A DNA stretch of 64,000 nucleotides from Solirubrobacteraceae bacterium (GTDB lineage Bacteria; Actinomycetota; Thermoleophilia; Solirubrobacterales; Solirubrobacteraceae), in NCBI GenBank assembly GCA_017744415.1, contig JAGIBJ010000045.1:1-64000 (forward strand), in the 5' to 3' direction. A program made the translations under genes and the position numbers. Each line of letters starts with the position of its first letter. Position 1 is the first letter of the stretch. Below, one piece after another: positions 1 through 64,000 of the stretch. The notes under the pieces are model-generated. The model was not told where the DNA came from and ran no database searches. It worked only from the letters and a program-made list of their open reading frames with translations.

Positions 1-291
1 CTGTCGGGCGGCGGCACCGAGGTGATCAGTCTCGGCGAGCGCTGCCTGCTCGGCGCCAACGCCGGCCTCGGCATCTCCCTCGGTGACGACTGCGTGATCG
101 AGGCCGGCCTCTACGTCACCGGCGGCACGGTCGTCACCCTCCCCGACGGCACTACCGCCAAGGCCCGCGACCTCTCCGGCCAAAACGACCTGCTCCTACG
201 CCGCAACTCGGTCACCGGCGCCGTCGAGGCACTCCCGCGCAGCGGCGGCTCCTGGCAGGGCCTGAACGCCGCGCTCCACGCCAACGACTAG
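1..291 (+). CDS. dapD: 2,3,4,5-tetrahydropyridine-2,6-dicarboxylate N-succinyltransferase, 3' end only
   Basis: The reading frame is open from the first base, so the start lies upstream of the window; 96 C-terminal residues are visible. The segment LSGGGTEVISLGERCLLGAN followed by GLGISLGDDCVIEAGLYVTGG is the left-handed beta-helix end of actinobacterial-type DapD. DapD succinylates tetrahydrodipicolinate in the succinylase branch of diaminopimelate and lysine synthesis, in the cytoplasm, using succinyl-CoA. Other steps of the same pathway are encoded at 7844-8716 (dapF), 49275-50165 (dapA) and 50244-50906 (dapB), so the pathway genes are scattered rather than in one operon. Confidence 0.9.
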   Translation: MSGGGTEVISLGERCLLGANAGLGISLGDDCVIEAGLYVTGGTVVTLPDGTTAKARDLSGQNDLLLRRNSVTGAVEALPRSGGSWQGLNAALHAND

Positions 292-355
292 GTCGCGGGC
301 GGCCGGCGCCGGCCGGGGGTGATGACTTTCCGGGGCTGGCGGCGTCATAGCCACC

Positions 356-1303
356 ATGACGATGAGCACCGACCACGACACCTTCGAGACGCAGGTGCGC
401 GCGCACAGCCGTGAGCTGCGCGTGCACTGCTACCGGATGACGGGCTCGTTCGAGGAGTCCGAGGATCTCGTGCAGGAGACGTTCCTGCGGGCCTGGCGCA
501 AGCGGGAGCAGTTCGCGGGCCGCGCCTCGTTGCGTGCTTGGCTCTACAAGATCGCGACGAACGCCTGCCTGGATGCGCTCGACAAGCGTCCGCGGGTGCC
601 GAGCGCCGACGGAGAGATCCTCTGGCTGCAGCCCTATCCGGATGCCCTGCTCGACGAGGTCGCGACGGATGACGAGGGCCCCGACGCCGCGGTGATCGCC
701 AAGGAGACGATCGAGCTGACGTTCATCACGGCGATCCAGCACCTCGCGCCGCTTCCCCGCGCCGTGCTCGTCCTCCGGGACGTGCTCGATCTGTCGGTGC
801 GTGAGACGTCCGAGCTGCTCGAGACGACCGAGGCCTCGGTGAACTCGGCGCTGCAGCGGGCGCGAGCGGGAATGCGGGAGCAGCTGGGTTCGCAACGCGA
901 TGAGTGGCGTCCTCCCGTGGCGCCGGATGCGGTCGAGCAGAAGTTGATCCAGCGCTACCTCGAGCTCACCGAGCGGGCCGACGTCGCCGGGCTCACCGAA
1001 CTCCTCCACGACGACCTGCGCTTCACGATGCCGCCCATCCCGGGTATCTGGGAAGGACGCGAGAGGGTCGTGCAGTCGTGGATCGATGGCGGCTTCGGCT
1101 CCGAGACGTTCGGCGAGCTGCGCTGCCGGCTCACCTGGCTCAATCGCCAGCCGGCCATCGCGGCCTACATCCGGGCGCCGGGCGGCGACCGGTTCGAGGC
1201 GCTGACCGTCGAGGTGCTCCGGTTCGAGGACGGCCTCGTCCGCGAGATCGTCACGTTCGATGGTCGCCTCGCCGAGCAGCTCGGGCTGCCGGCGGCCCTC
1301 TAA
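356..1303 (+). CDS. ECF sigma-70 factor with C-terminal SnoaL-like domain (SigG/TIGR02960-like)
   Basis: A 315-residue extracytoplasmic-function sigma factor. Region 2 lies at about residues 15-80 (RVHCYRMTGSFEESEDLVQE) and region 4 at about 130-180 (LPRAVLVLRDVLDLSVRETS followed by a helix-turn-helix). After region 4 a roughly 115-residue SnoaL/NTF2-like domain follows (RYLELTERADVAGLTELLHD; WEGRERVVQSWIDGG). ECF factors with this tail usually lack a classical anti-sigma factor, and the tail is thought to modulate activity; no anti-sigma gene is adjacent here. An in-frame ATG also lies two codons downstream. It lies 64 bp after dapD and is probably transcribed separately. The regulon cannot be told from the sequence. 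Confidence 0.88.
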   Translation: MTMSTDHDTFETQVRAHSRELRVHCYRMTGSFEESEDLVQETFLRAWRKREQFAGRASLRAWLYKIATNACLDALDKRPRVPSADGEILWLQPYPDALLDEVATDDEGPDAAVIAKETIELTFITAIQHLAPLPRAVLVLRDVLDLSVRETSELLETTEASVNSALQRARAGMREQLGSQRDEWRPPVAPDAVEQKLIQRYLELTERADVAGLTELLHDDLRFTMPPIPGIWEGRERVVQSWIDGGFGSETFGELRCRLTWLNRQPAIAAYIRAPGGDRFEALTVEVLRFEDGLVREIVTFDGRLAEQLGLPAAL

Positions 1304-1413
1304 CGCCCGGCCACGGTGATGTGGCCGCCGGCATAGCCGGCGCCCATCGCGTCGAGCAAGCCGTTGGCCTCGGCCTCGATCTCACTCAGGGTGGGTTTCG
1401 CGATCCGAGCCAT
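1300..1413 (-). pseudogene. 37-codon ORF resembling the C-terminus of the winged-helix gene at 5592-6695
   Basis: This short reading frame has an ATG with a good AGGAG eight bases upstream and encodes a peptide containing LSEIEAEANGLLDAMGAGYA. This closely resembles the last residues of the winged-helix protein encoded at 5592-6695 (VRAEIKAEATGLLAAMGYAG), in the same orientation. The DNA similarity is concentrated in a 41-bp segment (see repeat entries). It may be the displaced 3' end of that gene, split off when the intervening recombinase island arrived, or a remnant of a paralogue. Because it has its own ribosome binding site, a real small gene is not excluded. Its stop overlaps the stop of the sigma factor gene. 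Confidence 0.4.
1343..1383. repeat. left copy of a 41-bp imperfect direct repeat flanking the recombinase island
   Basis: This 41-bp segment matches 5632-5672 at 33 of 41 positions, in the same orientation. Both copies encode, on the minus strand, the motif near the end of a winged-helix DNA-binding protein. The two copies bracket about 4.2 kb of accessory genes including a serine recombinase. Candidate boundary of an integrated element; the divergence means an old event or independent homologous genes. Confidence 0.45.
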
Positions 1414-1637
1414 TGTCGGTGCTCCTGCCCTTCGAGGCGATCGTCGATGGGGCTGCGAGCGGCGAACTGCCTCTCGGCGCGCCGTTCGCGGTCGCGAAGC
1501 GGTCGATGGAGTCGCTGACGCTCACGAAGGGGCGCAGCCCGCTCGCTGAGCGCGTCGAGATCGAGTGGGGCGAGTTCCCCGCCGACCCTCGGCCGGGAGA
1601 GCCGCTTACAGCGCTACCACGGCGACCACGAGGCTGA
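1413..1637 (+). CDS. possible small ORF, unknown
   Basis: A 74-codon frame opening with TTG. Third codon positions are almost all G or C up to about position 1600, which is the bias expected of coding DNA here, and the product (PFEAIVDGAASGELPLGAPF and onward) is not low-complexity. There is no clear ribosome binding site, its 3' end overlaps the end of the minus-strand gene at 1606-2460, and no family is recognised. It could be a fragment of an older gene inside the island. Low confidence. Confidence 0.2.
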   Translation: MSVLLPFEAIVDGAASGELPLGAPFAVAKRSMESLTLTKGRSPLAERVEIEWGEFPADPRPGEPLTALPRRPRG

Positions 1638-2460
1638 GCACAGCGACGCCGAACCCGAGCCACCCGAACCGGCGTGCACCTCGGTTAGCGTCCTCGGACG
1701 CTGCAAGCTGCTCCTTGTGGCGAGCCTCGTTCGCGGCGTTCTGGTCCTTGAGCGCGTCGATGACCTCGCGGAGCGCCGCGGTGTGTTCGAGGAAGTCCTC
1801 TCGCGTCGGGCGCTCTGGCAGCGGAGGGAGTTCGACGGACTCGAACTCCGGAAGCTCCGGCTCCACGAAGTTCAGGCCGATCTGCTCCGACGCGGGCCGA
1901 GTGTCGAGCAGCTTCCGGTGCCCATCGAGCAGTGCTGCGGTCGGGTTCACCATCTGATCGAGCGACTTCTGGTAGCTCGCGAGCGGGTTCAGCGTCGCGT
2001 CGAGCGACTTCTGGAAGCCCGCGAGCGGGTTCACCATCTGGTCGAGCGACTTCTGGAAGCCCGCAAGCGGATTCAGCATCGCTTCCAGGCGCTTGTGCGG
2101 GTACAGCGCCCTCTCGACGGTCGCCGCAGCGTTGAGCATCGACGCCGGACCTTCCTTGCGCCACTTGCGCATCTTGAGCGCGTTTCGCTTCACCTTCAGC
2201 ACCAGCGCGTCCAGCTCCTCGGCCGCCGGTTCAGGAGCGTCGAGCTTGTAGCTCACCAACTCCTGTACGTAGTGCTCGACGGTCGAGCGGTCGTCCTTGG
2301 TGACCGGCTTCGGCAGCTCAGCAGCCGCCCGATCCACGAGGTCGTAGAGCCACGGAGCCGCGTCGCGCGCGTCCCACCGACGAGTCTTCTCAGCGGCTTC
2401 CTCGCGCGCTTCGCGGAGACGCTCGATCAGGTCGGCCCGGTCAGTGTTGGTTTGCTCCAT
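1606..2460 (-). CDS. C-terminally anchored membrane protein with 14-residue tandem repeats, unknown function
   Basis: I do not recognise a family. The 284-residue product starts with a charged helical region (residues 1-105, coiled-coil-like EAREEAAEKTRR). Three near-identical 14-residue repeats follow (residues about 129-170; unit NPLAGFQKSLDQM) plus a degenerate fourth (NPTAALLDGHRKLLD). A Pro/Glu-rich linker (about 195-225) and another helical stretch lead to a single C-terminal membrane segment (FGWLGFGVAVLSLVVAVVAL), giving a predicted tail-anchored topology with the bulk in the cytoplasm. It is followed on the same strand by nothing obvious and preceded, 59 bp upstream, by the PIN-domain gene. 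It belongs to the recombinase island. Confidence 0.65.
   Translation of the reverse strand: MEQTNTDRADLIERLREAREEAAEKTRRWDARDAAPWLYDLVDRAAAELPKPVTKDDRSTVEHYVQELVSYKLDAPEPAAEELDALVLKVKRNALKMRKWRKEGPASMLNAAATVERALYPHKRLEAMLNPLAGFQKSLDQMVNPLAGFQKSLDATLNPLASYQKSLDQMVNPTAALLDGHRKLLDTRPASEQIGLNFVEPELPEFESVELPPLPERPTREDFLEHTAALREVIDALKDQNAANEARHKEQLAASEDANRGARRFGWLGFGVAVLSLVVAVVAL
1951..2076 (-). repeat. three tandem 42-bp repeats inside the membrane-protein gene
   Basis: Three consecutive 42-bp units, each encoding a NPLAGFQKSLD-type 14-residue block, lie in frame in the gene at 1606-2460, with a diverged fourth unit just downstream (1906-1950). The near-identity of the DNA of the units suggests recent expansion, and copy number could vary between strains. 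Confidence 0.75.
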
Positions 2461-2519
2461 GGTGCCCCTCCGAGGCGTCGTTGTGGCAGACGTTACAAGG
2501 CGCGCCAGACGCCCCGGCC

Positions 2520-3038
2520 CTACTTGGCGTGAACCTCCGACTCAACGAACTCGGCCAGCGTCGCCGCTTGGATCACGAACCCGTGCGCGGCAAGACGAGA
2601 GCACATGTCGAGCACCGGCTGATCGTCGGTCACGAACACATCGGCTCCGTCCACCACGTGCGACTCGACATGCCAACAGTCTTCGCGGTTCGGCGCGGCG
2701 TTGACGTGCGTCGGCCACCGTTCGACCTCAACGGTCCAGGCATCCCAGAACCCGTCGGCCGTGCTGCCGAACTTGAGGTCCGGAGCGAGCTGAGTAGCGG
2801 GACCGAACCTGCCTACCTGCTCCGCGACGCGGACGGTCTTGACGTCGATCAACTCGCGGAGTCGGTCGGCCACCTGGCCAGGCCGGAAGTCGAGCCGACT
2901 CCCCTGGGCGGCGATCGTCAGGAGGATCTCGCCACGAGCGGCGGCATCGAGAAGTGAGACGGCGTCCCCGTGGGCTCGCTCCCGCGGCTTGAAGTGCGCG
3001 TGGATCACGTTGGAGTCGATCGTCACGCGGAGCGGCAT
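2520..3038 (-). CDS. PIN-like domain protein, putative nuclease
   Basis: A 172-residue protein with the general features of a PIN-fold nuclease: an early aspartate in a beta-strand (VTIDSNVIHAHF, Asp8) and a late acidic strand (DVFVTDDQPVLDMCSRL, about residues 132-148) where PIN proteins keep metal-binding Asp residues. PIN domains cut single-stranded RNA with Mg or Mn ions and are common as VapC toxins. No convincing VapB-type antitoxin partner is seen next to it; the upstream region (3039-3278) contains no good ORF on this strand. It could act alone, or the 88-residue helical protein nearby (3953-4219) might be related to its control, which is speculation. Confidence 0.6.
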   Translation of the reverse strand: MPLRVTIDSNVIHAHFKPRERAHGDAVSLLDAAARGEILLTIAAQGSRLDFRPGQVADRLRELIDVKTVRVAEQVGRFGPATQLAPDLKFGSTADGFWDAWTVEVERWPTHVNAAPNREDCWHVESHVVDGADVFVTDDQPVLDMCSRLAAHGFVIQAATLAEFVESEVHAK

Positions 3039-3231
3039 GCGACGCAGCCTAGGAGGCTATGTACCACTTCGATATGCCCCCTCGCGCGAGGGACTACCGC
3101 AGCGTCCCTGGCGACCCTCGCGTACCGATCGTCGATTCTTCTCCGGTGGCGCACTGACGCTCGGCCGTTACCACCCCGGACGCGGCCGCACAACGCAGGA
3201 TCGCCAGCACCGGACAGGGTTCCGAGGGTCG

Positions 3232-3270
3232 CTAGGGTCGCCCTAGTTTTGCAAGAGAGGAGTTGCAAAC
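3232..3270. promoter_or_regulatory. two adjacent palindromes upstream of the serine recombinase (candidate operator or res-type site)
   Basis: A perfect 6-3-6 palindrome, CTAGGG-TCG-CCCTAG (3232-3246), is directly followed by a second dyad in which GTTTTGCAA and GTTGCAAAC flank 7 bp (3246-3270). Both lie just before the recombinase start at 3279. Serine recombinases commonly bind dyad sites beside their own genes, so this could be an autoregulatory operator or a recombination site. The first box shares 12 bases with the iron box at 20228. Confidence 0.45.
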
Positions 3271-3278
3271 CGGGAGGC

Positions 3279-3956
3279 ATGGAAGCGGGCACGAAGGTCA
3301 TCGGCTACACGCGCGTCTCGACGGCCGAGCGGGTCGCCGGGAGCCATGGCCTGGACGCCCAGGAGGCCGCCATCCGTGCCGAGGCAGAGCGCCGCGGGTG
3401 GCTGCTCGTGGGGATCGAGTGCGACGCCGGGGCGACCGGCAAGGACACGGACCGCCCGGGCCTCGCGGCGGCGCTGGAGGCCGTCAAGGGCAAGCGCGCC
3501 GAGGGCCTGATCGTCGCCAAGCTGGACCGCCTGTCGCGGTCGGTCGTCGACTTCGGATCGATCCTGGAAGCGTTCGACCGGATGGGCGCAACGCTCGTCG
3601 CCCTTGACCTTGGCGTGGACACGAGCACGCCGGGCGGAAGACTCGTCGCCAACGTGTTCGCCTCGGTCGCCCAGTGGGAGGCGGAGACGATCAGCCTGCG
3701 CACGAAGGAGGGCCTGGACGCTGCTCGCGCGAAGGGCCTTCCCATCAGCCGCCCCAGCGTCGCCGACGTTCCCGGCTTGCGCGAGCGGATCACCGGCATG
3801 CGAGCGGCCGGGAGGACGATGCAAAGCATCGCCGACGAGCTGAACGCGGATGGCGTGCCGACCCTCCGCGGCGCACCGAAGTGGACGACGAACAGCGTCA
3901 ACACGGCGCTGGGCTACAAGCGCCCGGCGAAGCGCCGCAAGGCGCTCGCGCTCTAG
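3279..3956 (+). CDS. serine recombinase (resolvase/invertase family)
   Basis: A 225-residue site-specific recombinase. The N-terminal catalytic domain begins with GYTRVSTAERV, where Ser14 is the nucleophile, and holds the typical LDRLSRSVVDF segment and a long E helix; it is followed by a C-terminal region (GMRAAGRTMQSIADELNADG, then TLRGAPKWTTNSVNTALG) like the short Recombinase/HTH domain of phage- and plasmid-type serine recombinases. It is shorter than large integrases and lacks their zinc-ribbon and coiled-coil parts. Start chosen at ATG 3279 because GGGAGG precedes it closely and the family N-terminus starts here; a much longer in-frame extension exists but shows no family match. The stop overlaps the stop of the converging 3953-4219 gene. 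It probably mobilises or maintains the surrounding island. Confidence 0.9.
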   Translation: MEAGTKVIGYTRVSTAERVAGSHGLDAQEAAIRAEAERRGWLLVGIECDAGATGKDTDRPGLAAALEAVKGKRAEGLIVAKLDRLSRSVVDFGSILEAFDRMGATLVALDLGVDTSTPGGRLVANVFASVAQWEAETISLRTKEGLDAARAKGLPISRPSVADVPGLRERITGMRAAGRTMQSIADELNADGVPTLRGAPKWTTNSVNTALGYKRPAKRRKALAL

Positions 3957-4219
3957 CCCTCGGTCGCGTCCAGCTTGGCGAACTCCTCCGGGCCAAGCTC
4001 CTGGATCAAGGCAGTGCTCACGATCTCCAGATCCTTGTAGAGCGCCAGCACGATGGTCGACATCTCGGCCGCGTGCGTGCGGTAGCGCTGCCGAACTTCA
4101 AGGTCGGCCCGGTCATCGAGCTGTGAGAGCTTGTCGAGCGATTCGTCACGCGCTGCGCGGGCGAAGCCGAGCAGCCGCCCCCACTTTGCCCGCTGCTCGA
4201 TGAGGTCTTGAGTAGCCAT
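3953..4219 (-). CDS. small helical protein, unknown function
   Basis: An 88-residue, charged, almost wholly helical product (DLIEQRAKWGRLLGFARAAR; EVRQRYRTHAAEMSTIVLAL). No family recognised. The start is placed at ATG 4219; ten more codons upstream are open but less protein-like. Its stop codon overlaps the recombinase stop in a CTAG sequence, so the two genes converge tail to tail. Part of the recombinase island. Confidence 0.5.
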   Translation of the reverse strand: MATQDLIEQRAKWGRLLGFARAARDESLDKLSQLDDRADLEVRQRYRTHAAEMSTIVLALYKDLEIVSTALIQELGPEEFAKLDATEG

Positions 4220-4277
4220 GGACGGACCGTAGCACGAGCGCGAACACATGTTCGCGCTACTAGCGACCCTCGCGGGC

Positions 4278-4481
4278 CTAGGCGGAGGTGGCGTAGCCGT
4301 GCCGGGGTTCGCGGTACTCGCCCTCGCTCCAGCCGGTCACGTCCGTCGGCCGGACCACCCAGACTCGGCGCGTCTCCCGGTCGGCCACGAGCAGCATCGG
4401 CACGCCGTCCTCGGCGGAGGTGCCGAGAACCGGCCCGGCGAAGGCCCCGGCGTCCATCTCGCCCTGTACTTCGATGTTCAT
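4278..4481 (-). CDS. small hypothetical protein
   Basis: A 67-residue product (MNIEVQGEMDAGAFAGPVLG and onward, with VPMLLVADRETRRVWVVRPT). It looks like a compact beta-rich domain with an Asp/Arg-rich hairpin. Start chosen at the internal ATG 4481, since the upstream part is Ser/Pro-rich and unlike a protein core and a GAGAG lies upstream. No family recognised. It lies 49 bp downstream of the gene at 4531-4728 and could be cotranscribed with it. Confidence 0.45.
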   Translation of the reverse strand: MNIEVQGEMDAGAFAGPVLGTSAEDGVPMLLVADRETRRVWVVRPTDVTGWSEGEYREPRHGYATSA

Positions 4482-4530
4482 GCGAGCAAGGCTCTCACGA
4501 GCACCGGACGAACACGCGTTCGGGCCTGGA

Positions 4531-4728
4531 CTACTGCTCGGGCGGTGAGTAGCCGCCGCCGGACACCCACACCGCACCAAGCTCGGGATCGTGACTCCAG
4601 CGCCGCTCGCTGAGCCGCCGGTCCGCAGCTTCCTCGCACTCGCGCTGGGTGAACGGCGTGCCGGGGAGCAGCGCTACGCCCAGATCAGGGTCCACCGTGT
4701 AGTCACGTCGCAGGAGCGGAGTCGACAT
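4531..4728 (-). CDS. small hypothetical protein
   Basis: A 65-residue acidic product (STPLLRRDYTVDPDLGVALL; RRLSERRWSHDPELGAVWVS). Two similar short segments, DPDLGVALL and DPELGAVWV, occur about 35 residues apart, hinting at an internal duplication. No family recognised. Same strand as the gene at 4278-4481 and part of the recombinase island. Confidence 0.45.
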   Translation of the reverse strand: MSTPLLRRDYTVDPDLGVALLPGTPFTQRECEEAADRRLSERRWSHDPELGAVWVSGGGYSPPEQ

Positions 4729-4866
4729 GGGGCCATGGTGGCGCAGCGTCCGGACGGGGTTCGGTTAACCAGCCCCAGTGCGAGGCGACCGGAGACGGAT
4801 CGTGAGGGTTCATGGGGTCGTGTGGGTCGCGAGGGGACCTCGCCCGAATCCAGGAGCGGTGTTTGA

Positions 4867-5550
4867 GTGTGGTTTGCGACCGTTCCTGGCGTCCGGGAGC
4901 GCGGGCATCATCGAGACGTGTTCGTCGCTTCGACAGCCCAGGCCGCCCAAGTGGCGCAGGAGTCCGACGGGACGACGTACGGGCCGGTGGCGGGCGGGAT
5001 AGCCGGTGCGCTGGCGTTCTTGTTCACGGTGTGGCGGGCGTTCCACGATCGCCGACCGCGCATCAAGGTGCTGACGCAGGTCCATCGGGATGAGGAGACG
5101 TACGCCGTGTCGGTCACGGTGACCAACGTCGGGCAGACCGTCGAGTCGGTGCGAGAGATCGGGCTCGCGGTGGCGACTGACCCGGAGCTGCGCCCCGCTG
5201 ACGAGCAGCGAGTCGAGCGGGGCCGCACCGACGAGTTGAGCGTCGGGGTCGCCGAGATCGCACGAGCCGTAGGCAAGCTGAACAAGGGCGCGGCCTTGAG
5301 CCAGTACTTCATGCACCGCCCGTCACGCCGAGCGTGGACGATGGCCCCGGGCGATCTTGCAGAGGCTGAGTTCGATCTCGTGGAGCACGAGGACCCCGCC
5401 CCGAACATGTGGGAACCGGCTTGGACATCTAAGCCCGGTGGCCCGTACGTTGATGCGAATAAGGATCGAGGCACGGGCGAGTGGGGACTGGTCGATCTCG
5501 CGGCCAAGTCCGCGTGGGACCGAGACGCTGGCCTCACTCGGAGGCGGTAG
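4867..5550 (+). CDS. membrane-anchored hypothetical protein
   Basis: A product of up to 227 residues with one predicted N-terminal membrane segment (YGPVAGGIAGALAFLFTVWR) followed by a positively charged stop and a cytoplasmic-looking domain with a beta-sandwich-like stretch (YAVSVTVTNVGQTVESVREI). GTG 4867 gives the longest frame; GTG 4918 would start just before the membrane segment and is equally plausible, and neither has a strong ribosome binding site. No family recognised. It is the last gene of the island before the winged-helix gene, toward which it converges. Confidence 0.5.
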   Translation: MWFATVPGVRERGHHRDVFVASTAQAAQVAQESDGTTYGPVAGGIAGALAFLFTVWRAFHDRRPRIKVLTQVHRDEETYAVSVTVTNVGQTVESVREIGLAVATDPELRPADEQRVERGRTDELSVGVAEIARAVGKLNKGAALSQYFMHRPSRRAWTMAPGDLAEAEFDLVEHEDPAPNMWEPAWTSKPGGPYVDANKDRGTGEWGLVDLAAKSAWDRDAGLTRRR

Positions 5551-5591
5551 GAACCCTCGCGATCCGCAGGCCGCGGGCGCGCCAGCTTGGA

Positions 5592-6695
5592 CTACTCGAA
5601 CGGCTGGAAGCTGACCGGCGCTCCGGCGTAGCCCATCGCCGCGAGTAGGCCGGTTGCCTCGGCTTTGATCTCGGCCCGCACAGACCGCGCAAGCGGTCGC
5701 AGCTCGTGGACCGCGAGCCCGCCAGCGCTGGACTTCTTCGGTGGGGTCACCTTGTACGTGGCCGCGACGCAGCCATCGACGAGAACGGTGCCGGGCACGA
5801 TGCCGTTCGGAGTGAAGATCGCTTTGCGGTACTCGGCACTGATCACCCTCGGAGTGGGTGAAGGCGCGTAGCTGAGGAGGATGTTGTCCCATTCGGGCAG
5901 CAAGCGGACGGGCGCGGGCGTGTCGGCCGGCGGGCGCGGGGCCTCGGCGAGGTCGTAGAGACGCTCCCCGCTCGGCCCCTCGAGCTCGATCAGTTCGTCG
6001 CCGAGGGCCTTGAACGCCGGGGCGAGCTTGGTGACGCCGCACCACGCCTGCGCGTCCATGATCGTGGCGGGCCCGAACGCCGCGAGGTAGCTGCGGACGA
6101 TCGCGACGTGATCGGGCTCGCGGAGCGGATGGCCCACCCACTCGTCGAGCAGCGCGTACGTCGGCTGGCCGCTCTGGCCCCAGAGTCCGCGCGGTGGGAT
6201 CTGCACGAGCGGCAGGAGCGTACGGGCGACGTTGCCCAGCGCGTCGCGGGGCGCATCGGGGAAGCGCTCGGCCATCACGTGGGCGAGCTCGCCGCCGGTC
6301 GCGGGGCCTTGGGCGAGCCGCTCGCGAGCGAGGGCTTCGGCCGCCACCTCGTCGAAGTTCGGAATCGCCTTGCGGTGGTTGCTCGCGAACTGCCGGGCGA
6401 TCGTCGGCTGCGTGAACGGGCGCAGCGCGAGGGCATCCTCGGCCGTATGCAAGTGCACGGTGCCCCGGAACGTGACGATCCGGACCACCTCACGCGCCTC
6501 GAGCAGCGCGGCCAGGTCGGCGAACGCGAACCCGTCGACTCGGCTCCAGAGCGCCGTGTAGGGCGGATTCGGGGCCTGCGTCTGGATGCCGACGAGCCGG
6601 CGCACCATGGCGTAGGCCGAGGTCTCGGCGCGCTTGAGCAGGCCCTGACGCGCGAGCGTCGCGCGGTTCAGCTCGGCGAGCGAGATCCGGTCCAC
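5592..6695 (-). CDS. winged-helix DNA-binding protein (AlkZ/YcaQ-like, HTH_42 family)
   Basis: A protein of about 367 residues with the features of the HTH_42 family: an opening LNRATLARQGLLKR, then VGIQTQAPNPPYTALWSRVD, a FRGTVHLHTAEDALALRPF segment, WCGVTKLAPAFK, and the late LLPEWDNILLSY and GTVLVDGCVAATYKV segments. Some members (AlkZ, YcaQ) are DNA glycosylases that unhook crosslinks and alkylated bases, but many are uncharacterised. The GTG at 6695 is chosen because the family starts with this Ile-Ser-Leu-Ala-Glu-Leu segment; the frame extends upstream to 6821 with Arg-rich, unlikely sequence. Its 3' end matches the fragment at 1300-1413, suggesting that the island inserted near this end of the gene. 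Confidence 0.8.
   Translation of the reverse strand: MDRISLAELNRATLARQGLLKRAETSAYAMVRRLVGIQTQAPNPPYTALWSRVDGFAFADLAALLEAREVVRIVTFRGTVHLHTAEDALALRPFTQPTIARQFASNHRKAIPNFDEVAAEALARERLAQGPATGGELAHVMAERFPDAPRDALGNVARTLLPLVQIPPRGLWGQSGQPTYALLDEWVGHPLREPDHVAIVRSYLAAFGPATIMDAQAWCGVTKLAPAFKALGDELIELEGPSGERLYDLAEAPRPPADTPAPVRLLPEWDNILLSYAPSPTPRVISAEYRKAIFTPNGIVPGTVLVDGCVAATYKVTPPKKSSAGGLAVHELRPLARSVRAEIKAEATGLLAAMGYAGAPVSFQPFE
5632..5672. repeat. right copy of the 41-bp imperfect direct repeat flanking the recombinase island
   Basis: This copy lies within the last codons of the winged-helix gene and matches 1343-1383 at 33 of 41 positions in the same orientation. If the element integrated here, this copy restored the 3' end of the gene and the other copy is the displaced original end, or the reverse. 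Confidence 0.45.
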
Positions 6696-6777
6696 CCGCG
6701 GATCATGGCGCGCGGCCCGGCGCTGCCGTTGTGGTCGTAGCGCTGGCCGACGGCTCGCGCGGGGGCCGTTCGGTGAC

Positions 6778-7749
6778 TCAGCGGGGAGGCGTCGGGCGCT
6801 GGTGCCCGATCGGAGCGGCACCCCGCTGTGCGGCCGTCTCGACGACCACGGCGTTCCCGCTCGGATCGGCGATCACGAGCGCGCCGTCCTCGTCGGTCAC
6901 GTGCGACACGCCGACGCCGCGCTCGATGCGCTCCATGAGCGCACCCAGGTCGTCGGCCTCGGGCACCACGACCGACCAGCGGCGCAGTCCCACGGAGCCA
7001 GGTGCGGCGGGCGGAGCGCCCGGCCCGTTCCAGATGTTCGCGCCGAGGTGGTGGTGATAGCCGCCGGCGCTCATGAAGATCGCGCTGGGGAGCGCTGCGA
7101 TGAGCGAGAAGCCGAGCACGTCGCGATAGAAGTCCTCGGCGAGGCGGATTGCGCCGACGTGTAGGTGCAGGTGGCCCATGTCGACGCCCGCGGAGCGCGC
7201 CTCGGTAGCGGCGCTGCCCGTCGTCGCGACGGTGCTCTCGACGTCAAGCGGCTGCGGGCCGCCACGCGAGAACTCCTCGGCCATCGGCGGCCAGTCGGCA
7301 CGCGGGCGATCCCACTCGAGTTCCAGGCCGTTGCCGTCCGGATCGGGCAGGTAGATCGCCTCGTGGGTGCCATGGTCGCTCGCACCCTGAATCGGGGTGC
7401 GGGTCTCGGCAATCCGGCGGATCAGGTGGCCCAGCGACTCACGCGTCGGGTAGCGCAGCGCCACGTGGTAGAGGCCGGAGGTGCGGCGCTGCGGCGAGGC
7501 GGTCGGATTCTCGACCAGCACGACCACGGGCTCGGTGCCGTCGGACCCGAGCGCCACGGCGGGCTCATCGGTGTCGGTCGTGCCGCGCCACTGCACGGTG
7601 AGCCCGACGACGTCCTCATAGAAGGGCACCGACCGCGCGAGATCGGTGACGGTGAGGTGGACCGGCCCGAGGCGCGTCGCAGCGGGCAGCGCGGCGGCAG
7701 CCGCGGCGACGTCGTAGTCGACGGTGCGCAGGTCGGAGGTGAGGCTCAT
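6778..7749 (-). CDS. VOC-family dioxygenase/glyoxalase-like protein, two VOC domains (CatE-like)
   Basis: A 323-residue protein with two vicinal-oxygen-chelate domains. Domain 1 (about residues 25-145) has LGPVHLTVTDLARSVPFYED, YHVALRYPTRESL and IYLPDPDGNGLELEW, which contain the His and Glu ligands expected of VOC metal sites. Domain 2 (about 190-310) has MGHLHLHVGAIRLAEDFYRD and a VIADPSGNAVVVE ending. The arrangement matches CatE-type catechol 2,3-dioxygenases and uncharacterised glyoxalases. The substrate cannot be read from the sequence. It lies 94 bp downstream of dapF on the same strand and could be its last cotranscribed gene. Confidence 0.82.
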   Translation of the reverse strand: MSLTSDLRTVDYDVAAAAAALPAATRLGPVHLTVTDLARSVPFYEDVVGLTVQWRGTTDTDEPAVALGSDGTEPVVVLVENPTASPQRRTSGLYHVALRYPTRESLGHLIRRIAETRTPIQGASDHGTHEAIYLPDPDGNGLELEWDRPRADWPPMAEEFSRGGPQPLDVESTVATTGSAATEARSAGVDMGHLHLHVGAIRLAEDFYRDVLGFSLIAALPSAIFMSAGGYHHHLGANIWNGPGAPPAAPGSVGLRRWSVVVPEADDLGALMERIERGVGVSHVTDEDGALVIADPSGNAVVVETAAQRGAAPIGHQRPTPPR

Positions 7750-7843
7750 GGCTCCATGGTGACACGCTCCGATTCACCCAGCGAGCGCCTACGCGCCAAT
7801 GTGGACTGTGGTCCGTTTATCTCGGGTGCCGGCCCCAGCGGCG

Positions 7844-8716
7844 TTAGCCCGCCGCGAGGCGCCCGAGGAAATGCTCTGAGAGCTCGACCCGCCCGACGGG
7901 GACGGCCCAGCCGGCGAGATCGACGTGCAGCGACTCGTCGACGGTGACCTCGAGTTCGCCGCCGTCGAGTTCGACGGTGACGGGGCTGTCGCCCCCGCGG
8001 GCAACATGCGCGACGGCTGCGCCGGTAGCCCCGGTGCCTGACGACATCGTCTCCCCCACGCCGCGCTCGAAGATGCGCGCACGGATCCGGTTCGGCGCGA
8101 GCTCGGTGTACCACGAGACGTTCGTGCGGTTGGGGAACAGCGCGTGGTGCTCGATGCCGGGGCCGATCGCTGGCAGGTCGAGCGCCTCGAGCTCCCCGAC
8201 CGAGCTCACGCGGATCGAGCACTGCGGGTTGCCGATCTTCACGTGCTGGAAGCGCCAGGAGCGGTCGCCGTCGCGGAGCTCGCCAAGGCCGTCCGCGCCG
8301 CCACCCGGGTAGTCGGGCGAGCTGAGCTTCGCGCGGCCCATGTCGACGACGCAGCTGGTGTCGCCGGTGATCGTCGGCCGAAGCTCACCCGCGATTGTCT
8401 GGATCGAGAACGTGTCCTCGGTGGTCCAGCCGCGGTGGCGCAGGTACATGATCGCCTCGCGCGCGCCGTTGCCGGAGAGCTCGGCCTCGGAGCCGTCGGG
8501 GTTGTAGATGCGCAGCCGGGCCACGAACCCACGTTCCTCTGGCGCGCTCAGGAGCAGCAGGCCATCGCCGCCGACGCCCATGTGCCGGTCGCAGAGGATC
8601 CGCACGCGCTCCGGCGTGATCGGCCATGGCAGGCGGTCGGCCTCAGCGATGAGGTAGTCGTTGCCGAGCGCCTGCCAGCGCTCGATCGTCACCGCACTGG
8701 CACCGGGCGTCGTCAT
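7844..8716 (-). CDS. dapF: diaminopimelate epimerase (both catalytic cysteines replaced by serine)
   Basis: A 290-residue DapF, the enzyme that converts LL- to meso-diaminopimelate for lysine and peptidoglycan. The fold markers are all present: WQALGNDYLIAEAD at the start, NPDGSEAELSGNGAREA (residues 72-88), IGNPQCSIRV, and ERGVGETMSSGTGATGAAV (217-235). In known DapF enzymes the residue immediately before GNG and the one immediately before GTG are the two acid-base cysteines; here both are serine (Ser81 and Ser226). The other parts of both active-site loops are kept, which argues against decay. Start at ATG 8716; a TAGGAT hexamer eight bases upstream suggests a leaderless transcript. It lies 11 bp after miaA on the same strand. 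Confidence 0.88.
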   Translation of the reverse strand: MTTPGASAVTIERWQALGNDYLIAEADRLPWPITPERVRILCDRHMGVGGDGLLLLSAPEERGFVARLRIYNPDGSEAELSGNGAREAIMYLRHRGWTTEDTFSIQTIAGELRPTITGDTSCVVDMGRAKLSSPDYPGGGADGLGELRDGDRSWRFQHVKIGNPQCSIRVSSVGELEALDLPAIGPGIEHHALFPNRTNVSWYTELAPNRIRARIFERGVGETMSSGTGATGAAVAHVARGGDSPVTVELDGGELEVTVDESLHVDLAGWAVPVGRVELSEHFLGRLAAG

Positions 8717-8727
8717 CGAGTTCGATC

Positions 8728-9660
8728 CTACGGCGCGGGCGTGTGCGAGGCGGTGGCGCGGAGCGCGAGGATCTCTGCGCCGACTTCGGCCGGTGCCCGC
8801 TCGGTCACGTCGAGCAGCTGCACGCCGCCGAGCCGCCGCATCCACGTCTCCTGACGCTTGGCGAGCTGACGGGTGCGCGTGATCGCGGTCGGTATGTCGC
8901 CCGCAAGAAGCTCGGCGAAGCCGACCGCTGCGCGCGCGGTGGCGCTCGCGCCCGCAGCGTCCGCGGCCTGCACCTCATCGATCGCGCCCGCCTCGATCAT
9001 GGCCGCCATCCGTTTGGCAGCCCGCCCGCGAAGCGCGTCGCGTTGCATGGTGAGTCCGACGAGGATCGTCGGCACGCGCGTCGCGGTCGTCCAGAGCTCG
9101 TCACCCTCCGCCACCTCCGCGTAGGAGCGCCCGACAGCGAGCAGTTCGTGAGCCCGCAGCACCCGCGTGGTGTCGGTCGGCCTCACCTGCCGGGCGGCGG
9201 CGGGGTCGAGCTCGGCCAGCTCAGCGTGGAGGGCTGCGAGGCCGTCGGGGTCGCTGGCGCGCTCGAGCAGCGCCTCGCGGACTCCTGCCGGAGGCGGCGG
9301 CGCCAGCGAGAGCTCGGTGAGGGCGGCCCGCAGATAGAGGCCTGTGCCGCCGACGACGATCGGTGTGCGGCCGGCGTCGATCGCGGCGTCGATCTCGGCG
9401 TGCGCGAGCGCGGTGTGCTCGGCCACCGACCAGGTTTGGTGCACCGGGAGGAACCCCACGAGGCGGTGCTCGAGGCGCTCGCGCTCCGCGGGGCTCGGCT
9501 GCGCGGTCACCAGCGGGATTCCGTCGTACACCTGCAGCGCATCGACGCCGATGGCGACCGGGTTCTCGCCCCGTGCGCGGAGGGCCTCGGCGACGGCGAT
9601 CGCGACGGCCGTCTTGCCGACCGCCGTCGGCCCGAAGATCGCGATCAGCGGAAGTGCCAT
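8728..9660 (-). CDS. miaA: tRNA dimethylallyltransferase
   Basis: A 310-residue MiaA, which transfers a dimethylallyl group to A37 of tRNAs reading codons that start with U. The P-loop IFGPTAVGKTAVAIA is at residues 7-21, followed by GVDALQVYDGIPLVTAQPS (in place of the common DSMQVY), VGGTGLYLRAAL (about 104-115) and the late FAELLAGDIPTAITRTRQLA and KRQETWMRR. Start at ATG 9660, seven bases after a GATACT hexamer (probably leaderless). It lies just upstream of dapF. miaB, usually its neighbour in actinobacteria, lies about 5.7 kb away beyond a set of unrelated genes. Confidence 0.93.
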   Translation of the reverse strand: MALPLIAIFGPTAVGKTAVAIAVAEALRARGENPVAIGVDALQVYDGIPLVTAQPSPAERERLEHRLVGFLPVHQTWSVAEHTALAHAEIDAAIDAGRTPIVVGGTGLYLRAALTELSLAPPPPAGVREALLERASDPDGLAALHAELAELDPAAARQVRPTDTTRVLRAHELLAVGRSYAEVAEGDELWTTATRVPTILVGLTMQRDALRGRAAKRMAAMIEAGAIDEVQAADAAGASATARAAVGFAELLAGDIPTAITRTRQLAKRQETWMRRLGGVQLLDVTERAPAEVGAEILALRATASHTPAP

Positions 9661-9726
9661 CACGGTCAGTATCCCGGCGCCGCTCGCACGAGCCCCGCCT
9701 GCCTGCCCGTGCGGTACTTTCGCCCC

Positions 9727-10539
9727 ATGCAGCTGCGCGATTCGACGGTGCTCCTCACGGGTGCCACGGGCGGCCTCGGCGCCGCCATGGCCCGGGCACT
9801 CCGGGCGAAGGGCGCGAACCTCGTGCTCACGGGCCGCAACCGCGCGCTGCTCGATCCGCTCGCCGAGGAGCTCGGCGCCGTGGCGGCCCCTTGCGACCTG
9901 ACGGACCGCGTGGCGCTCAACGCCCTGCTCGAGGAGTACCGCGGGGTCGACGCGCTGATCGCCAACGCTGCCGTGCCGGCCACCGGGCTGCTCGACTCGT
10001 TCACCGAGGAGGAGCTCGACCGGATCGTGGCCGCCAACCTCACGGCGCCGATCCAGATGGCCCGCGCGCTCGTTCCCGCGATGGTCGAGCGCGGCCGCGG
10101 GCACGTCGTCGTCGTGTCGTCGCTCTCCGGCAAGGTCGCGAGCCCGGCCTCGTCGATGTACTCCGCCACCAAGTTCGGCGTCCGCGGCTTCGCCTTTGGC
10201 CTCCGGCAGGACCTCGAGGGCACCGGCGTCGGCGTGTCGGTCGTCTCCCCCGGCTTCATCCGCGATGCGGGCATGTTCGCGAAGACGCTTGCGAACGCCG
10301 GCGGCGACGACGTGCTCCCGCCGGGTGTCGGCACGTGCACGCCGGAGCAGGTGGCGAACGCCACCGTCGACGCGATCCTCCGCGACCGCTTCGAGGTGAC
10401 CGTTGCGCCGCTGCCGATGCGCGTCGGGGCGACGTTCGGGCTCGCGTTTCCGCGCGTCGCCGCCAAGACGCAGAAGCTCAGCGGCGCGAAGGAGATCTCG
10501 GAAAAGGTGGCCAACGCCCAGGCAGGCTGGCGGTCGTGA
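9727..10539 (+). CDS. short-chain dehydrogenase/reductase
   Basis: A 270-residue classical SDR. The cofactor-binding TGATGGLGAAMARAL is at residues 11-25, the NAA motif in IANAAVPATG, the catalytic Ser in VVVVSSLSGK and the Tyr-x-x-x-Lys pair in SSMYSATKFGVRGF. The substrate is unknown. ATG 9727 is preceded at six bases by TACTTT, so the transcript may be leaderless. The next gene, a methyltransferase, starts inside its stop codon (GTGA overlap), so the two are translationally coupled. Confidence 0.88.
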   Translation: MQLRDSTVLLTGATGGLGAAMARALRAKGANLVLTGRNRALLDPLAEELGAVAAPCDLTDRVALNALLEEYRGVDALIANAAVPATGLLDSFTEEELDRIVAANLTAPIQMARALVPAMVERGRGHVVVVSSLSGKVASPASSMYSATKFGVRGFAFGLRQDLEGTGVGVSVVSPGFIRDAGMFAKTLANAGGDDVLPPGVGTCTPEQVANATVDAILRDRFEVTVAPLPMRVGATFGLAFPRVAAKTQKLSGAKEISEKVANAQAGWRS

Positions 10540-11300
10540 GCCGATCCAAGCCGGTGCGCGAGTCGGCGACGGCCCGCGCGATCGATCTCCTGCGCAATCC
10601 GATCGGCGGCCGCGTGACCACAGGGGGCTACCTCGACACGCTCCCGCCCGAAAGCCCGGCCCCGCGCACGCTCGCTCGACAGGTGATGCATGCCGGGCCA
10701 CTCCCGCTGATCTACGAGGCCGCGTGGCGCCCGCTGCTCTTCACCGCCTTCACGGGCCGCACCACCGGGCAGGAGGTCAAGCTCATGCTCGACGGCCTTC
10801 GCCCCGAGCGTGGAGACACTGCGCTCGACATCGCCTGCGGCCCCGGCAACACCACCCGGCGCCTCGCCGGTGCTGTCGGCGACGACGGCCTGGTGGTCGG
10901 GCTCGACTTCGCGCCGGGGATGCTCATGCGCGCGGTGTCGGACACGCCTCAGGGCAACATCGCCTATCTGCGTGCCGACGCCGAGGAGCTCCCCTTGCTC
11001 GACGGCGTCGTCGACATGGTGTCGTGCTTCGGTGCGCTCTACATGATCGACGACCCGTGGGCCGCGATCAGCGAGATGGTCCGGGTGCTCCGGCCCGGCG
11101 GCCGCCTCGCCCTCCTCACCACCTGCGGGCGTGGCCCCAGCGTCGCGCGAGCCGCCCAGCGGATCAGCCAGCGGGCGTCGGGCATCGCGATGTTCGAGGC
11201 CGATGCCGTGCTCGACCACCTCAAGACGCTCGGGGTGATCCGCATCGAGCAGCACGTCCGCGGGTTCTCGCAGCTCGTGATCGGCGAGCTCCCGCGCTAG
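10536..11300 (+). CDS. class I SAM-dependent methyltransferase
   Basis: A 254-residue protein with a class I methyltransferase core: motif I LDIACGPGNTTRRLAG (about residues 95-110), GLDFAPGMLMRA, LRADAEELPLLDGVVDMVSC and VLRPGGRLALLTTCG. This is the UbiE/arsenite-methyltransferase-like subgroup acting on small molecules or lipids. The GTG start overlaps the stop of the SDR gene by four bases. The roughly 90 N-terminal residues before motif I include a hydrophobic stretch seen in quinone- or lipid-type methyltransferases. The substrate is unknown. Confidence 0.85.
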   Translation: MSRSKPVRESATARAIDLLRNPIGGRVTTGGYLDTLPPESPAPRTLARQVMHAGPLPLIYEAAWRPLLFTAFTGRTTGQEVKLMLDGLRPERGDTALDIACGPGNTTRRLAGAVGDDGLVVGLDFAPGMLMRAVSDTPQGNIAYLRADAEELPLLDGVVDMVSCFGALYMIDDPWAAISEMVRVLRPGGRLALLTTCGRGPSVARAAQRISQRASGIAMFEADAVLDHLKTLGVIRIEQHVRGFSQLVIGELPR

Positions 11301-11322
11301 CCGCGCAAGCGTCGCTCACCGG

Positions 11323-12024
11323 CTACGCCTTCGACCGCTCCGCGGCGCTCGCGCTCGCGCTCGCGGCGAGTCCTACCTCGGCTGCCCACCAGTCGAAGAG
11401 CGCGAACGCCCGCGCCTCGAGGCCTGGGAGCAGCGCAGTGATCTCCTTGCGGACGGCCGCGAAGTCGACGGGCGGATGGTCGCCGGCCGCGCGCTGCGCC
11501 AGCCACGCGTCGATCGTCGCCTCGTCGACCTCCGGGTGGAACTGGAAGCCGACGTTCTGCCCCACGCGGTAGGCCTGCGTGCACAGATCGGTCGAGGCGA
11601 GGATGCCGGCGTCGCCCGGGAGCTCGAACGCGTCGTCGTGCCAACAAAACCACGGCATCGCCGTGATCGGTGAGTCCTCGGGACCCGCGGGCCGCACCCA
11701 GCCGAATTCTCCGGGGTGACGTGGCGCGACGGTGCCGCCGAGCGCACGCGCGAGGATCTGGCTCCCGAAGCAGAGCCCGAGCACTGGGATCTCGGCAGTG
11801 ATCGCCGCCTGCAGGAGCGCAAGCTCGGAGAGCACCTCGGGGCGGTCGCTCGCGGCCGTCTCCTCCCAGCCGAGCGACACGATCGCGCGCCACTCCGCCG
11901 GATCGGCGGGGATCTCACCGAAGGCGGTGACGGCGAACGGCAGCTCGCGCGCCTCGAGCCAGCGGGCGAACAAGCCCGGAGGCGAGTTCTCCTCGTGCGC
12001 GATCACGAGCACCGGGGCCGTCAC
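11323..12024 (-). CDS. class I glutamine amidotransferase-like protein (possible gamma-glutamyl hydrolase)
   Basis: A 233-residue stand-alone class I GATase domain. The nucleophile elbow is VLGLCFGSQILARAL (Cys about residue 104) and the His-Glu pair is in GFQFHPEVDEATI. The start GTG 12024 overlaps the nitrilase stop by four bases, so it is the last gene of the ligase-nitrilase-GATase operon. Free-standing domains of this type either supply ammonia to a partner or hydrolyse gamma-glutamyl amides, as PuuD does in putrescine breakdown. With a GS-like ligase in the same operon the second role is plausible; this is inference from context. Confidence 0.82.
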   Translation of the reverse strand: MTAPVLVIAHEENSPPGLFARWLEARELPFAVTAFGEIPADPAEWRAIVSLGWEETAASDRPEVLSELALLQAAITAEIPVLGLCFGSQILARALGGTVAPRHPGEFGWVRPAGPEDSPITAMPWFCWHDDAFELPGDAGILASTDLCTQAYRVGQNVGFQFHPEVDEATIDAWLAQRAAGDHPPVDFAAVRKEITALLPGLEARAFALFDWWAAEVGLAASASASAAERSKA

Positions 12025-13025
12025 GGCCGTGCACCGATCGTCGTCGGGCTGTGCACGGCGTCGCTGACGAACACGCCGGCCTGCTGCCTCGTGCGATCCA
12101 CCTGTACCCGGAACACGTCCGGGCGAGCGTAGTGGCCAACCGGATCGAAGGTGAGCCGCGCGGCGCCCACTCCCGCGCCATGCACGTCGACGAACGAGAT
12201 CCCCGTGCCGCCGGCGCGAGGCTCGATCACCCAGCGTCCGTCCGGGTCACTCGCCGCGGTGCCACCGTCGAAGGGACTCGGCTCGGGCCAGGCGGCCAAC
12301 TCGTCCCGCAGCGGGAACGACTCGGGCAGCGCGCCGAAGTCGAGCGCGCCGCCCACCGCAAGCGACCACACGCGGCCCTCGAGGGCGACGAACCGGGTGA
12401 TGTCGGCGGTGAGCTGCCGCGACCCCGGCCAGAGGCTCAGGTGCACGTCCTCCCCGTCTGCGTAGAGCGCGTGGCGGGCCTGCGGCATCCAGTTCTCCCA
12501 GCAGCTGAGGGCGCCGAGCCGCAGCCCGCCGACCTCGTACGTGCGCAGGCCAGCGCCATCGCCGCGACCCCAGACGAGCCGTTCGTCGTGGGTCGGCACG
12601 AGTTTGCGGTGCACGCCCACGAGCCCTGCGACCGGATCGATTGCAGCGATCGAGCACCACACCGTGCCGCGGCCGGCCGTGGCGCCGCGCTCGGCGAACC
12701 CGACGAACGCGAACACGCCGTGCGCGGCGCAGGCCTCGGCGAGCAGCGACAGCTCGGGCCCGTCGGCGGTGACCGCCTGCTCGAGGTACCACGCAAAGGC
12801 CGCCCGCTGGCCGGGGTCTTCAAACGCTGCGCCGTGGCTGCGCGACGGCCAGAACGGGTAGCCGCCGAGGAACGTCTCCGGGAAGGCAATCGCCTTCGCG
12901 CCGCCGGCGCCGGCCTCGGCGATCAGCGCCGCACCGCGCTGCGCGGTGGCGAGCGAGTCACCCCAGATCGGCGACGTCTGGGCGAGTGCGACGCGGAGCG
13001 CCGGCTCGGTTGCAAGGGCGGGCAT
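12021..13025 (-). CDS. nitrilase-family carbon-nitrogen hydrolase
   Basis: A 334-residue member of the nitrilase branch. The Glu-Lys-Cys triad is visible as FPETFLGGYPFWPS (Glu about residue 49), VHRKLVPTHDERLVWGRGDG (Lys about 140) and ALSCWENWMPQARHAL (Cys about 174). The CWEN form and the GGYP segment are typical of true nitrilases and cyanide or arylacetonitrile hydrolases rather than amidases, so a nitrile substrate is likely; the exact one is unknown. The start overlaps the stop of the upstream ligase gene (TGATG) and the stop overlaps the GATase start, giving a tightly coupled three-gene operon. Confidence 0.87.
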   Translation of the reverse strand: MPALATEPALRVALAQTSPIWGDSLATAQRGAALIAEAGAGGAKAIAFPETFLGGYPFWPSRSHGAAFEDPGQRAAFAWYLEQAVTADGPELSLLAEACAAHGVFAFVGFAERGATAGRGTVWCSIAAIDPVAGLVGVHRKLVPTHDERLVWGRGDGAGLRTYEVGGLRLGALSCWENWMPQARHALYADGEDVHLSLWPGSRQLTADITRFVALEGRVWSLAVGGALDFGALPESFPLRDELAAWPEPSPFDGGTAASDPDGRWVIEPRAGGTGISFVDVHGAGVGAARLTFDPVGHYARPDVFRVQVDRTRQQAGVFVSDAVHSPTTIGARP

Positions 13026-14485
13026 CAGTAGACGTCGAAGTACTCGCGGTGCTCCCAGTCGGTGACCGTGGAGAGGAACCGGCTCACCTCGCTGCCCTTC
13101 ACGGTGAGCAGGTAGTCCACGAACGGTGCACCGAACGCCTCCGCAAAGAGCGGATCAGCGCGGAGCTCGGTCATGGCATCCATCAGGCTGGCCGGCAGCG
13201 TCGGGCGTGTCTCGTCGAGATAGGCCTCGTCGCTCGGTGGCGGTGGCGTGAGGCCGCGATCGACGCCGTCGAGCCCGCTGACGAGTTGCGACGCCAAGAA
13301 CAGGTACGGATTGGCGGTCGGCTCCCCCACGCGGTTCTCGACGTGCGCCCCGGGATCGCCTGGATTGCCGATCACGCGGAGCATCGCGCCGCGATTCTCG
13401 TAGGCCCAGCCGATCTTGTGCGGGGCGAACGAGTCGGGGCGAAAGCGCTTGTAGCCGTTGATCGTCGGCGTAGTGAACACCGACGCGCCGGCGGCATGCT
13501 CGAGCACTCCGGCGACGAACGCCTCCGCGAGCGGCGAGAGCACACCCGCACCGCTGGGATCCGCGAACGCGTTCTCGCCGGTCTCCAGATCCGCGAGCGA
13601 CTGGTGCAGGTGCCAGCCGCTCGCGAAGAAGTTCGGGAGCCCCGGACGGCTCATGAACGTCGCGTGGTAGCCGTGGCGGCGGCACACCTGCTTGACCATC
13701 GAACGGAAGAGCAGCACGGCGTCGGCGGCCTCCAGGCCGTCCATCACGTCGAACGTGAACTCGCACTGGCCTGGGCCCCACTCGTCCTCGATCGTCGTCA
13801 GCGGCAGGCCGAGCGCCTCGGTGTGGTCGCGCAGGATGCTCATGATCCCGTCGATCTCGTCGGCGTGGTTGTCGGTGAGGTACTGGAAGCCGTGCGAGAT
13901 CGCCGTGACCTCCGGCGGATCGGGCGGGTAGGCGCACTCCGCCGGCGCAAGCTTCGGATCGACCATCTTCGTGACGTAGAACTCGATCTCGAGACCGGCC
14001 TTCATCGCGTAGCCGCGCTCGGCGAGCATCTCGAGCTGCGAGCGCAGGATGCCGCGCGAGCAGAACGGCACGGGCGTCCCGCTCTGGAAGTGCAGGTCGC
14101 AGAGGATCCAGCCGGTGTCGGCGGCCCACGGCAGCACCTTGAAGGTCGACGGGTCGGGGATCAGCACGCCGTCGGGCAGGCCCGTCATCTCGTCGACGCC
14201 GAAGCCCGAGCGTCCGAACGGCGGGACCGCGGGGTTGTTCGTCGTGTCGAAGATCAGCGTTGCCGTCTGGAAGTCCTTGCCGGCTGAGAGCGCCCGCTCG
14301 AACTCGCGGGGCGTGAGCGTCTTGCCGCGGACGATCCCGTGCTGGTCGCCCCAGCCGATGCGGATCTGCTTGAGCCCGAGCTCGGCGATGCGCGCCGGGA
14401 GCCCGGCGGCGGCGGCGTGCTGCTCGGGCGTCCATCGGGCGTGCTGCTCGATGAACGTTTGCGTTGGCGTCGTCGGCGTCGTCAC
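13025..14485 (-). CDS. glutamine synthetase-like gamma-glutamyl ligase
   Basis: A 486-residue GS-family enzyme, close to the usual length. Beta-grasp N-domain at about residues 25-115, then the catalytic domain with GLEIEFYV, EDEWGPGQCEFTFDV, GWHLHQSL, FRPDSFAPHKIGWAYENRGA and HVENRVGEPTANPYLFLAS. The last two are the ATP/glutamate site; GWHLHQSL replaces the GSGMHVHQSL-type loop of true GS. Such GlnA-like proteins often ligate glutamate to an amine (polyamines, ethanolamine, anilines) in catabolism. The operon partners (nitrilase, amidotransferase) and divergent FadR-type regulator support a catabolic role rather than ammonium assimilation. GTG 14485 is chosen because GAGG lies just upstream and the frame before it is Pro/Ala-rich. 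Confidence 0.85.
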   Translation of the reverse strand: MTTPTTPTQTFIEQHARWTPEQHAAAAGLPARIAELGLKQIRIGWGDQHGIVRGKTLTPREFERALSAGKDFQTATLIFDTTNNPAVPPFGRSGFGVDEMTGLPDGVLIPDPSTFKVLPWAADTGWILCDLHFQSGTPVPFCSRGILRSQLEMLAERGYAMKAGLEIEFYVTKMVDPKLAPAECAYPPDPPEVTAISHGFQYLTDNHADEIDGIMSILRDHTEALGLPLTTIEDEWGPGQCEFTFDVMDGLEAADAVLLFRSMVKQVCRRHGYHATFMSRPGLPNFFASGWHLHQSLADLETGENAFADPSGAGVLSPLAEAFVAGVLEHAAGASVFTTPTINGYKRFRPDSFAPHKIGWAYENRGAMLRVIGNPGDPGAHVENRVGEPTANPYLFLASQLVSGLDGVDRGLTPPPPSDEAYLDETRPTLPASLMDAMTELRADPLFAEAFGAPFVDYLLTVKGSEVSRFLSTVTDWEHREYFDVY

Positions 14486-14528
14486 TGGCGGTCCTCGCGG
14501 GAGTCGGGGTGCCGCGCCGGTGAGAGCT

Positions 14529-14563
14529 CCGGGCGCATGCCCGGCGGCATTGACTGCCGCCGG
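14529..14563. promoter_or_regulatory. two inverted repeats in the leader of the ligase operon
   Basis: CCGGGC and GCCCGG flank GCAT at 14529-14544, and directly next to it a perfect 9-bp inverted repeat (CCGGCGGCA / TGCCGCCGG) flanks TTGAC at 14541-14563. The two share bases, so the hairpins would be mutually exclusive in RNA. They lie between the FadR-type operator and the ligase start, in the presumed 5' leader, and could be an additional operator or a leader structure. Confidence 0.4.
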
Positions 14564-14569
14564 TGCAAA

Positions 14570-14581
14570 TTGGTCGACCAA
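14570..14581. promoter_or_regulatory. FadR-type GntR operator, perfect 12-bp palindrome
   Basis: TTGGTCGACCAA is a perfect palindrome in the divergent region between the GS-like operon and the GntR gene. FadR-subfamily regulators typically bind TGGT-N(1-3)-ACCA dyads, and the adjacent regulator is of that subfamily, so this is very probably its operator, controlling both directions. Confidence 0.7.
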
Positions 14582-14624
14582 TCATCCATTACGCCAATCC
14601 GGGCTGTCAAGTACAGTCCGGCGA

Positions 14625-15329
14625 GTGACCGGTCAGATGCGCCCGATCGCCCCGCTGGAGCGCCGCCCGCTGCATGAGCAAGTGGCCGATCGCCTGCGTG
14701 AGCTCATCGACGACCAGCGCCTGCAGCCCGGCGACAAGATCACGCCGGAGCGCGACCTTGCCCTGCAGCTCGGCGTGAGCCGCCATTCGGTGCGCCAGGC
14801 CCTCGCCGCGCTCCGCGCGCTCGGCATCGTCCAGATCCGTCACGGCGACGGCGTCTACCTCGCCGAGCGCCCCGATGACCTCGTCCCTCACCTCGCCCGC
14901 GAACTCGCCAACAGCCAGGCGCAGTTCCCGCACATCTGGGAGGTGCGGCAGGCGATCGAGAGTCAGAACGCGCGCCTTGCCGCCCGCCGCGCCACGGAGG
15001 CTGATCTCGCGGCGATGCGCGCCGCGCTCGACGCGATGGCCGAAGCGATCGAAGCCGGCGGCGACGTCACCGACGGCGACCATGACTTTCACCGCGCCGT
15101 GGCCACTGCCGCGCAGAATCCGCTGATCGACGCGCTCATGCGCGATCTCTCCGGCCCCTTCGCCGACACCTCCGCAACGTCGCTCGCCAAGCCCGGCCAG
15201 GCGGAGCGCTCACTGGCCGACCACGAGGTGATCCTCGGCGCGATCGAACGTGGCGACGAGGAGGGCGCGGCCCGGGCGATGCTCGCGCACCTCGTCGGTA
15301 CGACGGCGCTGGCGTTCGACGGCGACTGA
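14625..15329 (+). CDS. FadR/FCD-type GntR transcriptional regulator
   Basis: A 234-residue regulator. The winged-helix domain (about residues 8-75) has LHEQVADRLRELIDDQRLQP, GDKITPERDLALQLGVSRHS and VRQALAALRALGIVQIRHGD; the C-terminal all-helical FCD domain follows, with metal-site-like segments (EVRQAIESQNARLAARRAT; GDHDFHRAVATAAQNPLI; DHEVILGAIERGDEEGA). FCD domains bind small carboxylic effectors. GTG 14625 lies seven bases after a TACAGT hexamer and is taken as a leaderless start; ATG 14637 is the alternative. It is divergent from the GS-like/nitrilase/GATase operon and almost certainly controls it through the TTGGTCGACCAA palindrome. Confidence 0.87.
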   Translation: MTGQMRPIAPLERRPLHEQVADRLRELIDDQRLQPGDKITPERDLALQLGVSRHSVRQALAALRALGIVQIRHGDGVYLAERPDDLVPHLARELANSQAQFPHIWEVRQAIESQNARLAARRATEADLAAMRAALDAMAEAIEAGGDVTDGDHDFHRAVATAAQNPLIDALMRDLSGPFADTSATSLAKPGQAERSLADHEVILGAIERGDEEGAARAMLAHLVGTTALAFDGD

Positions 15330-15361
15330 CTCGCGGCGACGGCGTCCGCTGGAACGCGCCG

Positions 15362-16690
15362 TTAGCGCGCGAGCGCGAGATCGACGAGCGACTGGTTGCC
15401 CGTGAGGGTCTGGCTCGTCGCGCCGGTGATCCCGACGTGCGTGAAGGTACCGGGCTCCCCGAAGCCCTCGAAGTTCACGGCCTTGTTGTGGCTCGTGCGG
15501 CCGCGCAGGCGGCTCGGATCGGTGCGCGAGGGGCCCTCGATCAGCACTTCCATCGTGCGCCCGACGAACCGCTGGGCGCGCTCGTGCGCGTTGCGCTGGA
15601 TCACCTCGACGAGCCGCTGCATCCGCTCGACCTTCACGTCGTGCGGCACGAGGCCCTCGGTGAACTCGGCGGCCTCGGTGTGGCGGCGCGGGCTGAAGAT
15701 GAACGTGAAGGCCGAATCGAACTGCACGAGTTCGCACACCTCGAGCGTCTCCTGGAAGTCCTCCTCGGTCTCACCGGGGAAGCCGACGATGATGTCGGTG
15801 GAGAGGGCGACGTCGGGGATACCCGCGCGGATCATGGCGACGCGGTCGATGAAACGCTCACGGTCGTAGGTGCGGCGCATCGCCTTCAGGATCTTGCTGC
15901 TGCCCGCCTGAAGCGGCAGGTGGACGTGCTCGCAGATCGTGTCGAGCTCGGCGTGCACGTCGACGACGTCCTGCTTGATGTCCTGCGGGTGCGGCGACGT
16001 GTAGCGCACGCGCTTCATGCCCGGGATCGAGCCGACCTCGCGCAGCAGCTCGGAGAACTCGCGCCGCTGCGGCCGCAGATCGCGGCCGTAGGCGTTCACG
16101 TTCTGGCCGAGCAGCGTGATCTCGACGACGCCCTCGGACGCCAGCCGCCGTGCCTCCTCGACGATCTCGTCGTACGGGCGGCTCACGTGACGGCCGCGGG
16201 TGCTCGGAACGATGCAGTACGAGCACTTCATGTGGCAGCCGACGCTGATCTGCAGCCACGCCTGGTGCGGGCGATCGCGCTTCGTCGGCAGGTGCGCGGG
16301 GAAGCCCTCGAACTCGAAGTAGCCCTGGGCCGTGATCGAGTCGCTCGTGAGGAACTCGGCGAGCTTCGGCACCTGGCCTGGGCCAAACGCGACGTCGACG
16401 AACGGGAACTGCTCGAAGACGAGGTCCTTCATCGACTGCGCCCAGCACCCGCCGACGCCGATCACGGTGCCGGGGTTGTTGCGCTTGACGATCTTCGCGT
16501 CGTGCAGATGGGCGACGAAGCGCTCGTCGGCCTTCTCGCGGATCGAGCACGTGTTGAAGAGGATGAGATCCGCGTCCTCGCGCCGCTCCGAGGCGGTGTA
16601 GCCGAGCGACTCGAGCATGCCCTTCATGCGCTCGGAGTCGTGCTCGTTCATCTGGCACCCGAAGGTGGTGACGTGGTAGCGCTTGCTCAT
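15362..16690 (-). CDS. miaB: tRNA-2-methylthio-N6-dimethylallyladenosine synthase
   Basis: A 442-residue radical SAM methylthiotransferase that adds the methylthio group to the base made by MiaA. The N-terminal UPF0004 domain carries its three cluster cysteines in TFGCQMNEHDSE (Cys12), FNTCSIREKA and GVGGCWAQ; the radical SAM cluster is CHMKCSYC; and a TRAM domain ends the protein (RTMEVLIEGPSR). Start at ATG 16690, since a longer form adds only four residues. The usual miaB-miaA neighbourhood is broken here: about 5.7 kb, including a catabolic operon and an SDR-methyltransferase pair, lies between them. Confidence 0.93.
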   Translation of the reverse strand: MSKRYHVTTFGCQMNEHDSERMKGMLESLGYTASERREDADLILFNTCSIREKADERFVAHLHDAKIVKRNNPGTVIGVGGCWAQSMKDLVFEQFPFVDVAFGPGQVPKLAEFLTSDSITAQGYFEFEGFPAHLPTKRDRPHQAWLQISVGCHMKCSYCIVPSTRGRHVSRPYDEIVEEARRLASEGVVEITLLGQNVNAYGRDLRPQRREFSELLREVGSIPGMKRVRYTSPHPQDIKQDVVDVHAELDTICEHVHLPLQAGSSKILKAMRRTYDRERFIDRVAMIRAGIPDVALSTDIIVGFPGETEEDFQETLEVCELVQFDSAFTFIFSPRRHTEAAEFTEGLVPHDVKVERMQRLVEVIQRNAHERAQRFVGRTMEVLIEGPSRTDPSRLRGRTSHNKAVNFEGFGEPGTFTHVGITGATSQTLTGNQSLVDLALAR

Positions 16691-16775
16691 CCGAATGCCC
16701 AAGGGTACCGGGCCCCGCGCCCGTGCCGCAGCCGTCCGCCCGAGGGGCCGCGCCGTAGCCGTCGAGCCGCGCGGC

Positions 16776-17213
16776 TCAGCCGATCGGCTTGCTGAACACG
16801 ATCCGGTCTTCGCCCGGGCCGGAGTAGTCCGGGGCCATCCGCTCCTCGAAGCCGAGCGCCGTGTGGAACGCTCGCGAACGGGTGTTGCCCGGCCGCGTGA
16901 TCGCGCGCAGCTCGAAGGCCCCGAGCCCGGCGGCGCGGTCGGCGAACGCGACGTACAGCTCGCTCGCGAGTCCCTCTCGGCGGCGGTCGGTGCGGACGCC
17001 GACGACGTGGATGTAGCCCGCTGGGCCTTCGGGGCTCAGGAGCCCGAAGAGGTAGGCGGAGACGCCGAAGCGATCACGGATGACGAGCGAGAGATCCCCG
17101 AACTCTCGCACGAGCAGCGGGTGGTGCATCGGCGCCGCCTCGACCGATCCCCAGTAACGCTCGAGGCCGCCGACGATCGCGACGTAGTCCTGGGTGGTGG
17201 CGCGATGGATCAC
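16776..17213 (-). CDS. GNAT-family N-acetyltransferase
   Basis: A 145-residue protein with the GNAT core: acetyl-CoA-binding motif A in IHVVGVRTDRRREGLASELY (about residues 76-95) and motif B in NTRSRAFHTALGFEERMAPD. The start is placed at GTG 17213, where the domain begins; the open frame continues upstream across the divergent CotH-like gene but is then a shadow. The substrate is unknown. It is divergent from the gene at 17311 with a 97-bp gap. Confidence 0.75.
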   Translation of the reverse strand: MIHRATTQDYVAIVGGLERYWGSVEAAPMHHPLLVREFGDLSLVIRDRFGVSAYLFGLLSPEGPAGYIHVVGVRTDRRREGLASELYVAFADRAAGLGAFELRAITRPGNTRSRAFHTALGFEERMAPDYSGPGEDRIVFSKPIG

Positions 17214-17310
17214 GTGTCGTCCAACGTACTGGTGGCGACGCCGCCCCGAGTTGTGCAGCCGCTCACCGGGACCATGGCGCATCACCGCTCCGTCGGACAT
17301 ACTCCGCAGC

Positions 17311-19038
17311 GTGTCGAGCCCGTGCCAGTCGTCGTCCCGTACCCGGGCGCTCCTCGTGGGGCTCATCTTGATCCTCGGGATCGCCCCGGCGACGGCCGAC
17401 GCGAAGGGGCTGACGACCAAGGTCACGAGTGGTGTCGACCGTCCCGGCACGCCGGAGACGCTGCGCGTGACCGCCAAGGTCGGAGGGCGGTCGGCGGCTA
17501 CGCCTGCTCTGTCGGCCGATCTCATGCTGAGGCGCGGGCGCACGTGGAGTGTGCTGGCCACCCGGCCCGTCGGCCCCAGCGGCAAGCTCGAGTTCGTGGT
17601 CGGCGCAGCCAAGGTGATGCAGTGGCCGGCCGCGGTGCGGGTACGGATCCGGGCCCGGCGCAGCAGTCGCGTCCAGGCGCTGAGCGCGATCACGCGCATC
17701 GCGCGGTCGCAGCCGCAGGTGCCGCAGTCCGTCGTCGTCGCGCCGCCGGCCACTCCGGTTCCGACCCCAGCGCCCACCGCAGCGCCCACGCCCGAGCCGA
17801 CGGCCACCGCCACACCGAGCCCCAAGCCGACGCCCAGCCCCACCCCCGGGCCGGCGCCCACGGGCACGCTGCCGCTGCTCACGATCGATGTCGACGGCGG
17901 CGCGACGGTCACCTCGAAGGAGGAGTACCTCGGCGCCTCCTTCTCGCTCGGCGCCGTGTCGGGCCGCACCGAGATCAAGGGCCGCGGCAACTCCACTTGG
18001 GAGATGCCCAAGAAGCCCTACCGCCTCAAGCTCGCGAGCAAGACCGCGCTGCTCGGCATGCCGGCGAGCAAGCACTGGGTGCTCCTCGCCGACTACGCCG
18101 ACCCGTCACTGCTGCGCAACGAACTGGCGCTCCGGCTCGGCAGCAAGACGAGCCTCGCGTGGACTCCTGCGCAGCGCGCCGTCGAAGTGAGGTTCAACGG
18201 CAAATACGCCGGCGTCTACCACCTGACCGAGCAGATCCGGGTCGACCCGGCGCGTGTCGCCATCAAGACGTCGGATCCCGGCGACGATCCGGCCGTGGGC
18301 GGCTACCTGATGGAGCGCGACGCCTACCTCGACCGTGAGCCGCAGGTCGACTGCACCGCTGACGGGCTCGGTGCGCGGCCGCCGGGCTTCACGACGCCTT
18401 CGATCGCGGGTGGCCACGGCGGTAACCCGATCATCCTCCACGAGCCCGAGTGCCATACGCCCGCCCAGTTCGCCTACATCTCCGGCTATCTGCACGACTT
18501 CGAAGCGGCCCTCTACGGCACCGACTTCAAGGATCCCGTGAAGGGCTACGCGCCCTACGTCGACGTGCCGTCGTTCATCGACTGGGCGATCGTGCAGGAG
18601 GTCAGTCGCAACATCGACGCCTGGTACAAGAGCGTCTGGTTCTACAAGCCCGAGGGCGGGAAGCTCCACATGGGCCCGCTCTGGGACTTCGACATCACCT
18701 TCCAGTCGCCATACCCGGTGCAGGCCGGATGGGCATCCGCGGTGGTGTCGCCGATCGGACCGGGCCAGTCGCTCTCGGGCACCGGGTGGCTCACGAGGTT
18801 GTTCGAGGACCCGGCGTTCAACGCCGCTGCGAGTGCCCGCTGGGCCGAGCTGCGGCCCGACGTCCTGGCGCTTCGCGGCTACATCACCTCGCGTGCCGCG
18901 GAGCTGCGAGCGGCCGCGCTCATGAACGCCCGGCGCTGGCCGCGACCGACCACCTTCGACACCGAACTAGCCACGCTGGACCAGTGGATCGTCGACCGCG
19001 TCGCCTGGCTCGACTCGCGCTTCGGCTTCCCCAGCTGA
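17311..19038 (+). CDS. secreted CotH-kinase-like protein
   Basis: A 575-residue protein. It starts with a signal peptide (RTRALLVGLILILGIAPATA), then a beta-rich domain (about residues 30-135), a Pro/Thr-rich linker with PTPAP-, PTPEP- and PSPKP-type repeats (about 150-185), and a CotH domain to the end. The CotH domain is marked by EIKGRGNSTWEMPKKPYRLK, HWVLLADYADPSLLRNELAL, YAGVYHLTEQIRVD, and LHMGPLWDFDITFQSP near the metal-binding site. Spore-coat CotH is an atypical protein kinase; related exported proteins in non-sporulating bacteria are uncharacterised. GTG 17311 is chosen because the signal peptide follows and a CATACT hexamer lies seven bases upstream, indicating a leaderless message. 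Confidence 0.82.
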   Translation: MSSPCQSSSRTRALLVGLILILGIAPATADAKGLTTKVTSGVDRPGTPETLRVTAKVGGRSAATPALSADLMLRRGRTWSVLATRPVGPSGKLEFVVGAAKVMQWPAAVRVRIRARRSSRVQALSAITRIARSQPQVPQSVVVAPPATPVPTPAPTAAPTPEPTATATPSPKPTPSPTPGPAPTGTLPLLTIDVDGGATVTSKEEYLGASFSLGAVSGRTEIKGRGNSTWEMPKKPYRLKLASKTALLGMPASKHWVLLADYADPSLLRNELALRLGSKTSLAWTPAQRAVEVRFNGKYAGVYHLTEQIRVDPARVAIKTSDPGDDPAVGGYLMERDAYLDREPQVDCTADGLGARPPGFTTPSIAGGHGGNPIILHEPECHTPAQFAYISGYLHDFEAALYGTDFKDPVKGYAPYVDVPSFIDWAIVQEVSRNIDAWYKSVWFYKPEGGKLHMGPLWDFDITFQSPYPVQAGWASAVVSPIGPGQSLSGTGWLTRLFEDPAFNAAASARWAELRPDVLALRGYITSRAAELRAAALMNARRWPRPTTFDTELATLDQWIVDRVAWLDSRFGFPS

Positions 19039-19315
19039 GAGATCCGCCTGGGCTTTCGGGCGAGGGACCCGGCGCCATGGGACGCGGCTGACGCCGAGCT
19101 GCCAACGCGTCCGTCGATCTCCCGAGATGGCGCTAGAGTTCGTAGTCCGACCGACTCCCCACTGAGTCTCGCGCTCAGAGCGCAACACGGGTAACGCGAC
19201 TGCTTCGGCGACTGGCCTGCCCCGTGGACTTGGAGTGTCTCGCATGCCCCGGCACGTGATTCACACCCGCCGGGGACATTCAAATAAGCGGGGAGTCCGA
19301 GAGCGGCTGGAGCGG

Positions 19316-19335
19316 GCGGGTCGATTGAGACCCGC
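19316..19335. terminator. 7-bp perfect hairpin, terminator-like
   Basis: GCGGGTC and GACCCGC flank the six-base loop GATTGA. There is no T-run on either side. It lies between the converging CotH-like and siderophore-interacting genes and may contribute to termination. Confidence 0.35.
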
Positions 19336-19357
19336 TCGCACAATCCAGTGGGCTCGT

Positions 19358-19389
19358 GGCGACGGGTCCGGAGACTGCGTCCGGTCGCC
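19358..19389 (-). terminator. hairpin downstream of the siderophore-interacting protein gene
   Basis: GGCGAC pairs with GTCGCC, with a further CCGGA/TCCGG stem inside and a small bulge. It starts 12 bp beyond the stop codon of the minus-strand gene ending at 19402, the expected place for a terminator. No T-run follows. Confidence 0.45.
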
Positions 19390-19401
19390 GAGCACTCTGG
19401 A

Positions 19402-20184
19402 CTACTCGCTGAGATCCCACTCGCCGGAGCGCAGCCAGTAGCCGCGAGCGCGAGCATGCGATTTCGGCATCCCGAGCTCGTCGCGGAGCACCTCCCGCAG
19501 GTCGCGCGCGATCTTCGACTCTGCCGCTCCCCACGCCTGGCCGACCCCCTCTGGGAGCTCGATGCGTCGTAGCGCGGCCGCGAGCACATCAGTCGCGCCC
19601 GCCGGCTCGCCTGAGCGGTGCACCCAGTCGAGCCGCTGGCCATCCCGGAGCGCGAGCGGCACCTCGTCGGTCGGTCCGTCCACCTCCACGAGCGCCTGCA
19701 CCGGCTGGCCGTCGGGCGTCGTCTCGAGGATCGCCGCGATTGCCGGCAGGGCCGTCTCATCGCCGCAGAGCACCGTCCACCCGGCATCGGGCTCGGGCGC
19801 GAAGTCGATCCGCGGGCCGGCGTAGCCCACCTCGTCACCCACCTGTGCCGCGGCCGCCCACGTGCACGCCGGGCCACGCGGCTCGTGCAACAACACGTCG
19901 ACGTCGATCTCGGCCGGCACGGGCCGGTGGGCGCGGACGGTGTAGTTCCTCCATTCCTGGGTTGGGGCACCACCAGGGAACCGCCAGCCGACGACCGGGA
20001 GCACGATCGGCTCGCCCTGCGGGATGAAGAGCAGCGTGATGATCTCGCCGGGCTGGCGGATCGGCCAATCGGGCCCGAAATCCGGGGCTGTGAGCGTCAG
20101 CCGCAGCATCCTCGGCGTGAGCTGCTCGCGCCGCACGACCGTCGAGACGCCGGAGCGGAGGGGGAAACGTTCCAGGGACGACAT
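19402..20184 (-). CDS. siderophore-interacting protein (ferric-siderophore reductase, SIP/ViuB family)
   Basis: A 260-residue flavoprotein-like reductase that releases iron from internalised siderophores using NAD(P)H. FAD-binding domain: QLTPRMLRLTLTAPDF, then RNYTVRAHRP (the RxYTxR flavin motif) and IDVDVLLHEPRGPACTWAA. NAD(P)H domain: GDETALPAIAAILE, with the GAAESKIARDLREVL and ARGYWLRSGEWD end typical of SIP proteins. Start ATG 20184 lies seven bases after TACGCT, suggesting a leaderless transcript. It is divergent from the uptake operon across an IdeR-like box, so both are probably repressed by iron. Confidence 0.9.
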   Translation of the reverse strand: MSSLERFPLRSGVSTVVRREQLTPRMLRLTLTAPDFGPDWPIRQPGEIITLLFIPQGEPIVLPVVGWRFPGGAPTQEWRNYTVRAHRPVPAEIDVDVLLHEPRGPACTWAAAAQVGDEVGYAGPRIDFAPEPDAGWTVLCGDETALPAIAAILETTPDGQPVQALVEVDGPTDEVPLALRDGQRLDWVHRSGEPAGATDVLAAALRRIELPEGVGQAWGAAESKIARDLREVLRDELGMPKSHARARGYWLRSGEWDLSE

Positions 20185-20227
20185 CGCCGACAGCGTACAT
20201 GTCCGATCGCTCCGGTCGGGATAATTG

Positions 20228-20242
20228 CTAGGGTCGCCTAAC
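20228..20242. promoter_or_regulatory. IdeR/DtxR-type iron box
   Basis: The segment GCTAGGGTCGCCTAA, with TAGG and CCTA arms, matches about 12 of 15 positions of the core of the IdeR/DtxR consensus (TAGGTTAGCCTAACC). It lies in the 103-bp divergent region between the siderophore-interacting protein and the first permease, where an iron repressor would shut off both directions. Confidence 0.65.
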
Positions 20243-20287
20243 GGTTGCGCCCCGGCTTCGCGGAGCGCCGTCTCCCCCGCCCATCCC

Positions 20288-21334
20288 ATGCCCTCCACCG
20301 TCACCTCGCCGCTGTCCGCGGCGCCCTCGAGCGCGCCGTCGTCGGCCCGCCGCTCGATCTCGACGCTCGCGAGCCTCGCCGTGCTCTGCGCGACGATCGT
20401 CGCTTCGGTCGCGGTCGGCTCGAAGGACCTCCCCCTTGACGAGGTGTGGCGGGCGCTCGCCGAGCCCGACGGAAGCGATGCCACCGCGATCGTCCGTGAT
20501 CTGCGCGTGCCGCGCACCCTGCTCGGGCTGTTGGTGGGCGCGGCACTCGGCGCCGCCGGCGCCCTCATGCAGGGCATCACGCGCAACCCGCTCGCTGAGC
20601 CGGGGATCCTCGGCATCAACGCTGGCGCCTCGCTCGCGGTGGTGATCGCGATCTCAGTGCTCGGCCTCGGCGAGCCGTCGGCGTTCGTCCCGTTCGCGCT
20701 GGTGGGCGCCGGCCTCACGGCGCTGCTCGTGTTCGCCCTTGGTGGATCCGGCCGGGGCGGCCCGACACCGATCCGCCTCGCGCTCGCCGGAGCCGTCCTG
20801 ATGACGCTGCTGATCTCGCTGACGAGCGCGATCCTCGTCTTCAGCGCCCGCACCCTCGACGAGTTCCGGTTCTGGCTCGTCGGCTCGATCGCCGGCCGCG
20901 ACGCCTCGATCACCTACGCCGTCGCGCCGTTCCTCGTCGCGGGGCTGGTCGCGGCGGTGGCCTGCGGCCGTGGACTCAACGCGCTCGCGCTCGGCGACGA
21001 CATCGCCAAAGGACTGGGCCAGCGGGTGGTGCGTACGCGCGTCACCGCCGGCCTGGCGTCGGTGGTGCTGTCCGGGATCGCGGTCGCGGTCGCCGGTCCC
21101 GTGGCCTTTGTTGGTCTCGCCGTTCCGCACATCGCCCGCGCGCTTTGCGGTCCCGACTACCGCTGGATCATTCCGCTCTCGCTCGTGCTCGGCGCAGCGC
21201 TGCTGCTCGGCGCCGATACGTTCGGGCGCGTCGTCGCGCGGCCGGCCGAGCTGCAGGTGGGGATCGCGACGGCGCTCCTCGGCGCGCCCTTCTTCGTGTG
21301 GCTCGTGCGCCGTGGCCAGATGGGCGCGGTGTGA
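20288..21334 (+). CDS. iron-siderophore ABC transporter permease (FecCD family), first subunit
   Basis: A 348-residue multispanning permease. It shows the FecCD signature [40 protein letters not shown], the ATPase-coupling [14 protein letters not shown] segment and [21 protein letters not shown]. About nine to ten membrane helices are expected. ATG 20288 is taken; the frame is open slightly further upstream but without membrane character. It is the first gene of a four-gene operon and overlaps the next gene by four bases. Confidence 0.93.
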
Positions 21335-22380
21335 GCGCTTCCGCGTTCGTCGTCCGGCGGGGGCGCGCCTCGCTGCGGGTGCAGCGCCGCACGGCGAGCG
21401 TGTTCGCGCTCTGCCTCGTCGCGATCCCGCTGGCGCTCGTCGTGAGCGTGGCCGTCGGCGAGTTCCCGGTGCCGCTCAGCGAAGCATTCTCCGCGCTCGT
21501 CGGCCGCGGCGATCCCGGCACGTCGTTCGTGATCCACGATCTTCGGCTGCCGCGCGCCCTCGCCGCCCTCCTTGCCGGCGCGGCGCTCGGCATCTCGGGG
21601 GCGATCTTCCAGGAGGTCACCCGCAATGCGCTCGTCTCCCCCGACATCGTCGGCGTGTCCGGCGGGGCGTCGGCGGCAGCCTGCGCCGTGATCGTGCTCA
21701 CGCCGTGGGACGGCCCGTGGGCCGTGCCGCTCGGCGCACTCGCCGGTGCGCTCGTCAGCGGCGCTCTGCTCTTTGGGCTCTCCTGGCGCGACGGGCTGAC
21801 GGGCTACCGGGTGGTGCTCGTCGGCATCGGCCTGTCGTCGCTCGCGCTGGCGCTCACGTCGTACGTGCTCACCCGTGGTCGGGTGTTCGAGGTCGGGGAG
21901 GCCTACGTCTGGCTCGTCGGCACGGTGAACGGCCGTGGATGGGACCAGGTGACGCCGCTCGCGATGAGCATGGTGCTCCTGGTCCCGGCCTCGTTGCTCG
22001 CCGGCCGCCAGCTCGATGCCCTGGTGCTCGGCGACGACATCGCGCGCGGGCTGGGAGCTCCGGTCGGTCGGTCGCGCGCGGGCCTGCTGGTGCTGGCGAC
22101 GCTCCTCACGGCCGTCGCCGTCGCGACCGCCGGCCCGATCGGCTTCGTTGCCTTCATCGCCCCGCACCTCGCCCGTCGCGCCCTGGATTCGCGGTCGGCC
22201 ACCGCGCTGATGCCGGCCTCGGCCGCCTGTGGCGCGTTGCTCGTGCTCGTGGCCGATGTCGTCTCCCGCCTGATCTTCGCGCCGACGGAGATGCCGGTCG
22301 GGCTCATCACCTCGATCCTCGCCGCGCCCTACTTCCTCGTGATGCTGCGGCGCGCGGCCAACCTGGGAGCTGCCGGATGA
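21331..22380 (+). CDS. iron-siderophore ABC transporter permease (FecCD family), second subunit
   Basis: A 349-residue FecCD permease forming a heterodimer with the preceding gene product. Signature segments: [60 protein letters not shown] and [23 protein letters not shown] 21331 overlaps the stop of the first permease (GTGA), and its own stop overlaps the ATPase start (ATGA), so the operon is translationally coupled throughout. Confidence 0.93.
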
Positions 22381-23174
22381 CGGGTGCACCGCTGGAGGCA
22401 CGGGAGTTGCGCGTCGGCTACGGCGACGTGCGAGCCGTTGACGGCCTCGACCTCGCCATCCCGGGCCAGCAGTTCACGATGATCGTCGGCGCCAACGGCT
22501 GCGGCAAGTCGACGCTCCTGCGGAGCCTCGCACGCCTGCTGAAGCCTGAGGCTGGATCCGTGCTGCTCGACGGCCGCGACATCCTCCGCACGCCCTCGCG
22601 CGAGGTGGCCCGCCGCCTCGGCTTGCTGCCGCAGTCGCCGGTGGCACCGGAGGGCCTCACCGTGCACGATCTCGTCGCCCGCGGCCGCTACCCGCATCAG
22701 GGGCTCTTCCGCCAGTGGTCGCCTGAGGATGAGGCGGCGGTCGAGCACGCGCTCGCCGCGACCGGCGTGCACGACCTCGCCGACCGCCACATCGACGCGC
22801 TCTCGGGCGGCCAGCGCCAGCGCGCGTGGATCGCAATGGTGCTCGCTCAGGAGACCGAACTCGTCCTCCTTGATGAGCCCACCACCTATCTGGATCTGGC
22901 CCACCAGGTGGAGGTGCTCGACCTGCTCGACGAGCTCGTGCGCGATCACGGCCGCACGGTCGTCGCGGTGCTCCACGACATCAACCAAGCGTGCCGCTAC
23001 GCGGATCACCTGGTCGCGCTCGTCAGCGGCCGCATCCACGCCGCCGGCCGGCCCGAGGACGTCGTCGACGCCGCCTTCATCCAGGACGTGCTCGGCCTTG
23101 CCTCCCATGTCGGGGTCGACCCCATCACGGGCACGCCGCTCGTTCTTCCCACTGCCAACCCCAGGAGATCCTGA
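22377..23174 (+). CDS. iron-siderophore ABC transporter ATP-binding protein (FecE/FepC-like)
   Basis: A 265-residue ABC ATPase. Walker [12 protein letters not shown] (about residues 38-48), Q-loop [20 protein letters not shown], the [17 protein letters not shown] segment typical of the FecE group, signature [15 protein letters not shown], Walker [17 protein letters not shown] and H-loop [13 protein letters not shown]. It powers the two preceding permeases. The start overlaps the upstream stop, and its stop shares one base with the lipoprotein start. Confidence 0.95.
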
Positions 23175-24208
23175 TGCCCCACCCGTTCCGTGCGCTCGCA
23201 CTCACCGGCGCCGCGCTGGCCGCCACGCTCACGCTCGCCGCCTGCGGCAGCGACGACAAGGCCGCCTCCGCTTCGAGCGACAGCAGTAGCGCCTCCGAGG
23301 TGAGCGGCCTGCCGGTCACGCTCACCCACAAGTACGGCTCGACGACGATCGAGTCCGAGCCCAAGCGCGTTGTCGCGCTCGGCTACACCGATCAGGATCC
23401 GGTGCTGCAGACTGGCGTGGTGCCCCTCGGGGTCGGCGACTTCCTCGGCGGATTCGACTGGCGCAAGCGTGCGTGGGCGCAGGACCTCCTCAACGGCGCG
23501 GAGCCGAAGGTGGTCTCGGGCCAGCAGATCAACTTCGAGGCGGTGGCCGCGCAGCGCCCGGACGTGATCTTCGCCCTCACCGCCGGCCTCAAGAAGGCCG
23601 ACTACGACAAGCTCTCCAAGATCGCGCCGACGGTCGCGCAGGATGGCGACTACGTGGACTTCGGCATGCCGTGGGACGAGACGCAGGAGATCGTCGGCAA
23701 GGCGCTCGGCCGCAAGGCCGCCGCCGACGAGGCGATCGCCGCACTGAAGGCGAAGTTCGCCGAGGTGAAGCAGGCCCACCCGGAGTTCGAGGGCAAGACG
23801 GCGATCATGGCCTACGGCGGCCCGGACGGCTACGGCGCCTACTCGTCGCAGGACACGCGCAGCCGCTTCCTGGGCGATCTCGGCTTCAAGGTTCCGGCGG
23901 AGATCGACAAGCTCGCGAAGGGCTCGTTCTTCACTTCGTTCAGCGAGGAGCAGTTCCGCCTGCTCGACCAGGACGTCGTGTTCATGTACGGCGATGAGAA
24001 GGACATCGCGAAGAACAAGATCGTGAGCCGTCTCGACGCCGTGAAGGAGGGCCGAGTGATCTACATCCCGATCCCGAGCGAGTTTGCCGGCGCCCTCGGC
24101 TTCTCGAGCACGCTCAGCGAGACCTTCCTGCTCGACAACTACGTCGACACCATCGCGGCCGCCGTCGACGGCGATCCGGCGACGAAGGTCGAGCAGCCGG
24201 CCGTCTAA
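23174..24208 (+). CDS. iron-siderophore substrate-binding lipoprotein
   Basis: A 344-residue class III solute-binding protein. A lipoprotein signal peptide ends in LTLAAC (lipidated Cys24), followed by a Ser/Asp-rich tether (residues about 25-45). The binding fold begins with VTLTHKYGSTTIESEPKRVV and has the long connecting helix at about residues 185-215. It delivers ferric siderophore to the permeases encoded just upstream. A strong AGGAG precedes the ATG. It ends the operon; the AAA+ gene follows after 98 bp and looks unrelated in base composition. Confidence 0.92.
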   Translation: MPHPFRALALTGAALAATLTLAACGSDDKAASASSDSSSASEVSGLPVTLTHKYGSTTIESEPKRVVALGYTDQDPVLQTGVVPLGVGDFLGGFDWRKRAWAQDLLNGAEPKVVSGQQINFEAVAAQRPDVIFALTAGLKKADYDKLSKIAPTVAQDGDYVDFGMPWDETQEIVGKALGRKAAADEAIAALKAKFAEVKQAHPEFEGKTAIMAYGGPDGYGAYSSQDTRSRFLGDLGFKVPAEIDKLAKGSFFTSFSEEQFRLLDQDVVFMYGDEKDIAKNKIVSRLDAVKEGRVIYIPIPSEFAGALGFSSTLSETFLLDNYVDTIAAAVDGDPATKVEQPAV

Positions 24209-24306
24209 GCCGGCTGCGGGCGCACAGAGTTCCGGGAAACACGCCCACCGACGATTAGGTACGCACCGAATCGGACCCGCGAGACTCAGGCGATATCTTC
24301 ACCTCG

Positions 24307-25509
24307 ATGGAACTCGAGCCACCCGGTGAAATCGCTCGAGTTTCGTGGGTCGCTGATGATGGTCTTACATTCGGCCTGGAGTACAAGGCAAGTCGACAAG
24401 CTGCGACCGGCTCCGCCAGGACGCCGGTGGATTTCGCCGTCGGCGATGTCGTCTTGGTCGATCTAGATTCGAGTGCCGCAGTCCGGAAAGTTTCCAATCG
24501 CTTCTGGCCTGACTCCACAATGGTTGGAGTCGTCCGCGCGGTGCTTGATGATCGCTTGATAGTTGATCTCCGGGGCGATTGGCGGCTCCTCACCAAGCCA
24601 CCGTTCACGTGCGTGAAGGGAAACACGGTCGAGGTCGCCGCATCCGGGCACGTTGTTCGCGTGCTGACGGACGGGCCGCTCCGACTCGCCGATGATCTAG
24701 ACGGTCCGGAGGACCTCGGCCGGTTCCGAGTCGCCCCTGACGCAACCCTCGATTTCAACTCGTTCTTCGGATACGAACAAGTCGTGGAGTCGAGTCGTGA
24801 ATTGGTCGCGTTGTCGTTGAACCGCGCCGACGAGCTCCGAGCGATCGGGACGCGCCCGATCAAGGGTGTGTTGTTCACGGGCCCCCCGGGCACCGGCAAG
24901 ACCTGGCTCGCACAGATCCTGGCGGCGAAGGCCGCAGCTACCTTCTACGTGATTCGCGGTCCTGAGATTGTCTCGAAGTACGTCGGGGACAGCGAAGGAT
25001 TGCTCCGGCGGATCTTCGAAGACGCGGCGAAACAGGCACGCGCGCTCATCTTCTTCGACGAGATCGACAGTGTCGCCGCGCGACGCGGCCAAGGCAACCA
25101 CGATGCATCTGAGCGGCTGGTCGCGCAGTTCCTGACCCTTATGGACGGCGTTGATTCATCGCAGAACGTTCTGGTCGTCGCAGCAACCAATCGGCCACAG
25201 GACATCGATCAAGCGCTCCGCCGTCCAGGGCGCTTCGACTGGGAGATCGCGTTCCCCCTCCCGGACGAGAACGATCGGCTAGCCATCCTCGAGGGCAGCG
25301 CAGGGCCCATGCAGGCGGAAACGCTCCCGCACGCCGCTGTGGCCACGAGGACCGTCGGCTGGACGGGGGCTGAGTTGGTAGCGGTACTGCAGGAGGCAGC
25401 CCTCGTGACAGTGAAGGACGGCCGGTCGATGATCTCGGTCGCGGACTATCTGATCGGCTTCGAGCGCCAACAGCGGCGACGGTCGGGCAAGGAGCGAGCA
25501 GATGCGTAG
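24307..25509 (+). CDS. Cdc48/ARC-like AAA+ ATPase, first gene of an accessory pair
   Basis: A 400-residue single-ring AAA+ ATPase. A beta-rich N-domain (about residues 1-145, OB-fold-like: VDFAVGDVVLVDLD; VVEVRAVLDD-like strands) precedes the AAA module, with Walker A GPPGTGKT (192-199), pore loop SKYVGDSEG (223-231), Walker B LIFFDEID (247-254), sensor 1 AATNRP (292-297) and paired arginine fingers RRPGRFD (305-311). These are classical-clade features, so it should be a hexameric threading or remodelling machine; no protease domain and no proteasome-docking HbYX tail are present. A TATCTT hexamer seven bases before the ATG suggests a leaderless message. Codons are richer in A/T than in neighbours. 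It overlaps the next gene by eight bases and presumably acts with it. Confidence 0.88.
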   Translation: MELEPPGEIARVSWVADDGLTFGLEYKASRQAATGSARTPVDFAVGDVVLVDLDSSAAVRKVSNRFWPDSTMVGVVRAVLDDRLIVDLRGDWRLLTKPPFTCVKGNTVEVAASGHVVRVLTDGPLRLADDLDGPEDLGRFRVAPDATLDFNSFFGYEQVVESSRELVALSLNRADELRAIGTRPIKGVLFTGPPGTGKTWLAQILAAKAAATFYVIRGPEIVSKYVGDSEGLLRRIFEDAAKQARALIFFDEIDSVAARRGQGNHDASERLVAQFLTLMDGVDSSQNVLVVAATNRPQDIDQALRRPGRFDWEIAFPLPDENDRLAILEGSAGPMQAETLPHAAVATRTVGWTGAELVAVLQEAALVTVKDGRSMISVADYLIGFERQQRRRSGKERADA

Positions 25510-26842
25510 ATGGGCCCGCGCCCGAACGCGCGCGTGTCGGCGTCGTTGGTCGCGCTGGCGGCGGCGACACAAGTCAGAACTGCGTGAGTTCATCTACCTC
25601 GATGAGGTAAGTGTCTACAGCTTGCTTGCGTCGAGACTGGGAGCTATCGCACGAGAGTTCACGAGCACAGAGTCACGAAGCCTGGACGCTGAGACCGGAA
25701 GTAGCACCGGCATCACCGTTGGCCCGGTGAAGGTGGGCACTACGAGTCGAGCCAAGGCGAACGAAACCCGCACGAATCAAGTCGTACGCAAGAGCATCGT
25801 GCAATCTAGCTTCCGCGAGCTTCTCGACTACGAGAAGAACGATGTTCTATTCCGAGGGCGCAAGAAGGGCCGACCACCGACATTCGGTTCCGTGGCGGAG
25901 ATCGCGCGCGCGGCCGAATCGGGCAAGCACCCCAGTTGGGTGGTGCCAGCGGACGAACTTGAACGTGGACGTCTTCTTGAGGTCGACGTGCTGCTGGGCG
26001 CTGAGCCAACCTTCCAGATCTCGACGGTCGCCACTGCGCTCGTCGACATCATGGCGGGCAACCAGGAGCTGTTCGGGATTGACAGCTCGGAGGCCCTCGA
26101 CAAGGGCCAGGCTATCGCCGGAGTTTTGAACGGACTAATGGGCGGGCTAGTCCCCATCGTGGGACGCGTCGTTGACTACCGTCGTGTCCGCGCGGAGGGG
26201 TCGGAGTGGCTGGTGCACGCGTCGGCCATCGGTCATGAGATCGAGAGCGAACACGTGGTCTTGGTTGGGCTCTGCGAGACCGGGTCATTCTGGCGCGACA
26301 TCAGACGAGTGCTCTTCTCGGATGACCAATACCGGACGCTGTGTCGTGTGGGGCGCCCTGGTCTGAGGCGAGATTGGAATCCAGTGAAGTTGTTGGATGT
26401 CCTCGGAACGGTCGCTCCTGAGATCGCGGAGGATTTCCAAGCAACGGCGGCCGCTATGGCTAACGCTCGCACAACGCCGGCATCGGCCGCTATCGAGGGC
26501 ATGGAGGCGGCCCTCGTGCTCTTTGCCGCGGCGTACGCGCAGGAGCTTGCGTTGGACAGTTCGGAAGACATCAGCCGAGCAGGGCAAATCGAGGTGGTCT
26601 TGCAAACGGGGGGTGATTTTGGTCTCGCCGAGAACCAGCGTCGCGCTTTCGACGCAATCGCCGCAACGTTCGAGGCCGAATCAACCGTGACGAGCGAACG
26701 TGCCGAGGCGCTGCGAGCGAGCGCGCTCGACCAAAGTGGCTGGTCCCCCGAGGGTTGGGCGGCTGACAGCAGACCGCGCACGGAACCTAGCTCCGCCGAG
26801 CCAGTGCAAATCGACGTCGAAATCGTGGCCATCTACTGGTGA
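25502..26842 (+). CDS. DUF6414-like protein coupled to the AAA+ ATPase, unknown function
   Basis: A 446-residue protein. After a very basic N-terminus (12 Arg and 3 Trp in the first 24 residues) the conserved start of the DUF6414 family appears: REFIYLDEVSVYSLLASRLG then IAREFTSTESRSLD. A glycine-containing linker (about residues 60-90), a helical middle part and an acidic C-terminus follow (total ends VQIDVEIVAIYW). The first ATG is well supported by AAGGAG at the right distance, even though it makes the odd basic leader. It overlaps the AAA+ gene by eight bases, so the products are likely made together, as enzyme plus adaptor or substrate. It converges on recX with a 10-bp overlap. The family name is from memory of its N-terminal pattern; function is not known. 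Confidence 0.65.
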   Translation: MRRWARARTRACRRRWSRWRRRHKSELREFIYLDEVSVYSLLASRLGAIAREFTSTESRSLDAETGSSTGITVGPVKVGTTSRAKANETRTNQVVRKSIVQSSFRELLDYEKNDVLFRGRKKGRPPTFGSVAEIARAAESGKHPSWVVPADELERGRLLEVDVLLGAEPTFQISTVATALVDIMAGNQELFGIDSSEALDKGQAIAGVLNGLMGGLVPIVGRVVDYRRVRAEGSEWLVHASAIGHEIESEHVVLVGLCETGSFWRDIRRVLFSDDQYRTLCRVGRPGLRRDWNPVKLLDVLGTVAPEIAEDFQATAAAMANARTTPASAAIEGMEAALVLFAAAYAQELALDSSEDISRAGQIEVVLQTGGDFGLAENQRRAFDAIAATFEAESTVTSERAEALRASALDQSGWSPEGWAADSRPRTEPSSAEPVQIDVEIVAIYW

Positions 26843-27747
26843 CGCAGGCGCGCGTGCTCACGCAGCGCTGCGAACACCGTGCTGCTCGCGATCCCGCGGC
26901 GGGCGAGCATCGCGGCCGTGCGCTGCTTCACCTTCGGGTCGCCCAGGTCGGGCTGCTTGCGGGCGAGTACTGCGAGGGCGACGTCGAGCTCGCTCGGGGC
27001 GTCGAGTTCGGCTTCGTCGTCGGCGAACAGGTCGTCGATGACCCCTCGCGCCACGCCGGCCCGGCCGAGTTCGAGGCGGATCCGCCGTGCGCCCCATCCC
27101 TGCAGCCGGCGCTTGTCTTCGGCGAACAGCTTCGCGAAACGGCGATCGTCGAGGAATCCCTGCCGCTCGAGCTCCGCGATCGCACCGCGGATCTCCGCCG
27201 GCTCGCAGTCCTTGGCGGCGAGCTTCTCGCGCACCTGCTTCGCGGTGCGCTCGCGCTGACTCACGAGCTTGAGGGCCAGCTCGATCGCGCGCTGGTACGG
27301 TTCCACCTCGCTGAACGCCAGCTGCGCGGGCTTCGCCTTCTTGCGGCGCCCACGCGACTCGGCGTCTTCGGCCGGATCAAGCGGCCGACCGTCCGGCGCG
27401 ACACCGAGCGCCTCATCGTGCGCGACCTGCCCGCTCAGGTCGGTGAGCGACGCCCCGCGCACCTCGTCGACATCACGTGAGGGCAGTGAGGCGTCGATGC
27501 GAGGATCGGGGTCGATGCCGGACGGCGCAACGCCATCCGCGACGACGGCGCGTTCGCCGTCCAGCTGAGTCTGAGACGACGCCACAGCGTCCTCGACGCG
27601 GGAACGAGGCCGCCGGCTCCTCCCAGTGCCGACGGCCTCGATCTCCGCGATCTTGGCTGCGAGTGACTCGACCGTGTGGTCGTTCATGACCAGTGCGAGG
27701 CGCCCGTTGTCCTCCGACTCCACGCGGAGGGCAACGAGCCAGCCCAA
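26833..27747 (-). CDS. recX: regulatory protein RecX with long N-terminal extension
   Basis: A 304-residue RecX, which binds RecA filaments and modulates recombination. The three-helix repeat core is in the C-terminal half: YQRAIELALKLVSQRERTAK, ELERQGFLDDRRFAKLFAED, KRRLQGWGARRIRLELGRAG and a final AAMLARRGIASSTVFAAL. The first 145 or so residues are an acidic, low-complexity extension not found in typical RecX proteins of about 150-200 residues. The TTG at 27747 gives the longest frame six bases from the recA stop; ATG 27687 is an alternative. It follows recA and is surely cotranscribed. Its 3' end overlaps the end of the convergent accessory gene by 10 bp. Confidence 0.88.
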   Translation of the reverse strand: MGWLVALRVESEDNGRLALVMNDHTVESLAAKIAEIEAVGTGRSRRPRSRVEDAVASSQTQLDGERAVVADGVAPSGIDPDPRIDASLPSRDVDEVRGASLTDLSGQVAHDEALGVAPDGRPLDPAEDAESRGRRKKAKPAQLAFSEVEPYQRAIELALKLVSQRERTAKQVREKLAAKDCEPAEIRGAIAELERQGFLDDRRFAKLFAEDKRRLQGWGARRIRLELGRAGVARGVIDDLFADDEAELDAPSELDVALAVLARKQPDLGDPKVKQRTAAMLARRGIASSTVFAALREHARLRHQ

Positions 27748-27752
27748 GGGCG

Positions 27753-28865
27753 CTAGGCCAGCAGACCGTCGCCCGGGCCATCCGGATCGAGCGCCGAGAT
27801 GTCGTCGTCGAGTTCGACCACGCTCTCGCCGTTCGGATCGATGCCCACCGCGCGGTAGATCTCGTCCTGGATCGACTGGGCGATGTCGGGGTTATCGTCG
27901 AGGAACGCCTTCGCGTTGTTGCGGCCCTGGCCGAGACGCGTCTCACCATACGAGAAGAACGAACCCGACTTGCCGACCACGTTGTGGTCGATGCCGAGGT
28001 CGATCAGCGACCCGGCCTTCGAGACGCCCTTGCCGAACTCGATGTCGAACTCGGCCTGGCGGAACGGCGGCGCGACCTTGTTCTTGACGACCTTCACGCG
28101 CACGCGGTTGCCGATGGCCTCCTGGCCATCCTTCAGCGTCTCGATGCGGCGGATGTCGAGCCGCTGCGAGGCGAAGAACTTCAGCGCGCGGCCGCCCGGC
28201 TGCGTCTCCGGGGAACCGAACATCACGCCGACCTTCTCGCGGATCTGGTTCGTGAACAGGCACAGCGTGTTGGTGCGGTTCAAGTTGCCGGCGAGCTTGC
28301 GCATCGCCTGGCTCATCATGCGGGCCTGCAGGCCGACGGTGGTGTCGCCCATCTGGCCCTCGAGCTCGGCGCGCGGCGTGAGCGCAGCGACCGAGTCGAC
28401 CGCGATCACGTCGACCGCGCCGGAGCGCACGAGCATGTCGGCGATCTCCAGCGCCTGCTCGCCGTAGTCCGGCTGGGAGACGAGGAGGTTGTCGATGTCG
28501 ACGCCGATGTTCTTCGCGTAAACGGGATCCATCGCGTGCTCGGCGTCGATGAAGGCGACGGTGCCGCCCAGGCGCTGCGCCTCGGCGAGCACGTGGTAGA
28601 CCATCGTCGTCTTACCGGAGGACTCCGGGCCGTAGATCTCCACGATGCGGCCGCGCGGCATGCCGCCGATGCCGAGGGCGAGATCGAGTGCGAGCGAGCC
28701 CGACGGGATCGCGGACACCTTCATCACGGCGTCCTCGTCGCCCATCCGCATGATGGAACCCTTGCCGAACTGCTTGTCGATCTGGCCGAGCGCGCCGGTG
28801 AGCGCTTCGAGCTTCGCCTTCGCCGCCTTTTCGGCGGCCTTGTCGGTGGTGTCGGTGGTGGCCAT
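27753..28865 (-). CDS. recA: RecA recombinase
   Basis: A 370-residue RecA. Walker [10 protein letters not shown] (about residues 79-87), the [11 protein letters not shown] segment, Walker B-like [20 protein letters not shown], loop L1/L2 segments ([40 protein letters not shown]) and [17 protein letters not shown]. It has the usual acidic C-terminal tail ([12 protein letters not shown]). RecA pairs DNA strands and triggers LexA self-cleavage. GAGGAC lies just before the ATG. Two LexA-type boxes lie upstream (28930 and 28984), and the 204-bp gap to the TrlF-like gene shows that recA has its own promoter. Confidence 0.98.
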
Positions 28866-28929
28866 GGGTCCTCGCTAAGGAGACAGGAAGAGTCGCGGAC
28901 GGCGGACCAGATGGCCTCCGACCTGATGC

Positions 28930-28941
28930 GAACAAATGTAC
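28930..28941. promoter_or_regulatory. LexA-type SOS box 1 upstream of recA
   Basis: GAACAAATGTAC matches the actinobacterial and Gram-positive SOS consensus GAAC-N4-GTTC at seven of eight fixed positions. It is 65 bp upstream of the recA start, a usual location for LexA control. Confidence 0.6.
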
Positions 28942-28983
28942 GGTCTAGGTCGGACGGACCCTACGCCGAAACGTGTTCCGGGC

Positions 28984-28995
28984 GTACACACGTTC
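28984..28995. promoter_or_regulatory. LexA-type SOS box 2 upstream of recA
   Basis: On the minus strand this reads GAACGTGTGTAC, the same GAAC-N4-GTAC variant as box 1 but in the opposite orientation, 54 bp farther upstream. Two boxes carrying the same single deviation suggest the local LexA accepts GTAC in one half-site. Confidence 0.5.
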
Positions 28996-29069
28996 GTGTC
29001 GAAACTGCGCAGAAACCTCGGAGATTCGGCGCATCAGCCAACTGATCCGCGCCGACCGCAAGCCTTCGT

Positions 29070-31979
29070 TCACGCTGCGGCGGCATAGCGACGATTGCGC
29101 TCATCGAACGCCTCCTTGCCGCCTTCCATGATTCCGACGACCTGTTCGATGATGTCGGTGTCGTCGATGCAAGCCGCGCGCACGAGATGGGCATCTCGAA
29201 CGGACAAGGCCTCAAGGACCACCACCTGCTCGGCGTCGCCCCCGACCACTATGTTCGGGTTGTGGGTAGCTACGACGATCTGGCGACGCTCTTTCAACTC
29301 ACTGAGCACGCGCGTGAGAGTGACCCCCACCATCCGGTTGTCGAGGTTGTCCTCGGGCTGGTCAATGACAAGGGGGCTGTCTTCCGAGAGCGCGACAAGG
29401 GGCACCATCGCTCCGGCCCGCTGACCGGGAGAAAGTTCGTCGACTGGGCGGTTGTCGAGCTTGATTCGGACGGCGTCATCGACGCTCACCTCTTCGACAG
29501 CGAGCACCTTCGCAAGCAGGTCGGGGTCCACGGCACGGACATCGGCACCGGCGTGATGGGTCCAAACGTCGAGTCCAGCAAGAATTCGGGTGTAATCCTC
29601 AACAGCCAAGGCATCGTCCAGAGACTCGGGCACCGCCTGATCGAGCACCGATCGAACGAACTCGCCCGGTAGCGGTCCCGAGCACAGCCGCCTAGCTACT
29701 TTCTGATCGCGATAGTTCCCAGCAAACGATCGTTCAAGAAGCGCGTCCTCAATGAGTTCGGCGTATGCCGATCGGTCGTCCTGTGGCCCAACTTCGATGT
29801 CTACAGCGAGTTCCGATGCGACCGCGCCTAGACGTTCCAAGAGTTCTTCGCGCGAGTTTGCGCGGAGCATCGAGAGCTCCTCGCGAGCCGCCTGAAGATT
29901 GTCGGCGAGCTGACGCCGCTCGTCGAGGGCCTTCGTCAGTGACGCGTAGGCCTCGATGTAGAGCTTGCGCTCGCCCTCGGCAGTTTGGAAGCGCTGGCGA
30001 GCAATTTCGCGTTGTTCGCGGCGAACTACCTCCGTCGAATCCCCCTGAGTGCTGGAACGAAGTGCTTCCTCGACCGCGGACCTTTCGGCTTCGTGGACCT
30101 CGCGAGCTTCCATAAGCGTCCCCCTGCGGGTGTCAACCTCGCCTACTAGGCGCAGCGCTGCCTCTTGCACGTCGGTGCGAAGCGCGGCTATGTCGAGATC
30201 TTGCGAGAAGCTTTGGGCCCAGGCGTTGAGTTCCGCAGACTCGATAGCACTCAGAATCGTTCGTGCCCGTGCGTTGGTCGGCTCTCCGTCGAGCTTCGTG
30301 AGCAAGTCGCGAAGGTCGATGAGATCGGAATCGAGAGCATCGATGATCTCAAGCTTCTGTCTACAGAGGTCAAGATCATTGAAGAGCTGCGCCACCTCGA
30401 CTGTGTTGAGTCGCTCATAGTTCGCCCTGGCTTCAACGAATCGCGTCAACGACGCTCCCGGCTTGAGCATGCCCGACAATGTCCGCGCCTTGTCCACGAC
30501 ATCAGCACGGTTCAACTCGAGAGCGCTGACTCCCGCCAGCACCTTCTTTCGCACGCGTGGCGCGTCCTCAATCAGCCGATCGACGAGCGCTCGCTGCCGA
30601 TCAGGGCGGCGTCCAAGCGTTTCGATCTCACCCCATGAATAGATTCGAGCGGGGAACTCGTCTATCAACTGGTCGGCAGCGATGTGAAGGTCGGTCCCAT
30701 TGCGATCGAAGACGCGCGTGGTCACCCGTTCTGAATCGAAGCTCGCCTCCAGCACGCAAACACCGTGAGCTGGCGATTCGTAGACGACCTGAATCAGCGT
30801 GTCTTTGAGGTTCGCCTCCTGAGTCCCTATTGCGAGATCCGCAGCAGAAACCGCGACGCCGGCTCCGTCCGCAGCGTCGAGTTCCGAATTGTGTCCGAGG
30901 ACATAGCGCAGAGCCTCCAGCACGGTGCTCTTTCCGCTCCCCCGAGGACCAATAACGCAGTTCAAGTTCGGACTGAACGCCGCCGTCAAATCCTTGAAGA
31001 GCCCAGCTCCAGTGCTGCTCAATCGGAGGCCGAGGATGGTCGGATTTGGACTCGCTGGCAGGTCATCTGCGAAGCGCACACGGGTCGGCGCGAAATGCAG
31101 CGCGGAACGGAAGTTCTCGAAGGTGGGAGCGCTGAGCTTGACGTGGGTCGCGCGCTCCGCCCGGCTGAACTCCTCGACCGCGTGGTGGTCGGCTCGCATA
31201 ACGCAGGGCATTGCTGGGATGTCTGAATCTCCCGTCACGCGGGCGTAGAACCCTTGATCGCCTACTCTCTGCAATTCGATCGCATCCGCATCGAGCGCGG
31301 CTAGATAGCGACGCCACTCGCCAACGATTTCGCCGCTCAACCCGTCGGCCGCACCTGCAGCTTCGGCGAAGAACTCGAGCGACTTTCCGCGCTCGTGCCT
31401 GAACATGGACCGGATGCCACGCTCTTGGTCGTCAACGTGCGCGGGGATCACGATGCCGCCGCACTGACGAACCTCCCTTGCCCACGCGGCGAAGTCCGTA
31501 ATGCGCGCTTCGATTGCTTTTCCATCTCGGCCCCGCTCGGACGGGAAGTCCTCCTGACTCGCGAAGATGCGCTCGATCTGATCCGGCTGCGTACCTGGCG
31601 CAAACAGGACCAAAATGTGTATCCGGTGTGTGCCATGAGGCTCTACGAGGCAGTTCACCTCCATGCCAGGGAAGACCGTGATGTCCCCGCGTTCATTCGC
31701 GCGCTCGGCGAGCCTGCACGCATACGACGAACGCATGTGGTCCGTCACCCCGACGATCTCTAGACCGGCGCCAACCAGCTCGTCCAGAAACTCGTCGAGT
31801 CCCGCGTCAGAGCCTGTCTCGAATCTTTCCTTCGCATTTCGCTCGGGATCGGCGCCAGGCCGCTTTGCCCAGTCGTAGCTGTCTATCGAATGGACATGAA
31901 AGGCGGCGGTACGAAAGCGCGCCGTGAGGTCACGGCCTGCTTCCAGCGCATCGATCAGTTCGTCGTAGATTCCGCTCAC
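29070..31979 (-). CDS. TrlF-family protein: PHP phosphoesterase domain fused to SMC-like ABC ATPase
   Basis: A 969-residue fusion. The N-terminal PHP domain (about residues 20-300) has metal-binding motifs FHVHS (His28, His30), GVTDHM (Asp80, His81), FPGMEVNC (Glu107), IPAHVDD (His181) and RADHHA. The C-terminal SMC/RecN-like ATPase has Walker A GPRGSGKST (344-352), a long charged coiled-coil middle (about 450-720), and LVIDQPEDNLDN Walker B/D-loop (870-881) with VVATHNPN. PHP domains are metal phosphoesterases, often nucleases. This architecture occurs in predicted defence ATPases; the biochemical role is unproven. GTG 31979 is supported by a GGGGGGA ribosome site. The gene is visibly A/T-richer than cinA and recA, between which it has been inserted. 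Confidence 0.85.
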   Translation of the reverse strand: MSGIYDELIDALEAGRDLTARFRTAAFHVHSIDSYDWAKRPGADPERNAKERFETGSDAGLDEFLDELVGAGLEIVGVTDHMRSSYACRLAERANERGDITVFPGMEVNCLVEPHGTHRIHILVLFAPGTQPDQIERIFASQEDFPSERGRDGKAIEARITDFAAWAREVRQCGGIVIPAHVDDQERGIRSMFRHERGKSLEFFAEAAGAADGLSGEIVGEWRRYLAALDADAIELQRVGDQGFYARVTGDSDIPAMPCVMRADHHAVEEFSRAERATHVKLSAPTFENFRSALHFAPTRVRFADDLPASPNPTILGLRLSSTGAGLFKDLTAAFSPNLNCVIGPRGSGKSTVLEALRYVLGHNSELDAADGAGVAVSAADLAIGTQEANLKDTLIQVVYESPAHGVCVLEASFDSERVTTRVFDRNGTDLHIAADQLIDEFPARIYSWGEIETLGRRPDRQRALVDRLIEDAPRVRKKVLAGVSALELNRADVVDKARTLSGMLKPGASLTRFVEARANYERLNTVEVAQLFNDLDLCRQKLEIIDALDSDLIDLRDLLTKLDGEPTNARARTILSAIESAELNAWAQSFSQDLDIAALRTDVQEAALRLVGEVDTRRGTLMEAREVHEAERSAVEEALRSSTQGDSTEVVRREQREIARQRFQTAEGERKLYIEAYASLTKALDERRQLADNLQAAREELSMLRANSREELLERLGAVASELAVDIEVGPQDDRSAYAELIEDALLERSFAGNYRDQKVARRLCSGPLPGEFVRSVLDQAVPESLDDALAVEDYTRILAGLDVWTHHAGADVRAVDPDLLAKVLAVEEVSVDDAVRIKLDNRPVDELSPGQRAGAMVPLVALSEDSPLVIDQPEDNLDNRMVGVTLTRVLSELKERRQIVVATHNPNIVVGGDAEQVVVLEALSVRDAHLVRAACIDDTDIIEQVVGIMEGGKEAFDERNRRYAAAA

Positions 31980-32035
31980 AGTCCCCCCTCTGTGAGCACG
32001 AACCCTAGCGGGCCCGCCCGGCGTTGACCGGGTAC

Positions 32036-33346
32036 TCAGACTTCTTCGAGCGCCCCGCGCAGCACGTGCAGCGCATACGTGACCGAGCGGTCCCGCACCG
32101 AAGCACGATCCCCCGGGATCCACACCTTGCGGGCGCGCGGCGGCACCCCGGGCACGACGGCGGCGAACCAGACGGTGCCCACCGGCTTCTCCTCGGTGCC
32201 GCCGTCCGGGCCGGCGACACCGGTGATCGCGAGGCCGCAGTCGGAGCCCACCGCGGCGAGCACGCCCTGCGCCATCGCCTCGGCGACCTCCTGCGACACC
32301 GCGCCGTAAGTGTCGAGCATCTCGGCAGGAACACCCAGCGCCGACTGCTTCACCGCGTTGTCGTACGCGACCACTCCACCACGGACGAACGAGGAGGCCC
32401 CGGGTGCATCGATCAGCTTGGCCGCCACGAGCCCGCCGGTGCAAGACTCGGCGAGGCCGATGGTCCACCCGCGCTCGAGCAGCATCCGCCGGACGACGTC
32501 CTCGACGTGCGAGCCGTCGTCGGAGTAGAGCCGCGACCCATAACGGTCGCGGATCGCCGCATCGAACCGGCCGTAGAGCGCCTCGTCCTCGGCGTCGTAG
32601 CGCGTGACGATCTCGATCTCGCCGCTGCGCATGCACGTCGTGATCTCCATCCGGTCGAGTTCTAGGCCCCCGGCCTCGAACTCGCTCAGCGCTGCCGCCA
32701 GATCGGATTCCGGGAGCCCGACGAGCCGCAGCATCCGCTCCTCGAACGGGATCGCCTGAGCGAGCAGCCCGGCAAGCGGCTCGCGCGCGACGGCGTCCTC
32801 CCACATCGGCTGCAGCTCGCGCGGCGGACCGGGCAGCACCACGACGAGCGGGCCCTCCGCTCCCTCGGACGGCGGCACGAGCGACCCCGGAGCCGTGCCG
32901 ACCGGCGGGAGCGGCGTCGCCCCGGCCGGCTGCATCGACTGCTTCAGGCTCGTGCGGCGCAGCGACTCGACGTCGATGTCGGGGAAACGCTCGCGCACCT
33001 TCTCGACCTTGGCCCAGACCGCCTCGCGCATGCCCTCGTGAAGTTCGAGCGGGCGCCCGGCGTACTCGGCGACGACCTCCAGCGTGAGATCGTCGGCCGT
33101 CGGTCCGAGGCCGCCGGAGGTGGCGATCACGTCGACGCCCCAGCTGCTGGCTTGCCCGAGCGCTGCGAGCATGTCTTCGCGACGGTCGCCCACCTGGATG
33201 ATCCCGGCGGTCTCGATGCCACGATCAGCGAACTGCTGGGAGACATACGGGCCGTTCTTGTCGATGACGCGCCCGGCGAGCACCTCGCTGCCGGTCACGA
33301 TGACGGCGCCGCGCAGGCGCCTGGCCGCAGGATCGGTGCTCTCCAT
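32036..33346 (-). CDS. cinA: competence/damage-inducible protein CinA (NMN deamidase type)
   Basis: A 436-residue CinA. The N-terminal molybdopterin-binding-like domain (AVIVTGSEVLAGRVIDKNGP; IATSGGLGPTADDLTLEVVA; LVVVLPGPPRELQPMWEDAV) and the C-terminal nicotinamide-nucleotide amidase domain (IGLAESCTGGLVAAKLIDAP; GLAITGVAGPDGGTEEKPVG) are both complete. It recycles NMN to the mononucleotide acid and hydrolyses ADP-ribose-type compounds. A roughly 30-residue Pro/Gly-rich insertion lies near residue 140 (ATPLPPVGTAPGSLVPPS). A TAGGCT hexamer seven bases before the ATG suggests leaderless transcription. Normally next to recA in actinobacteria; here a TrlF-type gene separates them. Confidence 0.93.
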   Translation of the reverse strand: MESTDPAARRLRGAVIVTGSEVLAGRVIDKNGPYVSQQFADRGIETAGIIQVGDRREDMLAALGQASSWGVDVIATSGGLGPTADDLTLEVVAEYAGRPLELHEGMREAVWAKVEKVRERFPDIDVESLRRTSLKQSMQPAGATPLPPVGTAPGSLVPPSEGAEGPLVVVLPGPPRELQPMWEDAVAREPLAGLLAQAIPFEERMLRLVGLPESDLAAALSEFEAGGLELDRMEITTCMRSGEIEIVTRYDAEDEALYGRFDAAIRDRYGSRLYSDDGSHVEDVVRRMLLERGWTIGLAESCTGGLVAAKLIDAPGASSFVRGGVVAYDNAVKQSALGVPAEMLDTYGAVSQEVAEAMAQGVLAAVGSDCGLAITGVAGPDGGTEEKPVGTVWFAAVVPGVPPRARKVWIPGDRASVRDRSVTYALHVLRGALEEV

Positions 33347-33385
33347 GGCCCGGAGCCTAGTGGCGCCACGGGCGGCGCCGCGGCG

Positions 33386-34111
33386 CTAGCTGCAGGCGCT
33401 GGTGGCGGCGCTCTCGCGCGACGCACCGTTCTCGGTGACCGTGAACGACAGCGACCCTGACGCTTCGGGGATCGAGACTCGGTCGCCGTTCACCCGCACG
33501 AGGATGTCACCGCTGCTGGCCGTGATGAGCAGGCTGCGGCTCCGTAGGCGCGGGCTGCGCTCGCCGGCGGCAAGATCGGTGGTGCGGAGCACCTGCCGTC
33601 GCCCGGCCCTCGCGCACACCGTGACGGCCTTGCGCGCGGTGATCTGCACCGAGACGACGTCGCCGGGCTGCGGCGTCTCCACGGCCACGATGGGCGTCGC
33701 GTCGGCCGACGGCGTGCCGCTGTCGCCGCCGCCGCGGGTGAGGAAGTACCCCGCGCCTGCAGCCACGAGCACGATGCCCGTCGCGATCGTCGCGTAGAGG
33801 CGAATCGGCGCTTCGGTGCGCTTCGTGCGGCCACCGGTGTGCTTGGAGAAATGCCCGAGATCCTCAGGACCTGTGAAGGTTTCCTGGGTGCGCTTGTACT
33901 CCGCGACGAGCGCCCGGCCGTCGATGCCGAGCATGTCGCCGTAGGTGCGCAGGAACGACTTCACGTAGGTCGGACCCGGAAGCAGGTCCCACTCCTCGTT
34001 CTCGAGGGCGCGGAGGTACTTGGCCCGGATCTTCGTCTGGGCCTCCATCTCGGCGATCTCGATGCGGGCGCGGCTCCTGGCCTCACGCAGCGCTGCTCCG
34101 ATCTCGGCCAT
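33386..34111 (-). CDS. RodZ-like helix-turn-helix membrane protein
   Basis: A 241-residue protein. An N-terminal Xre-like HTH_25 domain (EIGAALREARSRARIEIAEM; KIRAKYLRALENEEWDLLPG; YVKSFLRTYGDMLGID) is followed by a basic linker, one membrane helix (IRLYATIATGIVLVAAGAGY) and an extracytoplasmic beta-rich DUF4115-like domain (about residues 150-241). This is the RodZ plan, a cytoskeleton-linked cell-shape protein, although many actinobacterial homologues are of unknown role. ATG 34111 lies six bases after TAGCCT, suggesting a leaderless message. It sits nine bases after ftsK, as is common in the order. Confidence 0.85.
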   Translation of the reverse strand: MAEIGAALREARSRARIEIAEMEAQTKIRAKYLRALENEEWDLLPGPTYVKSFLRTYGDMLGIDGRALVAEYKRTQETFTGPEDLGHFSKHTGGRTKRTEAPIRLYATIATGIVLVAAGAGYFLTRGGGDSGTPSADATPIVAVETPQPGDVVSVQITARKAVTVCARAGRRQVLRTTDLAAGERSPRLRSRSLLITASSGDILVRVNGDRVSIPEASGSLSFTVTENGASRESAATSACS

Positions 34112-34120
34112 GCGCGGAGG

Positions 34121-37036
34121 CTAGCGGTCCGCGTCGCCTTCGGCGGCGTCGGGGTTGCTGAGCTCCTCGAGCTCGGCGATCGGATCGGTGTCGAGCTCGG
34201 TGTCGTCGATCACCTCGACCGTCGCCTGGGCTTCGGCCTGCTGCGGGAACAGCGTCGGCGTCGAGGCCTCCCCGCTCGCGCGCACCTGCGCGACGATCCG
34301 CTCCACCTCGCCGGGGCCGATCAGCACCTGGCGGGCCTTGCTGCCCTCGTAGCCGGAGATCACGCCGCGACGCTCGAGCATGTCGATCAGGCGGCCGGCG
34401 CGGGTGTAGCCGACCCGCAGACGGCGCTGCATCATCGAGGTCGAGGCGGTGCCCATCTCGACCACCAGGCGGATGGCCTCCTCGAGCATCGGGTCCTCGT
34501 CGGGATCGAGCCCGTCGCCCTTCTGCTCCTCGATCGGCTGGTCGTCGATCTCCTCCAGCAGCTCGTCCTTGAAATCGGGCTCGCCTTGGCGGCGCCAGTA
34601 GTCGGTGATCTGCTCGATCTGCTCCTCGTCGATGTACGCACCCTGGATGCGCTGGAGCTTCGCCGAGCCCACCGGCGAGAAGAGCATGTCGCCCTGACCC
34701 AGCAGCGACTCGGCACCGTTCTGATCGAGGATCACGCGCGAATCCGTCTGCGAGGAGACCGCGAACGCGATCCGGCTCGGGACGTTCGCCTTGATCATGC
34801 CGGTGATCACGTCGACGCGCGGCGACTGCGTTGCGAGCACCAGGTGGATGCCGACGGCGCGCGCCTTCTGTGCGATGCGGATGATCGAGTCCTCCACCTC
34901 GCCGGGCGCCACCATCATCAGGTCGGCGAGCTCGTCGATGACGCAGAGGATGTACGGGAATTCCTGCTCGCCGCGCTCACGGCGCACGCGGTTGAGCTCC
35001 ACGAGGCTGCGCGTGCGCGCGAGCGCCATCGTGGAGTAGCGGGCCTCCATCTCGCGCACGAGGTTCTGGAGGGCTGTCGCCGCCATCTTCGGGCTCGTGA
35101 TCACGGGCGTGAGCAGGTGCGGAATCGACTCGTAGGGCGTGAGCTCGACCTGCTTGGGATCCACCAGCACCATGCGCACGTCGTGCGGCGTAGCCGAGAG
35201 CAGCACGGACGAGAGCATGGCGTTGATGCAGCCCGACTTGCCCGCGCCGGTGGTGCCGGCGACGAGTAGGTGCGGCATCTTCGCGAGGTCGGCGAAGATC
35301 GACGAGCCCTCGACGTCCATGCCGAGCCACACGTTGAGTGGGCTGCTTTTCGGCGGGGCGTCGTTGAACACGTCGCCGAGGCGAACCATCGCGCGGTTGC
35401 GATTCGGGACCTCGACGCCCACGGCCGTCTTACCGGGGATCGGCGCGAGGATGCGGATGTCGACGGCGGCGAGCGCGTAGGCGAGGTCGCTCTTGAGGTT
35501 GGCGACCTTGTTCATCTTCACGCCGGGCGCGAGCCGCAACTCGTAGCGCGTGATGTGCGGGCCCGCCGTGCAGCCGACGAGCTCGGCCTTCACGCCGAAG
35601 TGGCCGAGGGCTTCAAGGAGGAGGCGCGAGGTCTCCTGCTGATCCTGACGGCTCGGGCCACCGCGATCCTTCGGCGAACGGGTGAGGAACCGCCGGGGCG
35701 GGATCCGCCACTCGAACTCCGGTGCCTCCGTCACCTCAGCGCGGTAGCGGCCCATCGGCGTCAGGGCCTGCGGGCCGACGCCGGGCGCAGCCTCGGCAGG
35801 CGCGCTCTCGACCTCCGCCTCGGGGTCGAGTGCCGGGTCGTACGCCTCGGGCTCATCCTCGACGAACTCGCCGTTGCGCTCGAGGGGCAGGTCGTAGTCC
35901 TCCTCGTCCTCGTCGTCTTCCTCGACGGCGGGCTCCTCGATCCCGGCCTCCTGGCGGGCCGACGTGAGCTCGGCCTCGAAGTCGGCGAGCGGATCAGGGT
36001 ACGGCTGATGGGCGATCACGTGGATCTCCTCGTCGGCTCCCGGATCCGTCGGCTCAGGTCCGATCCAGATCGGACCCTCGAGGCCGTAGAGGTCGGGGAA
36101 GCGCTCAGCGCCATCGATCAGCTGCACCGGCTGCCCGGCGCGGCGAATCACCGGATCGACGCCGGGCATCTCCGGGGGCGCGAGACGGCTGCGGGTGCGC
36201 GTACCGGTGGACGACGGATCATCCGAGCGCGACGCCCACGTGCGCGGTGGCTCGATCGGGAGCTGCTCCGGCGCACGGCCCCGGCCTCGGCTCCGCCCAC
36301 CGGTCGAGTCCCCGCGCGACGCTGGGCCACGACTCGGATCCGGGCCGTTCCACTCGCCCGGGCCGTCCCAGTCGGGGCCGCCCTCGGCGCGTACCACGGG
36401 CACGCTGCGCGATTCGAGCTGCATCGCGCGGTCGGCGCGGCGCTGCGCGAGGAGCTTGCTGGGCGCGCCGAGTGCACGCGTGAGGCCGCGCCCGGCGCCC
36501 CGCGCGACGGAGGCCACCTCGGCGCCGGTGAGCAGCAGCGCCGCCACGAGGATCAGGACGATCGCGACGACCCAGGGGCCGATGCCGCCGAACGCCGCGT
36601 GGCAGAGCGCCCAGAGCGCCTCGCCCAGCGCGCCGCCAGCAGCCCGCAGGTGCGGCGCCGCCCAGCTGGCACTGTCGGGCCCGTTGGCGGCGCGCGCGAT
36701 CAGCGCCACCGCCGAGAAGCCGGAGAGTCCGCCGGCGCCGATGCGCAGGCTTGCCGACACGCCGATCGGCGACACGGCGACGAGGCCGCCGGCGATGGCG
36801 AGGATCGGCGCTCCGAGGGCCGCGGTGCCGAGCACCACGCGGGCGCCGTCGGCGACGGCATCGCCGAGCACGCCGCCGGCACCCGAGGAATACAGCGGGA
36901 AGGCGATCAGGACGCCGAACGCGATGAGGACGAGCCCGAGGATGTCGAGCTGACGCTGATCCAGCAGCGGCTCGGGGGGTGTCGGGGTCCGCTTCGGGGT
37001 TCGGCGGGGTTGGGCACGGGGTGGCTGCTTGGGCAC
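34121..37036 (-). CDS. ftsK: FtsK/SpoIIIE DNA translocase
   Basis: A 971-residue septal DNA pump. The N-terminus has about four membrane helices (from LDILGLVLIAFGVLIAFPLY to about residue 190), followed by a long Pro/Arg-, then Asp/Glu-rich linker (about 200-470, including EEDDEDEEDYDLPLE). The motor's alpha domain then starts (QETSRLLLEALGHFGVKAEL), with Walker A VAGTTGAGKSGCINAM, Walker B YILCVIDELADLMMV and LATQSPRVDVITGMIKANVP. The gamma winged helix near the end (TSMMQRRLRVGYTRAGRLID) reads chromosome polarity sequences. GTG 37036 is taken because only low-complexity sequence precedes it. FtsK clears and sorts chromosome dimers at division. Confidence 0.95.
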   Translation of the reverse strand: MPKQPPRAQPRRTPKRTPTPPEPLLDQRQLDILGLVLIAFGVLIAFPLYSSGAGGVLGDAVADGARVVLGTAALGAPILAIAGGLVAVSPIGVSASLRIGAGGLSGFSAVALIARAANGPDSASWAAPHLRAAGGALGEALWALCHAAFGGIGPWVVAIVLILVAALLLTGAEVASVARGAGRGLTRALGAPSKLLAQRRADRAMQLESRSVPVVRAEGGPDWDGPGEWNGPDPSRGPASRGDSTGGRSRGRGRAPEQLPIEPPRTWASRSDDPSSTGTRTRSRLAPPEMPGVDPVIRRAGQPVQLIDGAERFPDLYGLEGPIWIGPEPTDPGADEEIHVIAHQPYPDPLADFEAELTSARQEAGIEEPAVEEDDEDEEDYDLPLERNGEFVEDEPEAYDPALDPEAEVESAPAEAAPGVGPQALTPMGRYRAEVTEAPEFEWRIPPRRFLTRSPKDRGGPSRQDQQETSRLLLEALGHFGVKAELVGCTAGPHITRYELRLAPGVKMNKVANLKSDLAYALAAVDIRILAPIPGKTAVGVEVPNRNRAMVRLGDVFNDAPPKSSPLNVWLGMDVEGSSIFADLAKMPHLLVAGTTGAGKSGCINAMLSSVLLSATPHDVRMVLVDPKQVELTPYESIPHLLTPVITSPKMAATALQNLVREMEARYSTMALARTRSLVELNRVRRERGEQEFPYILCVIDELADLMMVAPGEVEDSIIRIAQKARAVGIHLVLATQSPRVDVITGMIKANVPSRIAFAVSSQTDSRVILDQNGAESLLGQGDMLFSPVGSAKLQRIQGAYIDEEQIEQITDYWRRQGEPDFKDELLEEIDDQPIEEQKGDGLDPDEDPMLEEAIRLVVEMGTASTSMMQRRLRVGYTRAGRLIDMLERRGVISGYEGSKARQVLIGPGEVERIVAQVRASGEASTPTLFPQQAEAQATVEVIDDTELDTDPIAELEELSNPDAAEGDADR

Positions 37037-37154
37037 CGTGCAACATCTTCGCCAAGCCGGCGGCGGCTCCTCCCCGCGCCGCTCACGTTCTGGACGCGCT
37101 GGACGTACCGCCCGCCAGCGGGGGCCCGTGTGCCCCGCCCGCCATACTGTGGCG

Positions 37155-37832
37155 GTGGCCGGGCCCCGGATCCTGATCGTGGAGGACGACGAGGAGATCG
37201 CGAGCGCGATCGCCCGCGCCCTCACGCGCGAGGGCTATGCGACGGCGCAGGCCGACAGCGTCGCCGGGGCGCTCGAGGCGACGCAGTCCGAGCACTGGGA
37301 TGCGGTGCTGCTCGACCTGGGCCTGCCCGACGGCGACGGGCTCGAAGTCGCCCGCGCCGTGCGCGCGGCCGGCGGCACGCCGGTGCTCGTGGTCACGGCC
37401 CGCGACGAGGTGAGCTCGCGCGTGGAAGGCCTCGACGCCGGCGCTGACGACTACCTCGTCAAGCCCTTCGACCGCTTGGAACTCCTGGCTCGCCTGCGGG
37501 CCCTGCTGCGGCGCAGCGCGCCAGCCGCCGGGGCCGCGCCCATCGCGATCGACGACCTGATCGTCGACCAGGTCCATCGGTCGGTCCGCCGCGGCACGCG
37601 CGTGGTGCAGACGACCCCGCTCGAGTTCGAGCTCCTGGCCTACCTCGGGCGGCGGCCCGGGACGCCGGTCTCGCGGGAGGAACTGCTCGAGAACGTGTGG
37701 CACCACGACCCCTCGGAGCCGACGAACACGGTCGAGGTGTTCGTCTCCAACCTGCGCCGCAAACTCGAGGCGGGCGGCGAATCGCGGATCCTGCGCACCG
37801 TACGCGGGAGCGGGTACGCGCTCGGTGCGTAA
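37155..37832 (+). CDS. OmpR-family response regulator
   Basis: A 225-residue two-component regulator. The receiver domain has the acidic pair ILIVEDDEE (about residues 5-13), phosphoacceptor VLLDLGLPDGDG (Asp about 52), VVTARDE and DDYLVKPFD. The winged-helix domain follows (LIVDQVHRSVRRGTRVVQTT; LEFELLAYLGRRPGTPVSRE; TVEVFVSNLRRKLE). GTG 37155 is chosen because CATACT ends exactly six bases before it, a leaderless arrangement; GTG 37149 is in frame two codons earlier. It overlaps the kinase gene by eight bases and divergently neighbours ftsK. Confidence 0.92.
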   Translation: MAGPRILIVEDDEEIASAIARALTREGYATAQADSVAGALEATQSEHWDAVLLDLGLPDGDGLEVARAVRAAGGTPVLVVTARDEVSSRVEGLDAGADDYLVKPFDRLELLARLRALLRRSAPAAGAAPIAIDDLIVDQVHRSVRRGTRVVQTTPLEFELLAYLGRRPGTPVSREELLENVWHHDPSEPTNTVEVFVSNLRRKLEAGGESRILRTVRGSGYALGA

Positions 37833-39255
37833 CGCCCTCCCCATCCGCTGGCGCCTTGCGCTCGTGATCGCCACGGTCACGACGCTCGTCCTCATCGCCT
37901 TCGCGGTGATCGTCGCCACGACGACCACCGCCCGCCTGCGTTCGGACTTCCAGCAGAACGTGCAGCGCAGCGCCGCCGATCTCGCCGAGCGGGTGACCGT
38001 GAAGTTCACCGAGACCGCTGACGGCGACCAGCGTGCCGACCTTCGCGGCATCAACCTCGGCACCTACGCACGCGGCGGCGGCGGCATCGTGCGCGTGGTG
38101 CCGGAGACCGGCGAGCCGCTCGGTAACACCCGCAAGGGCGTCTCCCTCGGCTCCCGTCGTCCCGGGGCTCGCCAGGTGGGCGATCTGTACGTCGTGACGC
38201 GCGAGCTCACGAGCGAGGACGCGCGAATCGGCAACACCCCGCTCTATGTGCAGTACGCCCGGAGTACGCGTGAGCTCGAGGCGACCGTCAACCGGATCGA
38301 GTTCCTGCTCGTCGGCGCGACGATCGGCGGCGCTGCGCTCGCGCTCCTCGGCGCCTCGTGGCTGGCCGGCCGGGCGCTGCGGCCCGTCTCCCAGCTCACC
38401 GAGACCGCCAACACCATCGCCCGCACCGGCGATCGCCGTCGGCGGCTGCCCGTGCCCTCTCGCAAGGACGAGCTCGGCGAGCTGGCGATGACCCTCGACG
38501 CGATGCTCGACTCGCTCGATGCCGCTCGCACGACGACGGAGAAGATGCTCGAGGGGCAACGGGAGTTCCTCGCCGACGCTTCGCACGAGCTCCGCACGCC
38601 GCTCACGAGCGTGATCACGAACCTCGAGATGCTCGAGGAGTCCGACGATCCCGAGACGGCCGAGACCGCGGCCGCCGCCCTGCGCTCCGCGCGGCGGATG
38701 CGCGGGCTCGTCGCCGACCTGCTCGCGCTGGCCCGCGCAGATGCTTCCGACGGTCGCCGCCACGCCCCGGTCGACCTCAGCGAGGTGGTCGCCGATGCGG
38801 TGGCCGAGGTGGAGGACCTGCTCGCCGACCACGACCTCGTCACCGATCTCGCGCCCGTCACCGTGCCCGGCGACCGCGATGACCTGCAGCGCGTCGCGCG
38901 CAACCTCTTGGAGAATGCAGCTCGCCACACGCCTCCGGGCACCACGGTCCAGGTGAGTGTCGGGCTGCGCGGCGGCCAGGCGCAGCTCTCGGTGGAGGAC
39001 GACGGTCCGGGGCTGGCTCCTGGCGTGCGCGGGCGCGCGTTCGAACGTTTCGTGCGCTCGGGAACGAGCCGCGGCGCCTCGTCCGGTCTCGGCCTCTCGA
39101 TCGTGCGCGCCACGGCGCAGGCGCACGGCGGCTGGGTCGAGCTGAAGTCGCCGGCCCGCGCGGGCCGCGGCGTGCGGGTCGACGTGCGCCTGCCCCTGGT
39201 CGAGCAGGCCGCGGGCGCGCCCGCGCCGACCCGATCGACGTCGCCGTCCGCCTAG
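37825..39255 (+). CDS. two-component sensor histidine kinase
   Basis: A 476-residue membrane kinase. First membrane helix at residues 12-32 (ALVIATVTTLVLIAFAVIVA), an extracytoplasmic sensor of about 120 residues, second helix (LLVGATIGGAALALLGASWL), HAMP (GRALRPVSQLTETANTIART), HisKA with FLADASHELRTPLTSVITNL (phospho-His about residue 254), N-box LQRVARNLLENAARHTPPG, DDGPGLAPGVRGRAFERF and GLGLSIV. It phosphorylates the regulator encoded just upstream, whose gene it overlaps. The signal is unknown. Its stop overlaps that of the convergent CoA-disulfide reductase gene in a CTAG. Confidence 0.93.
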   Translation: MRNALPIRWRLALVIATVTTLVLIAFAVIVATTTTARLRSDFQQNVQRSAADLAERVTVKFTETADGDQRADLRGINLGTYARGGGGIVRVVPETGEPLGNTRKGVSLGSRRPGARQVGDLYVVTRELTSEDARIGNTPLYVQYARSTRELEATVNRIEFLLVGATIGGAALALLGASWLAGRALRPVSQLTETANTIARTGDRRRRLPVPSRKDELGELAMTLDAMLDSLDAARTTTEKMLEGQREFLADASHELRTPLTSVITNLEMLEESDDPETAETAAAALRSARRMRGLVADLLALARADASDGRRHAPVDLSEVVADAVAEVEDLLADHDLVTDLAPVTVPGDRDDLQRVARNLLENAARHTPPGTTVQVSVGLRGGQAQLSVEDDGPGLAPGVRGRAFERFVRSGTSRGASSGLGLSIVRATAQAHGGWVELKSPARAGRGVRVDVRLPLVEQAAGAPAPTRSTSPSA

Positions 39256-40934
39256 GTCGTCGCCACCGGATCGGGCCGCGCGGACGCGATGCCGGCCTGC
39301 CACGTGCGGTAGCCGCCGTCGAGGTTGCGGACGTCCGTGTGGCCTCGTTGGGTGAGGATCCGAGCGGCGACGTAGCCGCGTAGTCCCACCGCGCAGTGCA
39401 CGACGACGGGACCGGCCGGCACCTCGTCGAGGCGGGTGCGGAGCTCGTCGACCGGGATACCGATGGCGCCCGGGATCGTGCCTTCCGCTTGCTCGCCCCG
39501 GCTCCGCACGTCGACGACGGTCACGTCGCCGGGGAGGTCGGCGAGCTCGTGCCACTGGATCGTGGCGACATCGCCATCCGCGAGATTCTCGGCGAGCATC
39601 CCGAGCATGTTCACCGGGTCCTTCGCCGAGCCGAACTGCGGCGCGTAGGCCAGCTCGAGGTCGGCCAGCCCGCTCGCAGGAATGCCGGCGCGCATCGCGG
39701 TCGCAACTACGTCGATCCGCTTGTCGACTCCGCTGCCGCCGACCCCCTGAACACCCAGGATCGCGTCCGTCAGTGGATCGACGAGCAGCTTGAGGGCCAT
39801 CGACTCGGCGCCGGGATAGTAGCCGGCGTGAGACGCAGGATGTGTGTGGATCGCGCGGTAGGTGCGGCCCGCCGCGCGGAGCCGCTTCTCGTTCCACCCG
39901 CTGACGGCCACCTGCAGCCCGAACACGCCCACGATCGCGGTTCCGAGTACCGGGAGGTCTCGGGCATCGCGGCCGGCGATGACGTCGGCCACGATCCGGC
40001 CTTGGCGGTTGGCCGGGCCAGCCAGCGGAACCATCACGGCCTCCGAGGTGAGCGCGTCGCGCTTGACGACAGCATCGCCGATCGCGAACACCGACGGATC
40101 GCTCGTTCGCAGCTGCGCGTCGACCACGATGCCGCCGCGGTCAGAGACTTCGAGCCCGGCCGCGGACGCGAGCGCCGACTCCGGCCGGACGCCGATCGCC
40201 GCGACGACGACATCGGCCGGCCGAGTCGTCCCATCGGCGAGGGTGACCGACCGCTCGCCGATCTCGGTGACCGCGGTGCCCAAGGCGAGGTCGACGCCGG
40301 CCGCGCGAAGCGCCTCGTGCACGGGCTCGGCCATCTCTGGATCGAGTGGCGCCATCACCTGGCTCGTGGCCTCGATCACGGTGACGGAGAGGCCGAGGTG
40401 CACGAGGTTCTCGGCCATCTCGACCCCGATGAACCCGCCGCCGATCACTACGGCGGTCGAGGCCTCGGCGGCGGCGAGCCGCATGGCCGCGGCATCTTCC
40501 ACCGTCCGCAGCGACAGTGCGCGTTCGATGCCGGGGATCGGCGGCGTGATCGGCCGGGCTCCGGGTGCGAGGAGCAGCTCGTCGTACGCGACCTCGAACG
40601 TGTTGCCGTCGTCGAGTGAGCGCGCTGCCACGACCTTGCGTTCCCGGTCGATCGAAGTCACTTCGGTGCGGACGCGCACGTCCAGGGCGAACCGCGCCCG
40701 CAGCGAATCCGGTGTCTGAAGCAACAGGTCGGCCTCGTCATCGATCACGCCGCCGACGAAGTACGGCAGGCCGCAGTTGGCGTACGACACGTGCTCGCTG
40801 CGTTCGAGCACCGTGATCTCGGCATGCTCGTCGAGGCGTCGCAGGCGTGCCGCCGCCGACATGCCGCCGGCGACGCCGCCGATCACCACCACCCGGCGCG
40901 AGGCGCCGGACAGATCGCTTTGGTGGCTGGTCAT
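39252..40934 (-). CDS. CoA-disulfide reductase with C-terminal rhodanese domain (persulfide reductase type)
   Basis: A 560-residue fusion. The FAD/NAD(P)H disulfide reductase part has VVVIGGVAGGMSAAARLRRL at the start, the redox Cys in HVSYANCGLPYFVGG (Cys54), the second dinucleotide fold VVIGGGFIGVEMAENLVHLG and VFAIGDAVV, and a dimerisation domain (YYPGAESMALKLLVDPLTD). The last 100 residues are a rhodanese domain with VVVHCAVGLRGYVAARIL holding its own catalytic Cys. Such CoADR-Rhd proteins reduce CoA- or other persulfides and polysulfides, releasing sulfide. ATG 40934 has a strong AGAAGGGA. It follows the MMPL gene on the same strand by 34 bp and belongs to a sulfur cluster with the flavoprotein at 43203. 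Confidence 0.9.
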   Translation of the reverse strand: MTSHQSDLSGASRRVVVIGGVAGGMSAAARLRRLDEHAEITVLERSEHVSYANCGLPYFVGGVIDDEADLLLQTPDSLRARFALDVRVRTEVTSIDRERKVVAARSLDDGNTFEVAYDELLLAPGARPITPPIPGIERALSLRTVEDAAAMRLAAAEASTAVVIGGGFIGVEMAENLVHLGLSVTVIEATSQVMAPLDPEMAEPVHEALRAAGVDLALGTAVTEIGERSVTLADGTTRPADVVVAAIGVRPESALASAAGLEVSDRGGIVVDAQLRTSDPSVFAIGDAVVKRDALTSEAVMVPLAGPANRQGRIVADVIAGRDARDLPVLGTAIVGVFGLQVAVSGWNEKRLRAAGRTYRAIHTHPASHAGYYPGAESMALKLLVDPLTDAILGVQGVGGSGVDKRIDVVATAMRAGIPASGLADLELAYAPQFGSAKDPVNMLGMLAENLADGDVATIQWHELADLPGDVTVVDVRSRGEQAEGTIPGAIGIPVDELRTRLDEVPAGPVVVHCAVGLRGYVAARILTQRGHTDVRNLDGGYRTWQAGIASARPDPVATT

Positions 40935-40968
40935 TCGGTTCCCTTCTGACGTCATCGATCCATTTGGA

Positions 40969-43080
40969 TCAGGCATGCCCGAACTTCACGTCCGGAAGCA
41001 CGCGGAGCAGCGAGCGCGGCGCCCACCAGGCCCACCGGCCGAGCAGCCGCAGAGTGACCGGGATGAGCAGCAGGCGGACGAGGAACGCGTCGAGGAGCAC
41101 GGCGACACCGAGGATCACGCCCATCTCCTTGGGCGGCAGCGGCCCGGAGAGGGAGAACGTGAAGAACACGGCGACCATGACCGCCGCCGCGGCAAACACC
41201 ACACGGCCGCTGTGCGCGACGCCGCCGATCATCGCCTCCTTCGGGTCGTGCGAGCGATCCCAGTGCTCCTTGGCCGACGACAGCAGGAACACCGTGTAGT
41301 CCATCGAGATCGCGAAGATCATCGCGAAGAAGAACACCGGCCCCCACGCATCGAGGAAGCCCTGCGGCTCGAAGCCGAGCAGACCGCTCGCGTGCCCGTC
41401 CTGGAACACCAGCTTGGCGACGCCGAACGCGGCGCCCACGGCCAACAGGTTCGTGAGCACGCCGAACGCGGCGATGATCGGTGCCTGCAGCGCCACGAGG
41501 AGCAGCAGGAAGCCGAGGATCAACACCACGCCGATCACAAGCGGCGTCTTCTCGCTGAGCAGCGCCTCGAGGTCGTGGTTCTCCGCGACGGATCCGCCGA
41601 CGAGCGCGCTCTGGGGCAACGCCGCGCGAAGGCGGTCGACCGTTTCGCCGGTGGCGCGGCTGGACGGGTCGGTGCTCGGGATCACCTGCACGAGGGTCTT
41701 CCCGGCTGCGCCTTCTACGGCCGGCATCACCTGCACGATGCCGCGGTCGGCAGCGGCGACCTTTGCCGCCGTGGCCGCATCGGCGCGGTCGGTGACGATC
41801 TGCAGCGCGCCGGGCGCCCCCTTTCCGAGGGCCTCCTGCACGTGCACGTAGCCCACGCGCGAGCCATCGTCCTCGGGCACCACGGTGATCGACGGCATGC
41901 CAGTCTTCAGACCGAACACCGGCGTTGCCAGCGCCACGAGCAGTGCCAGTGCAAGCGCACCGAACGCGACCGGACGCTTCCAGAGGCGCTCGCCCCAGGC
42001 AGCGAAGCGGGCGCTCCGGTGCTCGCCCTGATGCACCCACGGCAACGAGAGCTTGTCGACGCGGTCGCCGAGCTTCGCGAGGACGGCCGGCAGCAGGGTG
42101 AGGGTCGCCGCGAGGATGAAGATCACCGCGAGCATGATCCCGAGTGCCATCGACCGGAACGCGGGGCTGGGGACGAGCATCACGGCGCTGAGCGAGATGA
42201 GCACGGTGACGCCGCTGAAGAGCACGGCCTTGCCGGCGGTATCCATCGTCTCGGCGACGGCGTCTTCCACGGGGAGCTCCGACCCGAAGTGCGCGGCCCG
42301 GAAGCGCATCACGATGAAAAGCGCGTAGTCGATGCCGAGCGCCAGCGCGAACATCATCGCGAAGTTCATCGCCCAGACCGAGATATCGAGGAGCTGCGTG
42401 CCGAGGTAGAGGGAGCCCGCAGCTGCGACGAGGCCGAGGATCGTGAGGAGCAGCGGGAGACCAGCGGCGACGAGGGAGCCGAACGCGAGGACGAGGATCG
42501 CGAGCGTGATCGGCCAGGAGATCATCTCCGACTTGAGCATCGCCTTGAGGTTGGCCTCGTTGAAGTCAGACCACATGCCGCTGGCTCCTGTGAGCGACAC
42601 GTTCACGGTGTCGCCGGCCAGCGCATGGAGCGGTGTCTTGAGGTCGTCGGCGGCGGCGACCATGTCGTTCGAGGAGCCACCGGCGCCGGCCTGCACGATC
42701 GCGGTGTGCCCGTCGCGCGAGATCGACACCCCTGGCGTCGGCGTCGAGACGGTCTTCACGCGCGGGTCGGCGTCGAGGATCCGCTGGGTCCGGGAGATCG
42801 TCGCCTGAAAGGCCGGATCCTGGACCGTCTTCGTCGAGGAGTGCACGACGACCATCAGAGCGCTCGACGACATCCCCCCGAAGCGCTGGTCGATCATCCC
42901 CCGCGCCGCCACCGACTCCGAACCGGTGGCCTCCCACCCGGCGCCGGAGAGCGCCGATTCGACGCGGGGCGCGAACACCCCGAGCACCGCCGCAAGGACG
43001 AACCAAAGGAGCGCCACGCCGCGGAAGTGCGTTGCGGTGAAGCGGCCGAGCCGGCCGATGGGTCCATAGGTACGGGTCAT
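40969..43080 (-). CDS. MMPL-family RND transporter
   Basis: A 703-residue MMPL/RND permease. One N-terminal helix (GVALLWFVLAAVLGVFAPRV) is followed by an exported domain, a bundle of helices with the family GIDYALFIVMRFRA segment (about residue 270), a second exported domain (about 390-520) and a second bundle with AISMDYTVFLLSSAKEHWDR. The twin Asp-Tyr motifs are the proton-relay positions of MMPL pumps. MMPL proteins export lipids, siderophores or hydrophobic compounds; the cargo here is unknown. It sits in a sulfur-metabolism cluster divergent from the SQR-like gene. ATG 43080 is preceded by GGAGGG. Confidence 0.92.
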   Translation of the reverse strand: MTRTYGPIGRLGRFTATHFRGVALLWFVLAAVLGVFAPRVESALSGAGWEATGSESVAARGMIDQRFGGMSSSALMVVVHSSTKTVQDPAFQATISRTQRILDADPRVKTVSTPTPGVSISRDGHTAIVQAGAGGSSNDMVAAADDLKTPLHALAGDTVNVSLTGASGMWSDFNEANLKAMLKSEMISWPITLAILVLAFGSLVAAGLPLLLTILGLVAAAGSLYLGTQLLDISVWAMNFAMMFALALGIDYALFIVMRFRAAHFGSELPVEDAVAETMDTAGKAVLFSGVTVLISLSAVMLVPSPAFRSMALGIMLAVIFILAATLTLLPAVLAKLGDRVDKLSLPWVHQGEHRSARFAAWGERLWKRPVAFGALALALLVALATPVFGLKTGMPSITVVPEDDGSRVGYVHVQEALGKGAPGALQIVTDRADAATAAKVAAADRGIVQVMPAVEGAAGKTLVQVIPSTDPSSRATGETVDRLRAALPQSALVGGSVAENHDLEALLSEKTPLVIGVVLILGFLLLLVALQAPIIAAFGVLTNLLAVGAAFGVAKLVFQDGHASGLLGFEPQGFLDAWGPVFFFAMIFAISMDYTVFLLSSAKEHWDRSHDPKEAMIGGVAHSGRVVFAAAAVMVAVFFTFSLSGPLPPKEMGVILGVAVLLDAFLVRLLLIPVTLRLLGRWAWWAPRSLLRVLPDVKFGHA

Positions 43081-43120
43081 GCGATGCCCTCCAGTGGGAT
43101 ATGCCGAACGCATAGCCACC

Positions 43121-43154
43121 ACTATACACACGCAGAGTTGTAAAGCGGTATAGT
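43121..43154. promoter_or_regulatory. symmetric divergent promoter, ACTATAC / GTATAGT
   Basis: A perfect 7-bp inverted repeat separated by 20 bp lies between the MMPL gene and the SQR-like gene. Each arm contains TATAGT read outward, that is a good -10 hexamer for its own direction. The whole is a candidate divergent promoter, and the A/T-rich dyad may also be the operator of the ArsR regulator encoded at 44956. Confidence 0.45.
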
Positions 43155-43202
43155 CATGCCGGACGCACCTCCGCCGAGGCGTGCGTCCGCAGAAGGAGTC
43201 TC

Positions 43203-44666
43203 ATGAGTCGCATCGTCATTCTCGGGGCCGGCATCTCCGGCCACACCGCAGCCCTGCACCTGCGCCGCATGCTCGGCAAGCAGCACACGGTCACCGTGGT
43301 CTCACCGAACGCAGACTGGAACTGGATCCCGTCGAACATTTGGGTCGGGGTCGGTCAGATGGACAAGCGCCAGGTGACGTTTCCGCTCGCGCCGATTTAC
43401 GCGCGCAAGGGCATCGAGTTCAAGCAGGCACGCGCCGTCGCCCTCCGGCCGGAAGGGGATTCGGCCGGCGACCAAGGCGCCGTCGACGTCGTCTCCACCG
43501 CCCCGGAGACGGACGGCGCCGAGGAGCGGATCCGCTACGACTACCTCATCAACGCGACCGGGCCGAAGCTGAACTTCCCGGCGACGCCTGGGCTCGGTCC
43601 CGACGGCGGGCATTCCGTCTCGGTGTGCACGGCGAACCACGCGGTCGACGCCAGCGAGGCACTCAGCGCCGTGATCGAACGCCTCCGAGCAGGCGAGCGC
43701 CAGCGACTGCTGATCGGCATGGGCCACGGCACATGCACCTGCGAGGGTGCGGCATTCGAGTACACGTTCAACGTCGATCACGCGCTCCGCGAGGCGGGCG
43801 TACGTGACCTCGCCGAGGTCGTCTACATCACGAACGAAGCGTCGCTCGGCGATTTCGGTGTCGGTGGGATGGTCTTCCGCCAGCAGGGCTTCGAGACGAC
43901 GAGCAAGACGTGGTCGGAGTCGCTCTTCCGCGAGCGCGGCGTGCGCGCGATCCTCGGCGCCCACGTACAGCGGGTCGAGGACGGCGTCGCCCATTACGAA
44001 CAGCTCGACGGGAGCGAACAGTCGATCGCGTTCGACTTCGCGATGCTGCTTCCGCCGTTCCGCGGCGCCGGACTGCCGGTGTTCGACGCGGCAGGCGAAG
44101 ACATCACCGACCAGGTCAACAATCCCGGCGGCTTCATGAAGGTCGACGCCGACTACGCCCCCAAGTCGCCCGAGGACTGGCGCGCCGACGACTGGCCGCG
44201 GACCTACCAGTCCGTGGGCTACCGCAACATCTTCGCCGTGGGCATCGCGTTCGCTCCGCCCCACCCGATCTCGATCCCGCGCAAGAGTCCGAACGGGACC
44301 GTCATCGCCCCGTCACCACCGCGCACGGGAATGCCGTCAGGCGTGATGGGCCGCACCGTCGCGAAGACGATCGCCGACCGCATCAAGTCCGGCGACGACT
44401 CGCTCGCGCACACGGCCTCGATGGCGTCGATGGGGGCTGCGTGCGTCGCCTCGACCGGTCCCGGCCTGCGTTCCGGCACGGCGGCCGCCATGACGATGTT
44501 CCCGATCGTCCCCGACTACGAGCAGTACCCACGCACGGGCGGCCGCAACATCAAGGACACCTTCGGCGAGATCGGCCTCGGCGCCCACTGGCTCAAGCTC
44601 CTGCTGCACCACCTCTTCATCTACAAGGCGAAGGCGAAACCGGGCTGGTACCTGATCCCCGAGTAG
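43203..44666 (+). CDS. sulfide:quinone oxidoreductase-like flavoprotein
   Basis: A 487-residue FAD protein of the SQR/NDH-II superfamily. FAD-binding IVILGAGISGHTAALHLRRM is at the start, DYLINATGPKLNF in the middle, and a late RNIFAVGIAF segment before the C-terminal part. Cysteines likely to matter are Cys142 (SVSVCTANHA), the pair Cys178/Cys180 (GTCTCEGA) and Cys414 (GAACVASTG); SQR uses a redox cysteine pair that forms a trisulfide. The amphipathic C-terminus (WLKLLLHHLFIYKAKAKPGW) resembles the membrane anchor of SQR. It would oxidise sulfide to polysulfide and reduce quinone. AAGGAG precedes the ATG. Downstream come a 59-residue peptide and an ArsR regulator. Confidence 0.82.
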   Translation: MSRIVILGAGISGHTAALHLRRMLGKQHTVTVVSPNADWNWIPSNIWVGVGQMDKRQVTFPLAPIYARKGIEFKQARAVALRPEGDSAGDQGAVDVVSTAPETDGAEERIRYDYLINATGPKLNFPATPGLGPDGGHSVSVCTANHAVDASEALSAVIERLRAGERQRLLIGMGHGTCTCEGAAFEYTFNVDHALREAGVRDLAEVVYITNEASLGDFGVGGMVFRQQGFETTSKTWSESLFRERGVRAILGAHVQRVEDGVAHYEQLDGSEQSIAFDFAMLLPPFRGAGLPVFDAAGEDITDQVNNPGGFMKVDADYAPKSPEDWRADDWPRTYQSVGYRNIFAVGIAFAPPHPISIPRKSPNGTVIAPSPPRTGMPSGVMGRTVAKTIADRIKSGDDSLAHTASMASMGAACVASTGPGLRSGTAAAMTMFPIVPDYEQYPRTGGRNIKDTFGEIGLGAHWLKLLLHHLFIYKAKAKPGWYLIPE

Positions 44667-44712
44667 CCGCCACTTCCGACGCAACACCGCCTACGCCTGA
44701 CACGAGGTCCAC

Positions 44713-44892
44713 ATGACCACCACGCCACCCCCCAACCTCGACGCCGACGCGCTCATCCAGAGCGCGCCCCTCCCCACGCGCCGCACCCTCCGCAGGCGGG
44801 CAAGCCTGCCCCTGCAGGTCCTGCGCTTCGGCGTCCTGAACGTGCGCATGCTCCGAATGGTCGGCAAGGGCCACGGCGACACCCGCGAGTAG
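44713..44892 (+). CDS. 59-residue basic peptide following the SQR-like gene
   Basis: A short gene with a good GAGG six bases before the ATG. The product begins MTTTPPPNLDADALIQSAPL and has a basic amphipathic second half (RRTLRRRASLPLQVLRFGVL, then NVRMLRMVGKGHG). Codons show the strong G/C third-position bias of real genes here. It lies 46 bp after the SQR-like gene and before arsR on the same strand. The basic-hydrophobic helix suggests membrane or partner binding. No family recognised; it may be an accessory peptide of the flavoprotein. Confidence 0.55.
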   Translation: MTTTPPPNLDADALIQSAPLPTRRTLRRRASLPLQVLRFGVLNVRMLRMVGKGHGDTRE

Positions 44893-44942
44893 CCCGAGCT
44901 GGTGCTGTCGGCGTGCCGTCTCGGTGCACCACTCCTCGGTAG

Positions 44943-44948
44943 TACAAT
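44943..44948 (+). promoter_or_regulatory. -10 element (TACAAT) of arsR, leaderless start
   Basis: TACAAT lies seven bases before ATG 44956, so transcription should begin at or next to the start codon. No clear -35 hexamer is visible. A T/A-containing stretch here may also bind the ArsR protein itself. Confidence 0.5.
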
Positions 44949-44955
44949 GGTGTGC

Positions 44956-45303
44956 ATGGACATCCCTCACCCGATCCCGGAGCCGCTCGTCGGCCTCATC
45001 GCACAGCGGTTCCGCGTGATCGGTGACCCGATGCGGATCCGGCTGCTCGACACGCTCCGGAACCACCCGGCCACGGTCGGTGAGCTCGTGGACGCGGTCG
45101 GCGGCAGCCAGCAGAACGTCTCCAAGCACTTGGGCGTCCTGCATCAGGCGGGCATCGTGTCCCGCACGAAAGAAGGCACGGCCGTGCGCTACGCGATCGC
45201 CGACGCCTCGGTGTTCGCGCTCTGCGAACTCGTCTGCGGTGGCATCCGCCAGCAGGCCAAGGATCTCGACGCGATCCTGCAGGCGACGGGCACCGGCCGC
45301 TGA
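44956..45303 (+). CDS. ArsR-family transcriptional regulator with a C-terminal Cys pair
   Basis: A 115-residue winged-helix repressor: LIAQRFRVIGDPMRIRLLDT (residues 14-33), recognition helix GSQQNVSKHLGVLHQAGIVS (50-69) and wing RTKEGTAVRYAI. The last helix carries Cys90 and Cys94 (FALCELVCGGI), a CxxxC spacing suited to metal or disulfide/persulfide sensing. The context (SQR-like protein, CoADR-rhodanese) favours a reactive-sulfur sensor, similar in role to SqrR/BigR although the Cys positions differ; this is inference. ATG 44947 is in frame three codons upstream; 44956 fits a leaderless start after TACAAT. Confidence 0.87.
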   Translation: MDIPHPIPEPLVGLIAQRFRVIGDPMRIRLLDTLRNHPATVGELVDAVGGSQQNVSKHLGVLHQAGIVSRTKEGTAVRYAIADASVFALCELVCGGIRQQAKDLDAILQATGTGR

Positions 45304-45322
45304 CTCATCGCAGTTCGCGTGC

Positions 45323-45904
45323 TCAGCGAACTCGGAGCCCGTCGAGCGCCACACCGAAGAGCTTCGCCTTCTCCTCGTCACCGGCGCCCTTGGCGGTGAC
45401 GAGCGCACCGAGCATCCGCGCGATCTCGATGAAGGTGATGTCGTTGCGGAGCTCGCCAGCCTCCTGAGCACGCTTGACGAGCGGCTCACCGGCGTCGAGG
45501 AGCAGCGTGCGGCAGATCGTGAGCACCGGCGAATCGGCGCCGAGCGAGGCGATGAGCTCCTCACTGATGGCGCGCTTGGTGGCCGAGTAGCGCGCATAGT
45601 GGCGCAGCCACGCCTCCAGGGCCTCCCACGGGGGGAGATCAGCCACGTCCTGCGCAGCCGCAGCGATCGCCTCGACCTCCTCGGCATAGACGGCCTCCAG
45701 CAGCGCCGACCGGGTCGGGAAGTTGCGGTAGAGCGTGCCGATGCCGACCTCGGCACGCTTCGCGATCGCCTCGAGCGAGGCATCGCCGCCGTCCTCCTGG
45801 AACGCCGCGCGGGCCGCTTCGATGAGGCGGTCGTAGTTGCGCCGTGCATCGGCGCGCGTCGGGCGCTTGAGGAGCTCGGTGGCGGGGTGCGGTGCGGCGG
45901 TCAT
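45323..45904 (-). CDS. TetR-family transcriptional regulator
   Basis: A 193-residue regulator. The HTH domain has NYDRLIEAARAAFQEDGGDA, SLEAIAKRAEVGIGTLYRNF and PTRSALLEAVYAEEVEA, and a helical ligand-binding domain fills the rest. The ATG at 45904 is chosen; further upstream the frame runs into the operator repeats. It is divergent from the DHA2-type MFS exporter at 46097, and four GGAGG-type palindromes between them are its likely binding sites, so it probably represses the exporter until a toxic ligand binds. Confidence 0.88.
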   Translation of the reverse strand: MTAAPHPATELLKRPTRADARRNYDRLIEAARAAFQEDGGDASLEAIAKRAEVGIGTLYRNFPTRSALLEAVYAEEVEAIAAAAQDVADLPPWEALEAWLRHYARYSATKRAISEELIASLGADSPVLTICRTLLLDAGEPLVKRAQEAGELRNDITFIEIARMLGALVTAKGAGDEEKAKLFGVALDGLRVR

Positions 45905-45983
45905 GAGCTTGAGCAGGGACTTCCCGGAGTCTGCCCCTCCGCCTGCCCGGCGTTTGAGCGCTTGCGCGCCAGCCCGAGCAAAA

Positions 45984-46065
45984 CGGAGGCACCCTCCGGT
46001 ATTGTCCTCCTTGAAGCGGAGGCATCCTCCGAACGGAGGGCCCCTCCAATCGGAGGCTTCCTCCA
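45984..46065. promoter_or_regulatory. array of four palindromic operators between tetR and the MFS gene
   Basis: Four 15-bp dyads of the form CGGAGG-N3-CCTCC(G/A) start at 45984, 46017, 46034 and 46051. The last three have a 17-bp period; the first is 33 bp from the second, with a single CCTCC half-site in the gap, as if a fifth box had decayed. A periodic array next to a TetR gene strongly suggests cooperative repressor binding. The exporter's ribosome site (CGGAGG before 46097) repeats the same half-site. Confidence 0.7.
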
Positions 46066-46096
46066 CTGTAACGCCCTTCCGACCGCCGGAGGCTCC

Positions 46097-47545
46097 ATGA
46101 CCGCCACGTTGCCGCGGCCGACGGTTCCCGAGGCTCGCCCCGCGAGCCCGCGCGCCGTCCTGACCGTCATTCTCACCAGCTACCTGCTGATCATCCTCGA
46201 CGTCTCGATCGTCATCACCGCCCTACCGGAGATCCAGGCCGACCTCGGTTTCGCGGATGCCCAGCTCTCTTGGGTGCAGAACGCCTACGCGCTCGCGTTC
46301 GGCGGCTTCCTGCTCCTCGGTGCCCGCGCGGGCGATCTCCTCGGCCGCCGCCGGATGTTCATCACCGGCTTCTCGGTGTTCGTCGCAGCATCCGCGCTGG
46401 GCACCGCTGCTCTCTCGCCCGAGATGCTCCTCGGAGCGCGACTCCTGCAAGGTCTCGGCGCCGCCATCGCGACGCCCGCGACCCTGGCCCTGCTGATCGT
46501 CACCTTCGAAGAGGGCCCGGCTCGCACCCGCGCCGTGAGCTGGTATGCCGCGGCCGCCTCCGGTGGCGGCAGCCTCGGCCTCGTGGTCGGCGGCATGCTG
46601 ACCACCTGGGTCTCCTGGCGGCTCGGCATGGCGATCAACGTGCCGCTCGGCCTCGCAATGCTCTGGTTCGCGCCCCGCGTGCTCCAGGAGACGCCTCGCC
46701 GGGCTGGACACTTCGACATCGCCGGCGCCGTGCTCTCCACCACCGGCATGACCTCGCTCGTCTACGCGTTCGTGAGCGCGGCGCAGCGCGGCTTCGGTGA
46801 TCCGGTGACGCTCGTCGCCGCGGTGCTTGCCGTCACGCTGCTCGTGTCGTTCGTCCGCGTCGAGCGCCGGGCGGAGCAGCCGATCACGCCGCTGCACCTC
46901 TTCAAGAGCCGTCGGCGCAGCGGCGCCCTGCTCGGTCGCATGTTCGTGGTGAGCGGGATGATGTCGGTGTTCTTCTTCATGAGCCAGTTCATGCAGGAGG
47001 TGCATGGCTACAGCGCCCTCGAGGCCGGCCTCGCGTTCCTTCCGATGACGCTGGTGCTGTTCGCGACGACCCAGATCCTGCCGCGGCTCCTCGCCCGCGT
47101 GGAGGAGACGACGGTGCTCGTCGTCGGCCTGGCCATTGCGGCGAGCTCGCTTCTCGCAATCGCCGACGTCGGCCCGGCGACGGCGTATTTCCCCGGGATC
47201 GGACTGCCGCTCGTCACCCTCGGCCTCGGCATGGGTCTCGCGTTCGCGCCGCTCACGTCGGTCGCGATGATTGGCGTGCCGACCGCTGAGGCCGGCGCCG
47301 CATCCGGGCTCGTGAACGCCGCGCATCAGCTCGGCGGGTCGCTCGGCCTCGCGGGCATGGTGAGCGTCTACGCCGCCGCGGTCGGCCCGGGCGCCGCAGG
47401 CCACGCGGCCGGCACCGATGCCGTGCTCCACGTTGCCGCCGGACTGCTCGCCATCGGCCTCGTGATCATCGCGACGGTCGTCGTCCCCGATGCCCGCCGC
47501 GAACGTGCCGCGCAACGCTCCGTCGAAGCGGCCTTCGCGGAGTAG
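46097..47545 (+). CDS. MFS drug transporter, DHA2 (14-helix) type
   Basis: A 482-residue major facilitator with about 14 membrane helices. Early motif D1 LDVSIVITALPEIQADLGF, motif A GARAGDLLGRRRMFITG, motif B ARLLQGLGAAIATPATLAL, and motif C-like GGSLGLVVGGMLTTWVSWR followed by INVPLGLAM. These are antiporter marks of the EmrB/QacA group, which exports toxic organic compounds with protons. A CGGAGG five bases before the ATG is the ribosome site. Divergent tetR and four operator boxes lie upstream. Confidence 0.92.
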   Translation: MTATLPRPTVPEARPASPRAVLTVILTSYLLIILDVSIVITALPEIQADLGFADAQLSWVQNAYALAFGGFLLLGARAGDLLGRRRMFITGFSVFVAASALGTAALSPEMLLGARLLQGLGAAIATPATLALLIVTFEEGPARTRAVSWYAAAASGGGSLGLVVGGMLTTWVSWRLGMAINVPLGLAMLWFAPRVLQETPRRAGHFDIAGAVLSTTGMTSLVYAFVSAAQRGFGDPVTLVAAVLAVTLLVSFVRVERRAEQPITPLHLFKSRRRSGALLGRMFVVSGMMSVFFFMSQFMQEVHGYSALEAGLAFLPMTLVLFATTQILPRLLARVEETTVLVVGLAIAASSLLAIADVGPATAYFPGIGLPLVTLGLGMGLAFAPLTSVAMIGVPTAEAGAASGLVNAAHQLGGSLGLAGMVSVYAAAVGPGAAGHAAGTDAVLHVAAGLLAIGLVIIATVVVPDARRERAAQRSVEAAFAE

Positions 47546-47616
47546 TCGGCGCCCTTCCACCAACGTGGCCTGTGGGTGGTGGATCGTGCGTGCGAGGCGC
47601 TGGCCACAGGCCGCGT

Positions 47617-49278
47617 TTAGACCTCTACGACGACGGGGAGCACCATCGGGCGGCGCTTGAGCTTGGCGTAGACGACGCTGGCGAGGTCGTCGTGAAGGAA
47701 CTCTTCGAGGCGGTCGGGGTCGTCGATGCCTTGGGCTTCGGCCTTCTCGAGCGAGTCGTCGACGGCGTCGCGGAGGGTCTCGATGAGCTCCTCCTCCTCT
47801 TCCGCGGGTACGCCGCGGAGGAGGACTTCGGGGTCCGCGACCGATTTCGTGGTGCCTTCGGAGACGGTGGCGACGACGACGCAGATGCCGTCGGCGGAGA
47901 GCATGCGGCGATCGCGGAGGGCGACGTCGGCGACGTCGCCGACCTCCATGCCGTCGACGAAGAACACGCCGGCGCGCACGGGGCTTCCGAGACGGGCGCC
48001 CTTGCGGTCGATCTCGAGCACGTCGCCGTTGTCGCAGCAGAACACGTGGTCTTCGGCGATGCCGACGGCCTGTGCGAGCTTGGAATGGAGCTGCTGGCGG
48101 GTGTAGTCGCCATGGAACGGCATCACGTACTTGGGCCGGGTGAGGTTGAGCATCAGCTTGAGCTCCTCCTGGTATCCGTGGCCCGAGGCGTGGATCGGGG
48201 CGTCCTTCGTCGTGATGACGGTGGCGCCGCGGCGGCTGATGGCGTCGACGACCTCGCTGACGGCCTTCTCATTGCCGGGGATCGGCGTGGCGGAGAAGAC
48301 GACGGTGTCGCCGGAGTGCAGCTGCACCTGCTGGTGATCGCCGTAGGCCATGCGGCGCAGCGCCGAGAGCGGCTCGCCCTGGGATCCGGTCGAGATGATC
48401 ACGATCCGGTCCTCGGGGAGATGCTCGAGGTCGCGCGGGGTGACGAGCATGCCCTCGGGGATGTCGATGTGTCCCAGGGTTCGACCGATCGCGGTGTTCT
48501 TGCGCATCGAACGGCCGACGAGGCAGACCTTGCGGTTGTGCGCCTCGGCGGCGTCGATCACCTGCTGGACGCGGTGGATGTTCGACGCGAAGCAGGTGAC
48601 GAGGATGCGGCCCGCGCAGTGCGTGAAGAGTTCCTTCAGGCGCGGGCCGACGACGGCCTCCGAGAGGCTCCAGCCGGCGCGGTCGGCGTTGGTCGAGTCG
48701 CCGCAGAGCAGCAGCACGCCCTCGGAGCCGAGCTCGGCCAGGCGCTGGATGTCGCCGGGGCCGCCGTCGACCGGGGTCTGGTCGAACTTGTAGTCGCCGG
48801 TGAAGAAGATCGGGCCGTGCTCGCTGTGCACGATCACGCCGCTGGCATCGGGGATCGAGTGCGTCATGTGGACGAGCTCGATCTCGAACGGGCCGGCCTT
48901 GATGCGCTCGCCGGGCTCGACGCGCTTGAGCGACGCATCCTTGATGCGGTGCTCGTCGAGCTTGGAGCGGGCCATCTCGATCGTGAGCGGGCGGCTCAGG
49001 ATCTTCGGGCGGTGCGGGGTGATCTGGCGGAGCAGGAACGGGAGCGCACCGAGGTGGTCCTCGTGGCCGTGCGTGACGACGATGGCCTCGATGTTCGCGG
49101 CGCGCTCGATCAGGTAGGTGAAGTCCGGCAGGACCAGGTCGACGCCGTGCTGTTCCTGGGTCGGGAAGCGAAGCCCGACGTCGATCAGGACGATGCTGTC
49201 GCCCTGCTCGACGACGGTCATGTTCTTCCCGATCTCGCCGAGCCCGCCGAGCGGGATCACGCGGAGCGCATCGCTCAC
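47617..49278 (-). CDS. rnj: ribonuclease J
   Basis: A 553-residue metallo-beta-lactamase/beta-CASP ribonuclease. Metal site VVTHGHEDHLGALPF (His70, His72, Asp74, His75), ELVHMTHSIPDASGVIV, FFTGDYKFDQTPVDGG, then beta-CASP motifs (ILVTCFASNIHRVQQVIDAA; IISTGSQGEPLSALRRMA; HASGHGYQEELKLMLNLTRP; MPFHGDY). It combines endonuclease and 5'-exonuclease action in mRNA and rRNA processing. GTG 49278 overlaps the dapA stop by four bases, an order common in actinobacteria. Confidence 0.96.
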   Translation of the reverse strand: MSDALRVIPLGGLGEIGKNMTVVEQGDSIVLIDVGLRFPTQEQHGVDLVLPDFTYLIERAANIEAIVVTHGHEDHLGALPFLLRQITPHRPKILSRPLTIEMARSKLDEHRIKDASLKRVEPGERIKAGPFEIELVHMTHSIPDASGVIVHSEHGPIFFTGDYKFDQTPVDGGPGDIQRLAELGSEGVLLLCGDSTNADRAGWSLSEAVVGPRLKELFTHCAGRILVTCFASNIHRVQQVIDAAEAHNRKVCLVGRSMRKNTAIGRTLGHIDIPEGMLVTPRDLEHLPEDRIVIISTGSQGEPLSALRRMAYGDHQQVQLHSGDTVVFSATPIPGNEKAVSEVVDAISRRGATVITTKDAPIHASGHGYQEELKLMLNLTRPKYVMPFHGDYTRQQLHSKLAQAVGIAEDHVFCCDNGDVLEIDRKGARLGSPVRAGVFFVDGMEVGDVADVALRDRRMLSADGICVVVATVSEGTTKSVADPEVLLRGVPAEEEEELIETLRDAVDDSLEKAEAQGIDDPDRLEEFLHDDLASVVYAKLKRRPMVLPVVVEV

Positions 49279-50165
49279 GCGCGCGCCTCCGTCGAGAGGG
49301 CGCCAACTGCGGCGAGACCCTCACGGACCTGCGCGAGTTCACCGTCGGTGAGCTCCGCGTACGGCAGGCGGACAGTGGCGCGCTCGAGGATGCCCTGCAT
49401 CACGAGCGCGGCCTTCACCGACACCGCGAGCGGGCCCGCGGACAGGCCGGCGAACAGCGGCGCGAGCTCGGCCGTGACGCTGGCCCGCGACGACGGGTCG
49501 TCGATGATCTGCCGGAACTTCGCGCCGACGAGGTGGCTGGCGGTGCAGATGCCGCCGGCGCCGCCGAGGTCCATTACCTTGCCGAGCACGTCGTCGTCGC
49601 CCGCGTAGAGCTCGAGGCCATCGATGAGCGCGAGGTTGGCCGGGTTGGCCTGCTTGACAGCGCTGATGCCGTCGATCTGGGCCAGCTCGGCGAGGAACTC
49701 GTTCGACAGATCCAGGCCCGCGCGATGCGGGATGTTGTAGAGGACGATCGGCTTGTCGGTAGCGCGCGCGATCTCCTCGTAGTGCCGTACGAGACCCTGG
49801 CGGTTCGGGCGGTTGTAGTACGGGGTGACGCTCAGGATCGCGTCGGCACCGAGTTCGGTCGCGCGCTCCGTGAGGTAGACGGCGTGCGCGGTGTCGTTGC
49901 TCCCGGCACCGGCGATCACGGTGGTGCCGGCCGGCTTGTTCTGGACCGCCAACTCGATCACGCGCAGGTGCTCGTCGTCGTCGAGGGTCGACGCCTCACC
50001 GGTGGTGCCGCAGGCGACGATGCCGTCGGAGCCCTGCTCGATCACGTGGTGATGCAGGCGCGTGAACGCCTCCTCGTCGACCGCAGGCTTCAGCTTCCGC
50101 GACCCCGAGGAAGGGTCGGCGAACGGCGTGACGATCGCGGTGAGGAGCGCTCCGAGGTCGGACAT
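49275..50165 (-). CDS. dapA: 4-hydroxy-tetrahydrodipicolinate synthase
   Basis: A 296-residue DapA, the first committed enzyme of the lysine branch, condensing pyruvate with aspartate semialdehyde. GIVACGTTGEASTL is the substrate loop, YYNRPNRQGLVRHYEEIA and PIVLYNIPHRAGLDLS carry the catalytic Tyr, and ISAVKQANP holds the Schiff-base lysine. The start is taken at ATG 50165 with CGGAGG upstream. It overlaps the RNase J start, and dapB lies 78 bp upstream on the same strand. Confidence 0.95.
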   Translation of the reverse strand: MSDLGALLTAIVTPFADPSSGSRKLKPAVDEEAFTRLHHHVIEQGSDGIVACGTTGEASTLDDDEHLRVIELAVQNKPAGTTVIAGAGSNDTAHAVYLTERATELGADAILSVTPYYNRPNRQGLVRHYEEIARATDKPIVLYNIPHRAGLDLSNEFLAELAQIDGISAVKQANPANLALIDGLELYAGDDDVLGKVMDLGGAGGICTASHLVGAKFRQIIDDPSSRASVTAELAPLFAGLSAGPLAVSVKAALVMQGILERATVRLPYAELTDGELAQVREGLAAVGALSTEARA

Positions 50166-50243
50166 ACGCCTCCGAGTATCGCAGGACGGCCGTACGGTGC
50201 GCGGCCGGGGCGCCAGAGCGCGCCCTGGCCGCCTCACGCGGGG

Positions 50244-50906
50244 TTAGTCGAGGATGTGCTCGAGCCCGACGACCAGGTCCTGGTCCATCGAGGCCACCTT
50301 GCGCACCGCCAGCACCACGCCGGGCATGAACGACCGGCGATCCGTGGTGTCGTGGCGGATCGTGAGGGTCTGCCCCACCTCGCCGAAGATCACCTCTTGA
50401 TTGGCGATGATCCCGGGCAGGCGCACGGAGTGGATCGGCACCTCGGCCGGGCCACCGGCTTCGGTGATCATCCGCGCGGTGCGCGCCGCGGTGCCCGAGG
50501 GCGCGTCGAGCTTCTGGTCGTGGTGGAGCTCGATGATCTCGACCTTCGGCATGTACTTCGCGGCCTGCTGGCTGAACTGCATGAGCAGCACGGCGCCGAT
50601 CGCGAAGTTCGGAGCGATCAGTACCTTGGCGCCGTTCGCCGGCTTGACCTCGGCGAGGTCGAAGCCGGTGGTGCCGACGACGGCGTGGACGCCGGCGGCG
50701 ATGCACGCCTGGATGTTGCCGAGGGCGACGTCCGGACGGGTGAAGTCGACCACGACGTCGACCTCCCCGAGGACGTCGGCGAGGTCCACACCGAGGGCGG
50801 GGTCGACGCGGGCGATCAATTCGAGCCCAGCGGCCGCTTCGACGGCCTCGCACGTGGCGAGGCCCATCTTGCCGGCGGCGCCGGCCACGGCGACGCGGAT
50901 CGCCAT
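50244..50906 (-). CDS. dapB: 4-hydroxy-tetrahydrodipicolinate reductase
   Basis: A 220-residue DapB acting directly after DapA. Nucleotide-binding VAVAGAAGKMGLATCEAVEA, DVVVDFTRPDVALGNIQACI, VVGTTGFDLAEVKP, NFAIGAVLLMQFSQQAAKYM and the substrate loop IIELHHDQKLDAPSGTA, with the HHDQK motif of the catalytic His-Lys. It is shorter than the usual 240-270 residues, as in other actinobacteria. AAGGGC precedes the ATG. The upstream thioredoxin-like gene ends two bases before it, so they are likely cotranscribed. Confidence 0.94.
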   Translation of the reverse strand: MAIRVAVAGAAGKMGLATCEAVEAAAGLELIARVDPALGVDLADVLGEVDVVVDFTRPDVALGNIQACIAAGVHAVVGTTGFDLAEVKPANGAKVLIAPNFAIGAVLLMQFSQQAAKYMPKVEIIELHHDQKLDAPSGTAARTARMITEAGGPAEVPIHSVRLPGIIANQEVIFGEVGQTLTIRHDTTDRRSFMPGVVLAVRKVASMDQDLVVGLEHILD

Positions 50907-50908
50907 GG

Positions 50909-51727
50909 CTAGCCCTTGAAGCCGTTCACGGCGGCGATCAGCTGATCGGCCGCGGACGTGCTGCCGCTGAGCTCGGTGATCTTGTAGGTCGACGCGGGCT
51001 GGCCCGTCTTGCCGATCGCGAAGCTCGGTGTGCCGGTGACGCCGAGGTCGTCGTTGAGCTTGTCGATCTTCGCGAGCGAGGTCTTGATGGCCGCGTCGGC
51101 GTTGCGGTCGGCCTCGGACGCCGACGTCGTGACGCCGGTCGTCGTGGCGGGAACGGCGGCGACGAGCTTCTTGAGGTAGGCGTCGGTCACGTAACCCGTG
51201 GCCTCGTCGCCCTGGTTCCAGTAGAAGAGGTTCGCGAAGTTCCAGGCGACGTTCTGCTTGGCGAGGCGCATCAGGACGGTGCGGCCGGCCTCGGAGTCCT
51301 CGCCCATCTGCGGCAGCGCGACGGGCTGCATCGTGAGGCGGGCCTTGCCGGTCTTCACGAGCTGGTTGATGACCTTGGGCTGCTGGTCGATCTGGTGCTC
51401 ACGGCAGAACGGGCACTGCACGTCGAGGAACTCGACGATGGTGACGGGCGCCTTGGGATCGCCGAGGGTGAGGCCCTCCTGCTTCACGCCTGCGAGAAGG
51501 TCTTTGGTCTCCGTGATGCCACGGACATCGCCCTTGCCGGTGGCGGCACCGCGCGTGTCGTTGTTGCTGCCGCTGATGATCACGATGAGGATCACCGCGA
51601 TGATCGCCGTGAACACCAGACCACCGAGGATCTGGATGTTGCGGTTGCGCTTCTGGGCGGCGAGTGCGGCTGCCTGCGCCTGCTCGCGCCTCTGGCGCGC
51701 CTGCTGCTTCTGGTCGTTCGTGGCCAT
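50909..51727 (-). CDS. membrane-anchored DsbA-like thioredoxin-fold protein, copy 1
   Basis: A 272-residue protein. The N-terminus is Gln/Arg/Ala-rich and helical (about residues 1-28), followed by one membrane helix (IQILGGLVFTAIIAVILIVI) and a DsbA-like domain outside the cell. The active site is VEFLDVQCPFCREHQIDQQP (CPFC), and a cis-Pro loop is seen in GVTGTPSFAIGKTG. It resembles the DsbA/MdbA/BdbD-type oxidases of actinobacteria that introduce disulfides in exported proteins. It is the third of three consecutive paralogues on this strand and lies just before dapB. Confidence 0.85.
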   Translation of the reverse strand: MATNDQKQQARQRREQAQAAALAAQKRNRNIQILGGLVFTAIIAVILIVIISGSNNDTRGAATGKGDVRGITETKDLLAGVKQEGLTLGDPKAPVTIVEFLDVQCPFCREHQIDQQPKVINQLVKTGKARLTMQPVALPQMGEDSEAGRTVLMRLAKQNVAWNFANLFYWNQGDEATGYVTDAYLKKLVAAVPATTTGVTTSASEADRNADAAIKTSLAKIDKLNDDLGVTGTPSFAIGKTGQPASTYKITELSGSTSAADQLIAAVNGFKG

Positions 51728-51902
51728 CGGGGCGAAGCTCTTCGATTCGGAGGAAGTGGTGCGTACGAGCCCGAGCCGCGCGTGCGGCTGGGTGCGTGTG
51801 CGCACATGATGCCTGGATCGGCGGCGGGGTGTCGCACCGGCCACTGCAACCGGACCGCGGCCCGCCTACGCCGACTCCGGGCTGGCGCCGGCGCGCTCCG
51901 GC

Positions 51903-52703
51903 TCAGCCGAGGCGCGCGACCGCGGCCGAGATGCTCTCGGCGGCCGAGCCCTCGCTGCCGAGGTCGACCTTGCGGTAAGTCGTCGGGTTGTCGGCAGTCC
52001 GCCCGACGACCACGTATGGCGTGCCGTCGCCAGGCCGCATGAGGGCGCGCTTGAGACGCTCGGCCTGCTCGACGCCGAGCCGTACGACGGCATCGGTGCG
52101 CGTTGTCGAGGTCGTGAGGCGTTCCAGGTCGGCATTGGTGACCTCCGGAATGTCGGCGGTCACGCGTCGCAGCCAGGTCGGCGTCATGTAGCCCGAGTTC
52201 TCCGCACCCTGATTCCAGAACGCGAGGTTGAGGAACTCCCACCCGTGATCATTGGCGGCGAGGCGGAGGTAGACGGCCCGGCCGAGTTCGGAGTCGGGCC
52301 CGAGGAAGGCGAGCGGCTGCACGGCGAGGCGGGCCTTGCCGGTGCGCACGAGGTCGCGGATCACCTGGGGCTGAGTGCTGAGCTGGTGGTCGCGGCAGAA
52401 CGGGCACTGGAAGTCGATGAACTCGATGATCGTCGCGGGCGCCTTCGGATCTCCGAGCGTGACGCCGTGCTGCTCGATCCCGTCGAGCAAGGCCGTCGTC
52501 TCCGGGAGCCCGGCGGTGCCGTCAGGCGTGGGCGTGCTCTCCGAGGTCGATCGACCGGCGACGAGCACGATGACGACGACGATGACCAGCGCGGCGAATA
52601 CCACGGCAGCCGCGAGCTGAACGGCGCGATTGCCGGCCGGCGGCTGCGGCGCGCCGGGCGGCGTGACGCCGGCCCCGGCGGGTGGCGACGGGTGAGCGGT
52701 CAT
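51903..52703 (-). CDS. membrane-anchored DsbA-like thioredoxin-fold protein, copy 2
   Basis: A 266-residue paralogue of the neighbouring genes. The short Pro/Gly-rich cytoplasmic tail is followed by a membrane helix (LAAAVVFAALVIVVVIVLVA) and the DsbA-like domain with IEFIDFQCPFCRDHQLSTQP. The cis-Pro position is less typical: GDGTPYVVVGRTAD. The start overlaps the stop of copy 3 (ATGA), so copies 2 and 3 are translationally coupled. A 175-bp gap without other features separates it from copy 1. Confidence 0.85.
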   Translation of the reverse strand: MTAHPSPPAGAGVTPPGAPQPPAGNRAVQLAAAVVFAALVIVVVIVLVAGRSTSESTPTPDGTAGLPETTALLDGIEQHGVTLGDPKAPATIIEFIDFQCPFCRDHQLSTQPQVIRDLVRTGKARLAVQPLAFLGPDSELGRAVYLRLAANDHGWEFLNLAFWNQGAENSGYMTPTWLRRVTADIPEVTNADLERLTTSTTRTDAVVRLGVEQAERLKRALMRPGDGTPYVVVGRTADNPTTYRKVDLGSEGSAAESISAAVARLG

Positions 52704-53494
52704 GCGTCGCCCGCCTCTTGGGCGCTGGAGTCCTCAGGCGCAGCCTCGAGGGGCTCGGGTGCCTTCCCGGTCTCCACGCGCTTGATCGGCTTCGCGATCA
52801 CGTCGTACGCGTCGGGCGGAGCGCCGGCGAGGATCGGCGTGAGGTCGTAGATCGGATCACCGGTCTTGCCGATGGTGAAGAACGGTGTACCGGCGCCGCC
52901 GGCCTTGGCCATCCCCCGCTCCGCGATCAGTTTCGATGCCTGCGCGGCCTGGAGGATGTCCTTGTCGGGGGTCGTCGACGCGGCGGTCGAATCCGTGCCT
53001 GGGATGGCCTCGACGATGCGCCGCAGCCAGCCGTCGGTCGCGTAGCCGGAGCCCTCCTGGCCGTGGTTCCAGAAGACGAGGTTGGCGAAGTCCCAGGCCT
53101 TGGCCTGCTGGGAGAGGCGCAGCATCACGATCTCCATCCGCGTGGAGTCGTCGCCGAGGAAGGACACTGGGACGAGCACGATGCGCAGCCGGCCGGTGCG
53201 GACGAAGTCCTTGACGATCTTCGGCTGGACCTCGCGCTGGTGCATCTCGCAGAACGGGCACTGCAGATCGATCACTTCGACGAGCGTGACCGGCGCCTTC
53301 GGTGAACCGAGCGCAAGCTGCTTCTGCGGGATGCCGTCGAGCAGCGCCTTGGTCTCGGCGACGCCGGCGACATCGTCACCCGGGGCCGCAGCCGGCGTCC
53401 CGTCGCTTCCACCGCAGCCGGCGAGCGTCACTGCCACGACGACGGCGATGAGGGCCAGCAGCGAGCGGGCCGCGCGTGCGCTGAGCGCCGCCAT
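52700..53494 (-). CDS. DsbA-like thioredoxin-fold lipoprotein, copy 3
   Basis: A 264-residue paralogue with a different anchor: the signal peptide ends in a lipobox (VAVTLAGCGGS), so it is lipidated rather than membrane-spanning. The active site is VEVIDLQCPFCEMHQREVQP and the cis-Pro loop AGGAGTPFFTIGKTGDPIYD. A Glu/Pro-rich C-terminal tail follows. It is the first of the three-gene run and lies four bases after the M16 peptidase gene, so all are probably in one transcript from pnp onwards. Confidence 0.85.
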   Translation of the reverse strand: MAALSARAARSLLALIAVVVAVTLAGCGGSDGTPAAAPGDDVAGVAETKALLDGIPQKQLALGSPKAPVTLVEVIDLQCPFCEMHQREVQPKIVKDFVRTGRLRIVLVPVSFLGDDSTRMEIVMLRLSQQAKAWDFANLVFWNHGQEGSGYATDGWLRRIVEAIPGTDSTAASTTPDKDILQAAQASKLIAERGMAKAGGAGTPFFTIGKTGDPIYDLTPILAGAPPDAYDVIAKPIKRVETGKAPEPLEAAPEDSSAQEAGDA

Positions 53495-53498
53495 GGGC

Positions 53499-54848
53499 TC
53501 AGCCCGCGGCTACCGGCGCGGTCGCGAGACCGGCGGCGTCGAGCGCGGCCGAGGCCGAGGCTGCATCCGGGGCGACGCAGGCCACCGCGGCCTGGTCGAG
53601 CGAGCCGAGCGTCTCGGCGGCGACCTCGCCGAGCGCCTCGCGGTCGATCGCGGCGACTTCGGCCGCGAGCGTGGCCGGATCGACGATCGGCTGGCCGGTC
53701 GAGAGGCGCCCGGCGATCAGCGCGGCGCGGCCGCCAGCGGTCTCGAGCGAGAGGCCCATGCGCCCGGCGACGTGCCGGCGTGCCCACGTAACGTCGTCAT
53801 CGGCGAGATCGCCAGCAGCGACGCGGCGCAGCTCGCCGGCGAGCACTTCGAGGGCGACGTCGACCCGCTCCGGGCGGGTGCCGACGTAAGCACCGAACGC
53901 GCCGAAGCCCTGTTGAAGCTCGAGGAAGCTGCTCACCGAGTAGGCGAGTCCGCGGCGTTCGCGGATCTCTTGAAAGAGCCGGGAGGACGGCGGGCCGCCC
54001 ACGAGCGCGTCGAGCACCTGCAGCGCGGCGCGGCGCTTGCCGCGGGCGCCGGGAATCGGGACGCCGACCGCCACGTGCACCTGCTCGGACTGCCGCTCGA
54101 CGACGATCCGCTGCGGGCTCCCACCGAGCTCGCCGCGACGATCGTCGGTGGGATCGGCGGCATCGGCGGAGCGCCACTCGGGCAGATCGGCGAGGACCTG
54201 CGCGCAGAGCGCATCGTGGTCGACGGCCCCGACACCGGCCCAGACGACCGGAGCGACGGCATACCGATCGCGGTGGAACGACTCGAGCGCGGCGGTGTCG
54301 AGGGCCGCGATGGTCTCGCGGCGGCCGATCACGGGCCGGCCCAGGGGTGAATCGGGGTAGAGCGCATCCCCGAGCAACTCGAACGTGAGCTCCTCCGGCG
54401 CGTCCTCGATCATCGCGAGCTCCTCGAGGACGATCTCGCGCTCCTGCGCGACATCGGACTCGCGCATGTCGGGGCGCCAGATCACGTCGGAGATGGCGTC
54501 GACGGCCTTGGAGGCGTGCTCGGCCATCACCCACGTCGAGAGCTGCGTCTGGCAGCGGTCGGTGCTGGCCGAGAGGTCGGCACCGAGGTCGTCGAACAGC
54601 CGGTCGACGGCGCCGGGGCCGTACCGCGAGCTTCCCCGGAACAGGAGGTGCTCGATCAGGTGCGCGGCACCAGCGATCGGCGCCGACTCGTCGATCGAGC
54701 CGGCGACGATCGTCGCGCTGAGCGCGACGGCGCGCGCCCAGGGCAGACGCTCCGTCGCGACGAGCACACCCGGCGCGACGGAGGTGACCTGAACGGGGCC
54801 GGCGGCGAAGCCGGACCCGCCAGTGATGTCAGCGGAACCCTGGGACAC
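53499..54848 (-). CDS. M16-family zinc peptidase (processing-peptidase/PqqL type)
   Basis: A protein of about 449 residues with the inverted zinc motif HLIEH (in GAAHLIEHLLFRGSSRYGPG, residues 63-67), the downstream Glu segment SDVAQEREIVLEELAMIEDA, and the second M16 half with RLFQEIRERRGLAYSVSSF. GTG 54848 is chosen, 13 bases beyond the pnp stop; the frame stays open farther upstream through the repetitive pnp end and is unreliable there. In many actinobacteria this peptidase gene directly follows pnp, as here. Its substrate is unknown. Confidence 0.88.
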   Translation of the reverse strand: MSQGSADITGGSGFAAGPVQVTSVAPGVLVATERLPWARAVALSATIVAGSIDESAPIAGAAHLIEHLLFRGSSRYGPGAVDRLFDDLGADLSASTDRCQTQLSTWVMAEHASKAVDAISDVIWRPDMRESDVAQEREIVLEELAMIEDAPEELTFELLGDALYPDSPLGRPVIGRRETIAALDTAALESFHRDRYAVAPVVWAGVGAVDHDALCAQVLADLPEWRSADAADPTDDRRGELGGSPQRIVVERQSEQVHVAVGVPIPGARGKRRAALQVLDALVGGPPSSRLFQEIRERRGLAYSVSSFLELQQGFGAFGAYVGTRPERVDVALEVLAGELRRVAAGDLADDDVTWARRHVAGRMGLSLETAGGRAALIAGRLSTGQPIVDPATLAAEVAAIDREALGEVAAETLGSLDQAAVACVAPDAASASAALDAAGLATAPVAAG

Positions 54849-54861
54849 GCGGTCCGGGCGA

Positions 54862-57162
54862 CTAGTTGTCGTGGCCCGGGTCGCGGTCGACGCGACCCTC
54901 ACGACGGCCACCGCCACGACCACCGCGGTCGCGTTCACGACCGCCGCGGTCACGATCACGGTCGCGGCCACCGCGCTCGCCGCGCGGGCGGCCGCCACCG
55001 CCGCCACCGGCAGCGCCGGTCGCAGCAAGGGCCTTCAGCTCGTCCACCGACTTGCCGGCGATCTCCGGATCATCAGCGAGGCGCAGGCCGATGCGGCCGC
55101 GCTCCTTGTCGACCTCGGCCACGCGCACGCGCACCTCGTCGCCCTTGTTCAGGACGTCCTCGACGGTGTCGACGCGGTTGCCGGGCGAGACGTTGCTGAT
55201 GTGGATCAGGCCGTCGGTGCCCTTGGCGAGCTCGACGAACGCACCGAACGTGGTGGTCTTCACGACCTTGCCGGTGTACTCGTCACCCAGCTCGACCTCC
55301 TTGGTCATGCCGGCGATGCGGTCCTTGAGGGCCTCGGCGAGCTCGCCACGGGTGGCGTAGATGTTGACGTTGCCCTCGTCGTTGACGTCGATCTGGGCCT
55401 CGAACTCGTCCTGCAGGCCGCGGATGGTCTCGCCACCCTTGCCGATGAGCAGGCCGATCTTGTCCGGGTCGATCTTGAGGCTGACGATGCGCGGCGCGTG
55501 CTGGCTGAGCTCCTCGCGGGGGCCGTCGAGGACGTCCTTCATCTGGCCGAGGATGTTCTGGCGAGCGTCGTTGGCCTGCGTGAGTGCATCGCGGAGGATG
55601 TCGAACGTGACGCCCTTGATCTTGATGTCCATCTGCAGGGCGGTGATGCCCTCCGAGGTGCCGGCGACCTTGAAGTCCATGTCGCCGAGGTGGTCCTCGA
55701 CGCCGGCGATGTCGGTGAGCACGACGTAGTCGTCGCCCTCCTTGATCAGGCCCATGGCGATACCCGCCACCGGGGCCTTGATCGGCACGCCGGCATCCAT
55801 CAGCGAGAGCGACGAGCCGCAGACCGACGCCATCGACGACGAGCCGTTGGACTCGAAGATGTCGGACACGACGCGGATCGTGTACGGGAACTCCTCGGTG
55901 CTCGGGACGACCGGCACGAGGGCGCGCTCGGCGAGCGCACCGTGGCCGATGTCGCGGCGCTTCGGGCCACCCATGCGGCCGGCCTCACCCACCGAGAACG
56001 GCGGGAAGTTGTAGTGGTGCCAGTAGAACTTCTGGGTCTGGAGGCCGAGCGTGTCGATGCGCATCTCCTCCTTCAGCGTGCCGAGCGCCGCGACGGAGAA
56101 GGCCTGCGTCTCACCGCGCGTGAACAGCACGGAGCCGTGGGTGCGGGCACCGACGCCGACCTCGATCGTGATCGGGCGGATCTCGGTGGTGTTGCGGCCG
56201 TCGGGGCGCTGCTTCTGCACCGCGATGCGCTCGCGGATGACCTGCTTCTCGAGGGCGCCGAACGCCTTCTTGGCGCCAGCGGCCTTCGCGGCGTAGTCGT
56301 CGGAGTCCGGATCGCCGGCGTACTGGACGACGACGGCATCCTTCACGGCGCCGATCGCGTCCTGCAGCTCAAGCTTGCCGCGGGTCTCCAGAGCCTTGTC
56401 GAGGTCGGCACCATGCGACGCCTTGATGGCGGCGATGAGGTCGTGGTCGACGAACGGAGCCTCGAGCTCCACCTTCGGCTTGCCGAGCTTCCCGCGGAGC
56501 TCCAGCTGTACGGCGCAGAGCTTCTTGATCGCGTCGTGGGCGATGTCGAGGGCGTCGAGGATCTCAGCCTCGGTCACCTCGTTGGCGCCGGCCTCGACCA
56601 TCAGGATGGCCTCGCTGGTGCCGGCGACGATCAGGTCGAGGTCGCTGCCCTCGAGGATCTGCTCCTCGGTCGGGTTGACGACGAACGAGCCGTCGACCAT
56701 GCCGATGCGCACGGCGCCGACAGGCTCCTGCACGGGCACCTCGGAGAGCTGCAGCGCGGCGGACGCGCCGTTCATCGCGAGGATGTCGTACGGGTTCTCG
56801 GGATCGATCGACAGCGTGATCGCGACGAGCTGCGTCTCGCGGCGCCAGTTCTTCGGGAACAGCGGGCGGATCGGACGGTCGATCATGCGAGCGACGAGCG
56901 TGGCCTTCTCAGAGGCACGGCCCTCGCGCTTGAAGAACGAGCCGGGGATCTTGCCGGCGGAGTACATCCGCTCCTCGACCTCGACGGTGAGGGGCAGGAA
57001 ATCGATGTCGCGCTCGCCGCCGGCGGTGGCGGTCGCGAGGACCTGGGTATCGCCCTGGCGGACAACGACAGCACCGCCGGCCTGGCGTGCGAATCGCCCG
57101 GTCTCGAAAGTGATTTCGCTACCGGCGATGGTGACCGAGACGACGGTCGGGTTGGGAGTCAT
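54862..57162 (-). CDS. pnp: polyribonucleotide nucleotidyltransferase (PNPase)
   Basis: A 766-residue PNPase with two RNase PH domains (GERDIDFLPLTVEVEERMYS; later GSVLFTRGETQAFSVAALGT, SDIFESNGSSSMASVCGSSL), a KH domain (KIGLLIGKGGETIRGLQDEF) and an S1 domain (GDEYTGKVVKTTTFGAFVEL; LIHISNVSPGNRVD). The last 50 or so residues are an Arg/Gly/Asp-rich tail with GGRDRD-type repeats, an extra RNA-binding segment common in actinobacteria. It degrades RNA 3' to 5' with phosphate and makes tails in reverse. ATG 57162 is the family start. The leader contains a perfect 8-bp hairpin. Confidence 0.97.
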   Translation of the reverse strand: MTPNPTVVSVTIAGSEITFETGRFARQAGGAVVVRQGDTQVLATATAGGERDIDFLPLTVEVEERMYSAGKIPGSFFKREGRASEKATLVARMIDRPIRPLFPKNWRRETQLVAITLSIDPENPYDILAMNGASAALQLSEVPVQEPVGAVRIGMVDGSFVVNPTEEQILEGSDLDLIVAGTSEAILMVEAGANEVTEAEILDALDIAHDAIKKLCAVQLELRGKLGKPKVELEAPFVDHDLIAAIKASHGADLDKALETRGKLELQDAIGAVKDAVVVQYAGDPDSDDYAAKAAGAKKAFGALEKQVIRERIAVQKQRPDGRNTTEIRPITIEVGVGARTHGSVLFTRGETQAFSVAALGTLKEEMRIDTLGLQTQKFYWHHYNFPPFSVGEAGRMGGPKRRDIGHGALAERALVPVVPSTEEFPYTIRVVSDIFESNGSSSMASVCGSSLSLMDAGVPIKAPVAGIAMGLIKEGDDYVVLTDIAGVEDHLGDMDFKVAGTSEGITALQMDIKIKGVTFDILRDALTQANDARQNILGQMKDVLDGPREELSQHAPRIVSLKIDPDKIGLLIGKGGETIRGLQDEFEAQIDVNDEGNVNIYATRGELAEALKDRIAGMTKEVELGDEYTGKVVKTTTFGAFVELAKGTDGLIHISNVSPGNRVDTVEDVLNKGDEVRVRVAEVDKERGRIGLRLADDPEIAGKSVDELKALAATGAAGGGGGGRPRGERGGRDRDRDRGGRERDRGGRGGGRREGRVDRDPGHDN

Positions 57163-57182
57163 GTGTGAGGGTTCCCTCTGCG

Positions 57183-57217
57183 GCGACGCGCGGTAAGTCG
57201 GATGCGGCACGCGTCGC
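57183..57217 (-). promoter_or_regulatory. hairpin in the pnp leader
   Basis: Arms GCGACGCG (57183-57190) and CGCGTCGC (57210-57217) are perfect complements around a 19-base loop, 21-55 bases upstream of the pnp start codon. In E. coli and Streptomyces, pnp expression is controlled by cleavage of leader or intergenic hairpins by RNase III followed by PNPase action, so an autoregulatory role is plausible. An unusual purine-rich A/G tract lies just farther upstream (minus strand, 57222-57240). Confidence 0.5.
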
Positions 57218-57373
57218 AGGCGTTTCTTGCTTCTTCTTCTCGTATCCGAACCTGGCCATCGTAGCCGCTCGGCCCGGCGCCGGACGGCACCCTGCGTGCA
57301 GGCTGGACGCCGTCGTGGACGGTGCGTCGCCTGGGCTGCGCCCGGTGCTGGTCCCCGAGGGACCGCGTCGGCC

Positions 57374-57874
57374 TCAGGGGATGACGACGTCGGGCCCTTC
57401 GAACCCGTGGGCGCCGAGCACCGCGATGGCCTCGGCAGCGCCGAACAACGCCGGGACGCCGGTCGCACCGCCTTGCAGCGCGGCGGACGTCTCGGCGACG
57501 ATGCGCGCGTCGCCGATGCCCGCCTGGCGGTCGGCGTCGAACCGTGCGACGTCGAGCCCGAGTGACTCGGCCAGGGCCCACAGATCCGGGAGCTCTTGCC
57601 GACCCTGGCGCGCGAGGAGTGCGCGCGCGAACGGCCAGAATGCGCCCTGTGCGGCTGCGGCCTCGGCGGCCTGCGCCGCACGGCGGGCCGGAACCCCGCG
57701 CGCCCGGAGGACGAAGTGCCGGAGATCGACCCGGAGCGGGATCGGCTCGAGGCGGTGCATCACGAGCGCGCAGTCTGGGCAGGAAAGATCCGCGTGCACG
57801 ATCAGGACCGGTGCGCCGGCCGGACCATCGATCCGAGGAGCGCCGTCAGCCGTAGCCGCGATATGCGCGTCCAC
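57374..57874 (-). CDS. DsbA-family protein with CPDC active site
   Basis: A protein of about 166 residues lacking a signal peptide, so probably cytoplasmic. The active site is VLIVHADLSCPDCALVMHRL (CPDC), then a helical insertion rich in Ala (RAAQAAEAAAAQGAFWPFAR), LGLDVARFDADRQAGIGDAR and a cis-Pro loop GGATGVPALF. This matches DsbA/FrnE-like oxidoreductases. The start is uncertain: GTG 57874 leaves a short lead before the first strand but overlaps the divergent SRPBCC gene by 12 bases. It lies upstream of pnp on the same strand. Confidence 0.72.
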   Translation of the reverse strand: MDAHIAATADGAPRIDGPAGAPVLIVHADLSCPDCALVMHRLEPIPLRVDLRHFVLRARGVPARRAAQAAEAAAAQGAFWPFARALLARQGRQELPDLWALAESLGLDVARFDADRQAGIGDARIVAETSAALQGGATGVPALFGAAEAIAVLGAHGFEGPDVVIP

Positions 57875-58348
57875 GTCCTCTCCCGCGCCCACGAACTCGA
57901 GGGTACTCCCGACGAGCTCTTCCCGTTCTTCGCCGACGCGTTCAATCTCGAGTCGATCACCCCGGCGTTCCTCGGGTTCGGCGTTCTCACCCCCGCCCCG
58001 ATCCAGCTCGGCACCGGCACCGTGATCCAGTACGGCATGCGCCTCCACGGGGTCCCCATCACCTGGCTGAGCTCCATCCAGCGCTGGGAGCCGCCGCACT
58101 GCTTCGTCGACACCCAGATCCGGGGCCCGTACCGCTTCTGGCACCACACCCACACGTTCGAGGCGCTGCCGGGCGACCGAACGCTGATGCGCGACGAGGT
58201 GCGCTACCAGCTTCCGTTCCCGCCGTTCGGGGAGCTCGCTCGGCCGTTCGTTCGCCGCGATCTCGAGCGGATCTTCGACTACCGCCGTCAGATGCTGCCC
58301 GAGTTGCTGGAAGCATTCGTCAAGGGCCGGACGCTGCGGGCCGTTTGA
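57863..58348 (+). CDS. SRPBCC (START-like) family protein, COG4276 type
   Basis: A 161-residue ligand-binding domain protein: ELEGTPDELFPFFADAFNLE, a YGMRLHGVPITWLSSIQRWE strand pair, HCFVDTQIRGPYRFWHHTHT and LMRDEVRYQLPFPPFGELAR. This is the COG4276 subgroup, predicted to bind small hydrophobic ligands, often near cell-wall or oxidoreductase genes. ATG 57863 overlaps the start of the divergent CPDC gene, so the two share one promoter region. Role unknown. Confidence 0.82.
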   Translation: MRVHVLSRAHELEGTPDELFPFFADAFNLESITPAFLGFGVLTPAPIQLGTGTVIQYGMRLHGVPITWLSSIQRWEPPHCFVDTQIRGPYRFWHHTHTFEALPGDRTLMRDEVRYQLPFPPFGELARPFVRRDLERIFDYRRQMLPELLEAFVKGRTLRAV

Positions 58349-58370
58349 GCCGGCTGGAGGCCGGAGGCGT

Positions 58371-60672
58371 TCAGGACGCGCGGACGCGGATCTTCTGGCG
58401 CTGCACGTTGCCGTCGGTGAACGCGAGGCGCACCTCGACGGTGAGCGTGCGGGACTTGCTGCCGAGCCGAGCGGCTCGCTTCACGGTGCCGTTGCCGAGA
58501 CGCAGGCTCACGCGGGTCGCCGTCTTCGAATCCGGGAACACCTGGACCGTGCGCTGCGTGGTCTTGACGGTGCCCTTGCCGCCGGTGACGGCGAGCGAGC
58601 GGAACCGCTTGTTGGCAGCACGTTTGCGATCGAACGTGTAGCCGCCCGGGAGGGTGACCTTCATCGAGTGCAGCGCGCGGCCGCCGAGATCGGTGAGCCG
58701 GACCGAGAGGCCACGCTTGGAGGAAAGCGTGATCGAGGCGCGCTTGGCCGACCGCGGCGGGCACGGCGCGGGGATCGTGTGGCTCGAGCTCTGGCCGCCT
58801 TGGCCGCGGAACGAGGCGTCCCACACCCCACCGGCGACGCAGGTGCCGCCGGCCACGCGGATCGGGCCCTGGGACCCGCCGATGATCGTGAGATCCAGCC
58901 GGCGCAGCGGGAGGTCGGGGATGGCGTCGAACTTGACGACGAGACGCTGGTCGGCGTCCTTCGTGACCTGCACCGTGGAGAGGACTCGCTGGGTGTAGCG
59001 GCCGGTGAAGCTGAGGCCCAGGCCGGGCAGCGCCATGCCCGGCGTGCGGACGAGGTAGACGTCGCCGGGGATCGGCTCGGGTGTGAGCGCGACGCGGGCC
59101 GTAGCCGTGCCGACGCGCGCAGCGGCGGAGCAGGCACCCGCCGCGAACACCTCGGGAGCGCAGGCGTTCTGGATGTTGGCTGGATCGGCGGCGATGCCCC
59201 GCGGGAGCGTGACGTGCGCGCCTTGCAGGTTGCTGTCGCCGGCGCGGGCGTTCAGGCCAACCGTGACGTTGGGGTGACCGAGCGGTCCGGTCTCGCCTCC
59301 GAGCGCCGCGGTGAGGGTCGGCGCGAACGGGAGCGTCGTGCAGCCGTCATACGTGACCGCCCCACCGAAGCCGGCGGCGGCGCCACCCACGCCCGTCACC
59401 GTGCCGGAATAGCCCAGCGGGCCGCACGTCGAGGGATTCAGCGCGAAGCCGGGACGATCGAGCGCGAAGGCCAGCGAGCGGATGTGCAGCCCGATCCCGG
59501 CGTGCGTGAGTGGCAGCCCGACCTGCATGTTGAGCCCGGCGTCGGTGGGACGCAGCGCGAATCCGCCGCCCAGCACCAGGCGTCCGAGGTCGAGCTCGCC
59601 GAGACGAACGTCGAGAACCGCCGCGATCCCCGCGACGAACCCGGGGGCGCGCGGGACGACGTAGATGTTGCCCGCGATCGCCACTGGCTGCGAACCCGCG
59701 CCGACGAGGGCGCCGATCGCACCGATCCGCGAGTCGCTCCCGCACTGTCCGGCGCCGGCGGCCTCGAGGCTGCACTCGGACACCTCGCCGATGTGGGCCA
59801 GCAACCCGGCCGGTAGCGAGATCGAGATGCCCGTCGGCGCCGGCCCGCGATCGGCGAGGTCGACGCTGCCGCGGATTGTCGATTCGGCGCCGGCCGCGCG
59901 CTGGTCGGAGCTGAGCGACGAGACCGCGCTGAGCTGCGCCGACGCACAGTCGGGACCGATCGTCGTCGCGCTCGCCGCCGAGCCGACGCTGCCGTCGACG
60001 GCGGCTGTAAAGGTCGCAAGGCCGGCTGCGGCGCCACAGGTGGGAGGGCTGACGAGCAGAGCGGTGGTGCCGCCCTCGAGGGTGAGGTCGAGCTGGTCGA
60101 AGGCGATCTGCGGAATCTGGTCGAAGCTCACGCTGAGCCGGCCCGATCCATCGCCCCTGAGCTGCCCGACCAGCTTGCGCCGCTCCATCGCCGGAGCCGG
60201 CGGCGCTCACTTCGACATCGAGCGTCGGCAGCGCACCAGGGGCCGGCGGGGCACCGAGGAAGATGGTGCCGGTGAGCACGCCGCTGATCGTCGGGGCGGC
60301 GAGCTTGGCGGTCCCGATCAGGCTCTGCGCCGGGCAGTCGGCGCGTGGCGCAGCGGCCGCAGCGAACTGCGCCGCGCTGCAGAGGACGACGCCGCCCGGC
60401 CGGTTCGCGACCTGCGGGCCGATGTCGAAGCCGGCGGGCAGGTCGAGCTCGAGGCGGCGCAGGAGCGGCGGAGCGCCGCCGTCGTGAGCCACGCCGATCC
60501 GTACGTGCAGGCCCGTCGGCACCGCGCCCGCGGTGTCGTAGCCGTCGAACTGCACGGAGCCGGAGGGCGCCGCGCTGACGGTGGCCGCCCCCAGCGTGAG
60601 GCCTACGAGCATCACCGCAGCGACGCTGGTCAGGATCCCCCGGAGCTGGGCGCGGAACGGAGGCCGCACCAT
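58371..60672 (-). pseudogene. large secreted beta-rich protein interrupted by a frameshift
   Basis: The two halves of one gene lie in different frames. The N-terminal part starts at ATG 60672 with a signal peptide (GILTSVAAVMLVGLTLGAAT) and a domain with a PTGLHVRIGVAHDGG-type strand, reading to about 60190. The C-terminal part continues in the shifted frame to 58371, with three more copies of a similar module (LPAGLLAHIGEVSECSLEAA; LPRGIAADPANIQNACAPEV; LPGGYTFDRKRAANK) and a beta-rich end. Removing one base in the GC-rich stretch near 60185-60200 joins them into about 765 residues. This looks like a sequencing error or a recent mutation, since both halves keep full coding character. Family: repetitive secreted actinobacterial protein, function unknown. 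Confidence 0.7.
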
Positions 60673-60757
60673 CCTGGTGCCGCGCTGCTGGGTTCCTCGC
60701 GCTCGAACGCGCCGATCGTAGCGCGGTATGAGCGCCGCAGGCAGCGCCAGCGAGCGG

Positions 60758-61225
60758 TTACCAGCCGAGTTCGGCGACCGCGTCGAGGACGAGCTTGACC
60801 GGCGGCAGGACGCCGGGGTGCTCACCCTCCCAGCTCCAGGCCACGCGACCGTCGGTGCCGGTGAGCACGTAGGCGCGGGTCGGAATGCCCGCAGATTCGA
60901 AGTAGACGCCGAATGCTCGAGATGTCGCGCCCTTCGGCTCGAAGTCGGAGAGCTGGCGGATCGAGATCCCGAGCTGATCGGCGAACGCCTTCTGCGAGTA
61001 CGTGGCGTCGCAGGAGACGCCGACGATGCTCACGCCCCGCTCGGCGAGACCGGGAGCGACCTCGTCGAGCAACTGAAGCTGATCGGTGCAGACCGGGCTG
61101 AAGGCGTTCGGGTAGAACACGAGCAGCGTGCGCTCGGCGGTGACCGCATCCTGGGTGAACGCTCCACCCTCCGCGGTCTGGAGGCTGAAGCGCGGGACCG
61201 GGCTCCCGGCCGGAAGAACGGCCAT
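60758..61225 (-). CDS. peroxiredoxin (AhpE/BCP type)
   Basis: A 155-residue thiol peroxidase. The peroxidatic motif is FYPNAFSPVCTDQLQLLDEV (Cys46, within the P-x3-S-x2-C signature); a second cysteine lies in IVGVSCDATYSQK at about residue 76, so it may act as an atypical 2-Cys or a 1-Cys enzyme. The late segment GIPTRAYVLTGTDGRVAWSW contains the conserved Arg. It reduces hydroperoxides in the cytoplasm. It follows rpsO by 12 bp on the same strand. Confidence 0.9.
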   Translation of the reverse strand: MAVLPAGSPVPRFSLQTAEGGAFTQDAVTAERTLLVFYPNAFSPVCTDQLQLLDEVAPGLAERGVSIVGVSCDATYSQKAFADQLGISIRQLSDFEPKGATSRAFGVYFESAGIPTRAYVLTGTDGRVAWSWEGEHPGVLPPVKLVLDAVAELGW

Positions 61226-61237
61226 CGGCCGCTCGCC

Positions 61238-61507
61238 CTATCGGCGCAGGCCGAGGTCCTTGATGAGCTGACGGTAACCGTCGAGGTCGCTCTTCTCGAA
61301 GTACCGGAGCATGCGGCGACGCTGACCGACCAGCATCAGGAGGCCACGGCGCGAGCTGTGGTCGCCCTTGTGGGTGCGAAGGTGATCCGTGAGCCCGTTG
61401 ATGCGCTCGGTGAGGAGGGCGATCTGGACGCGGATGTTGCCGGTGTCCTGCTCGTTCGCTCCGAACTTGCGGACGATGTCGGTCTTCTGGTCGGTGGTCA
61501 GCTGCAT
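61238..61507 (-). CDS. rpsO: 30S ribosomal protein S15
   Basis: An 89-residue S15 of the usual length: KTDIVRKFGANEQDTGNIRV, QIALLTERINGLTDHLRTHK, GDHSSRRGLLMLVGQRRRML and RYFEKSDLDGYRQLIKDLGL. It binds 16S rRNA early in assembly of the small subunit. Usually adjacent to pnp; here a peroxiredoxin, a large secreted protein and the CPDC/SRPBCC pair (about 4 kb) lie between them. A TATTCT hexamer about ten bases upstream of the ATG may be its -10 element. Confidence 0.96.
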   Translation of the reverse strand: MQLTTDQKTDIVRKFGANEQDTGNIRVQIALLTERINGLTDHLRTHKGDHSSRRGLLMLVGQRRRMLRYFEKSDLDGYRQLIKDLGLRR

Positions 61508-61580
61508 GCGACGGCGCAGAATAGCAGCGAAGTCCGGGTGGATGCCGTCTCCCTCATACCCGTGGGAGGCGCGCCGCCGG

Positions 61581-62474
61581 TCAGGCCTCGGAGCTGGCTC
61601 CGGCCGGCACGGCGAGGCGTGTGCGCTCGACGTCCTTGTTCATCTGCTCGACGAGGCTCTCGATGCCGTCGAAGCGCTCCTCGCCGCGGAGTCGCTCGAC
61701 GAATGTGAGCGAGATCTCCTGGCCGTAGAGGTCGCCCTCGTAGTCGAGCACGAACGCTTCGATGAGCACGCCGCGACCGGTCTGGAACGTGGGGCGCAGG
61801 CCGATCGAGACGGCGGCGGCGCGGCCCTGACCGGTGCGGCACGCGTAGATGCCGTGGGCGGGCGTGACGAAGCGATCGTCAGGGACCAGGTTGGCCGTCG
61901 GGAAGCCGAGCTCGCGGCCCCGCTTGTCGCCGTGCACCACGGTGCCGTTGAGTTTGAACTCCGAGCCGAGCAGCTTGGCGGCCTGGGCGACGTCGCCCTC
62001 CTCGGCCACCAGCTGACGGATGCGCGTGGAGGAGACCGGCTTGCCCTCGACCTCGAGCAATGCGCAGATGCGCGCGCCGAAGCGGCCGTCGTCGGCGAGC
62101 ATCGCGGGCGTGCCCTTGGCCTTGGCGCCGAAGTGGAAGTTGTCACCGACCGACACCTGTTCGGCCCCGAGGCGCTCGACGAGCACGTGGTCGAGGAACT
62201 CCTGGGGCGTCTGGGAGGCGAACGCCCCGTCGAACGGGATGACGACCAGTTCCTCGACGCCGAGGCTCGCGATGAGCTCGGCCTTGCGCTCGAGCGACGT
62301 GAGGAGCTTGGGCGCAGAGGCCGGGTGGACCACCTGGCTGGGGTGCGGATCGAACGTGAGCACCGTGTCGGCGCCAGCGATCACCTCGCGGTGCCCGAGG
62401 TGGACTCCGTCGAAAGTGCCGATCGCGATCCGGCGCGGACGGCACTCCGCATCGGGCAGCCAGGTCAGCTTCAT
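61581..62474 (-). CDS. ribF: bifunctional riboflavin kinase/FAD synthetase
   Basis: A 297-residue RibF. The N-terminal FMN adenylyltransferase has RIAIGTFDGVHLGHREVIAG, LTFDPHPSQVVHP, VVIPFDGAFASQTPQEFLDH, VGDNFHFGAKAKGTPAML and SSTRIRQLVAEEGD. The C-terminal kinase has GTVVHGDKRGRELGFPTANL, GIYACRTGQGRAAAVSIGLR and PTFQTGRGVLIEAFVLDYEG. It makes FMN and FAD from riboflavin. ATG 62474 overlaps the truB stop by four bases, the common truB-ribF-rpsO order. Confidence 0.96.
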   Translation of the reverse strand: MKLTWLPDAECRPRRIAIGTFDGVHLGHREVIAGADTVLTFDPHPSQVVHPASAPKLLTSLERKAELIASLGVEELVVIPFDGAFASQTPQEFLDHVLVERLGAEQVSVGDNFHFGAKAKGTPAMLADDGRFGARICALLEVEGKPVSSTRIRQLVAEEGDVAQAAKLLGSEFKLNGTVVHGDKRGRELGFPTANLVPDDRFVTPAHGIYACRTGQGRAAAVSIGLRPTFQTGRGVLIEAFVLDYEGDLYGQEISLTFVERLRGEERFDGIESLVEQMNKDVERTRLAVPAGASSEA

Positions 62475-63382
62475 GCCCGGAAGCCTACGACCGTGGCGAC
62501 GCGCGCGCCGTCCGACCGCCCGACCGCGATCACGCCGGCCTCGTCGACGAGCAGGAGAGGCTCGTCTTGCGGGGGTACGCCGCCCGGCATCGCGTCGGCC
62601 GGCATGCGCCTGCCACAACGCGCGTCGTCGGCCAGGTCGGGGCCCAGGCGGATGGTCGTGAGGAAGCCGAGGGCGCGGTCGAGCGGGACGATGGCGTCCG
62701 TGACGGATGCCACGGAGTCGAACGCGTCGAGGGGCTGCGCGTCGTCGATCGTGAACGGGCCGATCCCCGTTCGGCGCAGCTCGAGGCAGTAGCCGTCGTC
62801 GAGGTCGGCGACGAGGCTCCGGACGTAGGTGCCGCTCGAGCAGTGCAGAGCGAGCCGCACGCGATCGCTGGCCTCGTCGCGCTCCAGCTCGGTGAACTCG
62901 TGCACGGTGATGGTCCGCTCGGGCACCTCGACCTGCTCCCCGCGCCGCGCGCGCTTGTAGGCCCGTTCCCCGTCGATCTTGATCGCCGAGTAGGCCGGCG
63001 GCGTCTGGCGCACCTCGCCGACGGGCAGGCGGAGCGGCGAAGCCGGGATGCGGCCCGTGACGGTGATCTCACCCTCGGGGTCTCCGGTCGTCGAGAGCGC
63101 CCCGAGCTGTGCGAGCGTCTCGTAGCGCTTGTCGAGCCCGAGCAGGAACTGCGATGCGCGGGTCCCGCGGCCGATGAGCACGAGCATCAGCCCTGAGGCG
63201 AACGGATCCAGCGTGCCGGCGTGGCCCACCTTGGTGCCCTTGCCGACCGCGCGGCGGATCGCGGCGACGATCCCGTGGGAGCTCGGTCCGGCGGGCTTGT
63301 CGACGAGGAGCACCCCGTCGGGGATCGGCGCCGCCCGAGCGGCAGCGGCGGCCGAAGCGTCAGACCGAGGAGACGGCGGCAT
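62471..63382 (-). CDS. truB: tRNA pseudouridine(55) synthase
   Basis: A 303-residue TruB. GVLLVDKPAGPSSHGIVAAI opens the domain, KVGHAGTLDPFASGLMLVLI holds the catalytic Asp, and KRYETLAQLGALSTTGDPEG, RQTPPAYSAIKIDGERAYKR and LHCSSGTYVRSLVADL follow. It makes pseudouridine 55 in the tRNA T-loop. The ATG 63382 start overlaps the end of the upstream nrnA gene by 23 bp; ORF extension farther upstream is low-complexity. The stop overlaps ribF. Confidence 0.95.
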   Translation of the reverse strand: MPPSPRSDASAAAAARAAPIPDGVLLVDKPAGPSSHGIVAAIRRAVGKGTKVGHAGTLDPFASGLMLVLIGRGTRASQFLLGLDKRYETLAQLGALSTTGDPEGEITVTGRIPASPLRLPVGEVRQTPPAYSAIKIDGERAYKRARRGEQVEVPERTITVHEFTELERDEASDRVRLALHCSSGTYVRSLVADLDDGYCLELRRTGIGPFTIDDAQPLDAFDSVASVTDAIVPLDRALGFLTTIRLGPDLADDARCGRRMPADAMPGGVPPQDEPLLLVDEAGVIAVGRSDGARVATVVGFRA

Positions 63383-64000
63383 CCTGCTCGGCGAGCTGGG
63401 CGAGCAGGAACTCGGCGAGCCCGGCATCCGACAGCTGCGTCACGAAGCCCGCAGCCTGTGGATGACCGCCACCACCGCCGGCGCGCGCGATCGCCGAAAC
63501 GTCCACGGTCGGATCGGCGGCGCGGAGTGACACCTTGAAGCTGCCGGCGCGGGTCTCGAGCTCGCGGGCCAAGGCCGCGATTCGGACGCCGCGCACGCCG
63601 CGGATCACGTCGATGATGCCCTCCGACTGCGCCTCGGTCGCGCCGGCCGCGTCGAAATCGGCGGCGGTGATCCGCGCCGAGATCACGCTCCCGCCGCCGT
63701 GCAGCACGAACGAGTCGAGGGCGTAGCGCAGGAGATGCAGCTTGCCGGGGCCGATGTCTTCGTAGAGCCGGCGGCGAATCGCGGTGACATCGATCCCGGC
63801 TGCGAGGAGCTCTGCCGCCATCTGGTGGGCGCGCGGGGTCGTGTTCTCGTAGGAGAAGCGACCGGTGTCGGTGATCAGCCCGACGTAGAGCGCTTCGGCG
63901 ATCGGCTCGGTGAGCGGGGCGCCGAGGCGGCCGACGAGGTCCCACACGATCTCGGCGGTGCTCGACGCATCGAAGTCGAGGAGGTTGATCGTGCCGAAAC
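63360..64000 (-). CDS. nrnA: DHH-family oligoribonuclease/pAp phosphatase (NrnA type), 5' end outside the window
   Basis: The frame runs off the right edge, so only about 213 C-terminal residues are visible and the DHH motif itself is missing. FGTINLLDFDASSTAEIVWD at the edge and ALYVGLITDTGRFSYENTTP are NrnA/DHH segments, followed by the DHHA1 domain ending in ARAGGGGGHPQAAGF. NrnA degrades short RNA oligomers and dephosphorylates pAp. Its position just before truB-ribF-rpsO matches the usual actinobacterial order (infB, rbfA, nrnA, truB). Confidence 0.92.
   Translation of the reverse strand, partial: FGTINLLDFDASSTAEIVWDLVGRLGAPLTEPIAEALYVGLITDTGRFSYENTTPRAHQMAAELLAAGIDVTAIRRRLYEDIGPGKLHLLRYALDSFVLHGGGSVISARITAADFDAAGATEAQSEGIIDVIRGVRGVRIAALARELETRAGSFKVSLRAADPTVDVSAIARAGGGGGHPQAAGFVTQLSDAGLAEFLLAQLAEQDAAVSSV

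What the first reader, a model, noticed from the sequence alone, without database searches (positions are those of the whole stretch)
7844..8716. DapF with serine in place of both catalytic cysteines
Seen: the residue before GNG is Ser81 and the residue before GTGA is Ser226, although the surrounding loops are intact (AELSGNGAREA and GETMSSGTGATG). Known: DapF and the related proline-racemase superfamily use two cysteines as the acid and base at these positions. Inference: either a serine-based epimerase, a changed reaction or substrate, or a lineage in which this protein lost epimerase function and another enzyme supplies meso-DAP. Since the other Dap enzymes are present and meso-DAP is needed for many actinobacterial walls, the question matters.
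Basis: partly seen in the sequence, partly recalled or inferred. Interest (0 to 1): 0.78.

Follow-up and report, generated by a model that had tools for sequence, protein, structure and literature searches.

The report
Cell-wall epimerase with serine-only active site
A whole order of soil actinobacteria makes a cell-wall and lysine building block with a DapF enzyme in which both textbook catalytic cysteines are fixed as serines; no replacement enzyme was found, so a serine-based version of this reaction may exist in nature.

Summary
The gene at 7844-8716 (minus strand) encodes a full-length DapF (above the NCBIfam DapF cutoff) with Ser81 (TCC) and Ser226 (TCA) exactly where the catalytic cysteines belong. 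It is neither an error nor decay: all 119 Solirubrobacterales sequences examined are Ser/Ser, as are two further lineages of the class (16 sequences); sister families are Cys/Cys. Ser226 switched between TCN and AGY codons at least nine times on the tree while staying Ser. The gene is single-copy, lies in the same miaB-miaA-dapF locus as the Cys/Cys orthologues, and often neighbours dapD and dapE, which make LL-DAP. These organisms contain meso-DAP (published for an isolate whose DapF is Ser/Ser here), have lysA and murE, and lack DAP dehydrogenase. Best explanation: this is the working DAP epimerase, using two serines, or serines helped by neighbouring groups, in place of the thiolate/thiol pair. 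No assay exists. Ser/Cys and Cys/Ser forms also occur, so cysteine loss is recurrent. Published precedent stops at Ser/Cys hydroxyproline epimerases; engineered Cys-to-Ser mutants of a DapF-like racemase keep under 0.1% activity.

The parts
7844..8716 (-). dapF, DAP epimerase orthologue with Ser/Ser active site (290 aa, stop included)
   Evidence: AlphaFold model pLDDT 94.6
8474..8476 (-). codon of Ser81 (TCC) at the first catalytic Cys position, loop AELSGNGAREA
8039..8041 (-). codon of Ser226 (TCA) at the second catalytic Cys position, loop GETMSSGTGATG
8222..8224 (-). codon of Gln165 (GNPQ), where the Cys/Cys enzymes have His (GNPH); Gln in 119 of 119 Solirubrobacterales
8063..8068 (-). codons of Glu217-Arg218 (ERG motif), conserved substrate-contact residues
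   Evidence: equivalents mutated in C. glutamicum DapF (PMC5296763)
8728..9666 (-). miaA (IPP transferase), 11 bases upstream of dapF; part of the conserved miaB-miaA-dapF locus (start approximate)
   Evidence: PF01715 183.3 bits; synteny
15362..16702 (-). miaB-like radical SAM/TRAM methylthiotransferase, same conserved locus
   Evidence: synteny
1..291 (+). 3' end of dapD (tetrahydrodipicolinate N-succinyltransferase), cut by the contig start; LL-DAP branch gene 7.5 kb from dapF
   Evidence: tblastn with actinobacterial DapD, 128 bits; translation

Best explanation
P0001 is the cell's genuine LL-DAP to meso-DAP epimerase, vertically inherited from a Cys/Cys DapF. Proposed mechanism (inferred): the closed, desolvated active site and the helix dipoles let one serine, as alkoxide or by passing its proton to a neighbouring group, remove the alpha proton from one face of LL-DAP, while the other serine protonates the carbanion from the opposite face. 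A lower turnover than in Cys/Cys enzymes is acceptable, and the enzyme can no longer be switched off by the catalytic disulphide. Shown here: position, fixation, constraint, fold, retained substrate contacts, pathway neighbourhood, and absence of the known alternatives. Inferred: that it epimerises DAP and that the serines carry the protons.
For: (1) Fixed Ser/Ser in 119/119 Solirubrobacterales and 16/16 sequences of two further Thermoleophilia families, with Cys/Cys sister families. (2) Ser226 changed codon class TCN/AGY at least 9 times on the tree yet stayed Ser: selection for serine. (3) Residues matching the C. glutamicum substrate contacts (N15, N74, N85, N159, N194, E212, R213, T223; PMC5296763) are kept: N19, N72, N163, N199, E217, R218 in all 135 Ser/Ser sequences, N83 in 133, T228 as Thr/Ser. 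(4) AlphaFold pLDDT 94.6; helices 82-94 and 227-239 start right after the two serines; best solved match is inhibitor-bound cyanobacterial DapF 9mro, Z 36.5, rmsd 1.9 over 269 residues. (5) Same miaB-miaA-dapF locus as the Cys/Cys orthologues; dapD and dapE close to Ser/Ser dapF in 5/5 f7 loci and about a third of Solirubrobacterales loci with 5 kb downstream; in the window the dapD end lies 7.5 kb away. (6) One DapF per genome, also in single-contig genomes. (7) DAP dehydrogenase over cutoff in 1 of 199 class genomes, a Cys/Cys one; lysA over cutoff in 39/41, murE in 20/21 relatives. (8) meso-DAP is the diagnostic wall diamino acid of all Solirubrobacterales (PMC3035278) and was found in Solirubrobacter deserti CPCC 204708 (PMC10722151), whose DapF is Ser/Ser (L069, L071). 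(9) In the related proline racemase superfamily a natural Ser/Cys enzyme is a working 4-hydroxyproline epimerase (PMC4113996).
Against: Engineered single Cys-to-Ser mutants of a DapF-like racemase keep under 0.1% activity (PMC8225329), and catalytic-Cys-to-Ser mutants are used to hinder catalysis for crystallography (PMC12039745). I know of no assayed Ser/Ser enzyme of this fold, and a Ser/Thr relative is a dehydratase (PMC4113996). In Solirubrobacterales the conserved His of GNPH, called essential for epimerase activity (PMC5885031), is Gln, which removes a likely helper base. An enzyme of a kind not searched for could make meso-DAP.
Confidence: 0.62

Rival explanations
1. The protein has lost epimerase activity and is kept for another role (LL-DAP sensing, complex scaffold, regulation), while an unrelated, unrecognised enzyme makes meso-DAP.
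For: Both canonical catalytic cysteines are missing and, in the order, the assisting His too. Single Cys-to-Ser mutants of relatives are nearly dead (PMC8225329). E. coli DapF is known to have a partner outside lysine synthesis, RppH (PMC4227774, listed).
Against: No DAP dehydrogenase, second DapF or proline-racemase-family enzyme in most relatives, and no additional racemase family shared by all. Full retention of the substrate contacts and both catalytic loops, and selection for Ser itself rather than drift. dapD and dapE neighbours.
Confidence: 0.17
2. It epimerises or otherwise converts a different substrate, or catalyses elimination, as the Ser/Thr members of the proline racemase family do.
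For: Cys replacement marks function change in part of the proline racemase superfamily (PMC4113996). Lineage-specific changes near the site: GNPH to GNPQ, TNVE to TNVS or TNVQ, W216 to F.
Against: Same orthologous locus as the Cys/Cys enzymes, single copy, beside LL-DAP genes. DAP contact residues are kept. DAP has no beta leaving group for elimination. The lineage would then lack any recognised DAP epimerase.
Confidence: 0.08
3. It is the DAP epimerase, but a residue other than the two serines is the base: conserved Cys42, Cys166, Glu217, Gln/His165 or a bound water, with the serines only relaying or positioning.
For: Cys42 is kept in 118/119 Solirubrobacterales and 13/14 f7, Glu217 in all.
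Against: Cys42 is equally common in Cys/Cys enzymes (62/65) and so is not a moved catalytic Cys; Cys166 is absent from all f7 Ser/Ser enzymes. No side-chain distances could be measured here.
Confidence: 0.12
4. Assembly error or pseudogene.
For: The window comes from a draft assembly of 139 contigs.
Against: Same residues in over 130 sequences from many independent genomes, including isolates and single-contig chromosomes; synonymous codon variation; intact reading frame.
Confidence: 0.01

Closest known systems
Canonical diaminopimelate epimerase DapF (TIGR00652/PF01678; H. influenzae, E. coli, C. glutamicum, Anabaena 9mro)
   Same: Fold, length, substrate-contact residues, both catalytic loops, genomic locus (miaB-miaA-dapF in sister families), pathway neighbours dapD and dapE
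   Different: Both catalytic Cys are Ser; in Solirubrobacterales GNPH is GNPQ and TNVE is TNVS
Ser/Cys 4-hydroxyproline 2-epimerase of the proline racemase superfamily (Avi_0518, B9JQV3; PMC4113996)
   Same: Same di-domain fold class; a natural serine acts as one of the two acid/base residues in a proven epimerase
   Different: Keeps one Cys; different substrate and family; here both are Ser
[quoted passage not shown] PMC4113996)
   Same: No catalytic Cys at all; serine is the catalytic residue
   Different: Catalyses dehydration, not epimerisation; a different family, outside the DAP pathway
Chlamydia DapF (bifunctional DAP epimerase/glutamate racemase; PMC5885031)
   Same: DapF with unusual active-site changes doing essential cell-wall work
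   Different: Both cysteines are kept, and required for its racemase activity

Membership tests
DapF, diaminopimelate epimerase (TIGR00652 / PF01678) | Score over the curated cutoff of the DapF model | tested here: met
   171.7 bits against cutoff 114.65; PF01678 137.5 against 34.7
DapF, diaminopimelate epimerase (TIGR00652 / PF01678) | Two-domain DapF fold | tested here: met
   Model pLDDT 94.6; Z 36.5 to 9mro over 269 residues
DapF, diaminopimelate epimerase (TIGR00652 / PF01678) | Two catalytic cysteines, one in each domain | tested here: not met
   Ser81 and Ser226; fixed in the lineage
DapF, diaminopimelate epimerase (TIGR00652 / PF01678) | DAP contact residues (Asn x5, Glu-Arg, Thr of C. 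glutamicum DapF) | tested here: met
   N19, N72, N83, N163, N199, E217, R218, T228 present in P0001 and nearly invariant in the lineage
DapF, diaminopimelate epimerase (TIGR00652 / PF01678) | Orthology to Cys/Cys DapF by locus | tested here: met
   miaB-miaA-dapF in Ser and Cys lineages
DapF, diaminopimelate epimerase (TIGR00652 / PF01678) | LL-DAP to meso-DAP epimerase activity | not testable with these tools
   Needs an enzyme assay
Proline racemase superfamily (PF05544) | Match to PF05544 | tested here: not met
   Only PF01678 is reported for P0001; sequence and fold are closest to DapF
meso-DAP dehydrogenase route (Ddh, TIGR01921) | Ddh gene present, making DapF dispensable | tested here: not met
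   0 Ser/Ser genomes over cutoff; 1 of 199 class genomes, a Cys/Cys one

The most novel reading that the evidence does not exclude
Probability: 0.45. Interest if true: 0.88.

Novelty: new variant of a known kind. Interest (0 to 1): 0.76.

Why it matters
[quoted passage not shown] A natural Ser/Ser DapF kept across more than 130 sequences, in organisms that contain meso-DAP and lack the known bypass, makes the question 'is thiol chemistry necessary for this reaction?' directly testable with one complementation and one assay. It would also give ready-made comparison forms (natural Ser/Cys and Cys/Ser enzymes), a possible escape from the redox switch described for Cys/Cys DapF (PMC5296763), and a caution for annotation: 183 of 199 class genomes score over the DapF cutoff although many of them lack the catalytic residues.

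Tried and rejected
Shifted catalytic cysteine: rejected; no gap near either site, and the only Cys common to all Ser/Ser lineages (Cys42) is as frequent in Cys/Cys enzymes. Sequencing error or pseudogene: rejected. Second DapF in the genome: none at E up to 10; relatives have one each. DAP dehydrogenase bypass: not found. Proline-racemase-family enzyme: only in 2 of 31 relatives. Alanine-racemase-fold enzymes: one strong Alr-like match in most genomes, the weaker hits being partly lysA and others without a consistent extra member. Asp/Glu racemase family: patchy, absent from some near-complete genomes. Side-chain distances could not be measured because model coordinates are not exposed. Papers: nine full-text searches found no description of a Ser/Ser DapF; most subscription journals are not held, so this is not proof of absence.

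Full report
What is there. The minus strand of 7844-8716 encodes a 290-residue protein that scores 171.7 bits against the NCBIfam DapF model (cutoff 114.65) and 137.5 bits against Pfam DAP_epimerase. Ser81 (TCC) and Ser226 (TCA) stand in the two catalytic-cysteine columns. AlphaFold, fed with 46 relatives, gives pLDDT 94.6, with helices starting at residues 82 and 227, directly after each serine. The best solved structure is an inhibitor-bound cyanobacterial DAP epimerase (9mro, Z 36.5, rmsd 1.9 over 269 residues).

How widespread. The window's genome has one DapF. Of 61 genomes in the relatives search (the window's own included), 59 have exactly one match, including single-contig chromosomes. 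All 119 aligned Solirubrobacterales sequences are Ser/Ser; some come from the same genome held in two collections, and 116 Ser/Ser sequences of all lineages together remain after near-duplicates are dropped. In the rest of the class, family f7 (14 sequences) and f11 (2) are also Ser/Ser; f5, f6, f8, f10 and most of f9 are Cys/Cys; five f9 sequences are Ser/Cys. Elsewhere in the phylum, the sequences examined from f22 and f49 are Cys/Ser, and f25 and f39 genomes hold a Cys/Cys DapF plus a divergent Ser-bearing paralogue. On a tree of 109 sequences Ser/Ser needs three changes, Cys/Ser two and Ser/Cys one. Within the class, one gain with reversals and several gains fit equally well, so the number of origins is open.

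Constraint. Ser81 is encoded by TCG, TCC, TCA, TCT and AGC, and Ser226 likewise. On a tree of 116 distinct Ser/Ser sequences, Ser226 changed between TCN and AGY codons at least nine times. Each such change needs two base substitutions, with Thr or Cys as the usual single-step intermediate, so serine itself is being selected. The C. glutamicum residues whose Ala mutants were tested as substrate contacts (PMC5296763) match N19, N72, N83, N163, N199, E217, R218 and T228 here. Six of them are invariant in all 135 Ser/Ser sequences, N83 is kept in 133, and T228 is Thr or Ser. The matching of residue numbers was done by motif.

What changed with it. In Solirubrobacterales, but not in f7 or f11, GNPH became GNPQ (119/119) and TNVE became TNVS (118/119); f7 has TNVQ. 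The His of GNPH has been called essential for epimerase catalysis (PMC5885031). Its loss in one Ser/Ser lineage and retention in two others means that Ser/Ser does not require it to change.

Pathway context. miaA lies 11 bases upstream of dapF in the window, and miaB-miaA-dapF is shared with Cys/Cys relatives. In five of five f7 loci dapD and dapE lie within about 3 kb of the Ser/Ser dapF. Among 52 Solirubrobacterales loci with at least 5 kb downstream, 19 have dapD and 18 dapE; examples are identified as DapD_actino, another dapD model and dapE-gram_pos. The window itself begins with the 3' end of dapD. dapD and dapE make LL-DAP, so an epimerase step is needed. lysA is over cutoff in 39 of 41 and murE in 20 of 21 relatives. 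DAP dehydrogenase, the known bypass, is over cutoff in only 1 of 199 class genomes, a Cys/Cys one. No proline-racemase-family enzyme was found in 29 of 31 relatives, and no extra alanine- or glutamate-racemase-type enzyme is common to all.

The product is present. meso-DAP is described as the diagnostic wall diamino acid of all Solirubrobacterales (PMC3035278) and was found in Solirubrobacter deserti CPCC 204708 (PMC10722151), whose two database records here (L069, L071) encode Ser/Ser DapF. That measurement was on whole-cell hydrolysates. Routine chromatography of DAP isomers separates LL from meso well but DD from meso poorly (my knowledge, not tested).

Interpretation. The simplest account is that this is the working DAP epimerase of the lineage. 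Shown: orthology, fixation, selection for Ser, fold, contacts, pathway neighbourhood, and absence of the known alternatives. Inferred: catalysis, and the serines as acid and base. Precedent exists for one serine: a natural Ser/Cys 4-hydroxyproline epimerase, while a Ser/Thr relative is a dehydratase (PMC4113996). Against it, single Cys-to-Ser mutants of a DapF-like racemase keep less than 0.1% activity (PMC8225329), but those enzymes were tuned for thiols. A possible driver is redox: in C. glutamicum DapF the two cysteines form an inactivating disulphide (PMC5296763), which a Ser/Ser enzyme cannot do. This is a hypothesis only.

Verdict. Observation confirmed; a serine-based DAP epimerase is the best explanation (0.62) and is untested. 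It is a new variant of a known enzyme kind, with published precedent only for half of the change. Nine library searches found no earlier description, but the library lacks most subscription journals.

Noticed in passing
L220, L222, L227, L230 (genomes G490, G531, G335, G286; families f25 and f39): These genomes carry a Cys/Cys DapF-like match plus a second, divergent paralogue with Ser81, NPDAS and a rebuilt second loop (ASATG or similar): a candidate new activity.
   Followed up: partly
L232, L233, L238-L244 (families f22 and f49): The listed DapF match has Cys at the first site and Ser at the second (MCGNG ... ASGSG/ASGTG): an independent loss of one catalytic cysteine.
   Followed up: partly
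L127, L130, L131, L133, L136 (family f9): Natural Ser/Cys DapFs nested among Cys/Cys relatives: the first catalytic cysteine alone has been lost.
   Followed up: partly
G022, G037, G039, G040, G045 (Solirubrobacterales): No Asp/Glu racemase (PF01177) match in several near-complete genomes, two of them single-contig, so the source of D-Glu for the wall is unclear.
   Followed up: no
G086 C47:161469-162437 (family f5): A genome with both a strong DAP dehydrogenase (422 bits) and a Cys/Cys DapF, the only one over cutoff of 199 in the class.
   Followed up: no
window 11323-14581 (-) and 14049-15329 (+): Adjacent GATase, carbon-nitrogen hydrolase and glutamine-synthetase-like genes next to an ORF that looks like a GntR/FadR-type regulator by eye; resembles a nitrogen or polyamine catabolism cluster.
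   Followed up: no
window 2970-3956 (+): Serine recombinase (resolvase domain) in the stretch between the dapD end and dapF, which are closer together in several relatives; possibly an insertion that separated them.
   Followed up: no
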